Below, piece by piece: positions 1-64,000 of a stretch of DNA of 64,000 nt (its first letter is position 1; each line of letters starts with the position of its first letter). The DNA lies in assembly GCF_014650175.1 (NCBI RefSeq), contig NZ_BMUL01000024.1, positions 1 to 64,000 on the forward strand, read 5' to 3'. The notes under the pieces were generated by a model, which did not search any database, was not told the origin of the DNA, and saw only the letters and a program-made list of their open reading frames with translations. Both the position numbers and the translations under genes were made by a program. Origin of the DNA: Streptomyces termitum. Lineage in GTDB: Bacteria; Actinomycetota; Actinomycetes; Streptomycetales; Streptomycetaceae.

Positions 1-57
1 CGATTCCCCCATGTGGTGTACGAAGTCGTTCGAACGCGAGCGAGCCTATGAGGGTGA

Positions 58-244
58 TCGCGCTGTCGCTGTGCATCCCGCGCGGGTCCGGCGGGCCGCG
101 CAGGACGCCGGCTTCCTGGTGAACTCGGCGGGACCCGCCGTCGTCCGGCTGGCCCCCGCCCTGACACTGGAGGAGGAAGAGGCCGCGGCCCTCGTGTCGG
201 CCCTCCCCGAAATCCTCGACGCCTCCGCGGACGACGGCACCTGA
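58..244 (+). pseudogene. argD: C-terminal fragment of acetylornithine aminotransferase (ArgD-like)
   Basis: The reading frame ending at the TGA at 242-244 contains AAQDAGFLVN, then VVRLAPALTL and a final ALPEIL stretch. This is the usual C-terminus of acetylornithine/succinyldiaminopimelate aminotransferases. Only about 60 residues match. The PLP-binding body of this roughly 400-residue enzyme is absent, and the codons before position 58 do not continue the family, so this is a relic and not a gene running in from the left edge. ArgD belongs to ornithine and arginine synthesis. Its presence beside an ornithine-based siderophore locus may be chance or may mark an old recombination boundary. 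Identification is from memory of the family pattern. Confidence 0.55.
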
Positions 245-258
245 CGGCGACGCGCGCG

Positions 259-284
259 GACGGGCCGTGACACCGCGGCCCGTC
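259..284. terminator. Hairpin between convergent reading frames
   Basis: GACGGGCC and GGCCCGTC form a perfect 8-bp stem around a 10-nt loop. It lies just past the ArgD remnant and before the 3' end of the leftward siderophore-uptake operon. There is no T-run, as is common in Streptomyces terminators. Confidence 0.45.
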
Positions 285-389
285 GGCACGGCCGGTGCCG
301 CCGGCATGCCTGCGGAGCGGAGGAGCCGGGCCCGGCAGGGCCACAGGGCCGAGAGGTCGGGTCCGGTCGGTGGCCAGGCCGACGAGGTG

Positions 390-620
390 CTACGCGCAGG
401 GGCCGCCCGGGTAGTCGTCGGTCTCCGGGGCTCCGGCCGTCCGCATGCGGCGCAGGACTTCCGGGAGGAACCGGTCGTCGACGTCGACCGGGAAGTTGGA
501 GCTCCGGTCGAAGACCATCGGCTCGTCGGCGCCCGTGTGCCAGATGACCCAGCGCGGCGGCACGGCCGGGGGCTCCCACAGTTCGGCGAAGCGCTCCGGG
601 ACGTTTCCGTCGCCGCTCAC
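390..620 (-). CDS. Small uncharacterised protein, last gene of siderophore-uptake operon
   Basis: This is a 76-residue acidic protein starting at GTG 620-618. The GTG overlaps the TGA of the upstream amidohydrolase as GTGA, which implies translational coupling. I do not recognise a family. It has no signal peptide or membrane segment, and it contains the clusters WEPPAVPPRW and WHTGADEP. Third codon positions are nearly all G or C, supporting real coding. Its position as the last gene after two permeases, an ATPase and an amidohydrolase suggests a role linked to intracellular siderophore handling, but nothing in the sequence states what it does. Confidence 0.7.
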   Translation of the reverse strand: MSGDGNVPERFAELWEPPAVPPRWVIWHTGADEPMVFDRSSNFPVDVDDRFLPEVLRRMRTAGAPETDDYPGGPCA

Positions 621-2200
621 GGCCTGGCCTCCCCGGTGGCCTCGCGGCCGTCGACGAAGGTCGACACGACCTCGATCCCACCGATCCGGGAGGGGGCGAC
701 GCGCCGCGGGTCGTCTCCCAGTACGACGAGGTCGGCACGCTTCCCCGGGGCGAGGACGCCCGCGCTGTCGTCCCAGCGGCAGGCGTACGCGCCGGCGACG
801 GTGTAGGCGCGCAGCGCCTCGTCCACGGTGACGGCCTCGTCGGGTCCGATGGGCCGGCCGGAGACGGAGGTGCGCTCGACCATGAACTGGACGGCGCGCA
901 GCGGGGAGCCGTCCGTGACGGGCCGGTCGGAGCTGCCGACGAGGGTCACGCCGTGGTCGAGGAAGCCGCGGCCCCGGTACATCCAGGGGGCCCGCCGCTC
1001 CCCCATGACGTCGGCGTAGTCGTCGCCGAAGCAGCGCAGGAAGTTGGGCTGGACCACCGCGCTGACGCCGAGCCGGGCGAAGCGCGGGAGCTGGTCGGGG
1101 CGGATCAGCCCGGCGTGCTCGACGCGGTGCCGGGCGTCGGGGCGGGGGCGCGCCTTCTGTGCCTGCTCCAGGGCGTCGAGGGCGAGGTCGGCCGCGCGAT
1201 CGCCGATCGCGTGCACGGCGAGCTGCCAGCCGGCGAGGTGGCCGTCCACGATGAGGTCGGTGAGCCGGTCGGGGTCGTCCTGGAGCTGTCCGGTGTGTTC
1301 CATCCCCTCGTACGGCTCCGTGAGGGCGGCCGTCCGGGCCATCATCCCGCCGTCGGTGTAGATCTTGAGCGCGCCGACGGAGAGCCAGTCGTCGCCGAAG
1401 CCGGTGCGCAGACCGAGGTCGAGCGCGCGGGGTATGCCGTCGTGCTCGTGGGTGCGGACCGGCTTCAGGGTGTCGCCGCCGGGCATGAGCTGGACCCGCA
1501 GGGGCAGCCGGCCCTCGTCGCGCAGGAGCTGGTAGGCGCCGAGTTCGACGGCGCTGTGCCCGAGCAGCCCTCCGCCGATACCGGCCTCGGCGCAGGCCGT
1601 GATGCCCTCCGCAAGGCAGGCGCGGCCGGCGTGCTCGATGGCGTCGGCGAGCTCGGCCTGGGAGTACGGCAGCCGCAGCTTCCGTACGGCGCCCATGGCG
1701 CCTTCCACGAGGAGGCCGTCCTCGTGGGGGACGTCGGCCGGGAGCAGGTCGAGCACCGCGGTGTTGACGACGCAGGCGTGGCCGGAGTCGTGCATGAGGA
1801 AGATCCGGCGCCCGTGGCCGACCCTGTCCAGTTCGGCGGCGGTCAGGTGCCGGCCGAGGACCCGCTGGTCGTAGCCGCCGACGCTGACCCAGGAGCCGGG
1901 TCCGCCGCCACGCGTGGCGGCCTCCTCCACGGCCCGGAGGACCTCCTCCACGCGGGTGAGCCCGGCGATGCTGGAGGTGCGCGCCTTGAGTCCGGCCCAC
2001 GACAGGTGCACGTGGCTGTCGATGAACCCCGGCAGCACGGTGGCCCCCTGGAGGTCGACGACCTCCCGGGCGGGCAGCGAGGTCACGGCCTCGTCCACGC
2101 CGACGACGCGGCCCCGCCAGATGCCCAGGTCGCGGGCGACCGGGTGGTCCGGGTCCATGGTGAGGATGTTCGCGTTCGTCAGCCTCGTACAGAGCATCAT
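617..2200 (-). CDS. Amidohydrolase family 3 (YtcJ-like) metal-dependent hydrolase
   Basis: A 527-residue cytosolic protein of the amidohydrolase superfamily, with normal full length for YtcJ-type enzymes. The metal site is visible: HVH after GFIDS near residue 60, VHAIGD near 330, RVEHAG near 365, and SSDRPV near 410 supplying the late Asp. The start ATG at 2200 lies 12 nt after the ATPase stop, and the ribosome site AGGACGG overlaps that TAG, so it is translated in the uptake operon. Family members cleave C-N bonds in varied amides, so the substrate cannot be read. The locus has no coelichelin-type esterase gene (cchJ). I infer that this enzyme may open the imported siderophore to release iron, though general catabolism is possible. 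Confidence 0.85.
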   Translation of the reverse strand: MMLCTRLTNANILTMDPDHPVARDLGIWRGRVVGVDEAVTSLPAREVVDLQGATVLPGFIDSHVHLSWAGLKARTSSIAGLTRVEEVLRAVEEAATRGGGPGSWVSVGGYDQRVLGRHLTAAELDRVGHGRRIFLMHDSGHACVVNTAVLDLLPADVPHEDGLLVEGAMGAVRKLRLPYSQAELADAIEHAGRACLAEGITACAEAGIGGGLLGHSAVELGAYQLLRDEGRLPLRVQLMPGGDTLKPVRTHEHDGIPRALDLGLRTGFGDDWLSVGALKIYTDGGMMARTAALTEPYEGMEHTGQLQDDPDRLTDLIVDGHLAGWQLAVHAIGDRAADLALDALEQAQKARPRPDARHRVEHAGLIRPDQLPRFARLGVSAVVQPNFLRCFGDDYADVMGERRAPWMYRGRGFLDHGVTLVGSSDRPVTDGSPLRAVQFMVERTSVSGRPIGPDEAVTVDEALRAYTVAGAYACRWDDSAGVLAPGKRADLVVLGDDPRRVAPSRIGGIEVVSTFVDGREATGEARP

Positions 2201-2212
2201 GGGCTGTCCGTC

Positions 2213-3085
2213 CTAACGGGGTTCGGCCATCACGGATTCGGGCGACCGGCCGTGCCCTTCGCCGTCCTCGGGCGCGAACCGCCGGGGTGCGGCGGGGATC
2301 ATGAGGGGGGTGCCGGTCTCGGGGTCGTCGATGATGCGGCAGGCCAGGCCGAAGACGTCCTCGACGAGTTCCGCGGTCATGACGTCGGCGGGGGCGCCTT
2401 CGGCGGCGACGGTGCCGCCGGGGCGCATGACGACGAGGTGGGTGGCGTAGCGGCAGGCCTGGTTGAGGTCGTGCAGCACGGCGACGACGGTGTGGCCCTT
2501 GCGGGCGTGGAGGTCGGCGCAGAGGTCGAGGACGTCCACCTGGTGGGCGATGTCGAGGAAGGTGGTGGGCTCGTCGAGGAGGAGCAGCGAGGTCTGCTGG
2601 GCAAGGACCATGGAGAGCCAGACGCGCTGGCGCTGGCCGCCGGAGAGGTCGTCGACGGGCCGGTCGGCGAGTTCGAGGACGCCGGTCTGCCGCATGGCGT
2701 CGACGACGGCCGTCTCGTCGTCGGCGGACCACTGCTTGAGGAGCCCCTGGTGGGGGTAGCGGCCGCGGGCGACGAGGTCGCCGACGGTGATGCCGCCGGG
2801 GGCGGTGGAGGTCTGCGGGAGGAGTCCGATGCGGCGGGCGACTTCGCGGGAGCGGTACGAGGCGATGGCGGCGCCGTCGAGGTGGACCTGCCCGTGGCGG
2901 GGCTTCAGCATCCGGGCGAGCGCCTTGAGGAGGGTGGACTTGCCGCAGGCGTTGGGGCCGATGATGACGGTGAAGGAGTGGTCCGGGATGTCGACGCCGA
3001 GGTGGGTGGCGACCGTCCGCTGGTCGTAGGAGAGCGTCAGGTCCTCGGCGCGCAGCCGGGGCGTGGGAGGGTGTGGTGCTGTCAT
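2213..3085 (-). CDS. Ferric-siderophore ABC importer ATPase (FecE/FepC type)
   Basis: A 290-residue ATPase that powers uptake of the ferric siderophore. Walker A is GPNACGKST near residue 42, the signature is LSGGQRQR near 145, and Walker B is LLLLDEPTTFLD near 165, followed by the H-loop AVLHDLNQ. These and the overall length are typical of FecE/FepC. An alanine sits at the second X-position of Walker A where glycine is common, a tolerated variation in this family. The start ATG at 3085 overlaps the stop of the second permease as ATGA. It functions with the permeases at 3082-5255 and the lipoprotein encoded at 23855-24910, and corresponds by context to the coelichelin uptake ATPase. Confidence 0.95.
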   Translation of the reverse strand: MTAPHPPTPRLRAEDLTLSYDQRTVATHLGVDIPDHSFTVIIGPNACGKSTLLKALARMLKPRHGQVHLDGAAIASYRSREVARRIGLLPQTSTAPGGITVGDLVARGRYPHQGLLKQWSADDETAVVDAMRQTGVLELADRPVDDLSGGQRQRVWLSMVLAQQTSLLLLDEPTTFLDIAHQVDVLDLCADLHARKGHTVVAVLHDLNQACRYATHLVVMRPGGTVAAEGAPADVMTAELVEDVFGLACRIIDDPETGTPLMIPAAPRRFAPEDGEGHGRSPESVMAEPR

Positions 3086-4194
3086 GCGCGGCTCTTTCGC
3101 GACTCGGTGATCAGTAGCCAGATCAGGTACAGCCCGCCGATGGTGCCGGTGGCCGTACCGACGGGGAGAAGGGCCGGGGCGAACAGGCGCTGGGCGGCGA
3201 GGTCGCTGCCGGCGAGGAGCAGCGCGCCCGTGAGCGCGGCGGGCAGCAGGGCGGGGCCGGCGGTGCGGGTCAGGCGCCGGGCGAGCTGGGGCGCGGCCAG
3301 GGCGATGAACCAGATCGGGCCGGTCACGGCGGTGGCGAAGGCGGCCAGGGCGACGCTGACGACGAGGAGCGTCGCGCGGGTGCGGGTGACGTTCACGCCG
3401 AGGGCGGTGGCGGTGAGGTCGCCCATCTCGACCATGGAGAGCCTGCGGGAGAGGACGAAGGCGGGCGGGAGGAGGACCGCGCAGGCCAGGAGGATGGCCT
3501 GGGCGTGGATCCAGCCGCGGTTGCCGAGGCTGCCGATCAGCCACGCCTGGGCCTCCAGGGCCTCCTGGAAGGTCGCCCGGGTGATCAGGTAGGAGTTGAC
3601 GGCGAGGAGGAGGGTGCTGACGCCGATGCCGGTGACGATCAGGCGGAAGCCGTGCAGTCCGCGGCCGAGCATGAGGAAGTGGACGGCGGCGGCGGTGGCG
3701 AGGCCTCCGACGAGGGCGCCGGCCGCGATCTGGGTCATGCTGCCGTGCACCAGGATGATGACGGTGAGCGCGCCGACGGCCGAGCCGTTGGTGAAGCCGA
3801 TGATGTCCGGGCTGCCCAGCGCGTTGCCGGTCAGGCTCGTCAGGAGCGCGCCGCTGACGGCGAGGGCGGCGCCGACCGTGAGGGCGGTGAGCAGGCGGGG
3901 CAGGCGCAGGGTGTTGACGATGAAGTCGGCGCCTCCCGAGTCCTGTCCGGCCAGCGCCCGGACGACCTCGCCGACGGACAGTTCGTAGTCGCCGGTCGTG
4001 AGGCTGATGAGCGCGACCGCGACCAGGACGGCGAGGGTCGCGGCCGTCACGACGATGGCCCGGCCCCGTATCCGTACCGACAGTCCGCCGGCGCGCAGGA
4101 CGGTTCCGGTGATCACGCGCGGCCGGTGGACCCACCGGCCCGTGGTGGTCGCGGGCGCCGGAGGGGCGGGGGGCGTGTCGTGTGCGGTGCTCAC
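3082..4194 (-). CDS. Ferric-siderophore ABC importer permease (FecCD family), second subunit
   Basis: A 370-residue membrane protein with an extended cytoplasmic N-terminus of about 45 residues, followed by the hydrophobic segments expected of BtuC/FecD permeases. Family landmarks are LRLPRLLTAL near residue 95, GNALGSPDIIGF near 125, and the ATPase-coupling region MGDLTATALGVNV near 250. The start is GTG at 4194, overlapping the TGA of the first permease. It should pair with the first permease to make a heterodimeric channel for the ferric siderophore. Expression is expected from the iron box at 5349. Confidence 0.95.
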   Translation of the reverse strand: MSTAHDTPPAPPAPATTTGRWVHRPRVITGTVLRAGGLSVRIRGRAIVVTAATLAVLVAVALISLTTGDYELSVGEVVRALAGQDSGGADFIVNTLRLPRLLTALTVGAALAVSGALLTSLTGNALGSPDIIGFTNGSAVGALTVIILVHGSMTQIAAGALVGGLATAAAVHFLMLGRGLHGFRLIVTGIGVSTLLLAVNSYLITRATFQEALEAQAWLIGSLGNRGWIHAQAILLACAVLLPPAFVLSRRLSMVEMGDLTATALGVNVTRTRATLLVVSVALAAFATAVTGPIWFIALAAPQLARRLTRTAGPALLPAALTGALLLAGSDLAAQRLFAPALLPVGTATGTIGGLYLIWLLITESRKSRA

Positions 4195-5255
4195 AGCATG
4201 ACCAGCTTTCGGCGTCGGCACAGCGCGAGGAACACGGGCGCGCCCAGGAACGCGGTGACGATGCCGACCTGGACCTCGCCCGGCGCGCCCATCACCCGGC
4301 CCAGGACGTCCGCGCCGATGAGCAGGACGGGGGCGAGCAGCATCGAGTAGGCGAGCACCCAGCGCTGGTCCGGGCCGACGACGAAGCGCGCGATGTGCGG
4401 GACGACGAGGCCGACGAAGGCGATCGGTCCGGCGGCGGCGGTCGCGGCGCCGCAGAGCAGCATGACGCCGACGGCGCCGAGGATCCGGGTCCGGTGGACG
4501 TTCACGCCCAGCGCCCGCCCCATCTGGTCGCCCAGGGCGAGGGCGTTGAGCGAGGGGCCGAGCAGCAGGGCGATCACCAGTCCGGTCGCCACGAACGGCA
4601 GGACCACGTACACGATGTCGAGGTACCGGCCGGCGAGCGAGCCCACCGTCCAGAAGCGGAACTGGTCGAAGGCGCGCGGGTTCAGCAGAAGAACCGCCGA
4701 GTTGAAGGCGTACAGCACCGCCGTCACCGCGGCACCGGCGACCACCAGGCGGTCGGGGGTCGCGAGCTGGCGTCCGGCCGAGCCCAGCAGGTGGACGACC
4801 GCCGAGGCGAGGGCCGCGCCGAGGAAGGCGAACCACACGTACCCGAGGACGGACCCCACCCCCAGGAAGGCGATGGCGACGACGACGCCGGCGGAGGAAC
4901 CGAGGCTGATGCCGAGCAGTCCCGGCTCCGCGAGCGGGTTGCGGGTCAGTGCCTGCATGAGCGCGCCCGACAGTCCCAGGGCCGCGCCGACGAGCAGTCC
5001 GAGCAGGGTCCTGGGGATGCGGTAGTCGTGGATGATGACCGAGGTCTCGGATCCGTCGGGGTTCCAGAGCGCGTTCCACGTGGCGGAGAACGCGATCCCC
5101 CGCGTGCCCGTCCACACGCTCAGCAGAGCCACCAGGACCAGCGCGGCCAGGACGACGAGCAGTCCGGTGCCCCGCAGCGCGGCGCCTCGGCGTGGTGCGG
5201 GCAGGACGGTGGGGGCGGCCTCCGCGTCGGACATCACCCGGATTTCGACCGGCAA
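4191..5255 (-). CDS. Ferric-siderophore ABC importer permease (FecCD family), first subunit
   Basis: A 354-residue polytopic FecCD permease. Landmarks are YRIPRTLLGLLVGAALGLSG near residue 80, TRNPLAEPGLLG near 105 and the coupling region LGDQMGRALGVNV near 240. Two starts are possible. TTG at 5255 follows an AGGGGG ribosome site about 8 nt upstream and is preferred. The in-frame ATG at 5234 has no convincing site and would shorten the protein by 7 residues. This is the first gene of the leftward uptake operon, about 95 bp from an iron box, so repression by an iron-loaded DmdR/DtxR regulator is expected. Confidence 0.94.
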   Translation of the reverse strand: MPVEIRVMSDAEAAPTVLPAPRRGAALRGTGLLVVLAALVLVALLSVWTGTRGIAFSATWNALWNPDGSETSVIIHDYRIPRTLLGLLVGAALGLSGALMQALTRNPLAEPGLLGISLGSSAGVVVAIAFLGVGSVLGYVWFAFLGAALASAVVHLLGSAGRQLATPDRLVVAGAAVTAVLYAFNSAVLLLNPRAFDQFRFWTVGSLAGRYLDIVYVVLPFVATGLVIALLLGPSLNALALGDQMGRALGVNVHRTRILGAVGVMLLCGAATAAAGPIAFVGLVVPHIARFVVGPDQRWVLAYSMLLAPVLLIGADVLGRVMGAPGEVQVGIVTAFLGAPVFLALCRRRKLVML

Positions 5256-5348
5256 CGACTTTTCCCCCTGACGGCGGTGCGCGCGTGCCGCGGGCGTTCG
5301 CGCGCTGTAGGGATGAGGTGGCGGTTCGACGCACCTGAGGCTTGCAAC

Positions 5349-5367
5349 TTAGGCGAGGCTAACCGAA
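5349..5367. promoter_or_regulatory. Iron box (DmdR/DtxR-type operator), uptake operon
   Basis: TTAGGCGAGGCTAACCGAA matches the actinobacterial iron box, an imperfect 19-bp palindrome built on TTAGGTTAGSCTAACCTAA, at most positions. It lies upstream of the leftward uptake operon. Confidence 0.8.
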
Positions 5368-5464
5368 CGTGGTCGGTGGGTCAACGCGCCTGCGCACAGG
5401 GCGAGATGGCCCGTCAGGGCACTCACCCGCAGGGATGTTCGGCCGCACCACGCCTGCTCGACCT

Positions 5465-5483
5465 TCAGGATAGCCTTACCTAA
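5465..5483. promoter_or_regulatory. Iron box upstream of ABC exporter pair
   Basis: On the minus strand this reads TTAGGTAAGGCTATCCTGA, a good match to the 19-bp iron box. It ends 29 bp before the start codon of the rightward exporter gene, a position suited to blocking its promoter when iron is plentiful. Confidence 0.82.
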
Positions 5484-5512
5484 CTTTCCCATGACTCCGG
5501 ATGGAGGGTCCC

Positions 5513-7207
5513 ATGCCTGTTGGAGGACCGACCGGAGGACTCGTCCTCCGCGAGGCGATCAGAGGCCAGCGCCGAAGGATCGTCCCGGCGTCCGCGCTCG
5601 GCATGATCCACCAGGCGTGCGAGGCCCTGGTCCCCGTGGTCATCGGCGCCGCCATCGACTCGGCGTTCGCCACCGGCTCCGCCCAGGCCCTGTTGCGCTG
5701 GCTACTGCTCCTGGGCGTCCTCTTCCTCGTGCTGTCCACCTGCTACCGGACGAGCGCCAGGATCGCCGAGGGCGCCGGGGAACACGCCGCCCACCGGCTC
5801 CGCCTCGAACTCGGCGCCCGCGTCCTCGACCCGCGCGGCGGCGCCGACGCCGACCGCCTGCCCGGCGCGCTCACCAGCATCGCCACCAACGACGCCCGCC
5901 GCGTCGGCTCCGTCGCCACCGTGCTCCCCTACGGCTGCGCGGCGATCGCCGCGCTCGTGGTCAGCGCCGTCGCCCTGCTGAGGATCTCCGTCCCGCTCGG
6001 CCTGCTCGTCCTCCTCGGCATCCCGCCCCTGCTCTGGCTCGGCCACCGCATCAGCCGGCCCCTGGAACAGCGCAGCGAGACCGAGCAGGAGAGCGCCGCG
6101 CACGCCTCCGGCGTCGCCGCCGACCTGGTCTCCGGCCTCCGCGTCCTCAAGGGCATGGGCGCCGAGTCCGCGGCCGTGGACCGCTACCGCACCACCAGCC
6201 AGGAGTCGCTGGCCGCGGCGCTGCGGGCGGCCCGCAGCCGCGCCGGCCACGAAGGCGCGCTCCTCGCCCTGACCGGCGTCTTCATCGCGGTCATCGGCAT
6301 CGTCGGCGCCTACCTGGCGATGAACGGCAGCATCAGCGTCGGCGACCTGGTCGCCGCGGTCGGACTCGCGCAGTTCCTCCTCGCCCCCTTCCAGCTCCTC
6401 GCCTACTCCAACGCCGAGTTCGCCCAGGCCCGGGCCTCCGCCCGCCGCATCGCCGACGTCCTCGCCTCCCCCACCGCCGTCACCGGCGGTGAGCGGGCCC
6501 CCGACGGCGCCACCGCCGGGCACGTCCGGCTGCGCAACGTCCACCTGGGCGACCTGCGCGGGGTCGACCTCGACTTCCCGGCCGGCAGCCTCACCGGCGT
6601 CGTGACCCGTGATCCGGCCGCCGCCCGGGACCTCCTCCTCGCCCTCGCCCGCGAGACGGACCCCGCCGACGGACACGTCGAACTCGACGGCGTACCGCTG
6701 ACCGAGCTCGACCCGGATCTGCTGCGCCGCCGCGTGCTCGTCTCCCCCCACGACGCCGACCTGTTCGAGAGCAGCCTCCTGGACAACGTGCGGGCGGGGG
6801 CCGCCGGCCGGGAGTCGGTCGACGCCGCCCTGGCCGCCTCCACGGCGGACGAGGTGACCCGGCTGCTGCCGGACGGCGGGGACACGGTGCTCGCCGAGCG
6901 CGGCCGGTCCCTGTCCGGCGGGCAGCGTCAGCGCGTCGCGCTCGCCCGGGCCCTCGCCACCGACCGCCCTGTCCTCGTCCTGCACGACCCCACCACGGCC
7001 GTGGACACGGTCACCGAGTCCCGGATCGCCGCCCGCCTGCGGGAGAGCCGCTGGGGGCTGACCACCGTCCTGGTCACGACCAGTCCGGCGCTCCTCGCGG
7101 TGACGGACCGGGTGGTCGTCCTCGACGGGGGGACCGTGACGGCCGAGGGACCGCACGCCGCACTCGTCACCGCGAACGAGACCTACCGCAGGGCGGTGCT
7201 CGCATGA
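5513..7207 (+). CDS. ABC exporter half-transporter with degenerate ATPase site
   Basis: A 564-residue fusion of a six-helix exporter membrane domain (about 1-320) and an ATPase domain (about 335-560). I chose the ATG at 5513 over 5501 because GGAGGG lies 5 nt upstream. The ATPase domain keeps a perfect signature, LSGGQRQR. However, the Walker A region reads VTRDPAAARD with no GKS/T, the Walker B end reads LHDPTTAVD without the catalytic Glu, and the H-loop His is missing (VTTSP). It therefore cannot hydrolyse ATP alone. The next gene overlaps as ATGA and has exactly the complementary set of motifs, so the two should form a heterodimer. In coelichelin-type clusters such pairs are thought to export the siderophore. 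Confidence 0.92.
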   Translation: MPVGGPTGGLVLREAIRGQRRRIVPASALGMIHQACEALVPVVIGAAIDSAFATGSAQALLRWLLLLGVLFLVLSTCYRTSARIAEGAGEHAAHRLRLELGARVLDPRGGADADRLPGALTSIATNDARRVGSVATVLPYGCAAIAALVVSAVALLRISVPLGLLVLLGIPPLLWLGHRISRPLEQRSETEQESAAHASGVAADLVSGLRVLKGMGAESAAVDRYRTTSQESLAAALRAARSRAGHEGALLALTGVFIAVIGIVGAYLAMNGSISVGDLVAAVGLAQFLLAPFQLLAYSNAEFAQARASARRIADVLASPTAVTGGERAPDGATAGHVRLRNVHLGDLRGVDLDFPAGSLTGVVTRDPAAARDLLLALARETDPADGHVELDGVPLTELDPDLLRRRVLVSPHDADLFESSLLDNVRAGAAGRESVDAALAASTADEVTRLLPDGGDTVLAERGRSLSGGQRQRVALARALATDRPVLVLHDPTTAVDTVTESRIAARLRESRWGLTTVLVTTSPALLAVTDRVVVLDGGTVTAEGPHAALVTANETYRRAVLA

Positions 7208-9174
7208 CCGCCCTGCACGACGACCGCGCGGATGTCACGGAGATCACGCCCCCGACCGGCGACACGCAGACGGAGACCGACATGAGCGGAACCAGCACGG
7301 ACCACCCGGGCCGCGCGCTCCTCCCGACGGCCGGCGGCGCGGAGAGCCTGGCGGCGCTGCGGGGGATCCTGAGCGGCCACCGGCTCCTGGCCGTCGCCGC
7401 CGCCCTCGTGCTCGTCGCCGGCACCGGGATCGGCCTGCTGACCGCCCCGCTGCTCGGTCACATCGTCGACCTCGTGGTGGAGCGCGAGGGGCCGCGGGCC
7501 CTGACGGTCCCGCTGGTCCTGCTCGTCGTGGTGGCCCTGGCGCGGGGCGCCGCGGCCGTGGCCGGCGGCGTGCTGGTGGCCCGGCTCGGCGAGACGGTGC
7601 TCGCCACCGTGCGCGAGCGGTTCATCGAACGGGCGCTGCGGCTGCCCCTCGAGCGCGTCGAGGCGGCCGGCTCCGGGGACCTGGTCTCCCGCGTCACCAG
7701 CGACGTCTCCATGATCGCCAAATCGGTGCGCCAGGCGCTCCCCGAGTTCACCCGCTCCGCGCTGACGATCGTCCTCACCCTGGCCGGCCTCGCCGTCCTG
7801 GACTGGCGGTTCCTGCTGGCCGCGCTCCTCGCGGTACCCGTCCAGATCCTGTCCGTCCGCTGGTACCTGCGCCGGGCCGCCCCCGTGTACGCGAAGCACC
7901 GCGTCGCCACCGGAGCGCTCCAGCACCAGCTGCTCGACAGCATCGGCGGGGTGCGTACCGTACGGGCCTTCCGGCTCAACGGCCCGCACGCCGCGCTCCT
8001 GGAGGACCGGTCGGGGGCCGCGCGCGACGTGGCGCTGCGCGGGCTGCACATCGTCACCGGGTTCTTCTCCCGGCTGAACCTGGCCGAGTTCATCGGCCTC
8101 GCCGCCATGCTCGGCACCGGCTTCCTCCTCGTCCGGAACGGGGCCGTGAGCATCGGCACCGCCACCGCCGCCGCCCTGTACTTCCACAGCCTCTTCAACC
8201 CGGTCAACGCCGCCCTCTACCTCATCGACGACGCCCAGTCCGCCGGCGCGAGCTTCGCCCGCCTCATCGGCGTGGCGAACCTGCCCGCCGAGCGGACCCC
8301 GGAGGGGGGGAAGGCGCCGGCCGACGGCGCCGTACGCGTGACCGGGCTCGGCCACGCGTACGCCGACGGACGCCCGGTGCTGTCCGGCATCACCCTCGAC
8401 GTGCGCAGCGGGGAGCGGGTGGCGCTGGTCGGTGCGAGCGGGGCGGGCAAGACCACCCTGGCCAAGGTCATCGCCGGCATCCACACGCCGACCGGCGGAT
8501 CGATCTCCCTCGGCGGGGTCGACGTGCGCGAGCTGGGCCCGGAGGGCGTCCGGCGCGCGGTGACCCTGATCAGCCAGGAGGTCCACGTCTTCGCCGGCCC
8601 GCTCGGCGCCGACCTGCGCCTGGCCCAGCCGGACGCCACCGACGAGGAGCTGCGGCGCGCTCTCGCCACGGTGGGCGCCCTCGACTGGGCGGAGGCCCTG
8701 CCCGAGGGCCTCGCCACCGTGGTGGGCGAGGGCGGTCACCGGCTGACAGTCGCGCAGGCCCAGCACGTGGCGCTGGCGCGGCTGGTGCTCGCGGATCCGC
8801 CGATCGCCATTCTGGACGAGGCGACCGCCGACGCGGGCAGCGCCGGTGCCCGGGTACTGGAGGAGGCGGCCGAGCGCGCCCTGGAAGGCCGTACCGGCGT
8901 GGTCGTCGCCCACCGCCTCCCTCAGGCGGCCGCCGCCGACCGGGTCGTCGTCCTCGACGGGGGCAGGGTCGTCGAGACCGGCACCCACACCGAACTGGTC
9001 GCGGCCGGCGGCCGGTACGCGGAGCTGTGGGCCGCGTGGTCGGACAGCCGGCAGGAGGCGGACGTCCCGTCGGCGGCGGGCGCGCGGGCGGCCGGTCACG
9101 CCACCGCGGACGTGCCCGCGCCCGGCCCTTCGGACCGCTCCGGGGCCGGTTCCGCGCTCGGCGGGGGCCGGTAG
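7204..9174 (+). CDS. ABC exporter half-transporter, catalytic partner
   Basis: A 656-residue half-transporter whose start overlaps the previous stop by 4 nt. It has an N-terminal tail of about 50 residues, a six-helix domain to about residue 340, an ATPase domain to about 610 and a Pro/Ala-rich C-terminal tail. Walker A (GASGAGKTT) and Walker B with its Glu (AILDEATAD) are intact, as is the H-loop (VVAHRLPQ). The signature motif is LTVAQ in place of LSGGQ. In the heterodimer, these Walker motifs would face the intact signature of the partner and make one working site, while the opposite site would be dead. The likely job is export of the newly made apo-siderophore. Confidence 0.92.
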   Translation: MTALHDDRADVTEITPPTGDTQTETDMSGTSTDHPGRALLPTAGGAESLAALRGILSGHRLLAVAAALVLVAGTGIGLLTAPLLGHIVDLVVEREGPRALTVPLVLLVVVALARGAAAVAGGVLVARLGETVLATVRERFIERALRLPLERVEAAGSGDLVSRVTSDVSMIAKSVRQALPEFTRSALTIVLTLAGLAVLDWRFLLAALLAVPVQILSVRWYLRRAAPVYAKHRVATGALQHQLLDSIGGVRTVRAFRLNGPHAALLEDRSGAARDVALRGLHIVTGFFSRLNLAEFIGLAAMLGTGFLLVRNGAVSIGTATAAALYFHSLFNPVNAALYLIDDAQSAGASFARLIGVANLPAERTPEGGKAPADGAVRVTGLGHAYADGRPVLSGITLDVRSGERVALVGASGAGKTTLAKVIAGIHTPTGGSISLGGVDVRELGPEGVRRAVTLISQEVHVFAGPLGADLRLAQPDATDEELRRALATVGALDWAEALPEGLATVVGEGGHRLTVAQAQHVALARLVLADPPIAILDEATADAGSAGARVLEEAAERALEGRTGVVVAHRLPQAAAADRVVVLDGGRVVETGTHTELVAAGGRYAELWAAWSDSRQEADVPSAAGARAAGHATADVPAPGPSDRSGAGSALGGGR

Positions 9175-9202
9175 GCGGGCCGTCCGCACCGGCGGCCCCC
9201 AT

Positions 9203-9251
9203 GCACGGCCGCGGCCCGCGGAGGTCTTCCCTCCGCGGGCCGCGGCCGTGC
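9203..9251. terminator. Strong bidirectional terminator
   Basis: There is a perfect 22-bp inverted repeat (arms 9203-9224 and 9230-9251) around the 5-nt loop TCTTC. It sits between the converging exporter pair and the NRPS operon, so it can end transcription from both sides. Confidence 0.85.
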
Positions 9252-9275
9252 GTGTGTGGGACCGGTGCCGGCCGG

Positions 9276-9481
9276 TCAGTCCTGCCGGGCGGCCAGGCTC
9301 GCCGGACGCAGGTCGGTCCAGTGCTCCTCCACGTACCCGAGGCAGGCCTCGCGGGTGTCCGGCCCGGCGACCGTGCGCCAGCCGGCCGGGACGTCGGCGA
9401 AGGACGGCCACACCGAGTGCTGGTTCTCGTCGTTGACCAGGACCAGGAAGGTGCCCTGCGGGTCTTCGAACGGGTTGGTCG

Positions 9482-9485
<4 letters not shown>
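9276..9485 (-). CDS. mbtH: MbtH-like protein
   Basis: A 69-residue MbtH-family chaperone that binds and activates NRPS adenylation domains. The signature is complete: NPFED near the N-terminus, [14 protein letters not shown] in the middle with both conserved Trp, and [10 protein letters not shown] at the end. Its ATG overlaps the NRPS stop as ATGA, so the two are co-translated. It corresponds to the MbtH gene of the coelichelin cluster and is presumably needed for the solubility or activity of one or more of the four A domains. Confidence 0.97.
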
Positions 9486-23719
<14,234 letters not shown>

Positions 23720-23771
23720 CGTGCGTGGTGGCCTTTCCCTGGGATGCGGCGGCGAGGGGCGGGGTGCAGGA

Positions 23772-23801
23772 CCGGCCGCGGGGGAGGCCGCCCGCGGCCG
23801 G
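23772..23801. terminator. Internal hairpin before the NRPS gene
   Basis: A perfect 11-bp stem (CCGGCCGCGGG and its complement, 8-nt loop) lies between the binding-protein stop and the NRPS start. With no T-run it may act as a partial terminator or as an mRNA processing stop that makes the binding protein more abundant than the large synthetase. Confidence 0.5.
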
Positions 23802-23854
23802 CACGCCGTACCGGACCTCGGCGCCCTCCCCCGCCCCGCCTCGGCGGTGGGGTG

Positions 23855-24910
23855 CTACTTGACGGCCGTCAGCAGCGGCTCGATCTCGTCGATCGCGTAC
23901 GGGATCGACAGGACGGTGTTGAAGGAGAACGCGGCGCCGATGTCCGGGCCCTGGTAGGGCACGAACAGGTCGCGCTTCTCCTGGTTGACCTTGAGCTTCC
24001 TGTAGAGCGGCTCGGCCTTGATCCGGGTGTTGGCGTCGGTGCTGGAGGTCACCCAGACCAGGCGGTCGACGTCGAGGACGTTCAGCTTCTCCGCGCTCAG
24101 CTCGGCGACGTTCCAGCCGGGCTTGGCGAGCGTGTCGATCTCCGGCTTCAGCTGGAAGCCGAGCTCCTGGAAGAAGATCGACTTGGGGTCGGTCTTCGTG
24201 AACGCCGAGTACTTGCCCGCCTCGAAGCTGTCGGCGACCGCGAGGGTCTTCCGCGCCCACTCCGGGTGCTTGTCACGCACGGCCCTGAAGCGCGCGTCGA
24301 TGCCCTCGATCAGCTTCTCGGTCTCGTCGGACTTGCCGAGGGACTTGCCGATCTGGCGGGTCATCACCTGCCACGAGGCGCCGTAGTCGGGCACCCCCTC
24401 GGGCTGGGCGACGACCTTGGTGAACTTCGAGAGCGTGTCGTACTGCTCCTTCTTCATGCCCGAGTACTGCGCGACGACGAGGTCGGGCTTGAGCGCCGCG
24501 ATCTTCTCGATGTTGTACTCGTCGCGCTCACCGACGATCTCCGGCTTGTCGGACCCCCACTTTTCCTTCGTCCAGGGCCACTTGCCGTACGGGTCCTCCT
24601 TGAACCAGTCCACCGCCCCGACCGGCTTGACCCCCAGCGCCAGCACCGCGTCCTGGTCCGACAGGCCCAGCGTGACGATCCGCTTCGGCTCCTTGTCGAT
24701 CGTGGTGCTGCCGTACTTGTGCTCGATGGTCACCGGAAAGGCGGACGACGCGGTCGTCGCGTCGGTGCTCTTCGGGGCGCCGGGCTTCGGCTCCGCCTTC
24801 TCCGTTCCGCCCCCGCAGGCCGACAGGGCGAGCACGGCGATCGCGGCGAGGGCCGCGCCCGGCAGGTGTCTGCCGGAGCTCCGCGGGGTGGGACGCGTAC
24901 CAAGGGACAC
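23855..24910 (-). CDS. Siderophore-binding lipoprotein (FepB/FhuD type, CchF-like)
   Basis: A 351-residue extracytoplasmic lipoprotein that should bind the ferric siderophore and deliver it to the permeases. The N-terminus has basic residues, a hydrophobic stretch and a lipobox LSAC near residue 32. The rest fits the class III binding-protein fold: RIVTLGLSDQDAVLALG near 85, KPDLVVAQYSGMKKEQYDTL near 150, and a long helical backbone. The start is GTG at 24910 with AAAGGA about 7 nt upstream. It lies between the monooxygenase and NRPS genes, so biosynthesis and capture share one transcript while the membrane parts are on the other iron-regulated operon. Confidence 0.93.
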   Translation of the reverse strand: MSLGTRPTPRSSGRHLPGAALAAIAVLALSACGGGTEKAEPKPGAPKSTDATTASSAFPVTIEHKYGSTTIDKEPKRIVTLGLSDQDAVLALGVKPVGAVDWFKEDPYGKWPWTKEKWGSDKPEIVGERDEYNIEKIAALKPDLVVAQYSGMKKEQYDTLSKFTKVVAQPEGVPDYGASWQVMTRQIGKSLGKSDETEKLIEGIDARFRAVRDKHPEWARKTLAVADSFEAGKYSAFTKTDPKSIFFQELGFQLKPEIDTLAKPGWNVAELSAEKLNVLDVDRLVWVTSSTDANTRIKAEPLYRKLKVNQEKRDLFVPYQGPDIGAAFSFNTVLSIPYAIDEIEPLLTAVK

Positions 24911-24948
24911 GGACGTTCCTTTCGAAGGTTCTCACGGTGCATGCCTCG

Positions 24949-25013
24949 CCCGCCGGGTGCGGCGGCTCCGCCCGGCGGGAGGGGTGGGTGGGGCCCGGCC
25001 AGGGTGTGGCCCC
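24949..25013. terminator. Tandem hairpins between monooxygenase and binding-protein genes
   Basis: Two stems occupy the 110-bp gap. The first is a 9-bp CCCGCCGGG stem (arms 24949-24957 and 24971-24979), and the second a 6-bp GGGGCC/GGCCCC stem (about 24990-25013). They probably modulate transcript abundance inside the operon, since no promoter or iron box is visible in the gap. Confidence 0.4.
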
Positions 25014-25020
25014 GGCGGCT

Positions 25021-26373
25021 CTAGCGCGGCGAGCCGATGCCGTCGGCGACCGGCCGGGGCTCGCCCGGCGCGGGCGTCCGCCCCTGGTCGAGGAGGGAGT
25101 CGAGGATCTCGCCGACCCTGATCGCGGTGTTGGAGAGCAGGGACGACGTGATGCCGTGGGTGTGCTCGGTGCCGCCCTGGAGGTAGACGCCGCAGCGCAG
25201 TTCGGCGTCGGTCGTCAGCCGGTAGTCGCGCTCGACGCGGACGCGGCCCTCCTCGTCACGCCGGCAGTGCTCGGCGACCGGGCCGAGCAGTCCGACAGGG
25301 TCGGCGGGGCTGTAGCCGGTGGCGTACACCACGATGTCGGCGTCCAGGAAGCTCTCCTCGCCGGTCACCAGGGAGGTGATGGAGGCGCGGACCTTCTCGC
25401 CGTCGTCCTCGACCCCGGTGAGCCGGGAAACGTTGATGAAGCGGAGGCGTTCGGTGCCGAGGACCTTCTCCTGGTACGCCTGGCGGTAGAGGTCGTCGAT
25501 CAAGTCGATGTCGACGACCGAGTAGTTGGTGTTGCCGTGATAGTCCATCAGCTTCTGCTTCACGTCGTCGGGGGCCGTGAAGTACTCGTCGACGGCGGCC
25601 GGGTCGAAGATCCGGTTGGCGAAGCTGCTGTCGTCCGCGGGGCTGTAGCCGTAGCGGGAGAAGACGGCGCAGACCTCGGCCTCGGGGAAGCGGCGGTGGA
25701 GGTAGGCGACGTTCTCGGCCGCGCTCTGTCCGGCGCCGACGACGACGAAGCGCGTGGGGTTCGTGCCGTCCAGGGCGTCGACCTTGGCGAGGAGTTCGGA
25801 GTTGTGCCAGACGCGGTCCGTGCGCGCGACGCCTTCGGGCATCAGCGGGCGGAGTCCCGTGCCGATCACGAGGTTCCGGGCCCGGTGGACCACGGTCTCG
25901 GTGCCGGTCCTGGCGGTGACGTCGAGGTACTCGATGACGCCGTCCCGTACGACGGGTTCGATCGCGACGACCTCGTGACCGTAGGAGACCATGTCGTCGA
26001 CCTTGGCCGCCGCCCACTCGAAGTAGTCGTGGAACTCGACGCGGAGCGGGAAGAGGTTCTTGTGGTTGACGAAGTCGATCAGCCGGCCCCTGCTCTGGAG
26101 GTAGCAGAGGAAGCTGTACTCGCTGGTCGGATTCCGCAGCGTCACGAGGTCCTTGAGGAAGGAGACCTGCATCGTGGCGTCGTCGATCAGCATCCCGCGG
26201 TGCCAGCCGAAGCCGGACTGCCGCTCGAAGAAGTGCGCGGTGACGGTCTCCTGCCTTCCTACGCCGGCGTTGTGCTCACTGAGCGCTATCGCCATGGCCA
26301 CATTGGACGGCCCGAAGCCGATGCCTATGAGGTCGTGGACCAGAGGGGCGTCGCCAGGAAGGCCCTGAGACAT
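25021..26373 (-). CDS. L-ornithine N5-monooxygenase (CchB/PvdA-like)
   Basis: A 450-residue FAD- and NADPH-dependent enzyme that hydroxylates the side-chain amine of ornithine, the committed step to hydroxamate siderophores. The FAD motif is IGIGFGPSN near residue 16. The family substrate-site stretch MQVSFLKDLVTLRNPTSEYS is near 90, the NADPH motif VVVGAGQSAAEN near 215, and the late ATGY motif (VYATGYSP) near 350. Length and order are normal. It is the first gene of the leftward biosynthetic operon, 90 bp from an iron box, and it feeds both the formyltransferase and A3 of the NRPS. Confidence 0.97.
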   Translation of the reverse strand: MSQGLPGDAPLVHDLIGIGFGPSNVAMAIALSEHNAGVGRQETVTAHFFERQSGFGWHRGMLIDDATMQVSFLKDLVTLRNPTSEYSFLCYLQSRGRLIDFVNHKNLFPLRVEFHDYFEWAAAKVDDMVSYGHEVVAIEPVVRDGVIEYLDVTARTGTETVVHRARNLVIGTGLRPLMPEGVARTDRVWHNSELLAKVDALDGTNPTRFVVVGAGQSAAENVAYLHRRFPEAEVCAVFSRYGYSPADDSSFANRIFDPAAVDEYFTAPDDVKQKLMDYHGNTNYSVVDIDLIDDLYRQAYQEKVLGTERLRFINVSRLTGVEDDGEKVRASITSLVTGEESFLDADIVVYATGYSPADPVGLLGPVAEHCRRDEEGRVRVERDYRLTTDAELRCGVYLQGGTEHTHGITSSLLSNTAIRVGEILDSLLDQGRTPAPGEPRPVADGIGSPR

Positions 26374-26465
26374 GTCACTCCCATCATGCGGAACTGCCGC
26401 CTGTGAGGCGCGGGGCGAAAAGAGGCGCGACAGCGGACCGGTGCCATCCGCAAGCCAGCCGCAAC

Positions 26466-26484
26466 TTAGGTAAAGCTAACCTGA
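26466..26484. promoter_or_regulatory. Iron box, biosynthetic operon side
   Basis: TTAGGTAAAGCTAACCTGA is a near-consensus 19-bp iron box in the divergent promoter region. It lies closer to the leftward monooxygenase-binding protein-NRPS-MbtH operon. Confidence 0.85.
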
Positions 26485-26570
26485 CCTGGACGGGACTGTC
26501 GACAGGGCAAAACGGGCACGCAGCGAACGAGCAAGGTCAACTGGCCGAAAATAAAGGACACTTGCAGATC

Positions 26571-26589
26571 TTAGGTAAGCCTTGCTTTA
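26571..26589. promoter_or_regulatory. Iron box, formyltransferase side
   Basis: TTAGGTAAGCCTTGCTTTA is a good iron box with a strong left half-site. It ends 39 bp before the formyltransferase start and should repress that gene under iron sufficiency. Confidence 0.8.
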
Positions 26590-26628
26590 CTTGGCGTGAC
26601 CAGTCGTTCCACCGAGGAGGAAGTCCTT

Positions 26629-27576
26629 ATGCGGGTCGTCATGTTCGGTTACCAGACGTGGGGTCACCGCACCCTGAAGGCACTCCTGGAGTCCGAACAC
26701 GACGTCGTGATGGTCGTAACACACCCCAAGAGCGAGCACGCCTACGAGAAGATCTGGAGCGACTCGGTCGCCGACCTGGCCGAGGAGAACGGCGTGCCCG
26801 TCGCGATCCGCAACCGGCCCGACGACGACGAGCTGTTCGACCTCCTCAAGGCCGCCGATCCGGACATCATCGTGGCCAACAACTGGCGCACGTGGATCCC
26901 GCCGCACATCTACTCGCTGCCCCGCCACGGCACGCTCAACGTCCACGACTCGCTGCTGCCCAAGTACGCCGGCTTCTCACCGCTCATCTGGGCGCTCATC
27001 AACGGCGAGTCCGAAGTGGGCGTCACGGCCCACATGATGGACGAGGTGCTCGACGCCGGCGACATCGTGGACCAGCGCGCGGTCGCCGTGGGGCCGACCG
27101 ACACGACCACCGACCTGTTCCACAAGACGGTCGACCTCATCGCCCCGGTGACGATCGGCGCACTCGCCCGGATCGCCGCCGGGGAGACCGAGTTCACCCG
27201 GCAGGACCGCTCGCAGGCCAGCTTCTTCCACAAGCGGGCGGAGGAGGACATCCGCATCGACTGGGGCTGGCCGGCCGATGTCCTGGAGCGCCTGGTCCGC
27301 GCGCAGTCCGCGCCGTACCCCAGCGCCTTCACCTTCCACCGGGGCAAGCGCCTGGAGATCCTTTCCGCCGTCGTGTCGGAGGGCCGCTACGGCGGCACCC
27401 CCGGGCGGATCTTCTACCGCGAGGAAGCCGGTGTCGTGATCGTCGCCGGCTCCGATGCCCGCACCGGCCGCAACCACGGACTCGCGGTCACCCGGGTCCG
27501 CACGGAGGACGGCCGCGAACTGCCCGCCACCGAGTACTTCACTTCCATGGGCGGCTACCTCACCGGCCGCCCCTGA
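26629..27576 (+). CDS. N5-hydroxyornithine formyltransferase (CchA-like)
   Basis: A 315-residue enzyme of the methionyl-tRNA formyltransferase fold. It transfers a formyl group from 10-formyl-tetrahydrofolate to hydroxyornithine. The N-terminal domain shows the catalytic set: the Asn and His of NVHDSLLPKYAGFSP near residue 105, and TAHMMDEVLDAGDI near 135. The C-terminal domain (about 205-305) is the OB-like FMT-C domain. I chose ATG 26629 over the upstream in-frame GTG 26596 because GGAGG lies 8 nt before it. The next gene repeats the C-terminal domain. It is transcribed away from the monooxygenase and is under its own iron box. Confidence 0.96.
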   Translation: MRVVMFGYQTWGHRTLKALLESEHDVVMVVTHPKSEHAYEKIWSDSVADLAEENGVPVAIRNRPDDDELFDLLKAADPDIIVANNWRTWIPPHIYSLPRHGTLNVHDSLLPKYAGFSPLIWALINGESEVGVTAHMMDEVLDAGDIVDQRAVAVGPTDTTTDLFHKTVDLIAPVTIGALARIAAGETEFTRQDRSQASFFHKRAEEDIRIDWGWPADVLERLVRAQSAPYPSAFTFHRGKRLEILSAVVSEGRYGGTPGRIFYREEAGVVIVAGSDARTGRNHGLAVTRVRTEDGRELPATEYFTSMGGYLTGRP

Positions 27577-27600
27577 GCGCAGGGGCTCGGCCCCCGCACC

Positions 27601-27637
27601 CCGTCGCCCCTCGGACGGCCCTGAGGGGCGACGGTTT
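27601..27637 (+). terminator. Rho-independent terminator after formyltransferase
   Basis: CCGTCGCCCCTC and GAGGGGCGACGG form a perfect 12-bp stem with a 10-nt loop, followed by TTTC. It separates the formyltransferase from the MarR-type gene, which should therefore have its own promoter. Confidence 0.85.
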
Positions 27638-27695
27638 CATGACGACACGAGCAGGTCGGGTACACCTGCTCACTCCGCGATCAAGGGACAGCCCC

Positions 27696-28760
27696 ATGGA
27701 ACGACCGGCCGTCTCCGGAATCGCGCACGACGCGTCCGGAGCCGCATTCGCCGTCGTCGGCATATCCAGTCTGCCGACGACCGACTGGGCCCAGATCTTC
27801 AGGACACTGGCCAACACCGACCTCACCGTCCAGGGCGCCGCCCTGCCCGGTGCGCCGCACCCGGCTCCCGCGCCGGAACCGGCACGCGACGCCGGAGGTC
27901 CCGGCGCCGGGACCTCCGGGCCGCCCCGCCTGAGCATGACGCCACCGAGCGTGCTCCAGCTCAACGCCTACCTCCTGTACGCGCTCGGCAAGGCCGCCCG
28001 CCGCCGGCTCACCGAGCGACTCGCCGCCCACAACCTGCGGTTATGGCATCTGACCGTGATGGCGCTCGTCGCCGATCTCGGCCCGCAGATGAAGACCGTC
28101 CTCGCCGCGCGGCTCGACATGAACCCCAGCGACCTGGTGAAGATCGTCAACGACCTGGTGCGGACCGGCCACGTCAACTGCGCCCGCGACCCGGCCAACC
28201 GGCGCCGGGTCCTCGTCCGGCTGACCCCCGAGGGACGGACCTGGCTGGCCCGCCTCAACGCGGAGATCGCCGCGACGGACGACGAGGTCCTCGCCCCGCT
28301 GAGCGAGGAGGAGCGCGTCGTGCTCGCCTCCCTGCTCCGCCGGGTCCACCGGCACCTCGAACCGAGCCCGGCGAGCGTGGTCCACGACCCGCCGCGGGAC
28401 GTCGAGATCCTGGCCGGCGGCTCCCACGAGGACGGCCGCATCGACTGGACGCACCCCGCGGAGGCCGTCGCCCGCTTCGTCGAGACCCGGCGACCGCTGC
28501 ACCCGGCCGCCTTCACCCACCACGACGGCCGACGGTTCGACGTCCTCACCGCGTCGGTCTCCCGCGGCCTCCACACCGGCGAGCCGGGCCTCATCCTGCG
28601 GACCGAGGACGAGGGCGTGGTCGTCGTCACCGGCACGGACCACGGCGGCGCCGGCCGGCCCGGACTCGTGCTGGGCCGGGTCCGCGCCGAAGGGGCCGTC
28701 GAGACGGACGCCGAGGAGCACTTCGGCACGGGGACCGGACATGACGGGGGCCGGACGTGA
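27696..28760 (+). CDS. MarR-type regulator fused to a formyltransferase C-terminal-like domain
   Basis: A 354-residue protein starting at ATG 27696 with AAGGGA 7 nt upstream. Residues 1-80 are an unrecognised segment ending in a Pro/Ala/Gly linker. Residues about 85-220 are a MarR winged helix, with recognition region LDMNPSDLVKIVNDLV and wing RDPANRRRVLVRLTPEG. Residues about 240-345 align almost throughout with the C-terminal domain of the neighbouring formyltransferase: RIDW-HPAEAVARFV, HPAAFTHHDGRRFDVLTASV and EPGLILRTEDEGVVVVTG match RIDWGWPADVLERLV, YPSAFTFHRGKRLEILSAVV and TPGRIFYREEAGVVIVAG. The catalytic formyltransferase domain is absent. Codon 116 is TTA, the rare bldA-dependent leucine codon. 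I infer a local regulator that senses a siderophore intermediate or folate-linked ligand. Confidence 0.85.
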   Translation: MERPAVSGIAHDASGAAFAVVGISSLPTTDWAQIFRTLANTDLTVQGAALPGAPHPAPAPEPARDAGGPGAGTSGPPRLSMTPPSVLQLNAYLLYALGKAARRRLTERLAAHNLRLWHLTVMALVADLGPQMKTVLAARLDMNPSDLVKIVNDLVRTGHVNCARDPANRRRVLVRLTPEGRTWLARLNAEIAATDDEVLAPLSEEERVVLASLLRRVHRHLEPSPASVVHDPPRDVEILAGGSHEDGRIDWTHPAEAVARFVETRRPLHPAAFTHHDGRRFDVLTASVSRGLHTGEPGLILRTEDEGVVVVTGTDHGGAGRPGLVLGRVRAEGAVETDAEEHFGTGTGHDGGRT

Positions 28761-28776
28761 CGGCCCCGTCCGGCGC

Positions 28777-29070
28777 TCAGGAGACGCGGCGGCCGAGGGT
28801 CCAGAGGCGGTGGTCCCAGCCGATGTCGGCGCGGGAGCGCACCACGAGCCCCGCGCGCCCGGCGAGGTCCTCGATCTCCTCCGCGCCGCGCACCCCGGAG
28901 CCGAAGGCGCACTTGAGGCGCAGGTGGTGCAGGACCGCCTCCCCGTCCTCGGGGTCACCGGTCGCGACCTGCTCGACCAGGAGCAGGGTGCCGTCCGCCG
29001 CCAGCGAGGCGGCGGCCCCGGAGAGGGTGTGCACCGCGTCCTCGTCGTCCTGCCACTCCAGCTGACGGCG
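28777..29070 (-). pseudogene. C-terminal fragment of a SAM-dependent O-methyltransferase-like protein
   Basis: The minus frame reads WQDDEDAVHTL, then LAADGTLLLVEQ, and ends in GRAGLVVRSR and LWTLGRR. This is the usual end of class I O-methyltransferases (motif DWDDE...LAPGGRLLLVE). An in-frame stop lies just upstream near 29068, and no SAM-binding glycine motif precedes it, so only about 97 residues of a roughly 340-residue protein remain. Its 3' end converges on the MarR-type gene. The break coincides with the left edge of the decayed mobile region. Confidence 0.6.
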
Positions 29071-29075
29071 CCGTC

Positions 29076-29354
29076 ATGCCGCCGGAGGCGTGGCACCGGC
29101 AGCGCCTCGCCCGGTACTCCGCCCTGCCGCCGGAGACGTACGGCGACAGCGACCGGGACGTGCACGGGCGCCCGGTGGCGACCGTCGCCGACACGGGCTG
29201 CGCGGTCGACGGCTGCCGGAAGCCGGTCGTCCACGAGGACTGCCTCGGCGCCCGCCCGTGCTGCCCGCACGTCGTCTGCTGCCCGACGCCGCCGTGGTGG
29301 CGGAGGGCCGCCTGGATCCGCGCGGCATGGAAGGGGACCGACGGTGCCGGGTGA
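29076..29354 (+). CDS. Small Cys-rich protein of unknown function
   Basis: A 92-residue frame with almost every third codon base G or C, which strongly suggests real coding. It has eight Cys, arranged as GCAVDGC, EDC and PCCPHVVCC, plus several His, suggesting metal binding. The C-terminus is Trp/Arg rich. I see no clear ribosome site before ATG 29076, so an earlier start or a truncated 5' end is possible. I do not recognise a named family. Similar short Cys-rich proteins occur in Streptomyces integrative elements, and the recombinase remnants just downstream fit that setting. Confidence 0.5.
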   Translation: MPPEAWHRQRLARYSALPPETYGDSDRDVHGRPVATVADTGCAVDGCRKPVVHEDCLGARPCCPHVVCCPTPPWWRRAAWIRAAWKGTDGAG

Positions 29355-29469
29355 GCTCGGCCGCATCCTCAGCCCCGACGAGACGTGCGCCCCCACCGAC
29401 GACCGCCGGTGCGCCGAGCCCGGCTCCCGCGTCCGCCGACACGACCACTGCGGGTTCCGGCGCCCGTGA
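29344..29469 (+). CDS. 41-residue basic Cys/His protein
   Basis: GTG 29344 has an AAGGGG ribosome site about 8 nt upstream and overlaps the end of the preceding small gene by 11 nt, a coupled arrangement. The peptide has Cys at about positions 15, 23 and 36 and ends in RRHDHCGFRRP. Third positions are nearly all G or C. The family is unknown. Together with the previous gene it looks like a pair of small accessory proteins of a former mobile element. Confidence 0.45.
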   Translation: MPGELGRILSPDETCAPTDDRRCAEPGSRVRRHDHCGFRRP

Positions 29470-29517
29470 CGCCCTCGGAAGCCCCCGGCGATGGCACCGG
29501 TCTGCTGACTGCACCAA

Positions 29518-30428
29518 GTGGGTGATCCGCTGGTGTTCCAGCTGGTGGGTGCCGAGGATCTCGGCATGTCGTCGTTTCACGGAATGCCCTCCGTACATCG
29601 GGATCTGATGGATGGCCGCGGCCGGTTGCCGTCGGTCGGTGAGGTGGTGAAGGGGTTGAGACCTTCGCTGCCGTGGTTCGTGGTTGATGCGGCGGGCCGG
29701 GAGGTCGAGCCGGTGAGCCGGTACCTGCGGGATCCGGCGCTCGGTGACGCGAGCGCGCTGACGTGCCGGAGCTAGTTGACCGTGGTGCACGGCTCCTACG
29801 CCTTCCACCAGCACTACGGCCGGGGGCCGGTGATCAACCCGGTGCCCGGGAGCCGGGACCGCCGGGCCCGGCCGGCTCACCGCTCCCCGCTGGAGACGCC
29901 GGCGCCCACCAGGCGGGCCCGGCTGCGGCCGAAGGTGCGGGAGCGCCGGCTCCGGGCGATTCCGGATCGGCTGTGGGACGAGCTGTTCGCGCAGATGAGA
30001 TGCGATCGGGACCGTGCCCTGCTGCCCTGCTGGCCTGCTGGCCTGCTGGCCTGCTGGCCTGCTGGCCTGCTGGCCTGCTGGCCTGCTGGCCTGCTACGTC
30101 GGCTCCGGTGCCCGCGCCAGCGAACTGCTCGGGGTGCGTCTGGAGGACGTGGACTGGTCGGTCGGCCGCTTGTGGGTGATCACCAAGGGCACCGGCCTGC
30201 GGAGACCCGGTGCCCGCGTCCCCGCAGGCGTTCGCCTACACGGCTGCCTACCTGGACCAGGCCGGGCTGCCCGAGCCGGGCGGGCCGCTCTGGCGGACCC
30301 GCCGGGGTGATCCCCGACAGCTGACCCACTGGGCGATGCGCCGCGTGCTCCAGCGGGCGAACGCCGTGCTCGGCTGGTCGCAGACCTACGATCCGGCCGA
30401 CGTCGAGGCGGTGTTCGGTGCCCGGTAG
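29518..30428 (+). pseudogene. Decayed tyrosine recombinase (site-specific integrase) 1
   Basis: Pieces of one integrase follow in order. First comes an N-terminal arm, PWFVVDAAGREVEPVSRYLRD (near 29670-29740). Then there is an in-frame TAG at 29773-29775, where a core-binding segment seems deleted, and the remainder resumes as LTVVHGSYAFHQHYGRGP. After RDRALL an 8-bp repeat expansion shifts the frame. The catalytic-domain start GSGARASELLGVRLEDVDW follows in the new frame. A further shift near 30203 leads to PVPASPQAF and LTHWAMRRVLQRAN. The His-Arg-Tyr catalytic end is missing. The stop is TAG 30426-30428. It cannot make an active enzyme. Confidence 0.8.
30018..30095 (+). repeat. 8-bp tandem repeat (CCTGCTGG)n inside integrase remnant
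   Basis: Eight perfect copies of CCTGCTGG occupy 30026-30089. They are flanked by one copy with a single mismatch (30018-30025) and a 6-nt partial copy (30090-30095). Related integrases read ALLACYVGSGARASELLG here, which needs only 1.75 copies, so the array looks like a slipped-strand expansion of about 64 nt that breaks the frame. Confidence 0.95.
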
Positions 30429-30453
30429 TACCGCTGGTTACAACGCACGGGCG

Positions 30454-31860
30454 ATGGGCCCGACGGCCGGACGCATCCAGCGCAACCCCCTGCGGGAGGC
30501 GCCGGCGGACCGGGTGAACACCAAGGCCGTCCAGCCCGCGCCGCCGCCCGAGCCGGAGAACCCGCCCCGGCCGGCCGGTGGCCTCTCCCGGGCCTCGCTG
30601 GCCAAGGCGGCCGACGCTGTCGTGACGGCCTGGGGCGACGAGGGCCTTGAGCGGCGCCGACTGCGCCGCCTCAGCACGGTGACGGTCCTCGAACACCTCC
30701 AGCGGTTCCCCGGCACGACCTGGCAGCAGCGATGGGTGGCGGCCGGGCCGGACGAGTACGGCACGAATCCCGGCGACCTGGGCGGCGAGGACAAGAAGCT
30801 GCGCAAGTTGCTCATCTCGGGCACCCGGCAGTTGTTCTGCCTGCGGGTGATCCGTCCGAGCCCGGACGCCTTCCGCGGCCACACCTATCCGAACTACGCG
30901 CTCGACTTCCGCCTGGTGGCCAAGGACCCGCTGCTGGACAAGTTCCACGCGGCGGCCGAGGCGTCCGACGCGACCCCGGCGGCCCGGCGCACCGCGCTGT
31001 GACCGGCAGCAGCCGCGCAACACCAACGTGCGGAACCTGCTGGTGGACTGCCTGCGTCGCCGCGCCGCCGACCTTGGCCACTCCTCGCTGCGGCAGCCGG
31101 CCCGGGTTCTGCCCGGCACGTTCTGGAGCAACGTCGAGAAGGTCAACCCCGACCAGGCCGACCTGCGGCTGAGCGAGGAGACCCACCAGCAGGGGAAGGA
31201 GACCATCTCCGTCCTGCCGGGCGGGCGGCCCCGCCTCGACATGGACGGCGTTTTGCTCAAGGTCCGCACCTTCTACCCGGACTTGCAGAGCTGGGCGGTC
31301 GCCGAACCCGAGCGCTGGGCGGTGTGGTCGGTGCCCTGCCCCGTCCGGGATGCCGACCTGCGCTGGTTCAACGTCCGCCGCCGCGAGATCCACGCACGGA
31401 TGGCCGAACGCACCCGTGTCCGCCAGCCCCTGCTGCCTCTGCTGGTCGACCACGTCACCGATACCGGCGTCCCAATGGCGAGGTCGTCGCGCTCCTGGTC
31501 GTCGCTCCCTCCAGGACGGACCGCGAGCGCGTGATCCCCGTGTCCGCCGAGTTGTTCCACGTCATCTCTCAGGTCATCCGCCGGCACCGCGGCACCTACG
31601 GCACGGTGCCGATCGCGACCCGGTACGACGTCCACGACTTCCGCAGGCCCTTCGCCACCGACCTGGTCGACTCGGGGCTGCCCATCCACATCGGTGCCGC
31701 CCTGCTCGGCCACCTGAATATCCAGACCACTCGTGGCTGCGTCGCGGTCTTCGACGACGACATCGTGCGGCACTACCAGCAGTTCCTCGACCAGCGCCGT
31801 CAGCTGCGGCCGGAGGAGGAGTACCGGGACCCCGCATCGGAGGAGCGGTCAAAGTCAGGG
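30454..31860 (+). pseudogene. Decayed tyrosine recombinase 2 (large integrase type)
   Basis: The N-terminal part (30454-31002) contains VLEHLQRFPGTTWQQRW, typical of large Streptomyces integrases. The frame then shifts at the TGA at 31000-31002 and continues as TNVRNLLVDCLRRRAADLGHSSLR through RVRQPLLPLLVDHVT near 31456. A large internal deletion follows, and the C-terminal part resumes as PNGEVVALLVVAPS and HDFRRPFATDL. The catalytic tyrosine position in TTRG-Y-VAVFD is Cys (TGC 31738-31740). RYDVHDFRR looks like a second deletion joining two short homologous stretches. Next to the first remnant, this may be the relic of a multi-recombinase element. Confidence 0.78.
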
Positions 31861-31995
31861 AGTCATGAGCCAGAAGACGTGGCCGTCGTCTTCGCCCCAG
31901 CTCGTGTCACCGACGAGCCATCCAGGAGATCTGCAAACGGGACAGGGCTGCCCTGAGCCACGAGGGGCGACCACGACCACGTGGCCGCCCCTGTT

Positions 31996-33486
31996 TCATC
32001 GGCTGTCGGCGGGCGCCTGGCAGGCGATGTCCTTCTCCGGCAGCCTGCCCGTGGTCAGGTAGACCGTGGCGGGCTCGTCCGCGCAGGATCCGGTGCCGTA
32101 GACGCCGTGCCCCTCTCCGCCGAGCACGGTGACCATTCGGGAGCCATGCAGGGACCGGTGCATCTGCCGGGCGGCCGTCAGGGGCGTCTGCGGGTCCCAC
32201 TCGTTCTGCAAGATCAACGCGACAACGTTGTTGTCCACCGTGGTCGGGGCCTCGGCGGCGGGCTTCCAGAAGGCGCACGGCTTGATGTTGGACGCGAAGT
32301 CGCCGTACAGCGGGTATCGGGCCTTGTCGCGGACGGCGTCGCGCCGGTACTGCTGGGGGACGCGCGGCCACGAAGCGGCGGTGTCGCCGCACAGGACCGC
32401 CCACAGCCCCGCGACCTCGTTCTCCGGGGGGAGTTCGGGGTCGGGCGCCGGCGTGGTGGGCCTCTCGCCCTCGGCGGCCTTCTTCAGCCCGGCGACCCAC
32501 TCGGCGGCGTGCCGTTCTCGGAAGAAAACGTCGCGCACAGAGCGGATGTCGTCGCCGGTGAGGCGCCCCTCGTCGGTGTCGAGGGGCTTGCGGTCGGCCT
32601 GGGCGACGATGTCCCAGAAGGTCGCGCGCACTTCGGCCGCCGTGGTACCCAGGTGGTACGTGGCGTCCTGCCCGGCGGTCCACTCGCTCCACCGGGTGAA
32701 GGCGGGCTCGGTCGCCTCCGCCATCTCCTGGAAGGTGCCCCGCCCGTACCGTGTGGGGTCGACCGCACTGTCCAGCACGAACCGGTCGGCCCGCCGGGGG
32801 AACATCTGCATGTAGACGGCGCCGAGGTAGGTACCGTACGAGCCTCCGTAGTAGGAGATCTTCCGCTCTCCCATGACGGCACGCAGGAGGTCCATGTCGC
32901 GCGCGGTGTCGCGGGTGGTGATGTGCCGCAGCGTGTCTCCTTCCCCGGCCTCGCACTTGCCGGCCACCGTGCGTGCCCAGCGCACGTCCTTCGCGAAGGT
33001 CTTGGCGTGGTAGGGGCGGTCGAAGTTCAGCTCGTCGGGGGTCAGCCCACAGCTGAGGGGGGAACTTCGGCCTATGCCCCTCGGGTCGAACCCGACGAGG
33101 TCGTACTGCTTCTTCACCTCCCGGGGGAGGTACGGCTCCATGGCGGCCGGGAGGCCGAGGCCCGGCGCGCCGGGGCCGCCAGGATTGAACAGCAGCACGC
33201 CGCGGCGTTTCTTCGTGCTGCCCGCCGGCATCCGGTTCACGGCGATGTCGAGGCTCTTGCCGCCCGGGGCACTGTAGTCCAGGGGGACCTCAAGCGTCGC
33301 GCACTGGAAGGCGGCGGGTGTCTTCGCGTCGCAGGGCCCCCAGTGGAGCTTCTGCTGTGTGTACGGCCGCAGGGGGTTCGTGGCGGGGGGCCCCGAGGCG
33401 GTGAAGGCGGTCGCGGGGGTCAGCGTCGTGGCCAGGGTCACTGCCACGCCGGCGGCCAGAAGAGAGGCTATGCGTGTGTTGCGCAC
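31996..33486 (-). CDS. Secreted tripeptidyl aminopeptidase (alpha/beta hydrolase, S33 type)
   Basis: A 496-residue exported protease of the SlpD/SlpE/Tap group that removes tripeptides from extracellular protein. A signal peptide covers about residues 1-27 (basic start, hydrophobic run, ATA then FTA). The nucleophile motif is GGSYGTYLG near 220, the acid is the Asp of NEWDPQTP near 430, and the base is the His of GEGHGVY near 460. The oxyanion region is LLFNPGGPGAPG near 100. Cys pairs late in the chain fit secretion. It is expressed alone, and the gap before the next minus-strand gene is about 50 bp. Confidence 0.93.
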   Translation of the reverse strand: MRNTRIASLLAAGVAVTLATTLTPATAFTASGPPATNPLRPYTQQKLHWGPCDAKTPAAFQCATLEVPLDYSAPGGKSLDIAVNRMPAGSTKKRRGVLLFNPGGPGAPGLGLPAAMEPYLPREVKKQYDLVGFDPRGIGRSSPLSCGLTPDELNFDRPYHAKTFAKDVRWARTVAGKCEAGEGDTLRHITTRDTARDMDLLRAVMGERKISYYGGSYGTYLGAVYMQMFPRRADRFVLDSAVDPTRYGRGTFQEMAEATEPAFTRWSEWTAGQDATYHLGTTAAEVRATFWDIVAQADRKPLDTDEGRLTGDDIRSVRDVFFRERHAAEWVAGLKKAAEGERPTTPAPDPELPPENEVAGLWAVLCGDTAASWPRVPQQYRRDAVRDKARYPLYGDFASNIKPCAFWKPAAEAPTTVDNNVVALILQNEWDPQTPLTAARQMHRSLHGSRMVTVLGGEGHGVYGTGSCADEPATVYLTTGRLPEKDIACQAPADSR

Positions 33487-33538
33487 GGTGATGCGGGTCC
33501 TTGTCGGGTGATGAGGGGTGATCGCGTGGTCGGACCGG

Positions 33539-33898
33539 TCAGCTCTTTGCGAGGTGCCGGCTGACGCACTGCGCGTACTGCCGCAGGGTGTCGGGCTGGT
33601 AGCACGCCTGGGTCCGGTTCGCGTACCAGGCCAGGAAGAAGGCGGCCAGGACGGCGACCACCATTGCGAGGAGCGACGTCACCACGCCGGTGACGGCCTT
33701 GCCACGGCCGGTGCCGGTTGGACCGGCCGTCTTCAGGCCGACGGCGCCCAGGACCACGCCCATGAGGCCGAGTGCTCCGCCGACGAGGACGACCGAGGTG
33801 AACAGGCCGGTGATGCCCAGCACCATGGCCGCGGTGGCCGGCCCGTCCTTGCCGACCGCAGGCCGTGTGTCGGGGCTTGCCGTTCCTTGCGTGTTCAT
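33539..33898 (-). CDS. DUF4190-type small membrane protein
   Basis: A 119-residue protein with two hydrophobic spans (about residues 22-45 and 65-92) separated by a basic loop, KTAGPTGTGRGKAVTG, the DUF4190 pattern common in Streptomyces. The short external C-terminus holds two Cys (RTQACYQPD and QYAQCVSR). The ribosome site AGGAGG stands 7 nt before ATG 33898. It is divergent from the two-component genes. Its function is unknown and a role in envelope sensing is only a guess. Confidence 0.8.
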   Translation of the reverse strand: MNTQGTASPDTRPAVGKDGPATAAMVLGITGLFTSVVLVGGALGLMGVVLGAVGLKTAGPTGTGRGKAVTGVVTSLLAMVVAVLAAFFLAWYANRTQACYQPDTLRQYAQCVSRHLAKS

Positions 33899-33986
33899 CC
33901 GCCGTCCTCCTGTGTCGACAACCGAGCAGGAAAGGATCATGAGCGGCGGGGGCACGGGCGCACATCGCGAGAAGGCGGGAAAAGTT

Positions 33987-34006
33987 CCTCCCCCGATCGA
34001 GGGAGG
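33987..34006. promoter_or_regulatory. Inverted repeat upstream of sensor kinase
   Basis: CCTCCC and GGGAGG are separated by 8 nt (CCGATCGA, itself palindromic in its core), 35 bp before the ATG at 34041. It is a candidate operator for autoregulation by the response regulator. Confidence 0.35.
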
Positions 34007-34040
34007 TCTCCCGCGCGCCGAGAAGCGATACTTACCGACT

Positions 34041-35324
34041 ATGACCAGGGGTTTTTCGCCGTTTCTGCGCGGCTCCACCTATTCGGGCGTGCTATTCGCC
34101 TCCCTCGGCGCGATGGCGAGCGCTCCGCTGCTGCCGCTCGCCGCGCTTCCAGCACTGGCGTGGCTCTCTGCCCCGTACGAGGTGCAGGCCGCGCTGACCG
34201 TGGTGGTCTGGGCGGCCCTGGTCGCCGCGGCCGGACTCGCCCCCGTCACCCGGCGCGTGCTGATCGCGTCCGCGCGTCGCCTGTTGAAGGTGCCGCTGCC
34301 CCAGACGCCCCTACGAGAGCCTGCGAGCGCACCCGCCGACGGCCCGGCCCCTGCCGCGTCGTCCCCTGCCGACCGCTGGCGGACCCCGCTGTGGCTGCTG
34401 CTGCACGTGGCACTGGGGTGGGCGGGAACGCTGACCGCGCTGGTGCTGCTCCTCACTGGACTGGCCCTGCCGGAGCACTGGCTCGACGACCGGCCGGAGA
34501 TCGTCCTGTTCGACTGGACGCTGCGGCCCGGGCGCGGCTGGCAGAGCTGGGTGGCGGCGCTCGTCTGCCTGCTGCTGGCGGCGCTCGTCTGCGCGGCGGT
34601 GACGAGGGCTCTGCGGTGGCTGGCACCCCGCCTGCTGGGGCCGTCGGCGGCCGAACGGCTCGCGCTGGCTGCCGAACGCGAGCAGCGGCTGGCCGAACGC
34701 AACCGGCTGGCCCACGAATTGCACGACTCGATCGGGCACACGCTGACGGCGACCACGATCCAGGCGGCGGTGGCGGGCGAGGTGCTCACCGCCGACCCCG
34801 AGGCGGCTCGGGCCGCCCTGCGGGGCATCGAGGAGTCGGCCCGAGCCGCGCTGGAGGACTTGGACTACGTGCTGGGCGTGCTGCGCGCGGAGAAGGCCGG
34901 GACGACACCGGCCCGAACCCTGGCCGATCTGCCCGAACTGATCGACCGCCTGCGGCACACGGGCGCAGTAGTCGAGGCGGACCTCACGGGCGACCTGGCA
35001 CAGGTGCAGGGGACGCTCTCCCGAGCAGCGTACCGGATCCTGCAGGAGGGGCTGACGAACGCGCTACGGCACGGGGCGGGCGGCCCGGTCCAGATCGGCG
35101 TGGCGGCCACGCGGGACAGGCTGGAGCTCAGCGTGGTCAACCGGACCGGACGGGAGAAGGACACGGACACGGCTGCGGGCCGGGGCGACTTCCCGACGTC
35201 CGGGCACGGCCTGCCCGGCCTCGCCGAGCGCGTGCGGCTGCTGCACGGCGAGTTCCGGTCGGGCCCCGACGGGACGGAGCACTGGCGGCTGGCGGTCCGC
35301 CTGCCGGCCAGGGCAACGGCATGA
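34041..35324 (+). CDS. NarL-family sensor histidine kinase
   Basis: A 427-residue membrane kinase with hydrophobic spans near residues 15-75 and 115-200, a HisKA_3 domain with the phospho-accepting His in LAHELHDSIGH near 233, and an HATPase domain (YRILQEGLTNALRHG near 335, GHGLPGLAERVRLL near 395). There are two possible starts. ATG 34041 lacks a clear ribosome site and may be leaderless. ATG 33939, in frame, follows AGGAAAGG but adds a low-complexity stretch and would leave only 40 bp to the divergent gene. Its stop overlaps the response-regulator start. The signal sensed is unknown. Confidence 0.9.
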   Translation: MTRGFSPFLRGSTYSGVLFASLGAMASAPLLPLAALPALAWLSAPYEVQAALTVVVWAALVAAAGLAPVTRRVLIASARRLLKVPLPQTPLREPASAPADGPAPAASSPADRWRTPLWLLLHVALGWAGTLTALVLLLTGLALPEHWLDDRPEIVLFDWTLRPGRGWQSWVAALVCLLLAALVCAAVTRALRWLAPRLLGPSAAERLALAAEREQRLAERNRLAHELHDSIGHTLTATTIQAAVAGEVLTADPEAARAALRGIEESARAALEDLDYVLGVLRAEKAGTTPARTLADLPELIDRLRHTGAVVEADLTGDLAQVQGTLSRAAYRILQEGLTNALRHGAGGPVQIGVAATRDRLELSVVNRTGREKDTDTAAGRGDFPTSGHGLPGLAERVRLLHGEFRSGPDGTEHWRLAVRLPARATA

Positions 35325-35992
35325 CGGTCGCCACCACCGCCGTCACCCTCCTGATCGCGGACGACGACGAAGTCACCCGCAGCGGTCTGCGCACACTGCT
35401 CGCGGCACAGCCGGGAATCACGGTGGTCGGGGAGGCCGCGGACGGCATCGAGGCGGTCGAGCAGGCGCAGCGGCTGCGGCCGGACGTGGTCCTGATGGAT
35501 GTGCGCATGCCCCGCCGCAACGGGATCGAGGCCACCCGACTGCTTCTCGCCGAGGCGTCCGACCCGCCGAAGATCGTGGTGATCACCACCTTCGAGAACG
35601 ACGACTACGTCACAGCCGCGCTCAGCGCGGGGGCCGGCGGGTTTGTCCTCAAGCGGCTTCCGGTCCGACAGATAGCGGAGGCGGTGCGGGTGGTGGCACA
35701 GGGGGAGGCGATTCTCTTCCCGGCGGCACTGCGCCAGATGGTCACCGCACGCCCGCTGGATTCCTCCCGCGCGTTGCCGAGGGCGGCGCTGACGGGCCGT
35801 GAGGAGGCGGTTCTGCGGCTGATGGCCACCGGCCGGTCCAACCCGGAAATCGCGCAGACGCTCACGGTGAGCCTGGAGACCGTGAAGACCCACGTCGGAA
35901 ATGTGCTGACCAAGCTCGACGCACAGAACCGGACCCACGCGGTGGTGATCGCATACGAATCCGGCCTGGTGGTGCCGGGATCCGCTGGCTGA
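35321..35992 (+). CDS. NarL/LuxR-family response regulator
   Basis: A 223-residue partner of the preceding kinase, starting at an ATG that overlaps the kinase stop as ATGA. The receiver domain has acidic residues LLIADDDEV near 10, phospho-Asp in VVLMDVRMP near 60, the switch Thr in VVITTF near 88 and Lys in GFVLKRLP near 110. The LuxR-type HTH (about 150-210) reads LTGREEAVLRLMATGRSN, then SLETVKTHVGNVLTKL. All key residues are present, so it should be a functional DNA-binding regulator. Its targets are not visible, though the adjacent peptidase and DUF4190 genes are plausible. Confidence 0.95.
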   Translation: MTVATTAVTLLIADDDEVTRSGLRTLLAAQPGITVVGEAADGIEAVEQAQRLRPDVVLMDVRMPRRNGIEATRLLLAEASDPPKIVVITTFENDDYVTAALSAGAGGFVLKRLPVRQIAEAVRVVAQGEAILFPAALRQMVTARPLDSSRALPRAALTGREEAVLRLMATGRSNPEIAQTLTVSLETVKTHVGNVLTKLDAQNRTHAVVIAYESGLVVPGSAG

Positions 35993-36054
35993 CGCCGCGT
36001 CATGGCGGGAAAGGGCCGGGGTCGGGTCTGTGGCCGCCGTGTCGGGGCCGGCCT

Positions 36055-36255
36055 TCACGGCACCAGGACGTGCAGCATGCGGACGTTCGCGCCCTGCCCC
36101 TTCTCGTTGGTGGTCGCGACCAGCTTCGGCGCGCTCCAGCGCAGCTTCGTGCCGCACACCGGAGCGTCAGGGGCGACGTCCAGGCGCCCGGTGTCCGCGT
36201 CAAACTTCATCGCCTGGACCTGCCCGGCGAGCTCGGGCGCGGCTGCGGCGAGGAT
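36055..36255 (-). pseudogene. C-terminal fragment of a DUF721 (DciA-like) protein
   Basis: The frame ending at TCA 36055-36057 contains PELAGQVQAMKFDADTGRL, then VAPDAPVCGTKLRWSAPKLV and ANVRMLHVLVP. This is the end of DUF721-domain proteins of the type found on Streptomyces mobile elements. The residues before about 36255 (AHDGEQPFAFSAPTT) do not fit, so the N-terminal portion is gone. Identification is from family pattern. Confidence 0.5.
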
Positions 36256-36405
36256 GTCGTCGGCTCTCGTCGTTGGTGCAGAGAAGGCAAACGGCTGCTC
36301 GCCGTCGTGCGCCACCGCCGGCTGCCCCGGCGGGGCGGCGGGGCAGCCGTCGTGGTGGCGGCGGCCGTTCCGGCGGTGACGTCCCGCCTCCGCCCGTCAG
36401 AAGGG

Positions 36406-36443
36406 ACCGCCCGTGCCGGGAGGTAGGTCCCGGCACGGGCGGT
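36406..36443. terminator. 16-bp hairpin terminator
   Basis: ACCGCCCGTGCCGGGA and its exact complement form a 16-bp stem with a 6-nt loop, immediately downstream (minus strand) of the threonine dehydratase remnant. It is probably that gene's original terminator. Confidence 0.7.
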
Positions 36444-36464
36444 GGTCATACCCGGCGTCGGCCG

Positions 36465-37010
36465 GGCAGGGTCGACCGCGATCCGGTACTTCTCCCAGAG
36501 CAGGTCGCGTCTGGAGGATCTCGTCGTCGACCAGCACGGACGTCACGCCGTGGAGGGTCAGGATCTCGAAGGCGACCCCGCCGACCCGGGCGGCACCCGT
36601 GGCGGACTCGGCCACGGGCCCACGGGGGAGTTCGCCGGCTTCCCGGCGGCCAGCGCGTCGTGCAGGCAGCGGCAGCCCTCCGGTTCGACGACGACGGCAC
36701 GGCCGGCGATCACCAGCACCGTACCGGCCACGAGACCGCCACCGCCCACGGCCGCGACGACCGTGTCGACGGCCGGCTCGTCGGCCACAATCTCGGCGCC
36801 CGCGTCGCCCTGGCCCACGACGACTGCCGGATCGCCGTACGGGTGCACGAACCGGTGATCCGGCCGCGCCGCCGCGTCCACCGCCACCGACGCCGCCTCA
36901 GCGAAGGCCGCGCCGTGCCGGACGAGCCGCGCCCCGGCGGCGAACGCCCTCGACGTCTCCAGCGGAACCGCCGCAGCTCCCGTCCCCGGGCAGGCCGAAA
37001 CCCGCAACCC
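36465..37010 (-). pseudogene. Threonine/serine dehydratase (PLP fold II) remnant
   Basis: Three consecutive frames on the minus strand together read as the C-terminal half of a threonine dehydratase. They are VPLETSRAFAAGARLVRHG to HPYGDPAVVVGQG and VDTVVAAVGGGGLVAG (residues around the PLP phosphate-binding glycine loop), then VGGVAFEILTLHGVTSVLVDDE, and then LLWEKYRIAVDPA. Frameshifts near 36612 and 36510 separate them. The N-terminal half with the PLP lysine is missing. It is a broken gene, not an alternative small protein. Confidence 0.75.
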
Positions 37011-37030
37011 GGCCAACCCGAGCGCGGCAC

Positions 37031-37180
37031 CGGCCTGCGCCAACGGGCACCTGTGCATCAGGGACGGCTGCGGCGCCGACCACGACCACTACGGCTCCAA
37101 CGGTGCCGGTGACGGCACCTTCAACGACAACCAGACCTCCAGCACCCGCACCCATTGCTACAACGTCGAGCAAGGACCCT
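37031..37180 (+). pseudogene. Possible fragment of a small secreted Cys protein
   Basis: The plus frame reads CANGHLCIRDGCGADHDHYGSN, then FNDNQTSSTRTHCYN, with no start or signal peptide in frame. The style (CxxGxLC, FNDNQTS) is like short secreted Streptomyces proteins related to peptidase inhibitor I36, but the match is weak and the stretch is bounded by other gene fragments. Confidence 0.25.
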
Positions 37181-37335
37181 CAGCCGGGGACGACTTCCGA
37201 TGCCGGTCCACTCCTCGATCGCTCTCGGGGCTCCGGGGTCTACGCGGGCCCCGCAGTGCGGGCCGTCACCGAGCGGCACCGCGCGTCGTCCGCCTTTCGA
37301 AACGGCCTGGCGTGCATCACGCCGACGATCCCACC

Positions 37336-37668
37336 CCTCCACCGGCCCGGAAGGCCGCCCGGGACGCCGGCCGCGACCCCGACGCCCTCACCATCTGCGT
37401 CGCCGCCCCCGCCTACGTGGGGGACGACCCGGCGCACGCCCGGGACCAGTGCCGGTGGTTCGGCGGCACGGTCGGCAACCACGTCGCCGACCTGGTCGCC
37501 AAGTACGGCGAGCACTCGGACATGGTGCCGGAGGAGCTGACCGCGTACATCAAGGGCCGCCGCCTCAAGGCCCTCGGCGTCGACCAGTTCTCCGTCTACG
37601 CCATGCACGACGACCGCGAGGGCACCATCGACGTCTACGGCACCCACGTCATCCCGTCGTTTCACTGA
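37336..37668 (+). pseudogene. F420-dependent (luciferase-like) monooxygenase remnant
   Basis: The frame contains DPDALTICVAAPAYVGDDPAH, then FGGTVGNHVADLVAKYG, EELTAYIKGR, and an end KALGVDQFSVYAMHDDREGTIDVYG. These match the C-terminal third of LLM-class F420-dependent oxidoreductases. The N-terminal two thirds are absent. About 35 residues normally found between EELTAYIKGR and LKALGVDQF are also deleted. The last 20 nt overlap the converging permease gene. Confidence 0.65.
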
Positions 37669-38431
37669 CGAAGCCGTCCGGGCCTGGCCCGGCAGGGCGC
37701 TTCAGCACGCCGCGGGCGATCAGTTCCAGCGTGATGGCCGTGGCGACGGCTTGGACGAGGAGGAGTGCGATCAGGACGAAAAGTTGTACCGCGCCTGCTT
37801 GGAGCGGTGAGGCGCCGCCCAGGAGCATACCGACGAAGGCGCCGGGCAGGGTGACGAGTCCGACCGTGCGGGTCTGGTCCATGCCGGGCAGCAGAGCGTC
37901 GGCGGCGGCCGGACGGGCGACTTCCATGCGTGCCTCGCGGTCGGTGAGGCCGAGCGCGAGGCCGGCTTCCACTTCGCCGTGACGGGTGGCGAGTTCGTCC
38001 AGGGTGCGGCGTCCGGCGAGCACGGTGGCGGTGAGGGCGCCGCCGATGAGGATGCCGGTGACCGGGATGAGTGCGATGCCCCGGGGCGGAAGCACTCCGG
38101 TGAGGAGCAGGGTGACGACGACCGGCAGAACGCCTGCGGCGATGGGGAGTGCCGCCCAGGGCCAGGAGCTGCCGGGGGCGGGAACGATGCGCCGACCTGC
38201 CGTGCGGACGGCGACGGCGTACATCAGCAGGAGGAAGCAGAGCAGGAGGGGGAGTGCCTGGACGACGGAGCCGATGAGGAACGAGACGGCGACGAGTTGC
38301 AGGGCCGCGCGGGCTCCGGCGAACAGGGGGTGACGGGCGGAGGTGAGCTTGGCAATCGCGACCACCGCGGCCGCGAGGCCGAGGAAGACCGCCAGGAGCA
38401 CCGCGAAGGTGGTGTTCACGTGGAGGAGCAC
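37649..38431 (-). CDS. fetB: FetB/YbbM-type ABC permease (UPF0014 family)
   Basis: A 260-residue membrane protein with six or seven hydrophobic segments. It has the family hallmarks RAALQLVAVSFLIG near residue 42 and the coupling region DQTRTVGLVTLPGAFVGMLLGGASP near 185. Escherichia coli FetB works with the ATPase FetA in iron export and oxidative stress resistance. The usual ATPase partner is missing on either side, which suggests loss during the rearrangements that shredded the neighbours, or use of a distant ATPase. The start is GTG at 38431. Its role in metal efflux here is inferred. Confidence 0.8.
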   Translation of the reverse strand: MLLHVNTTFAVLLAVFLGLAAAVVAIAKLTSARHPLFAGARAALQLVAVSFLIGSVVQALPLLLCFLLLMYAVAVRTAGRRIVPAPGSSWPWAALPIAAGVLPVVVTLLLTGVLPPRGIALIPVTGILIGGALTATVLAGRRTLDELATRHGEVEAGLALGLTDREARMEVARPAAADALLPGMDQTRTVGLVTLPGAFVGMLLGGASPLQAGAVQLFVLIALLLVQAVATAITLELIARGVLKRPAGPGPDGFVSETTG

Positions 38432-38440
38432 GGGTCAACC

Positions 38441-38767
38441 CTATGGGTGACTCGTTTCGGCCGGGGGTGTCCCGGAAGGGGAGCAGGTGCGGGCCGGTGA
38501 GGTGAGCCGGCGCAGGAGCCGGGCTCCCCACGCGGTCCGGAGAAGGGCGAGGAGCCGGCCGGCCACGACGTCGCTCGCCCAGTGCGCGCCGAGACAGACA
38601 CGGCCGATGCCCACGGTCGCGGCCCAGCACAGGACCGGGCCGGTGGCCCTTCTCGGCCGCCGGGCCGGGTGGGTGGAGAGAGCGAGGACGAGAAGACCCG
38701 CGGCCATGGCGAAGGTCGTGGCGTGACCGGAGGGGAAGTCCCGGCGTGACGCGCCGGTCAGCCACAT
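38441..38767 (-). pseudogene. Truncated PAP2-family phosphatase
   Basis: About 108 residues carry the second and third PAP2 motifs, PSGHATTF (phosphatase His) and GAHWASDVVAG (nucleophile His and Asp), with transmembrane-like stretches between. The first motif (KxxxxxxRP) and the N-terminal helices are absent. Upstream sequence in this frame is antisense to the peptidase gene, so the 5' half has been lost. ATG 38767 would allow translation, but the product would lack a complete active site. Confidence 0.65.
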
Positions 38768-38843
38768 CTCGGCCGGGGCCGCAGACGCGCTATGACGGCC
38801 ATCGTCGTCAGACGGATGGCCCGTCCCAGCGCCGGCCACCCGA

Positions 38844-39614
38844 GTGCGCCCCGACATCGCCCTGGGCGCGGTCACCGGCGCCGCAGCCGCGCCGGCTGTG
38901 GGCGCGGTCGCCTGCCCGGTCATGCCGCTGCTCCCGCTCCTGCCGCGTCTTCCGGCGCCGGCCGCTCTCGCGCACCTGCTCAAGCCGGTCCAGGCGGGTC
39001 CGGCCGCCTTCGTCTTCGGGGCCTCCGCCCTGGCGGCCGGTGCGCTGGCCATGGTCGTGGCAGCCGCGGTAGGGGGCGCTGCGGCAGAGGCTCTGCGACT
39101 GCGCGCCGCCGTGGGCCGCGCGGACACCGCCCCGCAAGCCGGCGGGCTGTGCGTCCTCGACGAGGAGAGGCCGGATGCTTTCGCCCTGCCCGGCCGCCCG
39201 GGACGGGTGGGCAGGATCGTGGTGACCGCGGGCATGTTCAGGGCCCTGGACCCGCACGAGCGCGATGTGCTCCTCGGGCACGAGCGCGCTCACCTGGATT
39301 CGCGCCACCACTTGTTCCTGGCGGTCGCGCAGTTGGCCGGCTGGTGTCACCCCGCCTCGGCGACGGTCGTCCCGCAGGTCTCCTTCGCCGCCGAACGAGC
39401 GGCAGACGAAACCCCGGCCGCCGCCTGCGGGGACCGGCGGCCGACGGCGCGGGCCGTGGGGAAGGCCGCCCTGGCGGCCCTCTTCCTACCGGCCAGGACC
39501 GCGGCCGGAGGGACCACCGGCCCCGTGCCCGCACGGGTCAAAGCCCTCCTCCTCAAGGCTCCGGCCCATCGCCCCCACCTCGATGGCCAACGGCGCCGAG
39601 GAGCTCCTCGATGA
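38844..39614 (+). CDS. M48/M56-type metallopeptidase, probably truncated
   Basis: The frame encodes hydrophobic spans (about residues 5-35 and 48-85) and a zinc-site helix, LLGHERAHLDSRHH, near 144 (HExxH form HERAH). A family-like continuation follows, including FAAERAADETPAA, where the Glu is a plausible third zinc ligand. From about position 39565 the frame leaves the family and runs into DNA of the EfeO fragment, giving an unrelated tail. The peptidase therefore lacks its normal C-terminus. Whether it is expressed is unknown. Its family regulates antibiotic resistance in some bacteria when paired with BlaI, but no BlaI gene is adjacent. Confidence 0.6.
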   Translation: MRPDIALGAVTGAAAAPAVGAVACPVMPLLPLLPRLPAPAALAHLLKPVQAGPAAFVFGASALAAGALAMVVAAAVGGAAAEALRLRAAVGRADTAPQAGGLCVLDEERPDAFALPGRPGRVGRIVVTAGMFRALDPHERDVLLGHERAHLDSRHHLFLAVAQLAGWCHPASATVVPQVSFAAERAADETPAAACGDRRPTARAVGKAALAALFLPARTAAGGTTGPVPARVKALLLKAPAHRPHLDGQRRRGAPR

Positions 39615-39939
39615 GATCGTCACCGGCGAGGTCACCGGCGAGGAGGAGCGCTGCTCCCACACCGACCTCGCCGGCTTCAAGGCCAACGTCGAGGGCGCCC
39701 AGATGTCCTTCGACCTGCTCAAGCCGGTCGCCGCCAAGAACGACGCGGCGCTCGTCGCCGAACTCGACAAGCAGTTCGGCGCCCTGAACACGCTCCTCGA
39801 CCAGTACCGCGCCGACAAGGCCGGCTACGGCTTCACCCCCTACGACAAGGTCGGCAAGGAGCAGCGCAAGGAGCTCTCCGACGCCGTCAACGCGCTGGCC
39901 GAGCCGCTCTCCGAGCTCGCCGCGGCGGTCGTGAAGTGA
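39583..39939 (+). pseudogene. efeO: C-terminal fragment of EfeO-type iron-uptake lipoprotein (imelysin family)
   Basis: About 118 residues match the end of EfeO: ANGAEELLDEIVTGEVTGEE, the SHTDLAGFKANVEGAQ helix, QFGALNTLLDQYR and KELSDAVNALAEPLSELAAAV. The signal peptide, the cupredoxin-like part and most of the M75 domain are missing. The junction with the preceding peptidase fragment lies near 39570. EfeO belongs to the EfeUOB high-affinity iron importer, so this is a relic of a second iron system beside the siderophore genes. Confidence 0.8.
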
Positions 39940-39984
39940 CCACCGAAATCAGCAGCCCGGCCTGCCGCCCCGTCCGAGCCGCCC

Positions 39985-40240
39985 TAAAGAGCCTGCCTCG
40001 TCGTCTGCATCCTCATCGTCCACCTGGCCAAGACCGGCACCTCAAGAGCGAACCGCACGGCCGGCTCGACGCCGCCCTCGCCCTCGGTACCGGCGCGCTC
40101 GTCGCCATCTCGTTCCTCGCCGTCGGCCGCGAGGCCTGGAGACGTCCCTGTTCATCTGGACCGCGGTCCAGGCCACCGGTGACGGCGCCCGGCCCCTCGT
40201 CGGAGCCCTCCTGGGCCTGGCTCTGTTCACGTCGTAGAGC
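39985..40240 (+). pseudogene. efeU: EfeU (FTR1-type iron permease) shreds, with possible EfeB start
   Basis: In three shifting frames the sequence reads ACLVVCILIVHLAKTG, then HLKSEPHGRLDAALALGTG and VAISFLAVGRE, then GLETSLFIWTAVQATGDG. These are consecutive parts of Streptomyces EfeU, including the REGLE iron-binding motif split by a frameshift. Just before, GTGACCACCGAA overlaps the efeO stop and resembles an efeB start, but the EfeB body is absent. The operon is clearly dead. Confidence 0.65.
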
Positions 40241-40380
40241 AGCGTTTCGACAGCAGCTCGGGAGACGGGCAAGCGGCTCTCTCGTGGTCCGGGGGCAGGC
40301 GTTGTGAACCTGGCCGGATCCGGATGACGGGAGGGAGAGGGGCTGGTGGTTCGGGTTCTTGTGAGGGGGCGTGGGAAGGG

Positions 40381-40983
40381 TCAGGCGTTGAAGCCCACGG
40401 AGGAGACGTAGGCGTAGGCGTTGTAGTCGGAGTCCAGGTCGGAGATGACGTCGTCCCAGATTTCGTCGACCATGTTGGCGTTCTTGTTCGCCCAGGCGGT
40501 GACGAGGTCGGACCAGATGTAGCGGACGGTGATGGTGCGGGAGTTCAGGTCGCGGCGGTATTTGGATTCGACTCGGGTCTGGTCGACGGGGTGGATTTCC
40601 ATGCGGCGGCCCCGGCCGTCGTTGTCGAGGTGTTTCACGAGCCAGCCGGAGCGGATCAGGTTTTCGCGGCGGCGGTGCCAGTAGGCGGTGTCGATCTTCT
40701 CTCGGCTCGCGGGGGTCGGGGACGTCTTGTTCTTCGCCTTCATCCAGGTGCGGATGGTGCGGGGGGAGATGCCCTGGGCCGCGAGTTCGGCGCGGCCGGC
40801 GGGGCTGTCGAGGTAGCGGAGGCGGGCGGTGAGGCCGCGGCGGGTGGTGACGGGTGAGGTGATGCCGGAGGTGTGGACGATCCGGTTCAGTTCGCGGATG
40901 AGGGCTTCGCCGCCCTTGATGCCCGCCGCGTCGGACTTCTGCCACTGGCCCCAGCGGGACCAGAGATCGGGTGATCCGGCCAT
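40381..40983 (-). CDS. Small HTH protein coupled to polymerase-like gene (candidate terminal protein)
   Basis: A 200-residue basic protein. Residues about 60-85 (LAAQGISPRTIRTWMKAKNK) form a clear helix-turn-helix. The second half is rich in Arg, Tyr and Asp with no known motif I can name. Its ATG at 40983 overlaps the last base of the upstream stop, so it is made together with the polymerase-like protein. Streptomyces telomere terminal proteins are of similar size, also carry an HTH and are also encoded next to a larger telomere protein, and Tyr or Thr residues could serve as the priming site. This comparison is architectural only. The alternative is an ordinary plasmid-type regulator. Confidence 0.6.
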   Translation of the reverse strand: MAGSPDLWSRWGQWQKSDAAGIKGGEALIRELNRIVHTSGITSPVTTRRGLTARLRYLDSPAGRAELAAQGISPRTIRTWMKAKNKTSPTPASREKIDTAYWHRRRENLIRSGWLVKHLDNDGRGRRMEIHPVDQTRVESKYRRDLNSRTITVRYIWSDLVTAWANKNANMVDEIWDDVISDLDSDYNAYAYVSSVGFNA

Positions 40984-42605
40984 CAGCGTTCGCCTCCGAG
41001 GGTGTAGACGTCTTTCTGCTTGACCTGGTTCAGGTCACGGCCTTCCGTGAAGGCCGTGCGCCAGTCGCCGATGACGTGGAGTTCGTCGGTGCCGGAGATC
41101 TCCACGACCTTCAGGCCGGCGGTGCGGGCCTTGTGGGCCTTCATCCAGAGGTTCGCGAACGCCTTGGCGCGGATGAGGTGCATCCAGTCCGGGCGGCGGA
41201 TCTCGCGGTTCGCGCTCGATTCTCCGATGGTGGAGACGAACTTCGAGTACATCGCCTTGACGTAGGCGACGGTCAGTTCGTCGCCCTCGGCCAGGGCGGT
41301 CTTGCGGGTCTCGGTCAGTGCGCGGCGCAGTTTCTCCAGGAGGGCCTCGGAGGCGCCGGAGACGAGGGAGCGGTGGATGACGGGGGCGTCGGAGAGGTCT
41401 TTGCGGGCGCAGTCCAGGAGGAGGCGGAGGGTCGACTCCGTCACCCACAGTTCGCCGGGCTCCATGCGGTTGCCCAGTGGGTTGGGGAGGTCCGGGTGGT
41501 CCCAGGCGGGTGGGGTGATGAGGTGGACGCCGGCCTTCTTCGGGTCGTGGACGCCGGTGGTGTCCTCGCGGAGCTGGCCGATGGGAAGGTGGCACTTGAG
41601 GGCGGAGAGGTAGGCGGCGTTCATGTCGAGCGCGGTGACCTCGAACCGTTCGCCCTGCCTCGCCGCCTTGAGGAGGGGGGTGTTGCGCCACTTCGGGCGG
41701 CCTTCCCAGATCTCGTCCGCGCCCTTCTGTGACTTCTTGCGGAGGATCTCGGCGGTCGGGGGGAACTCGGAGTGCTCGTAGCGGCCGCCGACCCGGGAGG
41801 CCCTCATCAGCGTCATGACGTCCGGGATCGCCGTCTTGAGGAGTGCCGCCTGCGCGGTCTCCAGGTCGCCGCCGTGCTCCGCCAGGACGTCGCGGACCCG
41901 GTCGGTGATCTGCTCGATCAGCGTGCCGGAGGCGTAGTGGGGGGTGCCGCGGTGGGACGGCGGCGGTGGGGGCGACGCCGGGGCTGGGGCGGGGGCAGAT
42001 TGTTGCTGGTCGGTGTCGGTGGGCTCGTCGTCGAGGGTCGTGTCGGCGGGGGCGGGTGCTGGTGTGGGGGGAGCCGTGGGGGCCGGCTGTTCCCGGGCGG
42101 TGAGGGTGGAAGGCCGGTCGAGGGCCGTGTCCTGGGGGGTGTGGACGGTCGGGCGGCGGGTGGCGGCGATGGCGGCCGCGCAGTCCTCGGCCGTCAGGTG
42201 CTGGGGGAAGCCGTCGACCTCGTCGGGGGCGGGCTGCCCGCACAGTACGCAGGGTTCGACCGGCACCGGCGGCGCCTGTGCGGGTTCGGGCGGTGCGGGT
42301 TCCGGTGCGGGTGCGGGTGCGGCCGGGGTGGTGGTCCACGGGCTGACGGGTTTCAGGGCGGGCAGGTCGCCGCGCGCGACGCCGAGGGCGTGGGTGGGGC
42401 CGGCCAGGAGGTCGAGGGTGTGGAGGCGGTAGTGGGCGGCGAGGAGGTCGACGTCCTCCAGGGACCAGTGGGCACGGCCGGTGAGCTTGCGGGAGATCTG
42501 GGCCTGCGCCTGGCCCAGGCCGACGGCTAGATCGGTCTGCCGCTCGCCCCGGTTCGCCATGAGGGCCGCGACGGTCACTCTCAGGTCGTCTTCGATGCCG
42601 GGCAT
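40983..42605 (-). CDS. HTH protein with protein-primed family B polymerase-like palm
   Basis: A 540-residue protein. Residues 1-65 are a Cro/XRE HTH (RQTDLAVGLGQAQAQISRKL). Residues about 85-215 are a Pro/Ala-rich linker containing a putative zinc knuckle, CVLCG, with His and Cys following. The C-terminal half carries ordered motifs like those of phi29-type DNA polymerases. Motif A is VTALDMNAAYLSAL near 320, the K-x-x-Y helix is YVKAMYSKFVSTIG near 450, and motif C is ISGTDELHVIG near 510, with the first Asp of DTD replaced by Gly. No exonuclease motifs are evident. Linear Streptomyces replicons patch their ends by protein priming, so this could be a telomere-associated polymerase. The assignment is inference from motifs. 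Confidence 0.65.
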   Translation of the reverse strand: MPGIEDDLRVTVAALMANRGERQTDLAVGLGQAQAQISRKLTGRAHWSLEDVDLLAAHYRLHTLDLLAGPTHALGVARGDLPALKPVSPWTTTPAAPAPAPEPAPPEPAQAPPVPVEPCVLCGQPAPDEVDGFPQHLTAEDCAAAIAATRRPTVHTPQDTALDRPSTLTAREQPAPTAPPTPAPAPADTTLDDEPTDTDQQQSAPAPAPASPPPPPSHRGTPHYASGTLIEQITDRVRDVLAEHGGDLETAQAALLKTAIPDVMTLMRASRVGGRYEHSEFPPTAEILRKKSQKGADEIWEGRPKWRNTPLLKAARQGERFEVTALDMNAAYLSALKCHLPIGQLREDTTGVHDPKKAGVHLITPPAWDHPDLPNPLGNRMEPGELWVTESTLRLLLDCARKDLSDAPVIHRSLVSGASEALLEKLRRALTETRKTALAEGDELTVAYVKAMYSKFVSTIGESSANREIRRPDWMHLIRAKAFANLWMKAHKARTAGLKVVEISGTDELHVIGDWRTAFTEGRDLNQVKQKDVYTLGGER

Positions 42606-43067
42606 GACGTGACCTTATCGAATCCGATGATCGAACCTGATGCAGGATGCGTATATGGATTGCCGGATGGGGATGAGTGGTTCTCCCTTCTTCCTTCTCC
42701 CCTGCCGTACAGCCGTCCGCCTGGGTCAGCTGAGTCGGGGTGGGAGCCAGGTGTGGTGTCGGAGGAGCATGCGTGCCGCGGTGCGGGAGGGGGTCAGTCG
42801 CATCGCCGTGTTGCGGAGGGAGACGGCCAGGGGGCGGTGAACCGCGTACGGGCGGGGAGGCTGAGGGCGGCGTGTCATTCGGCCCGGCCGTCAGGGAAGG
42901 TGATGCGGAGGATGCCCATGATCGGCGCGCCCGCCGCCGCTCTGCGGTAGGGCGGGGCAGGACCGGGAGGGGCTTGTCTGCGGTTCCCGGTCCGTGCCCC
43001 GCGAACGGCTCTTGGGGCCGATTCCCTGTGTCTACAGTGGGCGGCGGAAAGACAGGGGGCGGGTGGG
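42606..43067. other. Intergenic region, divergent promoters
   Basis: No convincing gene. The first 60 bp are AT-rich for this genome and carry repeated half-sites (GATGATCG, TGATGCAGGATGC), a plausible promoter-operator for the leftward HTH/polymerase-like gene. TACAGT near 43034 could be a -10 element for the rightward repeat-protein gene. Confidence 0.4.
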
Positions 43068-44306
43068 GTGGACGGTGGGTCTGTTCTGGTGTCCGCGGTA
43101 CGGGCCGGGGACGCGGACCTGGTGAGGGTTCTGCTTCATGAGGACAGCGATCCCGGTCATCTGGACGCCGCGTTCCGTCTGGCGGTGCGGATGCGGGCCG
43201 GGCACGTGGCCCAGTTGCTGCTCCAGTACGGGGCGGACCCCGGTCCGAGCGGGGTGAGGGACCTCCTCTCCCTGGAGGAGGCGGCCGACTCGGGTTCGCC
43301 CGCTCTGGTCGAGGCGCTGCTGGACGACAGGGTCCGGGGGCGGTCTCGCGTGGCCGAGCTGCTGGAGGCGCGGGAGCTCACGCGCCGCTGGCACGGGGCG
43401 GGGGTCGAGGCCGAGCTGCGGCGCCGTACGGGGTCCCGGGAGCCCGTCGTCCGTACGCCGGTTCGGGACGACGAGTACCACGGTGCCGACGAGTTCGCCC
43501 TCGGCGGCACGACCGTGCGGGACGGTCACGGGGCGATCCTCACGCGCATCGAGGAACTGCTCGGGTTCCGGGCCTCGTTCGGGGAATTGAGGGACCGTGC
43601 GCTGGCCCATGCCGGACGGCAGGACCACACGACGTGGAGCAGCGCCACGATCCTGCTGGCCGGGCGGCGTGACCGGGAGACCTGGGACGACGCCGTGGCG
43701 CTGCGGACGGACCCGGATCAGTACCGTCGGCTGTTCGGTGCCGAGGTGCTGCGGTTGACCCACCTGTTCGACGAGAGCGACGAGGACCCGTTCGCAGGTC
43801 CCGCCCTGGATGTGTTCGCTGGCTGGTCGGCCGGGGAGACGGACTCCGCCGTGCTCGCCGAGGTGCTGATCGGGCTCGGAGAGCACGCCGGTCCCCGCGC
43901 GGAGGCGGCCCTCGTTCCCCATGCGGGCCATCCGGAAGCGCCGGTGCGGTGTGCGGTGGCGCGGGGGCTCCACGCGTGGTCCTCGCCGCCCGCCTTCTCC
44001 GGCGGCGCGCGTACGGCGCTGTTGCGGCTGATGGCCGATCCGGACGCGACGGTACGGAGCGCCGCCTGCCACACGGTCGCCTTCGGCGGGGGCGCCGATC
44101 CCGGCCTCCTGGACGCCATGGCCGTGCTGCTGGACGACGCGGACCGGCTGGTCGGGGTGACCGCCGTCTCCGGGCTCGCCCTCCACGACGACGAACGGTG
44201 CGTGGCGGCGGCACGGCTCCTCGGGCCGCCGCAGCGCGGTTCGCTGGAGGAGGAGCGGTGCCTCGACGAGGTGCGGCGCTACGAGTACCGCCGCGACCGG
44301 CCCTGA
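43068..44306 (+). CDS. Ankyrin/HEAT-repeat protein
   Basis: A 412-residue cytosolic repeat protein. Residues about 1-95 contain two ankyrin-like units (LVSAVRAGDADLVRVLLHE and FRLAVRMRAGHVAQLLLQYGADP). Residues about 225-395 form HEAT-like helices (VRCAVARGLHAW, VRSAACHTVAFGG, VGVTAVSGLALHDD). The middle region, about 120-220, has no known motif. The start is GTG 43068 after ACAGGGGG. Such proteins mediate protein contacts and are often found beside SMI1-type genes as here. No toxin or catalytic domain is visible and the partner is unknown. Confidence 0.85.
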   Translation: MDGGSVLVSAVRAGDADLVRVLLHEDSDPGHLDAAFRLAVRMRAGHVAQLLLQYGADPGPSGVRDLLSLEEAADSGSPALVEALLDDRVRGRSRVAELLEARELTRRWHGAGVEAELRRRTGSREPVVRTPVRDDEYHGADEFALGGTTVRDGHGAILTRIEELLGFRASFGELRDRALAHAGRQDHTTWSSATILLAGRRDRETWDDAVALRTDPDQYRRLFGAEVLRLTHLFDESDEDPFAGPALDVFAGWSAGETDSAVLAEVLIGLGEHAGPRAEAALVPHAGHPEAPVRCAVARGLHAWSSPPAFSGGARTALLRLMADPDATVRSAACHTVAFGGGADPGLLDAMAVLLDDADRLVGVTAVSGLALHDDERCVAAARLLGPPQRGSLEEERCLDEVRRYEYRRDRP

Positions 44307-44343
44307 CCTACCCCCCTTTCGGCCTGCTCCGTCCTCGGGCGGT

Positions 44344-44997
44344 CTATGTCGTCGGCCAGTACGGGCTCGGCAGGCCGTCGTCGCCCATGTGGGCCCGCCG
44401 CCAGATCCCGTGCCAGTGGGACGGGGTCTCCGGTACGGGCCGGTGCCACCGGCCGCACGGGCACGGCGCCAGCACCCACGCGCACCCCCGGCACAGCTCC
44501 GTCCGGCCGTGACCGGTCGGGATCGGCACGGGTGGCCCCTCGTCCCCGCAGGCCGGGCAGCCGGGCGGCTCGGCGCCGTCCAGGAGCGCGTTCTGCCGAC
44601 GGACGTACGCGGGCAGCCGCAGCGGCGGGTGCCGGAACGGGTCCTCGAACCACGCGCGTGCCGGGCTCTCCCATCCTCGCCGCAGCCACCACGGCCGGGG
44701 CTCCGGTACGGCCCGCCGCCCGGCCCGCTTCTGTGCCCGGCGCCGTACGTCGTACTCCCCCGCCCGCGCGAGCCACAGCACCCGCGCCTCGTGCAGTTCC
44801 TCCACCGCCCGCCCCGGCGCGTCCGGGTCCGCCTCCAGGTGCCGGGGGATGCCGGCGCTGAGCGTGAGGTGGTGGTACGTCGCCCGCAGGCCGTACGGGG
44901 CGAAGACGGTGAGGCAGGTGCGCAGCGCGCTGTGCCGCCGGTGGGGCGGGAGCCGGGTGTCGTGCACGCGCGCCCGGTGGGTGAGGAAACTGCTCAT
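44344..44997 (-). CDS. Uncharacterised protein with zinc-ribbon-like Cys motifs
   Basis: A 217-residue protein. The N-terminal half is helical and basic. The C-terminal part has CPACGDEG (about residue 157), then CRGCAWVLAPCPCGRWHRP (about 175), a pattern suggesting one zinc ribbon and a Cys-Pro-Cys-Gly turn. I do not recognise the family. ATG 44997 was taken as the start, but no good ribosome site precedes it, so an upstream in-frame GTG is possible. It stands alone, converging on the repeat-protein gene. Confidence 0.6.
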   Translation of the reverse strand: MSSFLTHRARVHDTRLPPHRRHSALRTCLTVFAPYGLRATYHHLTLSAGIPRHLEADPDAPGRAVEELHEARVLWLARAGEYDVRRRAQKRAGRRAVPEPRPWWLRRGWESPARAWFEDPFRHPPLRLPAYVRRQNALLDGAEPPGCPACGDEGPPVPIPTGHGRTELCRGCAWVLAPCPCGRWHRPVPETPSHWHGIWRRAHMGDDGLPSPYWPTT

Positions 44998-45373
44998 CGT
45001 GCCGGGGAGCCAGTCGGGTACGGCGCGGGCTCCTCCCCCGGCTCGCGTACGGCAGGGGTCTCCGGAACGGGTCGTATCGCGATCACACGGGGATGATGCC
45101 GGACCCGCTCCGGCACTGCCACGGGCTTTCGACGGGGCGGCTCGCGTGCGCGGCCTTCGCCTGGCGCGGCGGCGGCGTTTCACGGTCCATGCGGTGGCCA
45201 GTGCTCCGAGCGGGGCGGCTGCCGTGCCGGTCGCGGCGAGTGCCGGGGGGCGACTCCGTCCCGGTCGCTGTGGCGGGTGAGGGCGTCTGCGTCGGCTGAG
45301 GTGTAGGGGGGCGGGGCCGTTGTGCCGGGTCGGTCTCTGGGCGGCCGGGAAGTGGCTGACCTGCGACGACACC
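44998..45373. other. Intergenic region without a supported gene
   Basis: All six frames are open because of high GC, but none shows a consistent third-position G/C pattern together with a ribosome site. I see no RNA gene or clear repeat. Confidence 0.4.
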
Positions 45374-45778
45374 ATGGCGTACGTTCCCCGGTTCCGCCGC
45401 GGCGTGCGGGAAACGGCCGCCTGGCTGTGGTCCGGTGGGGGCTCTCCCCCGCCCCTGTCGTGCGCCGGTCTGTCCCCCGGGGCCGTACACCGTCGTCTCG
45501 TGCGGTGCGCGGAGGACGGAGCCGGGGCAGGGGCAGGGGCAGAGACGGGGGAACGGTTTCGGTTTCTGCTGTGGGGACCCACCACCGACAACGTGCTCGC
45601 CTGTCTGTTCCGTGAGAAGGACCGCCTGGTGGTCACGTTCGAGTTCTGGCGTGAGGAGCACCTGCGCGATCACCCCGAGGACGCCGGTGTCGTCTTCGTG
45701 GCCGCGGTCCCGGTACGGGAGTTCGGCGGAATCCTCGACGGCATCACGGCCGCGCTGGACGCCGGAGATAATCCTTGA
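45374..45778 (+). CDS. Uncharacterised protein, SMI1-neighbour type
   Basis: A soluble protein of about 134 residues from ATG 45374, or longer if TTG 45320 is used. The second half is well conserved in style: FRFLLWGPTTDNVLACLF, then VTFEFWREEHLR, PEDAGVVFVAAVPVREF and a final helix. There is no signal peptide or named motif. It lies 95 bp before the SMI1/KNR4 gene on the same strand, and together they look like a small accessory or immunity-type cassette. That reading is only an inference from context. Confidence 0.6.
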   Translation: MAYVPRFRRGVRETAAWLWSGGGSPPPLSCAGLSPGAVHRRLVRCAEDGAGAGAGAETGERFRFLLWGPTTDNVLACLFREKDRLVVTFEFWREEHLRDHPEDAGVVFVAAVPVREFGGILDGITAALDAGDNP

Positions 45779-45872
45779 TCGAGCACGGTCGCCTCGTGGG
45801 CGGCCGGCCATCTCGGTGGCACCCGTACGAGTGAGCGGGTGGTCGGCCGGAGGACGAGAGAGAAGAGTTCGC

Positions 45873-46472
45873 GTGGACTCCCGGATCGCCCACATCCGGC
45901 GCAAGTTGGCCAAGGTGCCCTACGCCGCGCTGCGAAGCCACTCCTTCGGCGAGGAGAAGCACGGGTTCCGCCTCGAACCCCCCTTGCCGGTCGCGAGGAT
46001 CGCCGAGTTCGAGGCCGAGTACCGCATCGAACTGCCCGTCTCCTACCGTTCCTTCCTGACCACGCTGGGCGGGAGCGGAGCGTCGCCTTTCTACGGTCTG
46101 ATGCCGTTGCGGGCGTGTCGGCTGTTCACGATGGATGCCCAAGGCGAACTTGGCCGGCCTCGGGGCTTCACGTTCGCCGCCGGCCCGGCCCACCGGGGCG
46201 ACCTCTTCCTGCACATCATCGAGGCAGGCTGCACCGACCTGGTGCTCCTCGGCATCACCGGCCCCCTGACCGGCCGCGTCGTCACCGGCAACTCCGACGG
46301 CTTCTGGGGCCCCGACGTCTCGTCGGCCACCGATTTCCTGGCCTGGTACGAGCGCTGGCTCGACCACATGCTCGACGGCCGCGACAACCGCGCCCTGGAA
46401 CTGACCTCGCCCGCCCTGCGAGCGCCTGTCGACCGTCTGCTGAGGGAGAAGGCCCGGCCGGCAGCGCCCTGA
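45873..46472 (+). CDS. SMI1/KNR4 family protein
   Basis: A 199-residue soluble protein. Residues about 30-150 follow the SMI1/KNR4 fold: IAEFEAEYRIELPVSYRSFL, then TLGGSGASPFYGLMPL, and GNSDGFWGPD with DFLAWYERWLDHML. In bacteria this fold is best known for immunity proteins against nuclease and deaminase toxins, and it also occurs as general binding proteins. No toxin gene is seen nearby, so an orphan immunity role is possible but unproven. GTG 45873 is preceded by an A/G-rich GAGAGAAGAG stretch that can act as a ribosome site. Confidence 0.85.
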   Translation: MDSRIAHIRRKLAKVPYAALRSHSFGEEKHGFRLEPPLPVARIAEFEAEYRIELPVSYRSFLTTLGGSGASPFYGLMPLRACRLFTMDAQGELGRPRGFTFAAGPAHRGDLFLHIIEAGCTDLVLLGITGPLTGRVVTGNSDGFWGPDVSSATDFLAWYERWLDHMLDGRDNRALELTSPALRAPVDRLLREKARPAAP

Positions 46473-46529
46473 CGGCACCCTGTGGACGGTCCGGGACGCC
46501 GCCATGCCGGCCGGCTGCCCGCGTGCGGG

Positions 46530-47126
46530 TCAGCGGGCGATCGAGAGTGCGAACGGTGCGAATCCGCTCGTCCGGATCACGTGCGGTACGAAAAGTATCG
46601 CGGCCTCGGTGGCGCGGGCGGTCCGGATTCCGCCGAGGTCGGTGATCCACTCCTCACGCCGGCCGAGGTCGGCGAGCAGTTCGCGGACGGTCTGCTTGGC
46701 CTGGGGGTCGTCGCCGGAGAGGAAGGCGTCGGGTGCTTGTGCCAGGGCGGCGGGCGCGGTCATCACCGGGAAGAGCATCGTGTTGAGCGTCTTGACGACG
46801 TGTGTGTCGGGGAGCGCTTCCTGGAGTCGCTCGGCCAGGCTGGAGCCGGGGTGGATCAGGTCGCCGGGCAGGCCGTCGGGCCCGTCGGCGGTGGCGTTGG
46901 AGACGTCGACGAGGATCTTGCCGCGCAGTTCCTCGCGCAGGGCGGTGAGCCGGTCCAGCGAGCCGGCCCCCGGGGTGGCGTTGATGACGATCCGGGCCGT
47001 CCGCGCCGCTGCCGCGGCGGCGCCCGGCGTGCGGCCCGCTGTCGTCACCTCGTGTCCTGCCCGGGTGAGGGCGGTGGCCAGGTTGCCGCCGACGCGGCCT
47101 TTTCCGAGAACGGCGATGGTGGTCAT
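46530..47126 (-). CDS. NADPH-dependent F420 reductase-like Rossmann protein
   Basis: A 198-residue single-domain Rossmann protein. It begins with the dinucleotide motif TTIAVLGKGRVGGNLA and the NADP-type Arg in TAGRTP near residue 33. It continues with INATPGAG, LVDVSNA, VVKTLNTMLFPVM and a GDDPQAK segment typical of F420-dependent NADP reductases and the related NAD(P)-binding family that channels small-molecule reductions. Substrate and partner are unknown. The ATG at 47126 is followed upstream by a frameshifted inositol monophosphatase gene on the same strand, so the two may have formed an operon. Confidence 0.85.
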   Translation of the reverse strand: MTTIAVLGKGRVGGNLATALTRAGHEVTTAGRTPGAAAAAARTARIVINATPGAGSLDRLTALREELRGKILVDVSNATADGPDGLPGDLIHPGSSLAERLQEALPDTHVVKTLNTMLFPVMTAPAALAQAPDAFLSGDDPQAKQTVRELLADLGRREEWITDLGGIRTARATEAAILFVPHVIRTSGFAPFALSIAR

Positions 47127-47168
47127 GTCGATCAGGTCCTTCGTGTGGGTGCGGAGGGTGGTGTGCGG

Positions 47169-47976
47169 TCAGCGGGAGAGCGTGTCGACGGCCTGGGCGT
47201 GAACACCGGGCGCGGCGGCCAGGAAGCTCTCGCTCCGGGGCGGCCCTCGGCGTCGGAGATCCGTCCGCCGGCCTCGGCGACGAGCAGGGCTCCGGGCAGC
47301 AGGTCCGCGCGGGCTCCGGCGAACTGCCAGAAGGCGTCGATCCGGCCGGCGGCCACGTTCAGCAGGTGCAGGGTCGCGGGGACGGCGGTGCGGACGACGA
47401 GGGCGTCGAAGAGCATCGCGGTGATCGAGGAGCCGACGCGCCGCACGACCTCCTCGTCCTCGTCCGGCCGGGCCTGGCTGGTGGCCACGAGGCCGAGGCC
47501 GAGGTCCGTGGTCGGGGAGACGCGCAGCGGGCGGCCGTCGAGGTGGCTCCCCCGCCCGCGAGCGCGGTGTAGGTCTCGCCGGTCAGCGGCACGTGGACCG
47601 CGGTGAGCACCGGGCGGTTCTCGCGTACGAGGGTGGCGGTCACCGCCCACTCCGGCAGGGCGTGCAGGTGGTTGACGTTGCCCTCGGCCGGATCCACGAC
47701 CCCCCATTCGCCGGGCGGCAGCGCTCCGCCGTCCAGTTCGTCCTCCACCCGGCCGGCGTCCGGGCGCAGACGGGTGAGGGCGGGGCGCAGGGTGCCGAGG
47801 GCCGTGTCGTCGTTGTCGGCGAGCGCGCTCATGAGCTCCTCCCGGGTCCGGTAGGGGACCACGTCGCCGAAACGCTCGCGCAGCGCCGAGGCGGCCTCGC
47901 GCACGGCGATCACGGTCCGGGCGAGCAGGTCGGCGTCGGAGGCGGTGGCGCCGGTGGTCCGGAGGGCTTCGGGCAT
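47169..47976 (-). pseudogene. Inositol monophosphatase family protein with two frameshifts
   Basis: In frame 1 (from ATG 47976) the sequence gives an N-terminal helix and the metal/phosphate region WGVVDPAEGNVNHLH near residue 92 (family WxxDPxDGTxNF, here altered), up to TALAGGGA. After a one-base loss near 47545 the second frame continues LDGRPLRVSPTTDLGLG to the late region FAGARADLLPGALLVAEAGG. A second one-base loss near 47235 is needed to reach the expected end, AAPGVHAQAVDTLSR, with TGA at 47169-47171. Each step misses exactly one base. True decay or assembly error in G/C runs are both possible. Confidence 0.7.
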
Positions 47977-48862
47977 GGCTGTACTCCTGTGCGGGGAAGG
48001 CGGGTTGAGGCGTCCGGGTCGGGCTGCGCGCCTGCACGTCACCGCGCCCGCGATGAGCCGGAGTCTGGGGCGGATCCGTCGTACGACGGGGGATCAGATC
48101 CTGGTGCGCACCGGCCGGACGATGACCCCGACGCCGTACGCGATCGCCGTGCGCGAGCAGGTGCACGCGTTGTTGCAGCAGGTCCAGGGGGTGCTGGCAC
48201 CGAGCCGCGCACTCGATCTGGACACCCTGGAACGCACCTTCACCCTCCGCTGGCACGACTCCCTCGTCGCGCTGTGCGGCCCCGCGCTGCTCTCCGCCGT
48301 ACGCGAGGAGGCACCCGGCGTGCGCCTGCGCTTCCTCGCGGAAGCGAGCGTCGACACACCCGGGCTGCGGCGCGGCGAGGTCGACCTGGAGGCGAACGCC
48401 ACCCGGCCGAGCGCCCCGGACATCCGTGCCGAGAACGTGGGCGGGACCCGCCTCGTCATCGTCATGAGACAGGGACACCCGCTCACTCGCGGCCGGGCCG
48501 TCACCGCGGAACAGTACGCCGCTGCCGAGCACGTCACCGTCTCGCGCCGCGGAAACCTCCACGACGTCGTCGACGAGGCCCTCGCACCACTCGGCCTCAC
48601 CCGCCGCGTGGTGGCGGCCGCGCCCACCGAAGCGGCCGCGCTGGAGTTCGCGCGCGGCTCCGACCTGCTGATCTGCGTCCCCGAGGCCACCACGCACACA
48701 GCGGTCAGCGACCTCGGCCTGACCACTCTCCCCCTCCCCCTCGACCTGCCGCCGGCCCCGATCTACCTCTCCTGGCATCAGCGCTACGACACCGACCAGG
48801 CCCACACCTGGCTGCGCGACCTGGCCCGGGCAGCGCCGGCCCGGCACGGAGCGGCGTCGTAA
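47975..48862 (+). CDS. LysR-family regulator, apparently N-terminally truncated
   Basis: About 295 residues. The HTH second half is intact (ARLHVTAPAMSRSLGRIRRTTGDQILVRTGR), followed by the LysR effector domain (FTLRWHDSLVALCGPALL through YLSWHQRYDTDQAHTWL). The first HTH helices, normally a leucine-rich start with A-A-ARRL, are replaced by AVLLCGEGGLRRPGRA. Its candidate ATG overlaps the divergent phosphatase ATG on opposite strands, leaving no promoter space. I read this as deletion of the original intergenic region and gene start. It may be nonfunctional. Confidence 0.7.
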   Translation: MAVLLCGEGGLRRPGRAARLHVTAPAMSRSLGRIRRTTGDQILVRTGRTMTPTPYAIAVREQVHALLQQVQGVLAPSRALDLDTLERTFTLRWHDSLVALCGPALLSAVREEAPGVRLRFLAEASVDTPGLRRGEVDLEANATRPSAPDIRAENVGGTRLVIVMRQGHPLTRGRAVTAEQYAAAEHVTVSRRGNLHDVVDEALAPLGLTRRVVAAAPTEAAALEFARGSDLLICVPEATTHTAVSDLGLTTLPLPLDLPPAPIYLSWHQRYDTDQAHTWLRDLARAAPARHGAAS

Positions 48863-48932
48863 CGGCACTCGCACCGGCCGTACCGTTCCGGCTTCTCCGC
48901 TGGAGAGGGGTCACCCGGTCGCGGTGGGGCGA

Positions 48933-50495
48933 TCAGTGGTGGACCGGGAGGGAGCGCGGGGGGTCCTGGCTGACGGTGATGGTGGTGATCGTCTCGCCGT
49001 CGGAGGCGTGGACGTGGATCCAGCCCTGGGTGAAGTCCCGGAGGTCGTCGCGGTCGCCGGTGTGGGTCGGTACGCCGAAGGGGAGGTCGGTGCGGATGGG
49101 GGCGGGCGGCATGCCGTCGGCGAAGGCCGCGAGGCGTTCGGGGCGGTGGCCGCGGTCGCCGATGGTGACCGCGGTGACGGTGCCGGCGTGGGTCCGTACG
49201 CGCGTTCCGGCGAGGCCGCGTACGTGCCGGGCGAGGGGGTGGTCGGCGTCGAGGCCCAGGACGTCGAGGAACAGGGTGAACTCGCCGGAGCGCCAGCGGT
49301 GGATCCGGTGCGAGACGCCGACCTCGCCGAGGACCGTCGTGATCTCCTCCGGTGCCTCGCCGTCGGGCCCGTACCGGACGACCAGGTCGCGGGGGCCGTA
49401 CCGGTGGAGTTCGGCGCGGCCGCTGACGGCCGCCGGGGTGCCGAGGGCCCGGTGGACGTCGGCGCGCGCGAGGGGGCGGACCGCCCCGGGGAACAGGGTG
49501 TCCGCGTCGAACGTGTCGAGCCTGATCCGGGTGCTCAGGACCCGGCCGTCCTGGACCTGCACCTCCACTCCCCCGTCGCACACGATCAGCCGCCGGGTGA
49601 CGCCGGACGAGACCGCCCAGCGCCGGGTGGTGCCGCCGGCCCGCCGTACCGCCTCCTGGAACTCCGTCCCCGCTTCGGGGCGGCCGAGCGGGGCGAGGAA
49701 GGCGCGGATCGGGCCGGACGGCAGAGGGGCCGGGGCGGGGCGTTCCAGGGTGATCCTCGTGAGGCCGCCGTCGGTGTGGTGGAGCCGTACGCGGTCCCCT
49801 TCCATCGGGTACGTGTCCGGGGCGCCCTCCAGCGGGTCGCCCAGGACCGCCCGGGCGCGCTCGCGGTCGCTTCCCGCGTCCAGACCGGCGATCAGCGCGG
49901 CGGGGCGCGGATAGGCGCCGTCGCCGGTGAGGGCGAACGTCAGGGTGTGCCCGCCGTCGGGGCCGGGCACAGCGTCGGGCCCGTGCTCGCCGCCGGGCGC
50001 GGGGACGCTGTCGGGTTCGTGCGCGCCGTCCGGTCCGGGCCCGCTGCCGGGTCCGGGCCGGGCGTGGGCGGGGCCGGCGGCCAGTGCGCGGGAGAGGGCC
50101 GTCCGCTCTCCGTCCGGGGTGTCGGCGAGGGCGTCGGCGTGGTGCCAGAGCTCGCCGGCGAAGCGGGGCGGGATCACGCGCGGGCGGCTGGGGAACCAGC
50201 GGCCGGGGATCCACGCCCCGCCCCTGGGGTCGAACAGGCGCAGGTCGTCGTGCTCGCCCCGCCAGCACGCCGCCATGAACGGCCTGATCTCCCAGGCGTC
50301 GGCGAGCGCCGTCGCGTACTGCTCCCGCGTCAGGGCGAACAGCGCGTCGGCCGAGCCGTGCCCGACCTGCTGGTCGACGCCGACCCAGGGCCGTCCCGTC
50401 GACACCTCCACCCCGATGCTCGGCTCGCGTGCGACCTGCACGAAGCACGTCGTGTCGGGCTTGCGCCGGGTCGCCTTCTTGTCGCGCTTCGCCAC
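48933..50495 (-). CDS. Large uncharacterised protein with Pro/Gly-rich repeat insert
   Basis: A 520-residue soluble protein starting at GTG 50495 after AGGGACGGGA. It begins with a Lys/Arg-rich tail (AKRDKKATRRK). Residues about 135-185 are an insert of repeated Pro-Gly-Pro-Asp-Gly units (PGPDGAHEPDSVPAP, GGEHGPDAVPGPDG). The rest alternates beta-like segments, with a duplicated feel between about 225-300 and 350-450. I recognise no family, catalytic motif or membrane span. It is transcribed alone, 70 bp from the LysR gene end. Function unknown. Confidence 0.7.
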   Translation of the reverse strand: MAKRDKKATRRKPDTTCFVQVAREPSIGVEVSTGRPWVGVDQQVGHGSADALFALTREQYATALADAWEIRPFMAACWRGEHDDLRLFDPRGGAWIPGRWFPSRPRVIPPRFAGELWHHADALADTPDGERTALSRALAAGPAHARPGPGSGPGPDGAHEPDSVPAPGGEHGPDAVPGPDGGHTLTFALTGDGAYPRPAALIAGLDAGSDRERARAVLGDPLEGAPDTYPMEGDRVRLHHTDGGLTRITLERPAPAPLPSGPIRAFLAPLGRPEAGTEFQEAVRRAGGTTRRWAVSSGVTRRLIVCDGGVEVQVQDGRVLSTRIRLDTFDADTLFPGAVRPLARADVHRALGTPAAVSGRAELHRYGPRDLVVRYGPDGEAPEEITTVLGEVGVSHRIHRWRSGEFTLFLDVLGLDADHPLARHVRGLAGTRVRTHAGTVTAVTIGDRGHRPERLAAFADGMPPAPIRTDLPFGVPTHTGDRDDLRDFTQGWIHVHASDGETITTITVSQDPPRSLPVHH

Positions 50496-50573
50496 CGTCG
50501 TCCCGTCCCTCCGTCTGTTCGTCGGCAGGGTACGGGACCCGTCCTGCGGCAGGCCTGTGGGGACGCGACGTCC

Positions 50574-51572
50574 CTAAGGGGTGTCGTTCAGGAGGGCGCG
50601 GCCCAGGGGGGTCAGGGTGTGGCGGACTCCGGTGCCGTCGCGGTCCGAGGTGAGCAGGCCGGCCGTGCGCAGCACGGTGGCGTGGTGGCTCGCGGTCGCC
50701 GGGGAGGTGCCGGTGCGCCGTCCCAGTTCCGCCGTGCCGGCGGGGGTCTCGGCGGCGCGCAGGACGCGGGCGCGGGTGGTGCCGAGCAGGGCGGCGAGGG
50801 CTCCGTCGGTGTGGTGCGGGGCGGCGGGGGTCCAGACGCGGGCGTAGTCGGGCAGGTCGCGGGCGACCGGGTAGCGCAGGACCAGGGGCCGGTCGGGGTC
50901 GGCGTTGTCGGTCAGGGCCAGCGGACCGGGCCGGAAGAAGGTCGGTACGAGCAGCAGCCCGCGTCCGGCCAGCCGCAGTTCCGCGTCGGTCTCGCACGGG
51001 ACGTGGAGGACGGGCGGGGTCCAGTGGATGCCGGGGTGCAGGCCGGTGAGGAGTCCTTCGACGCCGAGGTCGGCCAGGGCCAGGGCGCGCCGGGTGCGGT
51101 CGGTGTGCGCCATCGCGGTGATCTGTGCCCAGTAGGGGGCGACGGCGACGGCGTGGTAGGCCGACAGGGCGTGACGGACGGTCGCGCCCCAGCGCGGGTC
51201 GCCGTGGTGCAGTGCGTGGATCCAGCGCGGCGCGCGGGGGCGCTGGTGGGCGACGGCGTCGAAGTCCGCCGTCCACTGCGGGCGGGGCAGGGACCAGGTG
51301 TGGTCGAGGCTGTCGGCGAGGGTGGGGGTGGTCGCGTGGGTGAAGACCTCCGGGACGTACTCCCCGATGCCGGCGGGGGCCAGCTCGAACAGCGGGCGCA
51401 TCGCCGCCTTCAGGCGGGTACGGGTGCGCTCCCGCCAGCCCGCGAACGCGACGCTTCCCGGCCCGCCGTCCTGGAGCACGGGCAGGCTCAGCACGGTCTC
51501 GGCGAGCGGGTCGGGGAACCGGGCGACGCGGACGCGGGCGAGGTCCTGCGGGGTGAGGTGGACGTGCAGCAC
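50574..51572 (-). CDS. ArsR/SmtB-like winged-helix regulator with large N-terminal domain
   Basis: A 332-residue regulator. The start chosen is GTG 51572 because GGAG lies 8 nt upstream and the protein then begins LHVHLTPQDLARVRVA, the usual opening of this Streptomyces group. The upstream in-frame GTG 51617 has no ribosome site. Residues 1-240 are a ligand-type domain of unknown specificity. The C-terminal 80 residues form the ArsR-type HTH: LLGTTRARVLRAAETPAGTA, then GTSPATASHHATVLRTAGLL and the wing TGVRHTLTPLG. No metal-binding Cys cluster is present, so a metal signal is unlikely. Confidence 0.88.
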   Translation of the reverse strand: MLHVHLTPQDLARVRVARFPDPLAETVLSLPVLQDGGPGSVAFAGWRERTRTRLKAAMRPLFELAPAGIGEYVPEVFTHATTPTLADSLDHTWSLPRPQWTADFDAVAHQRPRAPRWIHALHHGDPRWGATVRHALSAYHAVAVAPYWAQITAMAHTDRTRRALALADLGVEGLLTGLHPGIHWTPPVLHVPCETDAELRLAGRGLLLVPTFFRPGPLALTDNADPDRPLVLRYPVARDLPDYARVWTPAAPHHTDGALAALLGTTRARVLRAAETPAGTAELGRRTGTSPATASHHATVLRTAGLLTSDRDGTGVRHTLTPLGRALLNDTP

Positions 51573-51839
51573 CGGTGGTTCTCCGGAAGGTGGGGGCGGC
51601 CGGGGCGACCCGTTCACGGCACGCTAACCGGCGCGGTACGGGCCCGGGGCCGAGGAGCGCGGAACTGGCCGGGAGGCGCCGCGCGGCGCGCGCCGGATGT
51701 CCGGATTCGAGGGTGCTCGAAGGGCGTTGTCCGCCGTTCGGGGGCGTGGGGAGACTGGGGACCGGCCGGGGGATACGGGGAGGGAGGCGGGAGTGCGGCG
51801 GGGGTGCGGGGAGGCGGCGCGGGCCGCCGCTGCGGCGGG

Positions 51840-52024
51840 CGGTTGTCGTACCGAGGTGTCCGCCGTACCGAAGTGCCGGTCGCGCCAAGGTGTCCGCCGT
51901 GTCCATGGATACGCCGTACCCGTGGATAAGCCCTACCCGTGGACACGTCGTACCGAGATCCGCCGCACCGGGCATTCCCCGTGCCGAGGCATCCGCCGCA
52001 TCGGGCATTCGCCGTACCGAGGAG
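51840..52024. repeat. Degenerate short repeats upstream of lectin gene
   Basis: This stretch is built from variants of a short unit, about 17-20 bp (forms of GTCCGCCGTACCGAGG and GCATTCGCCGTACCGAGG). Examples begin near 51865, 51902, 51945 and 51994. The flanking 51618-51839 holds no supported gene. The repeats lie directly before the ribosome site of the secreted lectin gene and may be regulatory or simply slipped DNA. Confidence 0.55.
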
Positions 52025-52034
52025 CTGATCTGTG

Positions 52035-52577
52035 ATGAGACTTACGCGCCATCCGTTCGCCGCGCACACCGCCGTCGCCGTCGGCGCGGCCCTCGCGGTC
52101 GCCGGCCTGCTGGCCGGGCCCGCGGCCGCCGCGCCCGCCGCCGCGCCCGCGTCCACCGCCACGGTGGCGGCCGCGAGCGCCGGGGACACGATCATCCGGG
52201 GCACCAGCATGCTGGCGCGGGGCGAGGCCTGGTACTCGCCGGACGGCCGGACCATGCTCGCGATGCAGGGCGACGGGCACGCCGTGCTCTACCACGACGG
52301 GGTCGCGATCTGGACCGCGCGCGGAAGCTACGGCGTCGGCAACCAGCTCTACATGCAGGCGGACGGCAACCTGGTGGTCTACGACGCCGGCATGCGCGCC
52401 GTGTGGAACAGCCAGACGCACTCCCACACGGGCGCCTACCTGGCCGTCCAGAACGCCGGGAACCTGGTGGTGTACTACGGCTCCACCCCGCTGTGGTGGT
52501 CGAACTTCCGTCCCGGCGGCCCCGGAGACCCGGAAGACCCGGGCTGCCTGCCGCGCCCGGGGCGGCTGTGTCCCTGA
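52035..52577 (+). CDS. Secreted B-type (bulb) lectin protein
   Basis: A 180-residue exported protein. A signal peptide with an Ala-rich hydrophobic core ends near AAAAPAAAP (residue about 38). The rest is a monocot mannose-binding lectin fold with three repeats: LAMQGDGHAVLY, LYMQADGNLVVY and LAVQNAGNLVVY. Only the middle one has the full QxDxNxVxY sugar-binding motif, the others lacking the Asn or the Asp. A Gly/Pro tail with two Cys follows. The start is ATG 52035 (GTG 52032 also possible) after GAGGAGC. It likely binds extracellular mannose-type glycans. Confidence 0.9.
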   Translation: MRLTRHPFAAHTAVAVGAALAVAGLLAGPAAAAPAAAPASTATVAAASAGDTIIRGTSMLARGEAWYSPDGRTMLAMQGDGHAVLYHDGVAIWTARGSYGVGNQLYMQADGNLVVYDAGMRAVWNSQTHSHTGAYLAVQNAGNLVVYYGSTPLWWSNFRPGGPGDPEDPGCLPRPGRLCP

Positions 52578-52646
52578 ACCTGCCGTCCCTGTCGGGCCGT
52601 TGCGACGCCCCTGATCCAGGGGCTTTCCCCGGCGTTTGAACTCCCT

Positions 52647-52674
52647 CTCCCCACCCGCGCACGCGGGTGGGGAG
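52647..52674. terminator. 13-bp hairpin terminator between convergent genes
   Basis: CTCCCCACCCGCG and its complement pair perfectly over 13 bp with a minimal loop. A smaller GCCCCTG/CAGGGGC hairpin followed by TTTCC precedes it near 52608. Both lie between the lectin gene and the convergent secreted-protein gene. Confidence 0.8.
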
Positions 52675-52736
52675 GGAGCCGTAGGGCGCCCGCCGGGAGC
52701 GGGTCCCGGCGGGCGCCGTACGGGGGCGGGGTGGGG

Positions 52737-53090
52737 TCAGTTCCAGACCATGCCGTAGAAGTAACCGCCGGTGCCGCGCTCGTAGTAGTGCTGGCCGTAC
52801 AGGCCGCCGACACAGCGCCACTTGTCGTCGAAGGGGTTGGTGGCGTAGGAGCCGACCATCACGCCGGTGTCGGCGTCCCACAGCTCGGCGCGGCCCCAGT
52901 AGGACAGGGCCTTGTGCTTGCCGGAGAAGCAGACCTCGTGGTTGCCGTTGGCCGCGACCGTGCCGCTGGTGCACACCCCGCCCCAGCTCTCGCAGACGGC
53001 CGAGGCCGCGCTGGCGGGGGCGGCGGTGATGAGGCCGAAGCTGAGCATCGCGGCCGCCGTCACGGCCACCTGCGCGATTCTCTTCTTCAT
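52737..53090 (-). CDS. Small secreted protein, four cysteines
   Basis: A 117-residue exported protein. A signal peptide (KKRI start, hydrophobic core, cleavage near ASA-AS at about residue 29) precedes a mature domain with Cys in SAVCESWGGVCTSG, EVCFSGK and WRCVGGLYG, enough for two disulfides, and an aromatic tail GGYFYGMVWN. AGGAAACAG stands close before ATG 53090. I do not recognise a family. The AraC gene lies immediately upstream on the same strand and could regulate it. Confidence 0.75.
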   Translation of the reverse strand: MKKRIAQVAVTAAAMLSFGLITAAPASAASAVCESWGGVCTSGTVAANGNHEVCFSGKHKALSYWGRAELWDADTGVMVGSYATNPFDDKWRCVGGLYGQHYYERGTGGYFYGMVWN

Positions 53091-53152
53091 ACTGTTTCCT
53101 CCCGTTTTCTGTGGAACTGGTGTGGACGACGCCCAGACTAGGAAGCGGATGA

Positions 53153-54151
53153 TCACGGGAGTGTGCGCCGGGTGCGGGTTTCCTTGACGCTCAGCGCGCG
53201 GAACTCGGTGGGGGTCATTCCGTACTCCTCCCTGAAGGAGCGGCTGAAGACGGCCGGGCCGCTGAAGCCCCAGCGGGCGGCGACGACGGCGACCGGGTAG
53301 GCGCGGGAGCCGGTACGGGCGAGGTCCTCGCGGGAGCGTTGCAGGCGGCGGTGGCGGATGCGGGCCGCGACGGTCTGGCCCGTGCCGCGGAACGCCTCGT
53401 GGAGGGTGCGCACCGAGACGGCGAGGGCGGCGGCGATCGCGGCGGGGGTCAGGTCCGGGTCGCCGAGGTGGGCGTCGACGAAGGCGTGGGCACGGCGCAG
53501 CAGCGCCTGGGTGCGGACCTCGGCGGGGAGGCGGTCCTCGGCTCCGAGTCGCTGGGCGAGGCCGGCGGCCAGCAGGTCGACGGCGATCGTGCCGAGCCGG
53601 TCGCGTTCGTCCGGTGCGCAGCGGGCCGCGTGGCCTTCGAGGGAGTGCAGGAAGGCGGCGAGGACGGCGGTCGTGCCGTGGTCGCCGGGGAGGCGGCCGG
53701 CGAGGAGCCGGTCGGTATGGCGGTCCCTCAGTGGCAGCATGTGGCGCGGCAGTTGGAGCATGAGGAGCCGTACCGGCCCGGTCTCGGCCGGGATCTGCGC
53801 CTCGTAGGGGCGCGAGGTGTCCCAGAGGACGAGGTCGCCGGGGGCGACGCGGCAGTCGCCGTGGTGCTGGGTGAAGGCGGCGGTGCCCGCCTGGATGAGT
53901 CCCAGCTGGTACTGCTCGGGATCGCCCCGCCGGATCAGGGCCGGGGTGCGGCGCGAGCGCAGGGGCGAGAAGGCGAAGGCCGCCATCCTGACGTCGCCCA
54001 GCGGCAGGACGGCGGCCTCGGCCTCGAAGTCGGCGGGGGTGTCGGTGCGCAGGTCGGTGGGGGTCACCTCGCGCGAGACGAGTTCCTCGAACCAGTCGAA
54101 CCGCTCCCCCATCGGCAAGGTCTTCGACGACACCTGCGACCACATCCGCAC
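53153..54151 (-). CDS. AraC-family transcriptional regulator
   Basis: A 332-residue regulator with an N-terminal AraC-binding-like domain (about 1-200, including YQLGLIQAG and VAPGDLVLWDTSRPYEA) and a C-terminal double HTH. The first HTH is LTPAAIAAALAVSVRTLHEAF near 235 and the second is VAVVAARWGFSGPAVFSRSFREEYGMTPTEFR near 285. The opening SSKTLPMGERFDWFEELV is that of the common ActII/FeaR-type subgroup. It starts at GTG 54151 or ATG 54145. A run of ten G on the coding strand forms or overlaps the ribosome site. Confidence 0.93.
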   Translation of the reverse strand: MRMWSQVSSKTLPMGERFDWFEELVSREVTPTDLRTDTPADFEAEAAVLPLGDVRMAAFAFSPLRSRRTPALIRRGDPEQYQLGLIQAGTAAFTQHHGDCRVAPGDLVLWDTSRPYEAQIPAETGPVRLLMLQLPRHMLPLRDRHTDRLLAGRLPGDHGTTAVLAAFLHSLEGHAARCAPDERDRLGTIAVDLLAAGLAQRLGAEDRLPAEVRTQALLRRAHAFVDAHLGDPDLTPAAIAAALAVSVRTLHEAFRGTGQTVAARIRHRRLQRSREDLARTGSRAYPVAVVAARWGFSGPAVFSRSFREEYGMTPTEFRALSVKETRTRRTLP

Positions 54152-54160
54152 CCCCCCCCC
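54151..54160. repeat. Homopolymer tract of ten C (ten G on the AraC coding strand)
   Basis: The tract touches the GTG start of the AraC gene and provides its only G-rich ribosome-binding sequence. Such runs slip in replication, so tract length could vary between cells, or be misread in sequencing. Confidence 0.9.
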
Positions 54161-54482
54161 GGCTTTCCGCGTTCATGTCTCCGACCGGCGCGTCGGCCGG
54201 CCGGTCCGTGCTTACGATGCGCCGCCGAAGGGGCGTCCGCCGCATGGTTCGCCCCGGCGTGCCGCACACAGCCGTCCCGACCTGACCCGGCCCGGCCCGA
54301 TCCGGATCGGCCCGAATCGGCCCGGATCGGCGAGGAGGTCGAGCGGGCCGCGCGGTCGGGCCTCCGGCCGGGGAAGCGGCCGGCGCTCAGGCGGAGGTCG
54401 GCCACGGCGTCTTCGGCCTTGGCCTTGGTCCTTCTGGGAAGGTCGGCGGGTTTCCGCGTCGGCGGTCCCAGGAGTGCCTTCG
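54161..54482. other. Intergenic region with short degenerate repeats
   Basis: No supported gene. Between 54285 and 54340 there are several overlapping copies of a CCCGGATCGG/CCCGAATCGG type unit, some palindromic around ATCCGGAT. They lie between the AraC start and the 3' end of the channel gene. Confidence 0.4.
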
Positions 54483-56417
54483 CTACCGCCCGTGGCCTTC
54501 GGTGTCGGCGGGGGCGGCGGCCTCTCCCTCGGCGAAGACGATGACGGTGTCCGTCGGGCCGAAGGTGAGGGGGGTCGTGCGGGGCGGGTTGAGGAAGATG
54601 CCGTAGGAGGGGGGCCTTTCGCCGTGGTCGGCCAGGCGGTAGCCGATGGCGGTCTCGCCCCGGCGGCGGGCGGCTTCGATGACGGTGGCGAAGTCGGCCC
54701 CGGCGCCGCGGGCCACGTAGTCGGAGGCGGGTTTGAGGTAGATCTCCGAGCCCTCGGGGGTGAAGAGGTCGGTGAACACGGCGTGCAGGTGGGGGTTCTC
54801 GGTCAACTGGGTGAGCAGCAGGCTGATCATCTTGGTGCTGACGATGAAGTCGTCGGCCTTGGTGACCTGGGCGACCTCGCGGTTGGCGTCGTCGTTCATC
54901 TCCGTGACGATCGAGTACGGGTTTCCGAGGGAGTCCTCGATGTCCCGCAGGTGCAGGAGGGTCACCAGGGTCCGGTCGTCGGCGGGGCCGGCGGCGACGG
55001 TGTCGTCCGAGAGCACGACGACGTGCTGGTAGTCGCCGAGGTCCAGGGCCTCCAGGGAGGACCGCCGGGTGGGCGCGCAGGTCTTGAATCCGACGGTGAG
55101 GTTGACCAGGGGGTCGCGGAGGACGGCTTCCGGGCGGTGCGGTGCGGCGATGTCGAGGGTCGATCCGGGCTGGACGAAGCTGTCGAGGAGGGTGACCAGC
55201 TTCGCCGTACGGGAGTTCTCGCCGATCAGGAGGGTGCGGTCGGGTGTCGGCGGCTGGGCCGGGGCGGAGGTGATCGCCGACTCGGTGATCGCCGGGCGGG
55301 TCCGGCCCAGCCGGATGAGCAGGTCGTCCTCGGCCAGCAGGAGTATCTGGTCGCCGGGGCCTATGACGGTGTCCATGGGCGGGTTGACCAGGGCGTCTCC
55401 CGTCGCGGTGCGCAGGCCGACCGGGATGCCGAGGTCGAAGGCGTTCAGCGCGTGCCCGTACGTCGAGCCCTCCAGGGCGGGGGCGTCGTAGAAGTAGAAC
55501 TCGTTGCCGACGAAGCTCAGCAGTTCGTTGAAGACGGTCGAGAGGCCCGTCTGCCGGTGCGCCTGTGCGATGAGGCGGACCGCGATGTCCTCGGCGTCGA
55601 TCACGAGGGCGCTCCGGCCGGCGGCCAGCCGGGCCGCCGCCAGGTTCTCCGAGTCGTGGACGGCGGCGACGACCTGCGGCCTGTCCCCGGTCCAGGGCCG
55701 GCTGTGCAGCAGGAGCAGGACCTTGATGACGTCGACGTCGCGGTCGTCGCCCACCGGCGGCAGCACCATGATCGACTTTGCCGTGTCCGGGCTGACCAGT
55801 TCCAGGTCCGCCCGTACGAGCGGGTTCCCGGAGCGGCAGATGACGCGGGTCCTGCCGGGGTCGGGGATGCGGGCGCGGATCGCGTCCTCCATGGAGACCT
55901 TGTCCCGGTCGGCGAGGATCACGACGCACGAGCGGCGTTCGCTCTGGTTCGCCTCGACGAGTTCGGCGACCACGGTGAAGACCTGGTCCGACCAGCCCAG
56001 GACGATGGTGTGCCCGCGCTCGACGAGCCGCGACCGGCCCGTGCGCAGCTTCTGGAGCTTCTGGTTCAGACCGGCGGTCAGGACGCCGATGAGCGCGCTG
56101 ACGATGAAGATCCCGCCGAGCGTCACCGCCAGCATCAGGACGAGGAACACCGGGCTGCCCGTGTCCCCGCCCATGGTGCCGGGGTCGAGCGTGCGCAGCA
56201 GGCTCATCCACGCGACGCCCGGCCAGCCGCCGTTGTCCTCCGCGTCGGTGTCCGTGAACAGCACGACCAAGGTCGAGGCCAGCCCGATGAGCACGAGCGA
56301 GGCGAGCGCCAGCCAGCTGATCAGGGCCGGTGTCCCCCGGTCCATCGTGCCGTCGAACCAGTACCGGAACCGGGTCCGTACGCTCTCCCTCATCCCCGAC
56401 CTCATCCCCGACCTCAT
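54483..56417 (-). CDS. CASTOR/POLLUX-like ion channel protein (RCK-type NAD-binding)
   Basis: A 644-residue membrane protein. Two hydrophobic segments (about 30-55 and 88-115) flank a short pore-like loop, as in CASTOR/POLLUX and TrkA-linked channels. Two Rossmann-type RCK domains follow, starting HTIVLGWSDQVFTVVAEL near 135 and RTLLIGENSRTAKLVTLL near 385. NPLVRADLELVSPDTAKSIMV and NREVAQVTKADDFIVS are family landmarks. It probably conducts cations and senses a nucleotide. Three equivalent starts exist (ATG at 56417, 56405 and 56393) because a 12-bp unit with ribosome site plus ATG is repeated, so the N-terminus may be 0, 4 or 8 residues shorter. Confidence 0.88.
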   Translation of the reverse strand: MRSGMRSGMRESVRTRFRYWFDGTMDRGTPALISWLALASLVLIGLASTLVVLFTDTDAEDNGGWPGVAWMSLLRTLDPGTMGGDTGSPVFLVLMLAVTLGGIFIVSALIGVLTAGLNQKLQKLRTGRSRLVERGHTIVLGWSDQVFTVVAELVEANQSERRSCVVILADRDKVSMEDAIRARIPDPGRTRVICRSGNPLVRADLELVSPDTAKSIMVLPPVGDDRDVDVIKVLLLLHSRPWTGDRPQVVAAVHDSENLAAARLAAGRSALVIDAEDIAVRLIAQAHRQTGLSTVFNELLSFVGNEFYFYDAPALEGSTYGHALNAFDLGIPVGLRTATGDALVNPPMDTVIGPGDQILLLAEDDLLIRLGRTRPAITESAITSAPAQPPTPDRTLLIGENSRTAKLVTLLDSFVQPGSTLDIAAPHRPEAVLRDPLVNLTVGFKTCAPTRRSSLEALDLGDYQHVVVLSDDTVAAGPADDRTLVTLLHLRDIEDSLGNPYSIVTEMNDDANREVAQVTKADDFIVSTKMISLLLTQLTENPHLHAVFTDLFTPEGSEIYLKPASDYVARGAGADFATVIEAARRRGETAIGYRLADHGERPPSYGIFLNPPRTTPLTFGPTDTVIVFAEGEAAAPADTEGHGR

Positions 56418-56639
56418 CCCCGTCCTCTCCCCGCCCTCTCCCTGTCGCCCGCGCCCTCCGGCCGGGCCGTGCGCTCCGTCGGCGCCGCCGCGACGATGCG
56501 CAGTTGATCATTCTCCCCGCCCTGCCGGGTGCGTGTCGCCAAGGGGGCCCGGACCGGGGCCGGTTCGGGTCTTCGACGGGCCGCTCCCCCGCCCTCCCCG
56601 TCGGTCCGAGCGGGTTCTCCCCGCCCCTGCGACCCTGAT

Positions 56640-56663
56640 ACTTTCTACACTGTTGTAGAAAGT
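56640..56663. promoter_or_regulatory. Perfect palindromic operator upstream of GlsB-like gene
   Basis: ACTTTCTACA and TGTAGAAAGT are exact complements around the spacer CTGT. It is strikingly AT-rich for this DNA. The core TTCTACA-N4-TGTAGAA recurs at 57834. The TACA/TGTA half-sites recall BlaI/MecI-type winged-helix operators. Confidence 0.75.
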
Positions 56664-56831
56664 CGGGCGGTCGGTTCCAGCCGTCGTGCGCCTCCCGGGG
56701 AACCGAAGCGTCCGCGGGTCCGCGGACCGCGTCGGGCCCTGCCCGGCGGCGACTTCGACGGGGGCGGGCGACCCGCCCCCGCACGCATGCGACCTGTAGA
56801 CGCCGCGCCCGGCGCGGGAAAGGGGATCGAG

Positions 56832-57095
56832 ATGGAGATCTCGGGCATCATCAGCGCGATCGTGATCGGCATCGTCGTCGGCACGCTGGGGCGGCTCGTC
56901 CTGCCGGGGCGGCAGCGCATCGGGGTGCTGTGGACGATCGCCGTCGGCATCGTCGCGGCCTTCGTCGGCACGGGGATCGCGGCGGTGCTGGGAGTGGCGG
57001 ACACGAAGGGCATCGACTGGATCGAATGGCTCATCCAGATCGGTCTCGCCGCCGCGGGCGTGGCCGCCCTCGAACGGTACAGGGCCCGCGACTGA
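56832..57095 (+). CDS. GlsB/YeaQ/YmgE family small membrane protein
   Basis: An 87-residue protein with three hydrophobic helices. It has the family pattern ISAIVIGIVVGTLGRLVLPGRQ near the N-terminus, a central span and a final GLAAAGVAALERYRARD. Members are called transglycosylase-associated proteins and are often induced by cell-envelope or acid stress, though their biochemistry is unknown. ATG 56832 follows GGGGATCGAG. The palindromic operator about 170 bp upstream is shared with the LysM-lectin gene across the terminator, suggesting common control by an envelope-stress repressor. Confidence 0.9.
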   Translation: MEISGIISAIVIGIVVGTLGRLVLPGRQRIGVLWTIAVGIVAAFVGTGIAAVLGVADTKGIDWIEWLIQIGLAAAGVAALERYRARD

Positions 57096-57099
57096 CCCG

Positions 57100-57196
57100 G
57101 GTCCGTGAGGTGAGGGGCCCGCACCGGCCGGTGCGGGCCCCTCACCTCACGGACCGGACGGCCCGGAGGGCCCCGGCGCGTCCGGCGCCGGGGCCC
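57100..57196. terminator. 56-bp perfect palindrome plus second hairpin, convergent terminator
   Basis: Positions 57100-57155 are a perfect inverted repeat with 28-bp arms and no spacer. A second stem of 12 bp with a 5-nt loop occupies 57168-57196. They separate the converging GlsB-like and LysM-lectin genes. Confidence 0.85.
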
Positions 57197-57205
57197 TCCC
57201 CTCCG

Positions 57206-57769
57206 CTACGGAATCGTCAGCACCTGGCCCACGCCGACCACATCGGGGTCGTCGATGCCGTTGGCCGCGGCGATGTCCTGGTAGCGGGTGCCGTCGCCGT
57301 AGAAGCGCTCGGCGATGCCCCACAGCGTGTCGCCGGGTTCGACGGTGTAGGTGCGCGGCTCGACGGGCATGGGCACGACCTCGTGGGCGACCTGCTCCTC
57401 GGTCGGCTCCTCGGTCGGCTCCTCGACGACGATCGGGTGGTCCGTGGGGGTGTTCGACGCCCACAGCGCGCCGCCGTCCCCGGCGTACAGCACCACGTTC
57501 CTGTCGCCCTGCACGACCAGCCGGTCGGCGCCCCGGCCGTCGGTGTCGGTGGCCCACGCCGGGCCGTCGTCGGTGTAGAGCACGAAGTTGCCGTCGTGCT
57601 GGAGCACGGCCCGCCGGACCCCCCGCTCCTCGGTGCCGGTCGCCCACACCGCGCCCGCCGGCTCGGAGAGCACCAGGTTGCCGTCGCTCTGGAGCGTCAG
57701 GACGTAGGCGCCCGCCCGCAGGGACTGGCCGAGACCGAGCTCCTCACCCGCGTACAAGGTGTCACTCAT
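57206..57769 (-). CDS. B-lectin plus LysM protein
   Basis: A 187-residue protein from ATG 57769 with AAAGGA 6 nt upstream. Residues about 5-115 form a bulb-lectin domain with three repeats, TLQSDGNLVLS, VLQHDGNFVLY and VVQGDRNVVLY. The last two keep the full QxDxNxVxY mannose-binding motif. A Glu-rich linker with repeated EEPTEEPTEE leads to a LysM domain (YTVEPGDTLWGIAERFYGDGTRYQDIAAANGI) that should bind peptidoglycan or chitin. No signal peptide is visible, so it may be released by lysis or an unusual route. The architecture recalls lectin-like bacteriocins, but that function is not shown. Confidence 0.9.
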   Translation of the reverse strand: MSDTLYAGEELGLGQSLRAGAYVLTLQSDGNLVLSEPAGAVWATGTEERGVRRAVLQHDGNFVLYTDDGPAWATDTDGRGADRLVVQGDRNVVLYAGDGGALWASNTPTDHPIVVEEPTEEPTEEQVAHEVVPMPVEPRTYTVEPGDTLWGIAERFYGDGTRYQDIAAANGIDDPDVVGVGQVLTIP

Positions 57770-57833
57770 GGGATTCCTTTCCAAGGGGAGCGCGAGGGGC
57801 GATGCCCGCGACGCCCCTCCGCGATCACTCAAT

Positions 57834-57851
57834 TTCTACAAGAGTGTAGAA
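57834..57851. promoter_or_regulatory. Second copy of the TTCTACA-N4-TGTAGAA operator
   Basis: TTCTACA, spacer AGAG, TGTAGAA: a perfect 7-bp inverted repeat about 65 bp upstream of the LysM-lectin start. It is the same motif as at 56640-56663, so both genes probably answer to one repressor. Confidence 0.75.
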
Positions 57852-58030
57852 GATCAAGAGGGGGCTCGGCGCGTCAACCGCCGACATCTCGCACGGATGC
57901 GGAACGGGCCCGTCGACGCCATACCGAAGAGCTTGCACCCAAGGGGTTGAAGGTATCCGGCGGTTCTGGCAGGGTTCCGATGACCGGCAGGGCAAGGAGC
58001 CCTGGGTATCCATCTCTTGGGGGCGGATTC

Positions 58031-58549
58031 ATGATCCACATCACTCTCGGCGACATGCGCCCCGTCGAGCCGCAGGAGGACCAGCTGGGGCGCGATCACG
58101 TCGGCTGGCACAAGGACATGAGCGACGAAGCGCTCTTCCAGGCCAACCGGGGCTGCTGGGTCCTGGGCGAGCGGGCGGAGAAGGAGCGGTACGCGCTGCT
58201 CTCGCACGGCGGGAAGGTGCGCATGGCCATCGAGATCGACCGGCTGGTTCCGGTGGCCGGGGGCCGCAAGGCGATCGAGGGCAGGTTCCTCAAGGCGGGC
58301 GACGCGGTCCACGACGCCTACGTGGGCGAGGACACCCCCACGGAGCGGGCCCGGAATCCGATCACCTACTTCGACTCGCCGCACGACACCCGCCTGTGCG
58401 GGTGCGACTGCGGCGAGCCGGTCGTCGGCGGATGGTTCCTGGCCGGGCACGACCAGAAGGCGCTGCACGCCCGGGTCGCCAGGATCGGCACCGTCCGCGA
58501 GTTCCTCGACTGGTTCGACAGCACCTACGTCGAGCCGACGGCCGAGTAG
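58031..58549 (+). CDS. Conserved-looking protein of unknown function with Cys cluster
   Basis: A 172-residue soluble protein starting at ATG 58031 after GGGGGCG. The first half, including QANRGCWVLGERAEKERYALLSHGG near residue 45, is globular. Near 125 it has LCGCDCGEPV, followed by GWFLAGHDQKALHARVARIG and a final helix EFLDWFDSTY. The GHDQKALHARV stretch is recurrent in Streptomyces proteins in my memory, but I cannot name the domain. The CGCDCG cluster with nearby His could bind zinc. No neighbours give a functional clue. Confidence 0.7.
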   Translation: MIHITLGDMRPVEPQEDQLGRDHVGWHKDMSDEALFQANRGCWVLGERAEKERYALLSHGGKVRMAIEIDRLVPVAGGRKAIEGRFLKAGDAVHDAYVGEDTPTERARNPITYFDSPHDTRLCGCDCGEPVVGGWFLAGHDQKALHARVARIGTVREFLDWFDSTYVEPTAE

Positions 58550-58734
58550 CGGCCGGGCCCGCACCCCGCCGCACGCCGGAAGCCGCCGGGCCCGCCGCAC
58601 AACGCGTCGGCCCCGGCGCCCGGGCCGGTGCCGTGTCCACGATGCAGTCATCCGCGCGGGTCGATGCCGCCTACAGCTACCCTTCGCGCCAAGCGGGGTG
58701 ACACCTTTTCAGAGTGCAGGGGAAGGGCTACGGA

Positions 58735-59547
58735 ATGAACGGGAGCACCGGCCACGGACGCGTCGTCGCCGCCCTCGACGGCGTGCGCATGACCCGCCAC
58801 ACCACGGGCCAGGTCATTCTCGACGACATCGACTGGACGGTACGGGCGGGCGAGCACTGGGCCCTGCTCGGCCCCAACGGGGCGGGCAAGACCAGCACGC
58901 TGCGGATCGTCGGCGCCGTCGCGTTCCCCACCACCGGCACGGTCGACGTCCTCGGCCACCGGCTCGGCCGGGTCGACGTACGGGAACTGCGTGCCCTGAT
59001 CGGCCACGTCTCCCCCTCCCAGCGCGTGCCGCCGGAGCTGACGGGCCACGCCGTCGTCCTCACCGGACACAGCGGAACGGTCCAGCCGCTGTGGCGGACG
59101 TACGGCGCCGAGGTGCGCGAACGCGCGCACGCACTGCTCGCCGAACTCCAGGTCAAGGACCTCGCCGACCGCCCGTACGGCGTCTGCTCGGGCGGCCAGC
59201 GCGCCCGCCTCCTCATCGCCCGCGCCCTCATGGCCGACCCGGGTCTGCTGCTGCTGGACGAACCGTTCAACGCGCTCGACCTGCCCTCGCGCGAGGACCT
59301 CATCGACACCATGCGCCATCTGGCCGCCTCCCGGCCGGAACTGGCGACGGTGACCGTCACCCACCACCTGGAGGAGCTCTCCCCGGCGATCACGCACGCC
59401 CTGCTCCTGCGGGAAGGGCGCGTCCTCGCGCGGGGAGCGGTGGAGGACGTCCTCACGCGGGACCGCATGACCGCCTGCTTCGGCCGCCCCATCGAGGTGA
59501 CGCGGCACGCCGGCCGGTGGCTGGCCCGCTCGGGCGGCAGCGCTTAG
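58735..59547 (+). CDS. Stand-alone ABC transporter ATPase
   Basis: A 270-residue ATPase. Walker A is GPNGAGKTST near residue 48. The signature is degenerate at its first residue, CSGGQRAR near 155. Walker B is LLLLDEPFNALD near 178, and the H-loop is TVTHHLEELSP near 215. ATG 58735 was chosen over GTG 58714 because GGAAGGG lies 7 nt upstream. It resembles the YlmA/ModF group of ATPases that have no adjacent permease, and none is seen here. It may act in metal or stress handling, or in a non-transport role. The convergent sialidase gene has its own promoter. Confidence 0.88.
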   Translation: MNGSTGHGRVVAALDGVRMTRHTTGQVILDDIDWTVRAGEHWALLGPNGAGKTSTLRIVGAVAFPTTGTVDVLGHRLGRVDVRELRALIGHVSPSQRVPPELTGHAVVLTGHSGTVQPLWRTYGAEVRERAHALLAELQVKDLADRPYGVCSGGQRARLLIARALMADPGLLLLDEPFNALDLPSREDLIDTMRHLAASRPELATVTVTHHLEELSPAITHALLLREGRVLARGAVEDVLTRDRMTACFGRPIEVTRHAGRWLARSGGSA

Positions 59548-59591
59548 CGGCCTCTCCCGAGCCCGGACGGCCTCCTGGCCAGGGGCGCGAA

Positions 59592-59620
59592 CCCGCACCC
59601 CGCCGAAAGGGGGGTGCGGG
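59592..59620. terminator. Hairpin between ABC ATPase and sialidase genes
   Basis: CCCGCACCCC and GGGGTGCGGG form a perfect 10-bp stem around a 9-nt loop. It serves the convergent ATPase and sialidase genes. Confidence 0.75.
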
Positions 59621-59637
59621 CGGCGGGCGGGAGGGCG

Positions 59638-61653
59638 TCAGCCGGCGCGGTGGACGGAGATCTGTTCGATGTGGCCGGCGAAGTGCCACTGGGGGCCGCC
59701 GTCGTCGACGTTGCGGCCGGCCCACAGGCCGGTGAGGCCCGGGGCGCGGGCGAAGAGCGCCGGGGTCGTGGTCGAGGCGATGCGCACGCCGTCCGCGTAC
59801 ATCGCCGTTCCGGAGTCGGTCACGGCGACGGCGAGGGTGTGGTCGCGGCCGTCGGCGAGGGACGTCGTGCCGTCGAGCTTCGCGCTGTAGGCGCCGCCTG
59901 CGCGGGCTTCGTAGTGGGGTACACCGCCGTTCAGGGAGAGCGTGACGTTGGTCGACGCCGCGCGGGTGTCCGAGGCGGACAGCAGGGTGGCCGCGACGGG
60001 CGTCTTCGTGGTGCGGAACCGTGCGGTGATCACTCCGCGGGCGAGCGGGGCGACATCGGGCAGAGCCGGGGTCAGGTCGGTGTACGAGGAGACGCCGTCG
60101 TACTCCCGCGCGGGCGTCGCGTGGAGCGCCCGGTCCGGTCCGGCGACGAGCACCGGCGTGGTCGTGGAGGTCTCAGTGGCACCGGCCGTGAGCGTGACCG
60201 TGAGGTTCCGCTCGCCGGTGGGCGTGCCCGCCGGTGGCAGCACGGTGAAGCGGAGGACGGCGGTGGCGCCGGGGGCGACGGCCGGGACCGGCCGGGACGC
60301 GTCCCCGCTCCAGCCGGCGGGCAGGCTCAGCGCGGCCCGGCCCGGAACGCCGGCGAGGTGGCCGTGGTTGGTGACGCGCACCTCCACGGTGTTCGCGGCG
60401 CCGGCCGTCAGCAGGCCGTCGGGGACCGCGGTGCGGGCTTCGAGCTTCGGACGTCCCTGGTCCGTGGGACAGTCCGCGCCGAGCCAGGCGGCGTCGAAGC
60501 GGGCGAAGGTGATGCGCTGGTACGGGCCGGACTCGTAGAGCAGGCCGAAGGTGCCGTCCGCGAGGCGGGTCATCGTGGAGTAGGCCGTGCCGCCCGCCTC
60601 GACGACCCTGGCCGCGGGCCAGGTGAGGCCGTCGTTGCAGGACGTCCTGACCGTCAGGTTGTGGCGGGTGGTGGTGCTGGCGGTGTTGCTGAAGAGCAGC
60701 CGGTGCGACTCCGGCCGCGAGGCGTCCGCGGTCGCGTCGTACCGCAGGATCGCGGCGTTGTTGGTCGGGTCGATCAGCTCGTCGTCCGGGACGGGGGCGG
60801 AGTAGGTGACGCCGCCGTCGTCCGAGTAGGCCACGAGCCGGGTCTTCGCGCTGGACGTGCGGCTGTTGAGCATGATCCGGCCGTCGGCCAGTTCGACGGT
60901 CTTGTTCTCGTCCATCAGCGGGCCGACGGGGTCGCCCGCCTTCCAGGTGTCGCCGTGGTCGTCGCTGTACGCGCTGACCGCCCAGATGCCGCCGTCGGCT
61001 CCCCGGAAGGCGTACTGCTGCACCAGGCGTCCGGTGGAGAGCTGGATGCCGGTGCCGGAGGAGGCGAACATGCCCTTCCAGGAAGGGTCCTTGATGTCCC
61101 GGGTGATGCGGCGGGCGGTCCAGGTGACGCCGCCGTCGTCGGAGTAGGCGTAGTCGGCGTGGAGGGAGTTCACGGCGTCGTTCGCGTTGCCGGCGGCGGA
61201 GTTGAAGAACCCGATGCCCTGGGGGCCGTAGGCGTAGAAGACGAAGACCCGGCCGGTCTCGCGGTCGACGAGCATGCTGGGGTCGCCCGCGCCGACGCCG
61301 CCGTCGAAGTCGGCGATCGCCTGCGGGGCGGTCCAGGTGCGGCCGTTGTCGGTGCTGCGGCGGACCATGACGTCGAGGTTGCCGGGGAGGTCGGCCGCGT
61401 TGTCGTTGCGGCGGTCGTAGGCGGCGAGGAGCGTGCCGTCCGGGAGGGTGTCCAGGGCGGGGATGCGGTACGTGTGGGCGCCCTGGCCGGAGGTGGCGAG
61501 GACGGTGCTCTCGAACAGGGGCTCCGGGGACGCGGCGGCGGCCCGGGCCGCGCCGTCGGCCGGGGGCGGCCCGGCGGCCGACGGCGCGGCTCCGAGGAGG
61601 CCGGCGCCGAGCGCGGCCAGGAGAAGCAGGGAGACGGAACGGGCGGTTTTCAC
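59638..61653 (-). CDS. Secreted exo-alpha-sialidase (neuraminidase)
   Basis: A 671-residue exported glycoside hydrolase of family 33 type that cleaves terminal sialic acid. The start is GTG 61653 with GGAGG 5 nt upstream, giving a typical signal peptide (KTARSVSLLLLAALGAG). ATG 61692 lacks a ribosome site and would spoil the signal. The catalytic domain (about 45-395) has the Arg of YRIPAL, Asp boxes STDNGRTW, SDDGGVTW, SDDHGDTW and SDDGGVTY, and the late YSTMTRLADG segment. About 425-520 is an NEW3-like beta domain (TVEVRVTNHGH, LPAGWSGD). The C-terminus (about 530-670) is a LamG-like carbohydrate-binding module. It should feed the adjacent sialic-acid uptake genes. Confidence 0.95.
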   Translation of the reverse strand: MKTARSVSLLLLAALGAGLLGAAPSAAGPPPADGAARAAAASPEPLFESTVLATSGQGAHTYRIPALDTLPDGTLLAAYDRRNDNAADLPGNLDVMVRRSTDNGRTWTAPQAIADFDGGVGAGDPSMLVDRETGRVFVFYAYGPQGIGFFNSAAGNANDAVNSLHADYAYSDDGGVTWTARRITRDIKDPSWKGMFASSGTGIQLSTGRLVQQYAFRGADGGIWAVSAYSDDHGDTWKAGDPVGPLMDENKTVELADGRIMLNSRTSSAKTRLVAYSDDGGVTYSAPVPDDELIDPTNNAAILRYDATADASRPESHRLLFSNTASTTTRHNLTVRTSCNDGLTWPAARVVEAGGTAYSTMTRLADGTFGLLYESGPYQRITFARFDAAWLGADCPTDQGRPKLEARTAVPDGLLTAGAANTVEVRVTNHGHLAGVPGRAALSLPAGWSGDASRPVPAVAPGATAVLRFTVLPPAGTPTGERNLTVTLTAGATETSTTTPVLVAGPDRALHATPAREYDGVSSYTDLTPALPDVAPLARGVITARFRTTKTPVAATLLSASDTRAASTNVTLSLNGGVPHYEARAGGAYSAKLDGTTSLADGRDHTLAVAVTDSGTAMYADGVRIASTTTPALFARAPGLTGLWAGRNVDDGGPQWHFAGHIEQISVHRAG

Positions 61654-61680
61654 CGGCACCTCCACAACAGACGACAGGGA

Positions 61681-61699
61681 GGCATCGGACATCAGACGT
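61681..61699. promoter_or_regulatory. 19-bp direct repeat, copy 1, upstream of sialidase
   Basis: GGCATCGGACATCAGACGT occurs here and identically at 61809-61827, both inside the 195-bp gap before the sialidase gene. It is a probable operator for a sialic-acid-responsive regulator such as a GntR/FadR-type protein. Confidence 0.65.
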
Positions 61700-61808
61700 T
61701 GCGGCGAAACCTAGATCGCCGCTGATGCGGCGTCAACCCTTCCGGCGGAGGGCGGGAACGTGCGGCGCGACGCTTGCGGCACCGGGCGCGGAACCATAGA
61801 GTCACCTC

Positions 61809-61827
61809 GGCATCGGACATCAGACGT
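61809..61827. promoter_or_regulatory. 19-bp direct repeat, copy 2, upstream of sialidase
   Basis: Identical to copy 1, 128 bp away and in the same orientation. Here it continues into AGACGTCT, a perfect 8-bp palindrome. Confidence 0.65.
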
Positions 61828-61848
61828 CTCATGCCCCATGTCAGGCTC

Positions 61849-63270
61849 TCATGCCCTCAGATGATCGGTTCCCGCCGTGGGATCGGCCAGCCGGTGCAGC
61901 CGCCTCGGCACGTCGAACCCCACCAGCACGACCACCACCAGGCTCAGACCGGACGTCAGCACCGCCAGCGCCGTCCCCAGCGCCATGCCCTCGGCCAGCC
62001 GCGCCCCGAGCACCGGGGCCACCGCACCGCCCAGCGCCCCCACGTTGTACGTGAACCCCAGCCCGGCCGCCCGCCGTTCCGCCGGGAAGTGCCCGCCGAT
62101 CCAGCGCGGCAGCAGCCCGGAGACCCCGAAACCCAGCGCCTGGAGCGCGAACAGCAGCACGCCGAGCAGCGGCAGGTCGTCGCCGACCGCGAACACCGGG
62201 AACACGAACACCAGCGAGGCGGTCAGCGTCCACGCGTACGCCCGCGAGGGACCGAACCGGTCCCCCGTGAACCCCGACAGCCAGCAGCCCGCCATCGTCC
62301 CGAACCCCGCGAAGTACAGCACCCGCGCCACTTCCTGCGGCGCGTACCCCAGCTCGGTCTTCAGGTACGTCGGCAGCAGCGCCTGGATCGGCCAGCTGTA
62401 CAGGAACGCCGCGAACACCGTCCCGATCAGCGCCAGGTACAGCACCCGGCCCCGCCGCCCGCCCAGCTGCGCGGCGAACACCGCCATCACCGCTCCGGCC
62501 GTGACCGACAGCACCGCAGTCCAGCCCCCCGCGAGGCCGGCGAACACCGCGAACAGCGCGCCCAGCGCCACCGCCGCGAGGAGCACGTTCACCACCGCCC
62601 GGCGCCGGTCCGCGAACAGCGGCCGGAAGGGGCTCGGCCTGGTCGCCGTCTCCGCGACCGCCTCCTCCCAGTCCGCCGCCTCCGGCAGCGCCCGCCGCAC
62701 CCACAGCGCCACCACCACCGGCAGCACGCCGAGGTAGAACATCCAGCGCCAGCCGTGCGCCGGCACCACGACGCTGTACGCCTCCGCCGCCAGCACCGTG
62801 CCCATCGAGTAGCCCGAGATCAGGAAGCCGCTCGCCCGGCCGCGCAGCCGCGCGGGCCAGCTCTCCATCACGTACGTCGCGCTCGCGCTGTACTCCCCGG
62901 CCATGCCGAGCCCGATCACCAGCCGCGCCGCGAACAGGCTCCCGTAGCTCCATGCGAAACCGCAGGCCAGGGTTCCCAGCGAGAACAGCCAGATGCTCAG
63001 CACCATCGCCGTCCGGCGGCCGTACCGGTCACCGATCGCACCCAGGACGGCGCCGCCCAGCCACCGGGTGACGAAGGCGGCCGAGACCAGGCCGGCCGCC
63101 TCCACGGGGTCGAGGCCGAACTCCTCGCTCACCTCGGTGAGCACCAGGGTGATCAGGACGAAGTCGAAGCCGTCGAGGAGATAGCCGATCCAGGCACCCG
63201 CGAACGCCTTCCAGCGGGTCCGCCCGATCTGCCGGTACCAGGGGCGCGGGTCGCGCGGGTCGTCGGTCAC
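61849..63270 (-). CDS. MFS sialic acid transporter (NanT-like, sialate:H+ symporter)
   Basis: A 473-residue MFS carrier with twelve predicted membrane spans. The MFS signature is GDRYGRRTAM near residue 80 and the N-terminal domain starts WYRQIGRTRWKAFAGAWIGYLLDGFDF, typical of the sialate:H+ symport family. GLGMAGEYSASATYVMESWP near 125 is another family landmark. An extended centre near 235-310 adds two extra spans, as in NanT. The start is GTG 63270 with a weak ribosome site. It follows nanE on the same strand (about 90 bp gap) and precedes the sialidase, so released sialic acid can be imported and catabolised. Confidence 0.88.
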   Translation of the reverse strand: MTDDPRDPRPWYRQIGRTRWKAFAGAWIGYLLDGFDFVLITLVLTEVSEEFGLDPVEAAGLVSAAFVTRWLGGAVLGAIGDRYGRRTAMVLSIWLFSLGTLACGFAWSYGSLFAARLVIGLGMAGEYSASATYVMESWPARLRGRASGFLISGYSMGTVLAAEAYSVVVPAHGWRWMFYLGVLPVVVALWVRRALPEAADWEEAVAETATRPSPFRPLFADRRRAVVNVLLAAVALGALFAVFAGLAGGWTAVLSVTAGAVMAVFAAQLGGRRGRVLYLALIGTVFAAFLYSWPIQALLPTYLKTELGYAPQEVARVLYFAGFGTMAGCWLSGFTGDRFGPSRAYAWTLTASLVFVFPVFAVGDDLPLLGVLLFALQALGFGVSGLLPRWIGGHFPAERRAAGLGFTYNVGALGGAVAPVLGARLAEGMALGTALAVLTSGLSLVVVVLVGFDVPRRLHRLADPTAGTDHLRA

Positions 63271-63362
63271 GGGGACAGCATGAGGGGCGCGGCCCCCTCC
63301 GCCCGGGAGGGCCGCGCCCATGGCGTCGCCGGAGGCACCAGACCGTGCCCCGGGCGACGGGT

Positions 63363-64000
63363 TCAGACCCGGCCGCTCGCCACGGCGGCCGCGAACCACC
63401 CGGTCAGGGTGGTGGGATGGGTGATCGCCGTGCCGACGACCACCGCGTGCGCCCCGCGCTCCAGCGCCTCGGCGGCCTGGGCGGGGGTGTGGATCCGGCC
63501 CTCGGCGACCACCGGCACGTCGAGCGTCCCGGCGAGCCGTGCCACCAGGTCGAGGTCGGGGCCGGCCGCCTTGCGGTCGTACGTGGCGGGGGTGTAGCCG
63601 GAGAGCGTGGTGCCCACCAGATGGGCGCCGAGCGCGGCGGCCCGCACCCCTTCCTCGTACGTGGACACGTCGGCCATCACCAGGCCGCCGGCCGCGCGGA
63701 CCGCGTCGATCGACGCGGCCAGGGGGCGGCCGTCGGGGCGGGGCCGATCGGTGGCGTCCAGGGCGACGACGTCCGCCCCGGCGTCGAGGACGGCGAGGGC
63801 GTGCCGGGCCGTCGGGGTGATGTACACGCCCTCCGCCCCGTCCTTCCACAGCCCGATCAGCGGCAGGTCGAGGGCGCCGCGGACGGCCCGGAGGTCGTCC
63901 AGCCCCTGGGCGCGGATGCCGGCCGCGCCGCCGTCGCGGGCGGCCAGGGCCACCCGGCGCATGGTGTCGGGGTCGCGCATCGGCTCGCCCGGGTACGCCT
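63363..64000 (-). CDS. nanE: N-acylmannosamine-6-phosphate 2-epimerase (NanE), 5' end outside window
   Basis: The last 212 or so codons of a TIM-barrel epimerase that converts ManNAc-6-P to GlcNAc-6-P in sialic acid breakdown. Landmarks are AYPGEPMRDP at the edge, GAAGIRAQGLDDLRAV, LPLIGLWKDG (catalytic Lys), GADVVALDATDRPRPDG, VMADVSTYEEG, VGTTLSGYTP, VVAEGRIHTPAQAAEAL and AHAVVVGTAITHP. All are intact. The reading frame stays open to the right edge, so the true start lies beyond 64000. It is upstream of the NanT-like gene in the same direction. Confidence 0.95.
   Translation of the reverse strand, partial: AYPGEPMRDPDTMRRVALAARDGGAAGIRAQGLDDLRAVRGALDLPLIGLWKDGAEGVYITPTARHALAVLDAGADVVALDATDRPRPDGRPLAASIDAVRAAGGLVMADVSTYEEGVRAAALGAHLVGTTLSGYTPATYDRKAAGPDLDLVARLAGTLDVPVVAEGRIHTPAQAAEALERGAHAVVVGTAITHPTTLTGWFAAAVASGRV

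Follow-up and report, generated by a model that had tools for sequence, protein, structure and literature searches.

The gene at positions 27696-28760 (+) of the window, by which we mean the whole 64,000-nucleotide stretch of the Streptomyces termitum contig analysed here, encodes a MarR-type regulator that carries parts of two enzymes. By comparison of sequences, its residues 1-46 are related to the first ACT domain (ACT1) of aspartokinase, and its C-terminal part is the C-terminal domain (Formyl_trans_C, hereafter FMT-C) of a formyltransferase. With somewhat less than even confidence, we propose a MarR regulator that is encoded within the formyl-hydroxyornithine siderophore locus on which it acts, and whose FMT-C is an optional modulating module without catalytic function. 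The sequence-only reading had described a fusion of MarR with FMT-C; both domains are present, but as a description of the full architecture it overlooked the aspartokinase ACT1 half at residues 1-46. The gene starts with ATG, encodes 354 amino acids and has no internal stop codons. It is composed of the following parts:

27696..28760, + strand: regulator gene, 354 amino acids, ACT-half + MarR winged helix + Formyl_trans_C (ORF, Pfam, family comparison)
27696..27833, + strand: residues 1-46, first half of ACT1, copied from the beginning of the aspartokinase beta subunit (profiles, NCBIfam)
27834..27947, + strand: residues 47-84, variable Pro/Ala/Gly-rich linker (low confidence in the AlphaFold2 model)
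27948..28370, + strand: residues 85-225, MarR-type winged-helix domain (Pfam, AlphaFold2, VIA-align)
28371..28424, + strand: residues 226-243, second linker (AlphaFold2 model)
28425..28730, + strand: residues 244-345, Formyl_trans_C domain, catalytic formyltransferase domain absent (Pfam, BLASTP, structure overlay)

The central part of the protein has the MarR winged-helix fold. The Pfam winged-helix model HTH_27 matches residues 125-180 above its cut-off (E 6.3e-6), and the models MarR and MarR_2 match under theirs. An AlphaFold2 model of the regulator was built from a 29-row alignment (mean pLDDT 72.1, pTM 0.41). By block means, it is confident at residues 101-190 (83-97) and 251-340 (79-96), middling at residues 1-40 (61-75), weak at the end of the MarR part (191-220, 57-61) and low in the linkers. 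Residues 95-197 of this model superpose on MarR proteins with a Z of about 14 (VIA-align). The closest solved sequence found in a single-sequence PDB search is PcaV (E 4.7e-11). The regulator shares the winged helix and the MarR fold with family members such as PcaV and HcaR; the solved chains matched have 139-201 amino acids, whereas here domains have been added at both termini.

The C-terminal part of the regulator is well defined. The sequence-only reading placed a copy of the adjacent formyltransferase's C-terminal domain at residues about 240-345, and both the identity of the domain and its limits were right. PF02911 (Formyl_trans_C) matches residues 244-340 with E 7.7e-12 and scores 45.7 bits vs a cut-off of 21.1, so that the lack of a profile match in residues 235-350, named with the sequence-only reading as a ground for refuting it, does not apply. 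The adjacent CchA-like formyltransferase shares 46/111 identical residues (41%) with the regulator (BLASTP, E 5e-23). The overlay of the predicted structure leads to the same domain: residues 243-344 superpose on the C-domain of the ArnA transformylase with Z 14.1 and rmsd 2.0 over 93 residues, and FMT-C superposes on Fmt with Z about 13 (both VIA-align of the AlphaFold2 model). Each of the eight members of the alignment A4 matches both PF02911 and HTH_27 at E <= 0.01. The catalytic domain is absent, as had been claimed, and the MarR winged helix is there instead: Formyl_trans_N (PF00551) gives no Pfam match in the regulator at E <= 1, and it is found in the adjacent CchA at E 1.8e-31. Judged by its domain content, the regulator is not a hydroxyornithine formyltransferase. 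It thus resembles CchA-type formyltransferases, ArnA transformylase and Fmt in having Formyl_trans_C with the same fold, and differs from them in lacking Formyl_trans_N, hence the active site, and in the loss of the HKR stretch and the tail. To what extent the domain has diverged was assessed at 89 positions that are conserved in 23 CchA proteins and were scored in 10 regulators. At these positions 25 residues are kept, including those of RIDW and T-x-H-x-G-x-R, 56 are relaxed and 8 switched, the lost HKR accounting for 3 of the latter. Fold-bearing and charged residues are retained in 9 or 10 of the 10 regulators, and the enzyme-specific stretches (HKR, Q-S and the C-terminal tail) are altered.

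The identity of the N-terminus rests on profiles and the NCBIfam models, because the single-sequence PDB search with the whole regulator lists no aspartokinase at E <= 0.01. Residues 1-45 match positions 250-293 of the NCBIfam aspartate kinase model (E 8.3e-4). When a five-row profile of the N-terminus was searched against the PDB sequences, aspartokinases were the top matches (4go5, E 1.8e-11; 2dtj, E 4.6e-10), which we take to be from M. tuberculosis and C. glutamicum, respectively. The entry 2dtj is a LysC beta subunit, and residue 1 of its chain aligns with residue 1 of the regulator. A 19-row profile likewise retrieved aspartokinase (E 3.6e-9), and singly 16 of the 19 N-termini match the NCBIfam aspartate kinase model, with no other family type among the matches listed. 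This set of N-termini (A5) comprises 19 of 21 sequences. The excluded L042 and L051 both lack P4, and L051 additionally lacks E2, G8 and A32; of the residues invariant in A5, M1, G15, F18, D30, W31 and L43 alone hold in these two. In its own genome the profile of the ACT half has the aspartokinase (E 2.9e-10) as the sole clear match beyond the two regulators described below; the ACT half and this aspartokinase are 13/46 identical in an ungapped alignment. The piece differs from the beta-subunit ACT1 in several respects. The match stops at residue 45-46, so only the first half of ACT1 is present; the KPG loop of the aspartokinase ACT is replaced by P-TDW, a complete ACT domain is not found, and the second ACT is absent. 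When the ACT half was modelled as 48 residues and used in a fold search, nothing was returned at E <= 0.001 (best E 1.7), and no aspartokinase stood among the best 50 rows. The idea that the aspartokinase start had been captured along with its ribosome-binding site is unsupported, as the local DNA alignment spans coding DNA only.

The same architecture recurs in the genome. A second full-architecture regulator, 78% identical to the first, is encoded on the contig C8 (C8:53949-54974), and both copies exceed the Pfam cut-off for FMT-C. Of cchA, the C8 locus retains only a stub of some 20 codons, together with cchB, a pair of iron boxes and the fused regulator. The argC, argJ, argB and argD-like genes lie there together with cchB, the cchA stub and the paralogue (L005 12640-15879, L006 25-4984), so that ornithine-supply genes adjoin a siderophore locus without its formyltransferase.

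Related regulators were collected from Streptomyces genomes by one scan using two peptide patterns of the MarR part, which gave 22 loci; because of this way of finding them, counts among these loci are not genus frequencies. FMT-C is fused in 7 of the 22 (L037-L041, L043 and L045), and 12 have an intact ACT-half and MarR without FMT-C. The remaining three are L056 (MarR without ACT), L058 (broken) and L054 (cut at a contig end). The broken regulator of Streptomyces sp. WAC08241 (L058, 8514-9693) has its ACT and MarR parts in separate frames. The regulator is adjoined by cchA, with cchB beyond it, in 21/21 readable loci (the 22 minus L054, which reaches the contig end). About 900 bases separate cchA from the regulator in L041, L043, L050 and L055; in L041 this interval holds a DDAH-type gene (7111-7926, PF19420, E 2.9e-6). 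A bare MarR adjoins cchA in L063, L074, L075 and L076. Three further genome samples, which overlap, were also searched. In 150 genomes spread evenly over the genus, 13 match at E <= 1e-25, and the listed ranges show the fusion in the own genome only. Of 99 genomes from the order, 30 give a match at E <= 1e-20, which is full-length only in the own genome and in G217 (L071). Among 100 relatives, 98 match at E <= 0.001; the matches listed, a list cut at its weak end, are mostly to MarR or FMT-C alone, and among them the own genome only is full-length. A plasmid search at E <= 1e-15 gave two matches, of MarR only. In total, 10 fused proteins were found in 9 genomes: two in the own genome, on separate contigs, and eight elsewhere with the same domain order. 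The fused family spans down to 49% identity, and all 10 copies are in open frame. The regulators thus form one family in several states: MarR; ACT-half with MarR; ACT-half, MarR and FMT-C; and a state in which FMT-C has been lost with a probable scar. Nearly all of those seen adjoin the same biosynthetic genes.

The regulator gene lies in a siderophore locus that contains the following features:

9482..23719, - strand: NRPS of 4745 amino acids with 4 adenylation, 5 condensation and 4 carrier domains
23855..24910, - strand: periplasmic binding protein, iron-siderophore type (PF01497, E 6.6e-25)
25021..26373, - strand: CchB-like L-ornithine N5-monooxygenase, divergent from cchA (Pfam PF13434, E 1.5e-107)
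26466..26484, no strand assigned: iron (DmdR/IdeR-type) box 1 in the cchB-cchA interval, 16/19 to the consensus
26571..26589, no strand assigned: iron box 2, upstream of cchA, 14/19 to the consensus
26629..27576, + strand: CchA-like hydroxyornithine formyltransferase, 315 amino acids, source family of the FMT-C copy (Pfam, tree)
27601..27634, + strand: 14-pair hairpin separating cchA from the regulator, no T run (folding; relatives)
27649..27671, no strand assigned: palindrome GAGCAGGT-N7-ACCTGCTC, at the position of the relatives' iron-box-like site (sequence comparison)

The iron boxes, CchB and the binding protein agree with the earlier view of a MarR-type regulator within an iron-box-controlled siderophore locus. 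The substrate of the CchA-like enzyme is presumed to be hydroxyornithine from the adjoining ornithine monooxygenase. The boxes were scored against the 19-position DmdR/IdeR-type consensus. By eye, both are found, with some changes, in 22/22 aligned cchB-cchA regions of MarR-containing loci (the window and 21 loci) and in 6 of 9 such regions of loci without MarR; the other three regions are shorter and have one box each. No palindrome specific to the loci with MarR that could serve as a MarR operator was seen by eye beyond the iron boxes in the 22 regions.

Just upstream of the regulator, in stretches of 26-199 bases, 11 of 20 loci have an iron-box-like site of at least 14/19; as background, a score of 14 was reached in 5/500 random 150-base stretches of the window. 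Because of these sites and the hairpin after cchA, in many species the regulator is probably transcribed from an iron-linked promoter of its own. In the window itself no iron box of the regulator was found at 12/19 or better, and the palindrome GAGCAGGT-N7-ACCTGCTC upstream of the gene is probably an eroded one. Hairpins similar to that between cchA and the regulator occur in 4 of 5 folded relatives (L037, L038, L042 and L044) and are absent in L039. Among the relatives the letters of the stem vary on both sides and the pairing persists, as judged by eye. The terminator scan called none at this hairpin. Beyond the regulator gene, a short frame at 28777-29034 (-) resembles the end of the O-methyltransferase whose intact gene adjoins the C8 paralogue (L004 1938-3017); alone, the frame has no Pfam match. 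Further downstream of the locus, at about 30020-30120, there are short tandem repeats that translate as repeated GLLACWPA.

The BLASTP match and the trees of FMT-C domains bear out the suggestion that the domain is a duplicated piece of a CchA-type formyltransferase. A recent copy of the immediately neighbouring cchA was considered and rejected, as the two are 41% identical and the domain groups with the FMT-C of other regulators on long branches. A tree of 42 FMT-C domains splits the 10 of regulators from the 32 of CchA proteins with support 89/92 (not starred). In an earlier tree without L071, the L045 domain fell outside the regulator group, and one clade was not rejected (p-AU 0.355). The tree of the MarR parts is different: the 10 fused regulators do not group, a single clade being rejected at p-AU 3e-9, and well-supported branches force at least 4 changes of FMT-C state. 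L054 and L058 were omitted from trees or from domain counts, and L064, whose pattern was not found, is absent from the MarR tree. Since the FMT-C domains group while their regulators scatter, the history is most simply explained by one early gain and several losses; several gains or exchanges in place of losses would be less simple. A tandem duplication joining the middle of cchA to the end of the downstream regulator gene would give the observed order. For the ACT-bearing regulators the one-clade test gave p 0.09, so the bare MarR may be ancestral or may have lost the ACT half.

A probable trace of FMT-C loss is seen in S. gardneri, whose regulator is unfused and lies near the fused one of S. 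narbonensis in the tree. Its in-frame C-terminal peptide resembles the tail of FMT-C (63-67% across 18-19 residues, tblastn E 4e-5 to 5e-5) and is probably a deletion scar. Other candidate remnants past unfused genes have E-values that are nearly as good (L049, 1.3e-4; L052, 2.3e-4; L056, 5.7e-4) but were judged to be chance matches, since the frames that hold them are different ones and of low complexity.

The absence of FMT-C from many members makes it optional, and a passenger is therefore a serious rival to the modulating module proposed here. FMT-C could be near-neutral: joined accidentally, tolerated since it folds independently at the end of a flexible linker, and lost time and again, with MarR, perhaps together with the ACT half, being sufficient. 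We regard this as possible, if doubtful. The fusion in just 7/22 loci, the forced changes in the MarR tree, the S. gardneri peptide and the 56/89 relaxed positions all speak for it. Pairwise dN/dS values (NG86; the pairs are not independent) point the same way in part: regulator FMT-C gives 0.32-0.71 (6 pairs), above MarR (0.04-0.37, 10 pairs) and above FMT-C within CchA (0.04-0.27, 8 pairs). FMT-C exceeds MarR in 6/6 pairs, in one of them barely (0.38 vs 0.37). The ACT half gives 0.25-0.72 plus one value of 1.70 (10 pairs). Against a passenger speak the six FMT-C values, all below 1, the 10/10 copies that stay open despite divergence to 49% identity, the retention of the fold-bearing and charged residues, and the Pfam matches, which exceed the cut-off in both copies of the host genome and reach E <= 0.01 in 8/8 members of A4. 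In favour of the modulating module, the C8 copy retained the regulator with its FMT-C though the local cchA is a stub.

We keep to the reading of FMT-C as probably a modulator. An essential sensor for the whole family it cannot be, because many members lack it, several losses are the simplest account of its history and it is less constrained than MarR. The proposed regulator would be a cluster-situated protein of the MarR type, presumably produced under iron starvation, to which two foreign pieces would have been added: the half of aspartokinase ACT1 at the N-terminus and the CchA C-domain at the C-terminus. After its duplication FMT-C would have kept the fold and lost the catalytic domain, the HKR stretch preceding it and the C-terminal tail. 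MarR proteins are dimers on palindromic DNA, and the putative dimer would regulate the siderophore locus, at promoters and with a sign that are themselves presumed. FMT-C, on its flexible arm, might bind a pathway compound or protein and so tune the DNA binding of the dimer. Candidate ligands, at a guess, are N5-hydroxyornithine, with or without its formyl group, and the siderophore; a pathway protein is an alternative. Formyl-folate, suggested earlier as a ligand, is judged unlikely, because the folate site of these formyltransferases sits in the N-domain, which is missing from the regulator.

A more elaborate scheme seems rather unlikely. According to it, the protein would be a three-protein switch that reads its own pathway via the enzyme piece, the two ACT halves would form a composite domain in the MarR dimer, and the switch would respond to an amino acid or hydroxyornithine and be swapped in and out between Streptomyces species. 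It is unlikely, too, that FMT-C is a protein-docking module which mimics the CchA C-domain, contacts CchB, CchA or the NRPS and couples transcription to enzyme occupancy. The origin of the domain from the enzyme type encoded next door, the retention of the core fold with the catalytic parts gone and the nature of a lone C-domain, which has no folate site, would suit such a module; the altered enzyme-specific HKR, Q-S and tail would not, nor would the persistence of the C8 copy without a local cchA, though C24 encodes one. That a frameshift, a misassembly or a wrong start joined separate genes, a doubt raised with the sequence-only reading, can be dismissed: a frame that is already open well before the true start (ORF from 26403) could mislead, but the ORF is unbroken, the same architecture is found in 10 proteins of 9 genomes, including the 78%-identical C8 paralogue on a different contig of this genome, and GC3 is 0.96 in both the MarR and FMT-C parts.

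That an enzyme fold can be recruited onto a winged helix to act as sensor is already known from MocR/GabR, which passages of two articles describe as a GntR winged helix with an aminotransferase-like sensory domain (PMC5320631, PMC4944035). Like the modulating module proposed here, these regulators join a metabolic enzyme fold to a winged-helix DNA-binding domain (PMC5320631, PMC4944035). As far as those passages go, they differ in using another DNA-binding family, a whole enzyme fold and a bound cofactor; the regulator described here has no more than a C-domain without catalytic function, and not every family member carries it. The available text of PMC10127220 describes a divergent monooxygenase/formyltransferase pair that is comparable, and its sole match to 'MarR' is an author's name. 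Among the matches listed in the literature searched, from which subscription journals are mostly absent, no description of ACT-half, MarR and FMT-C in one protein was found.

The fusion suggests that bacteria can assemble new control proteins from fragments of surrounding enzymes. Through the series of states preserved in the family, it becomes testable how regulators gain sensory domains and whether an enzyme fragment brings a ligand or partners with it. Hydroxamate siderophore clusters are usually described as controlled by an iron repressor, and the regulator suggests a second control layer in them.
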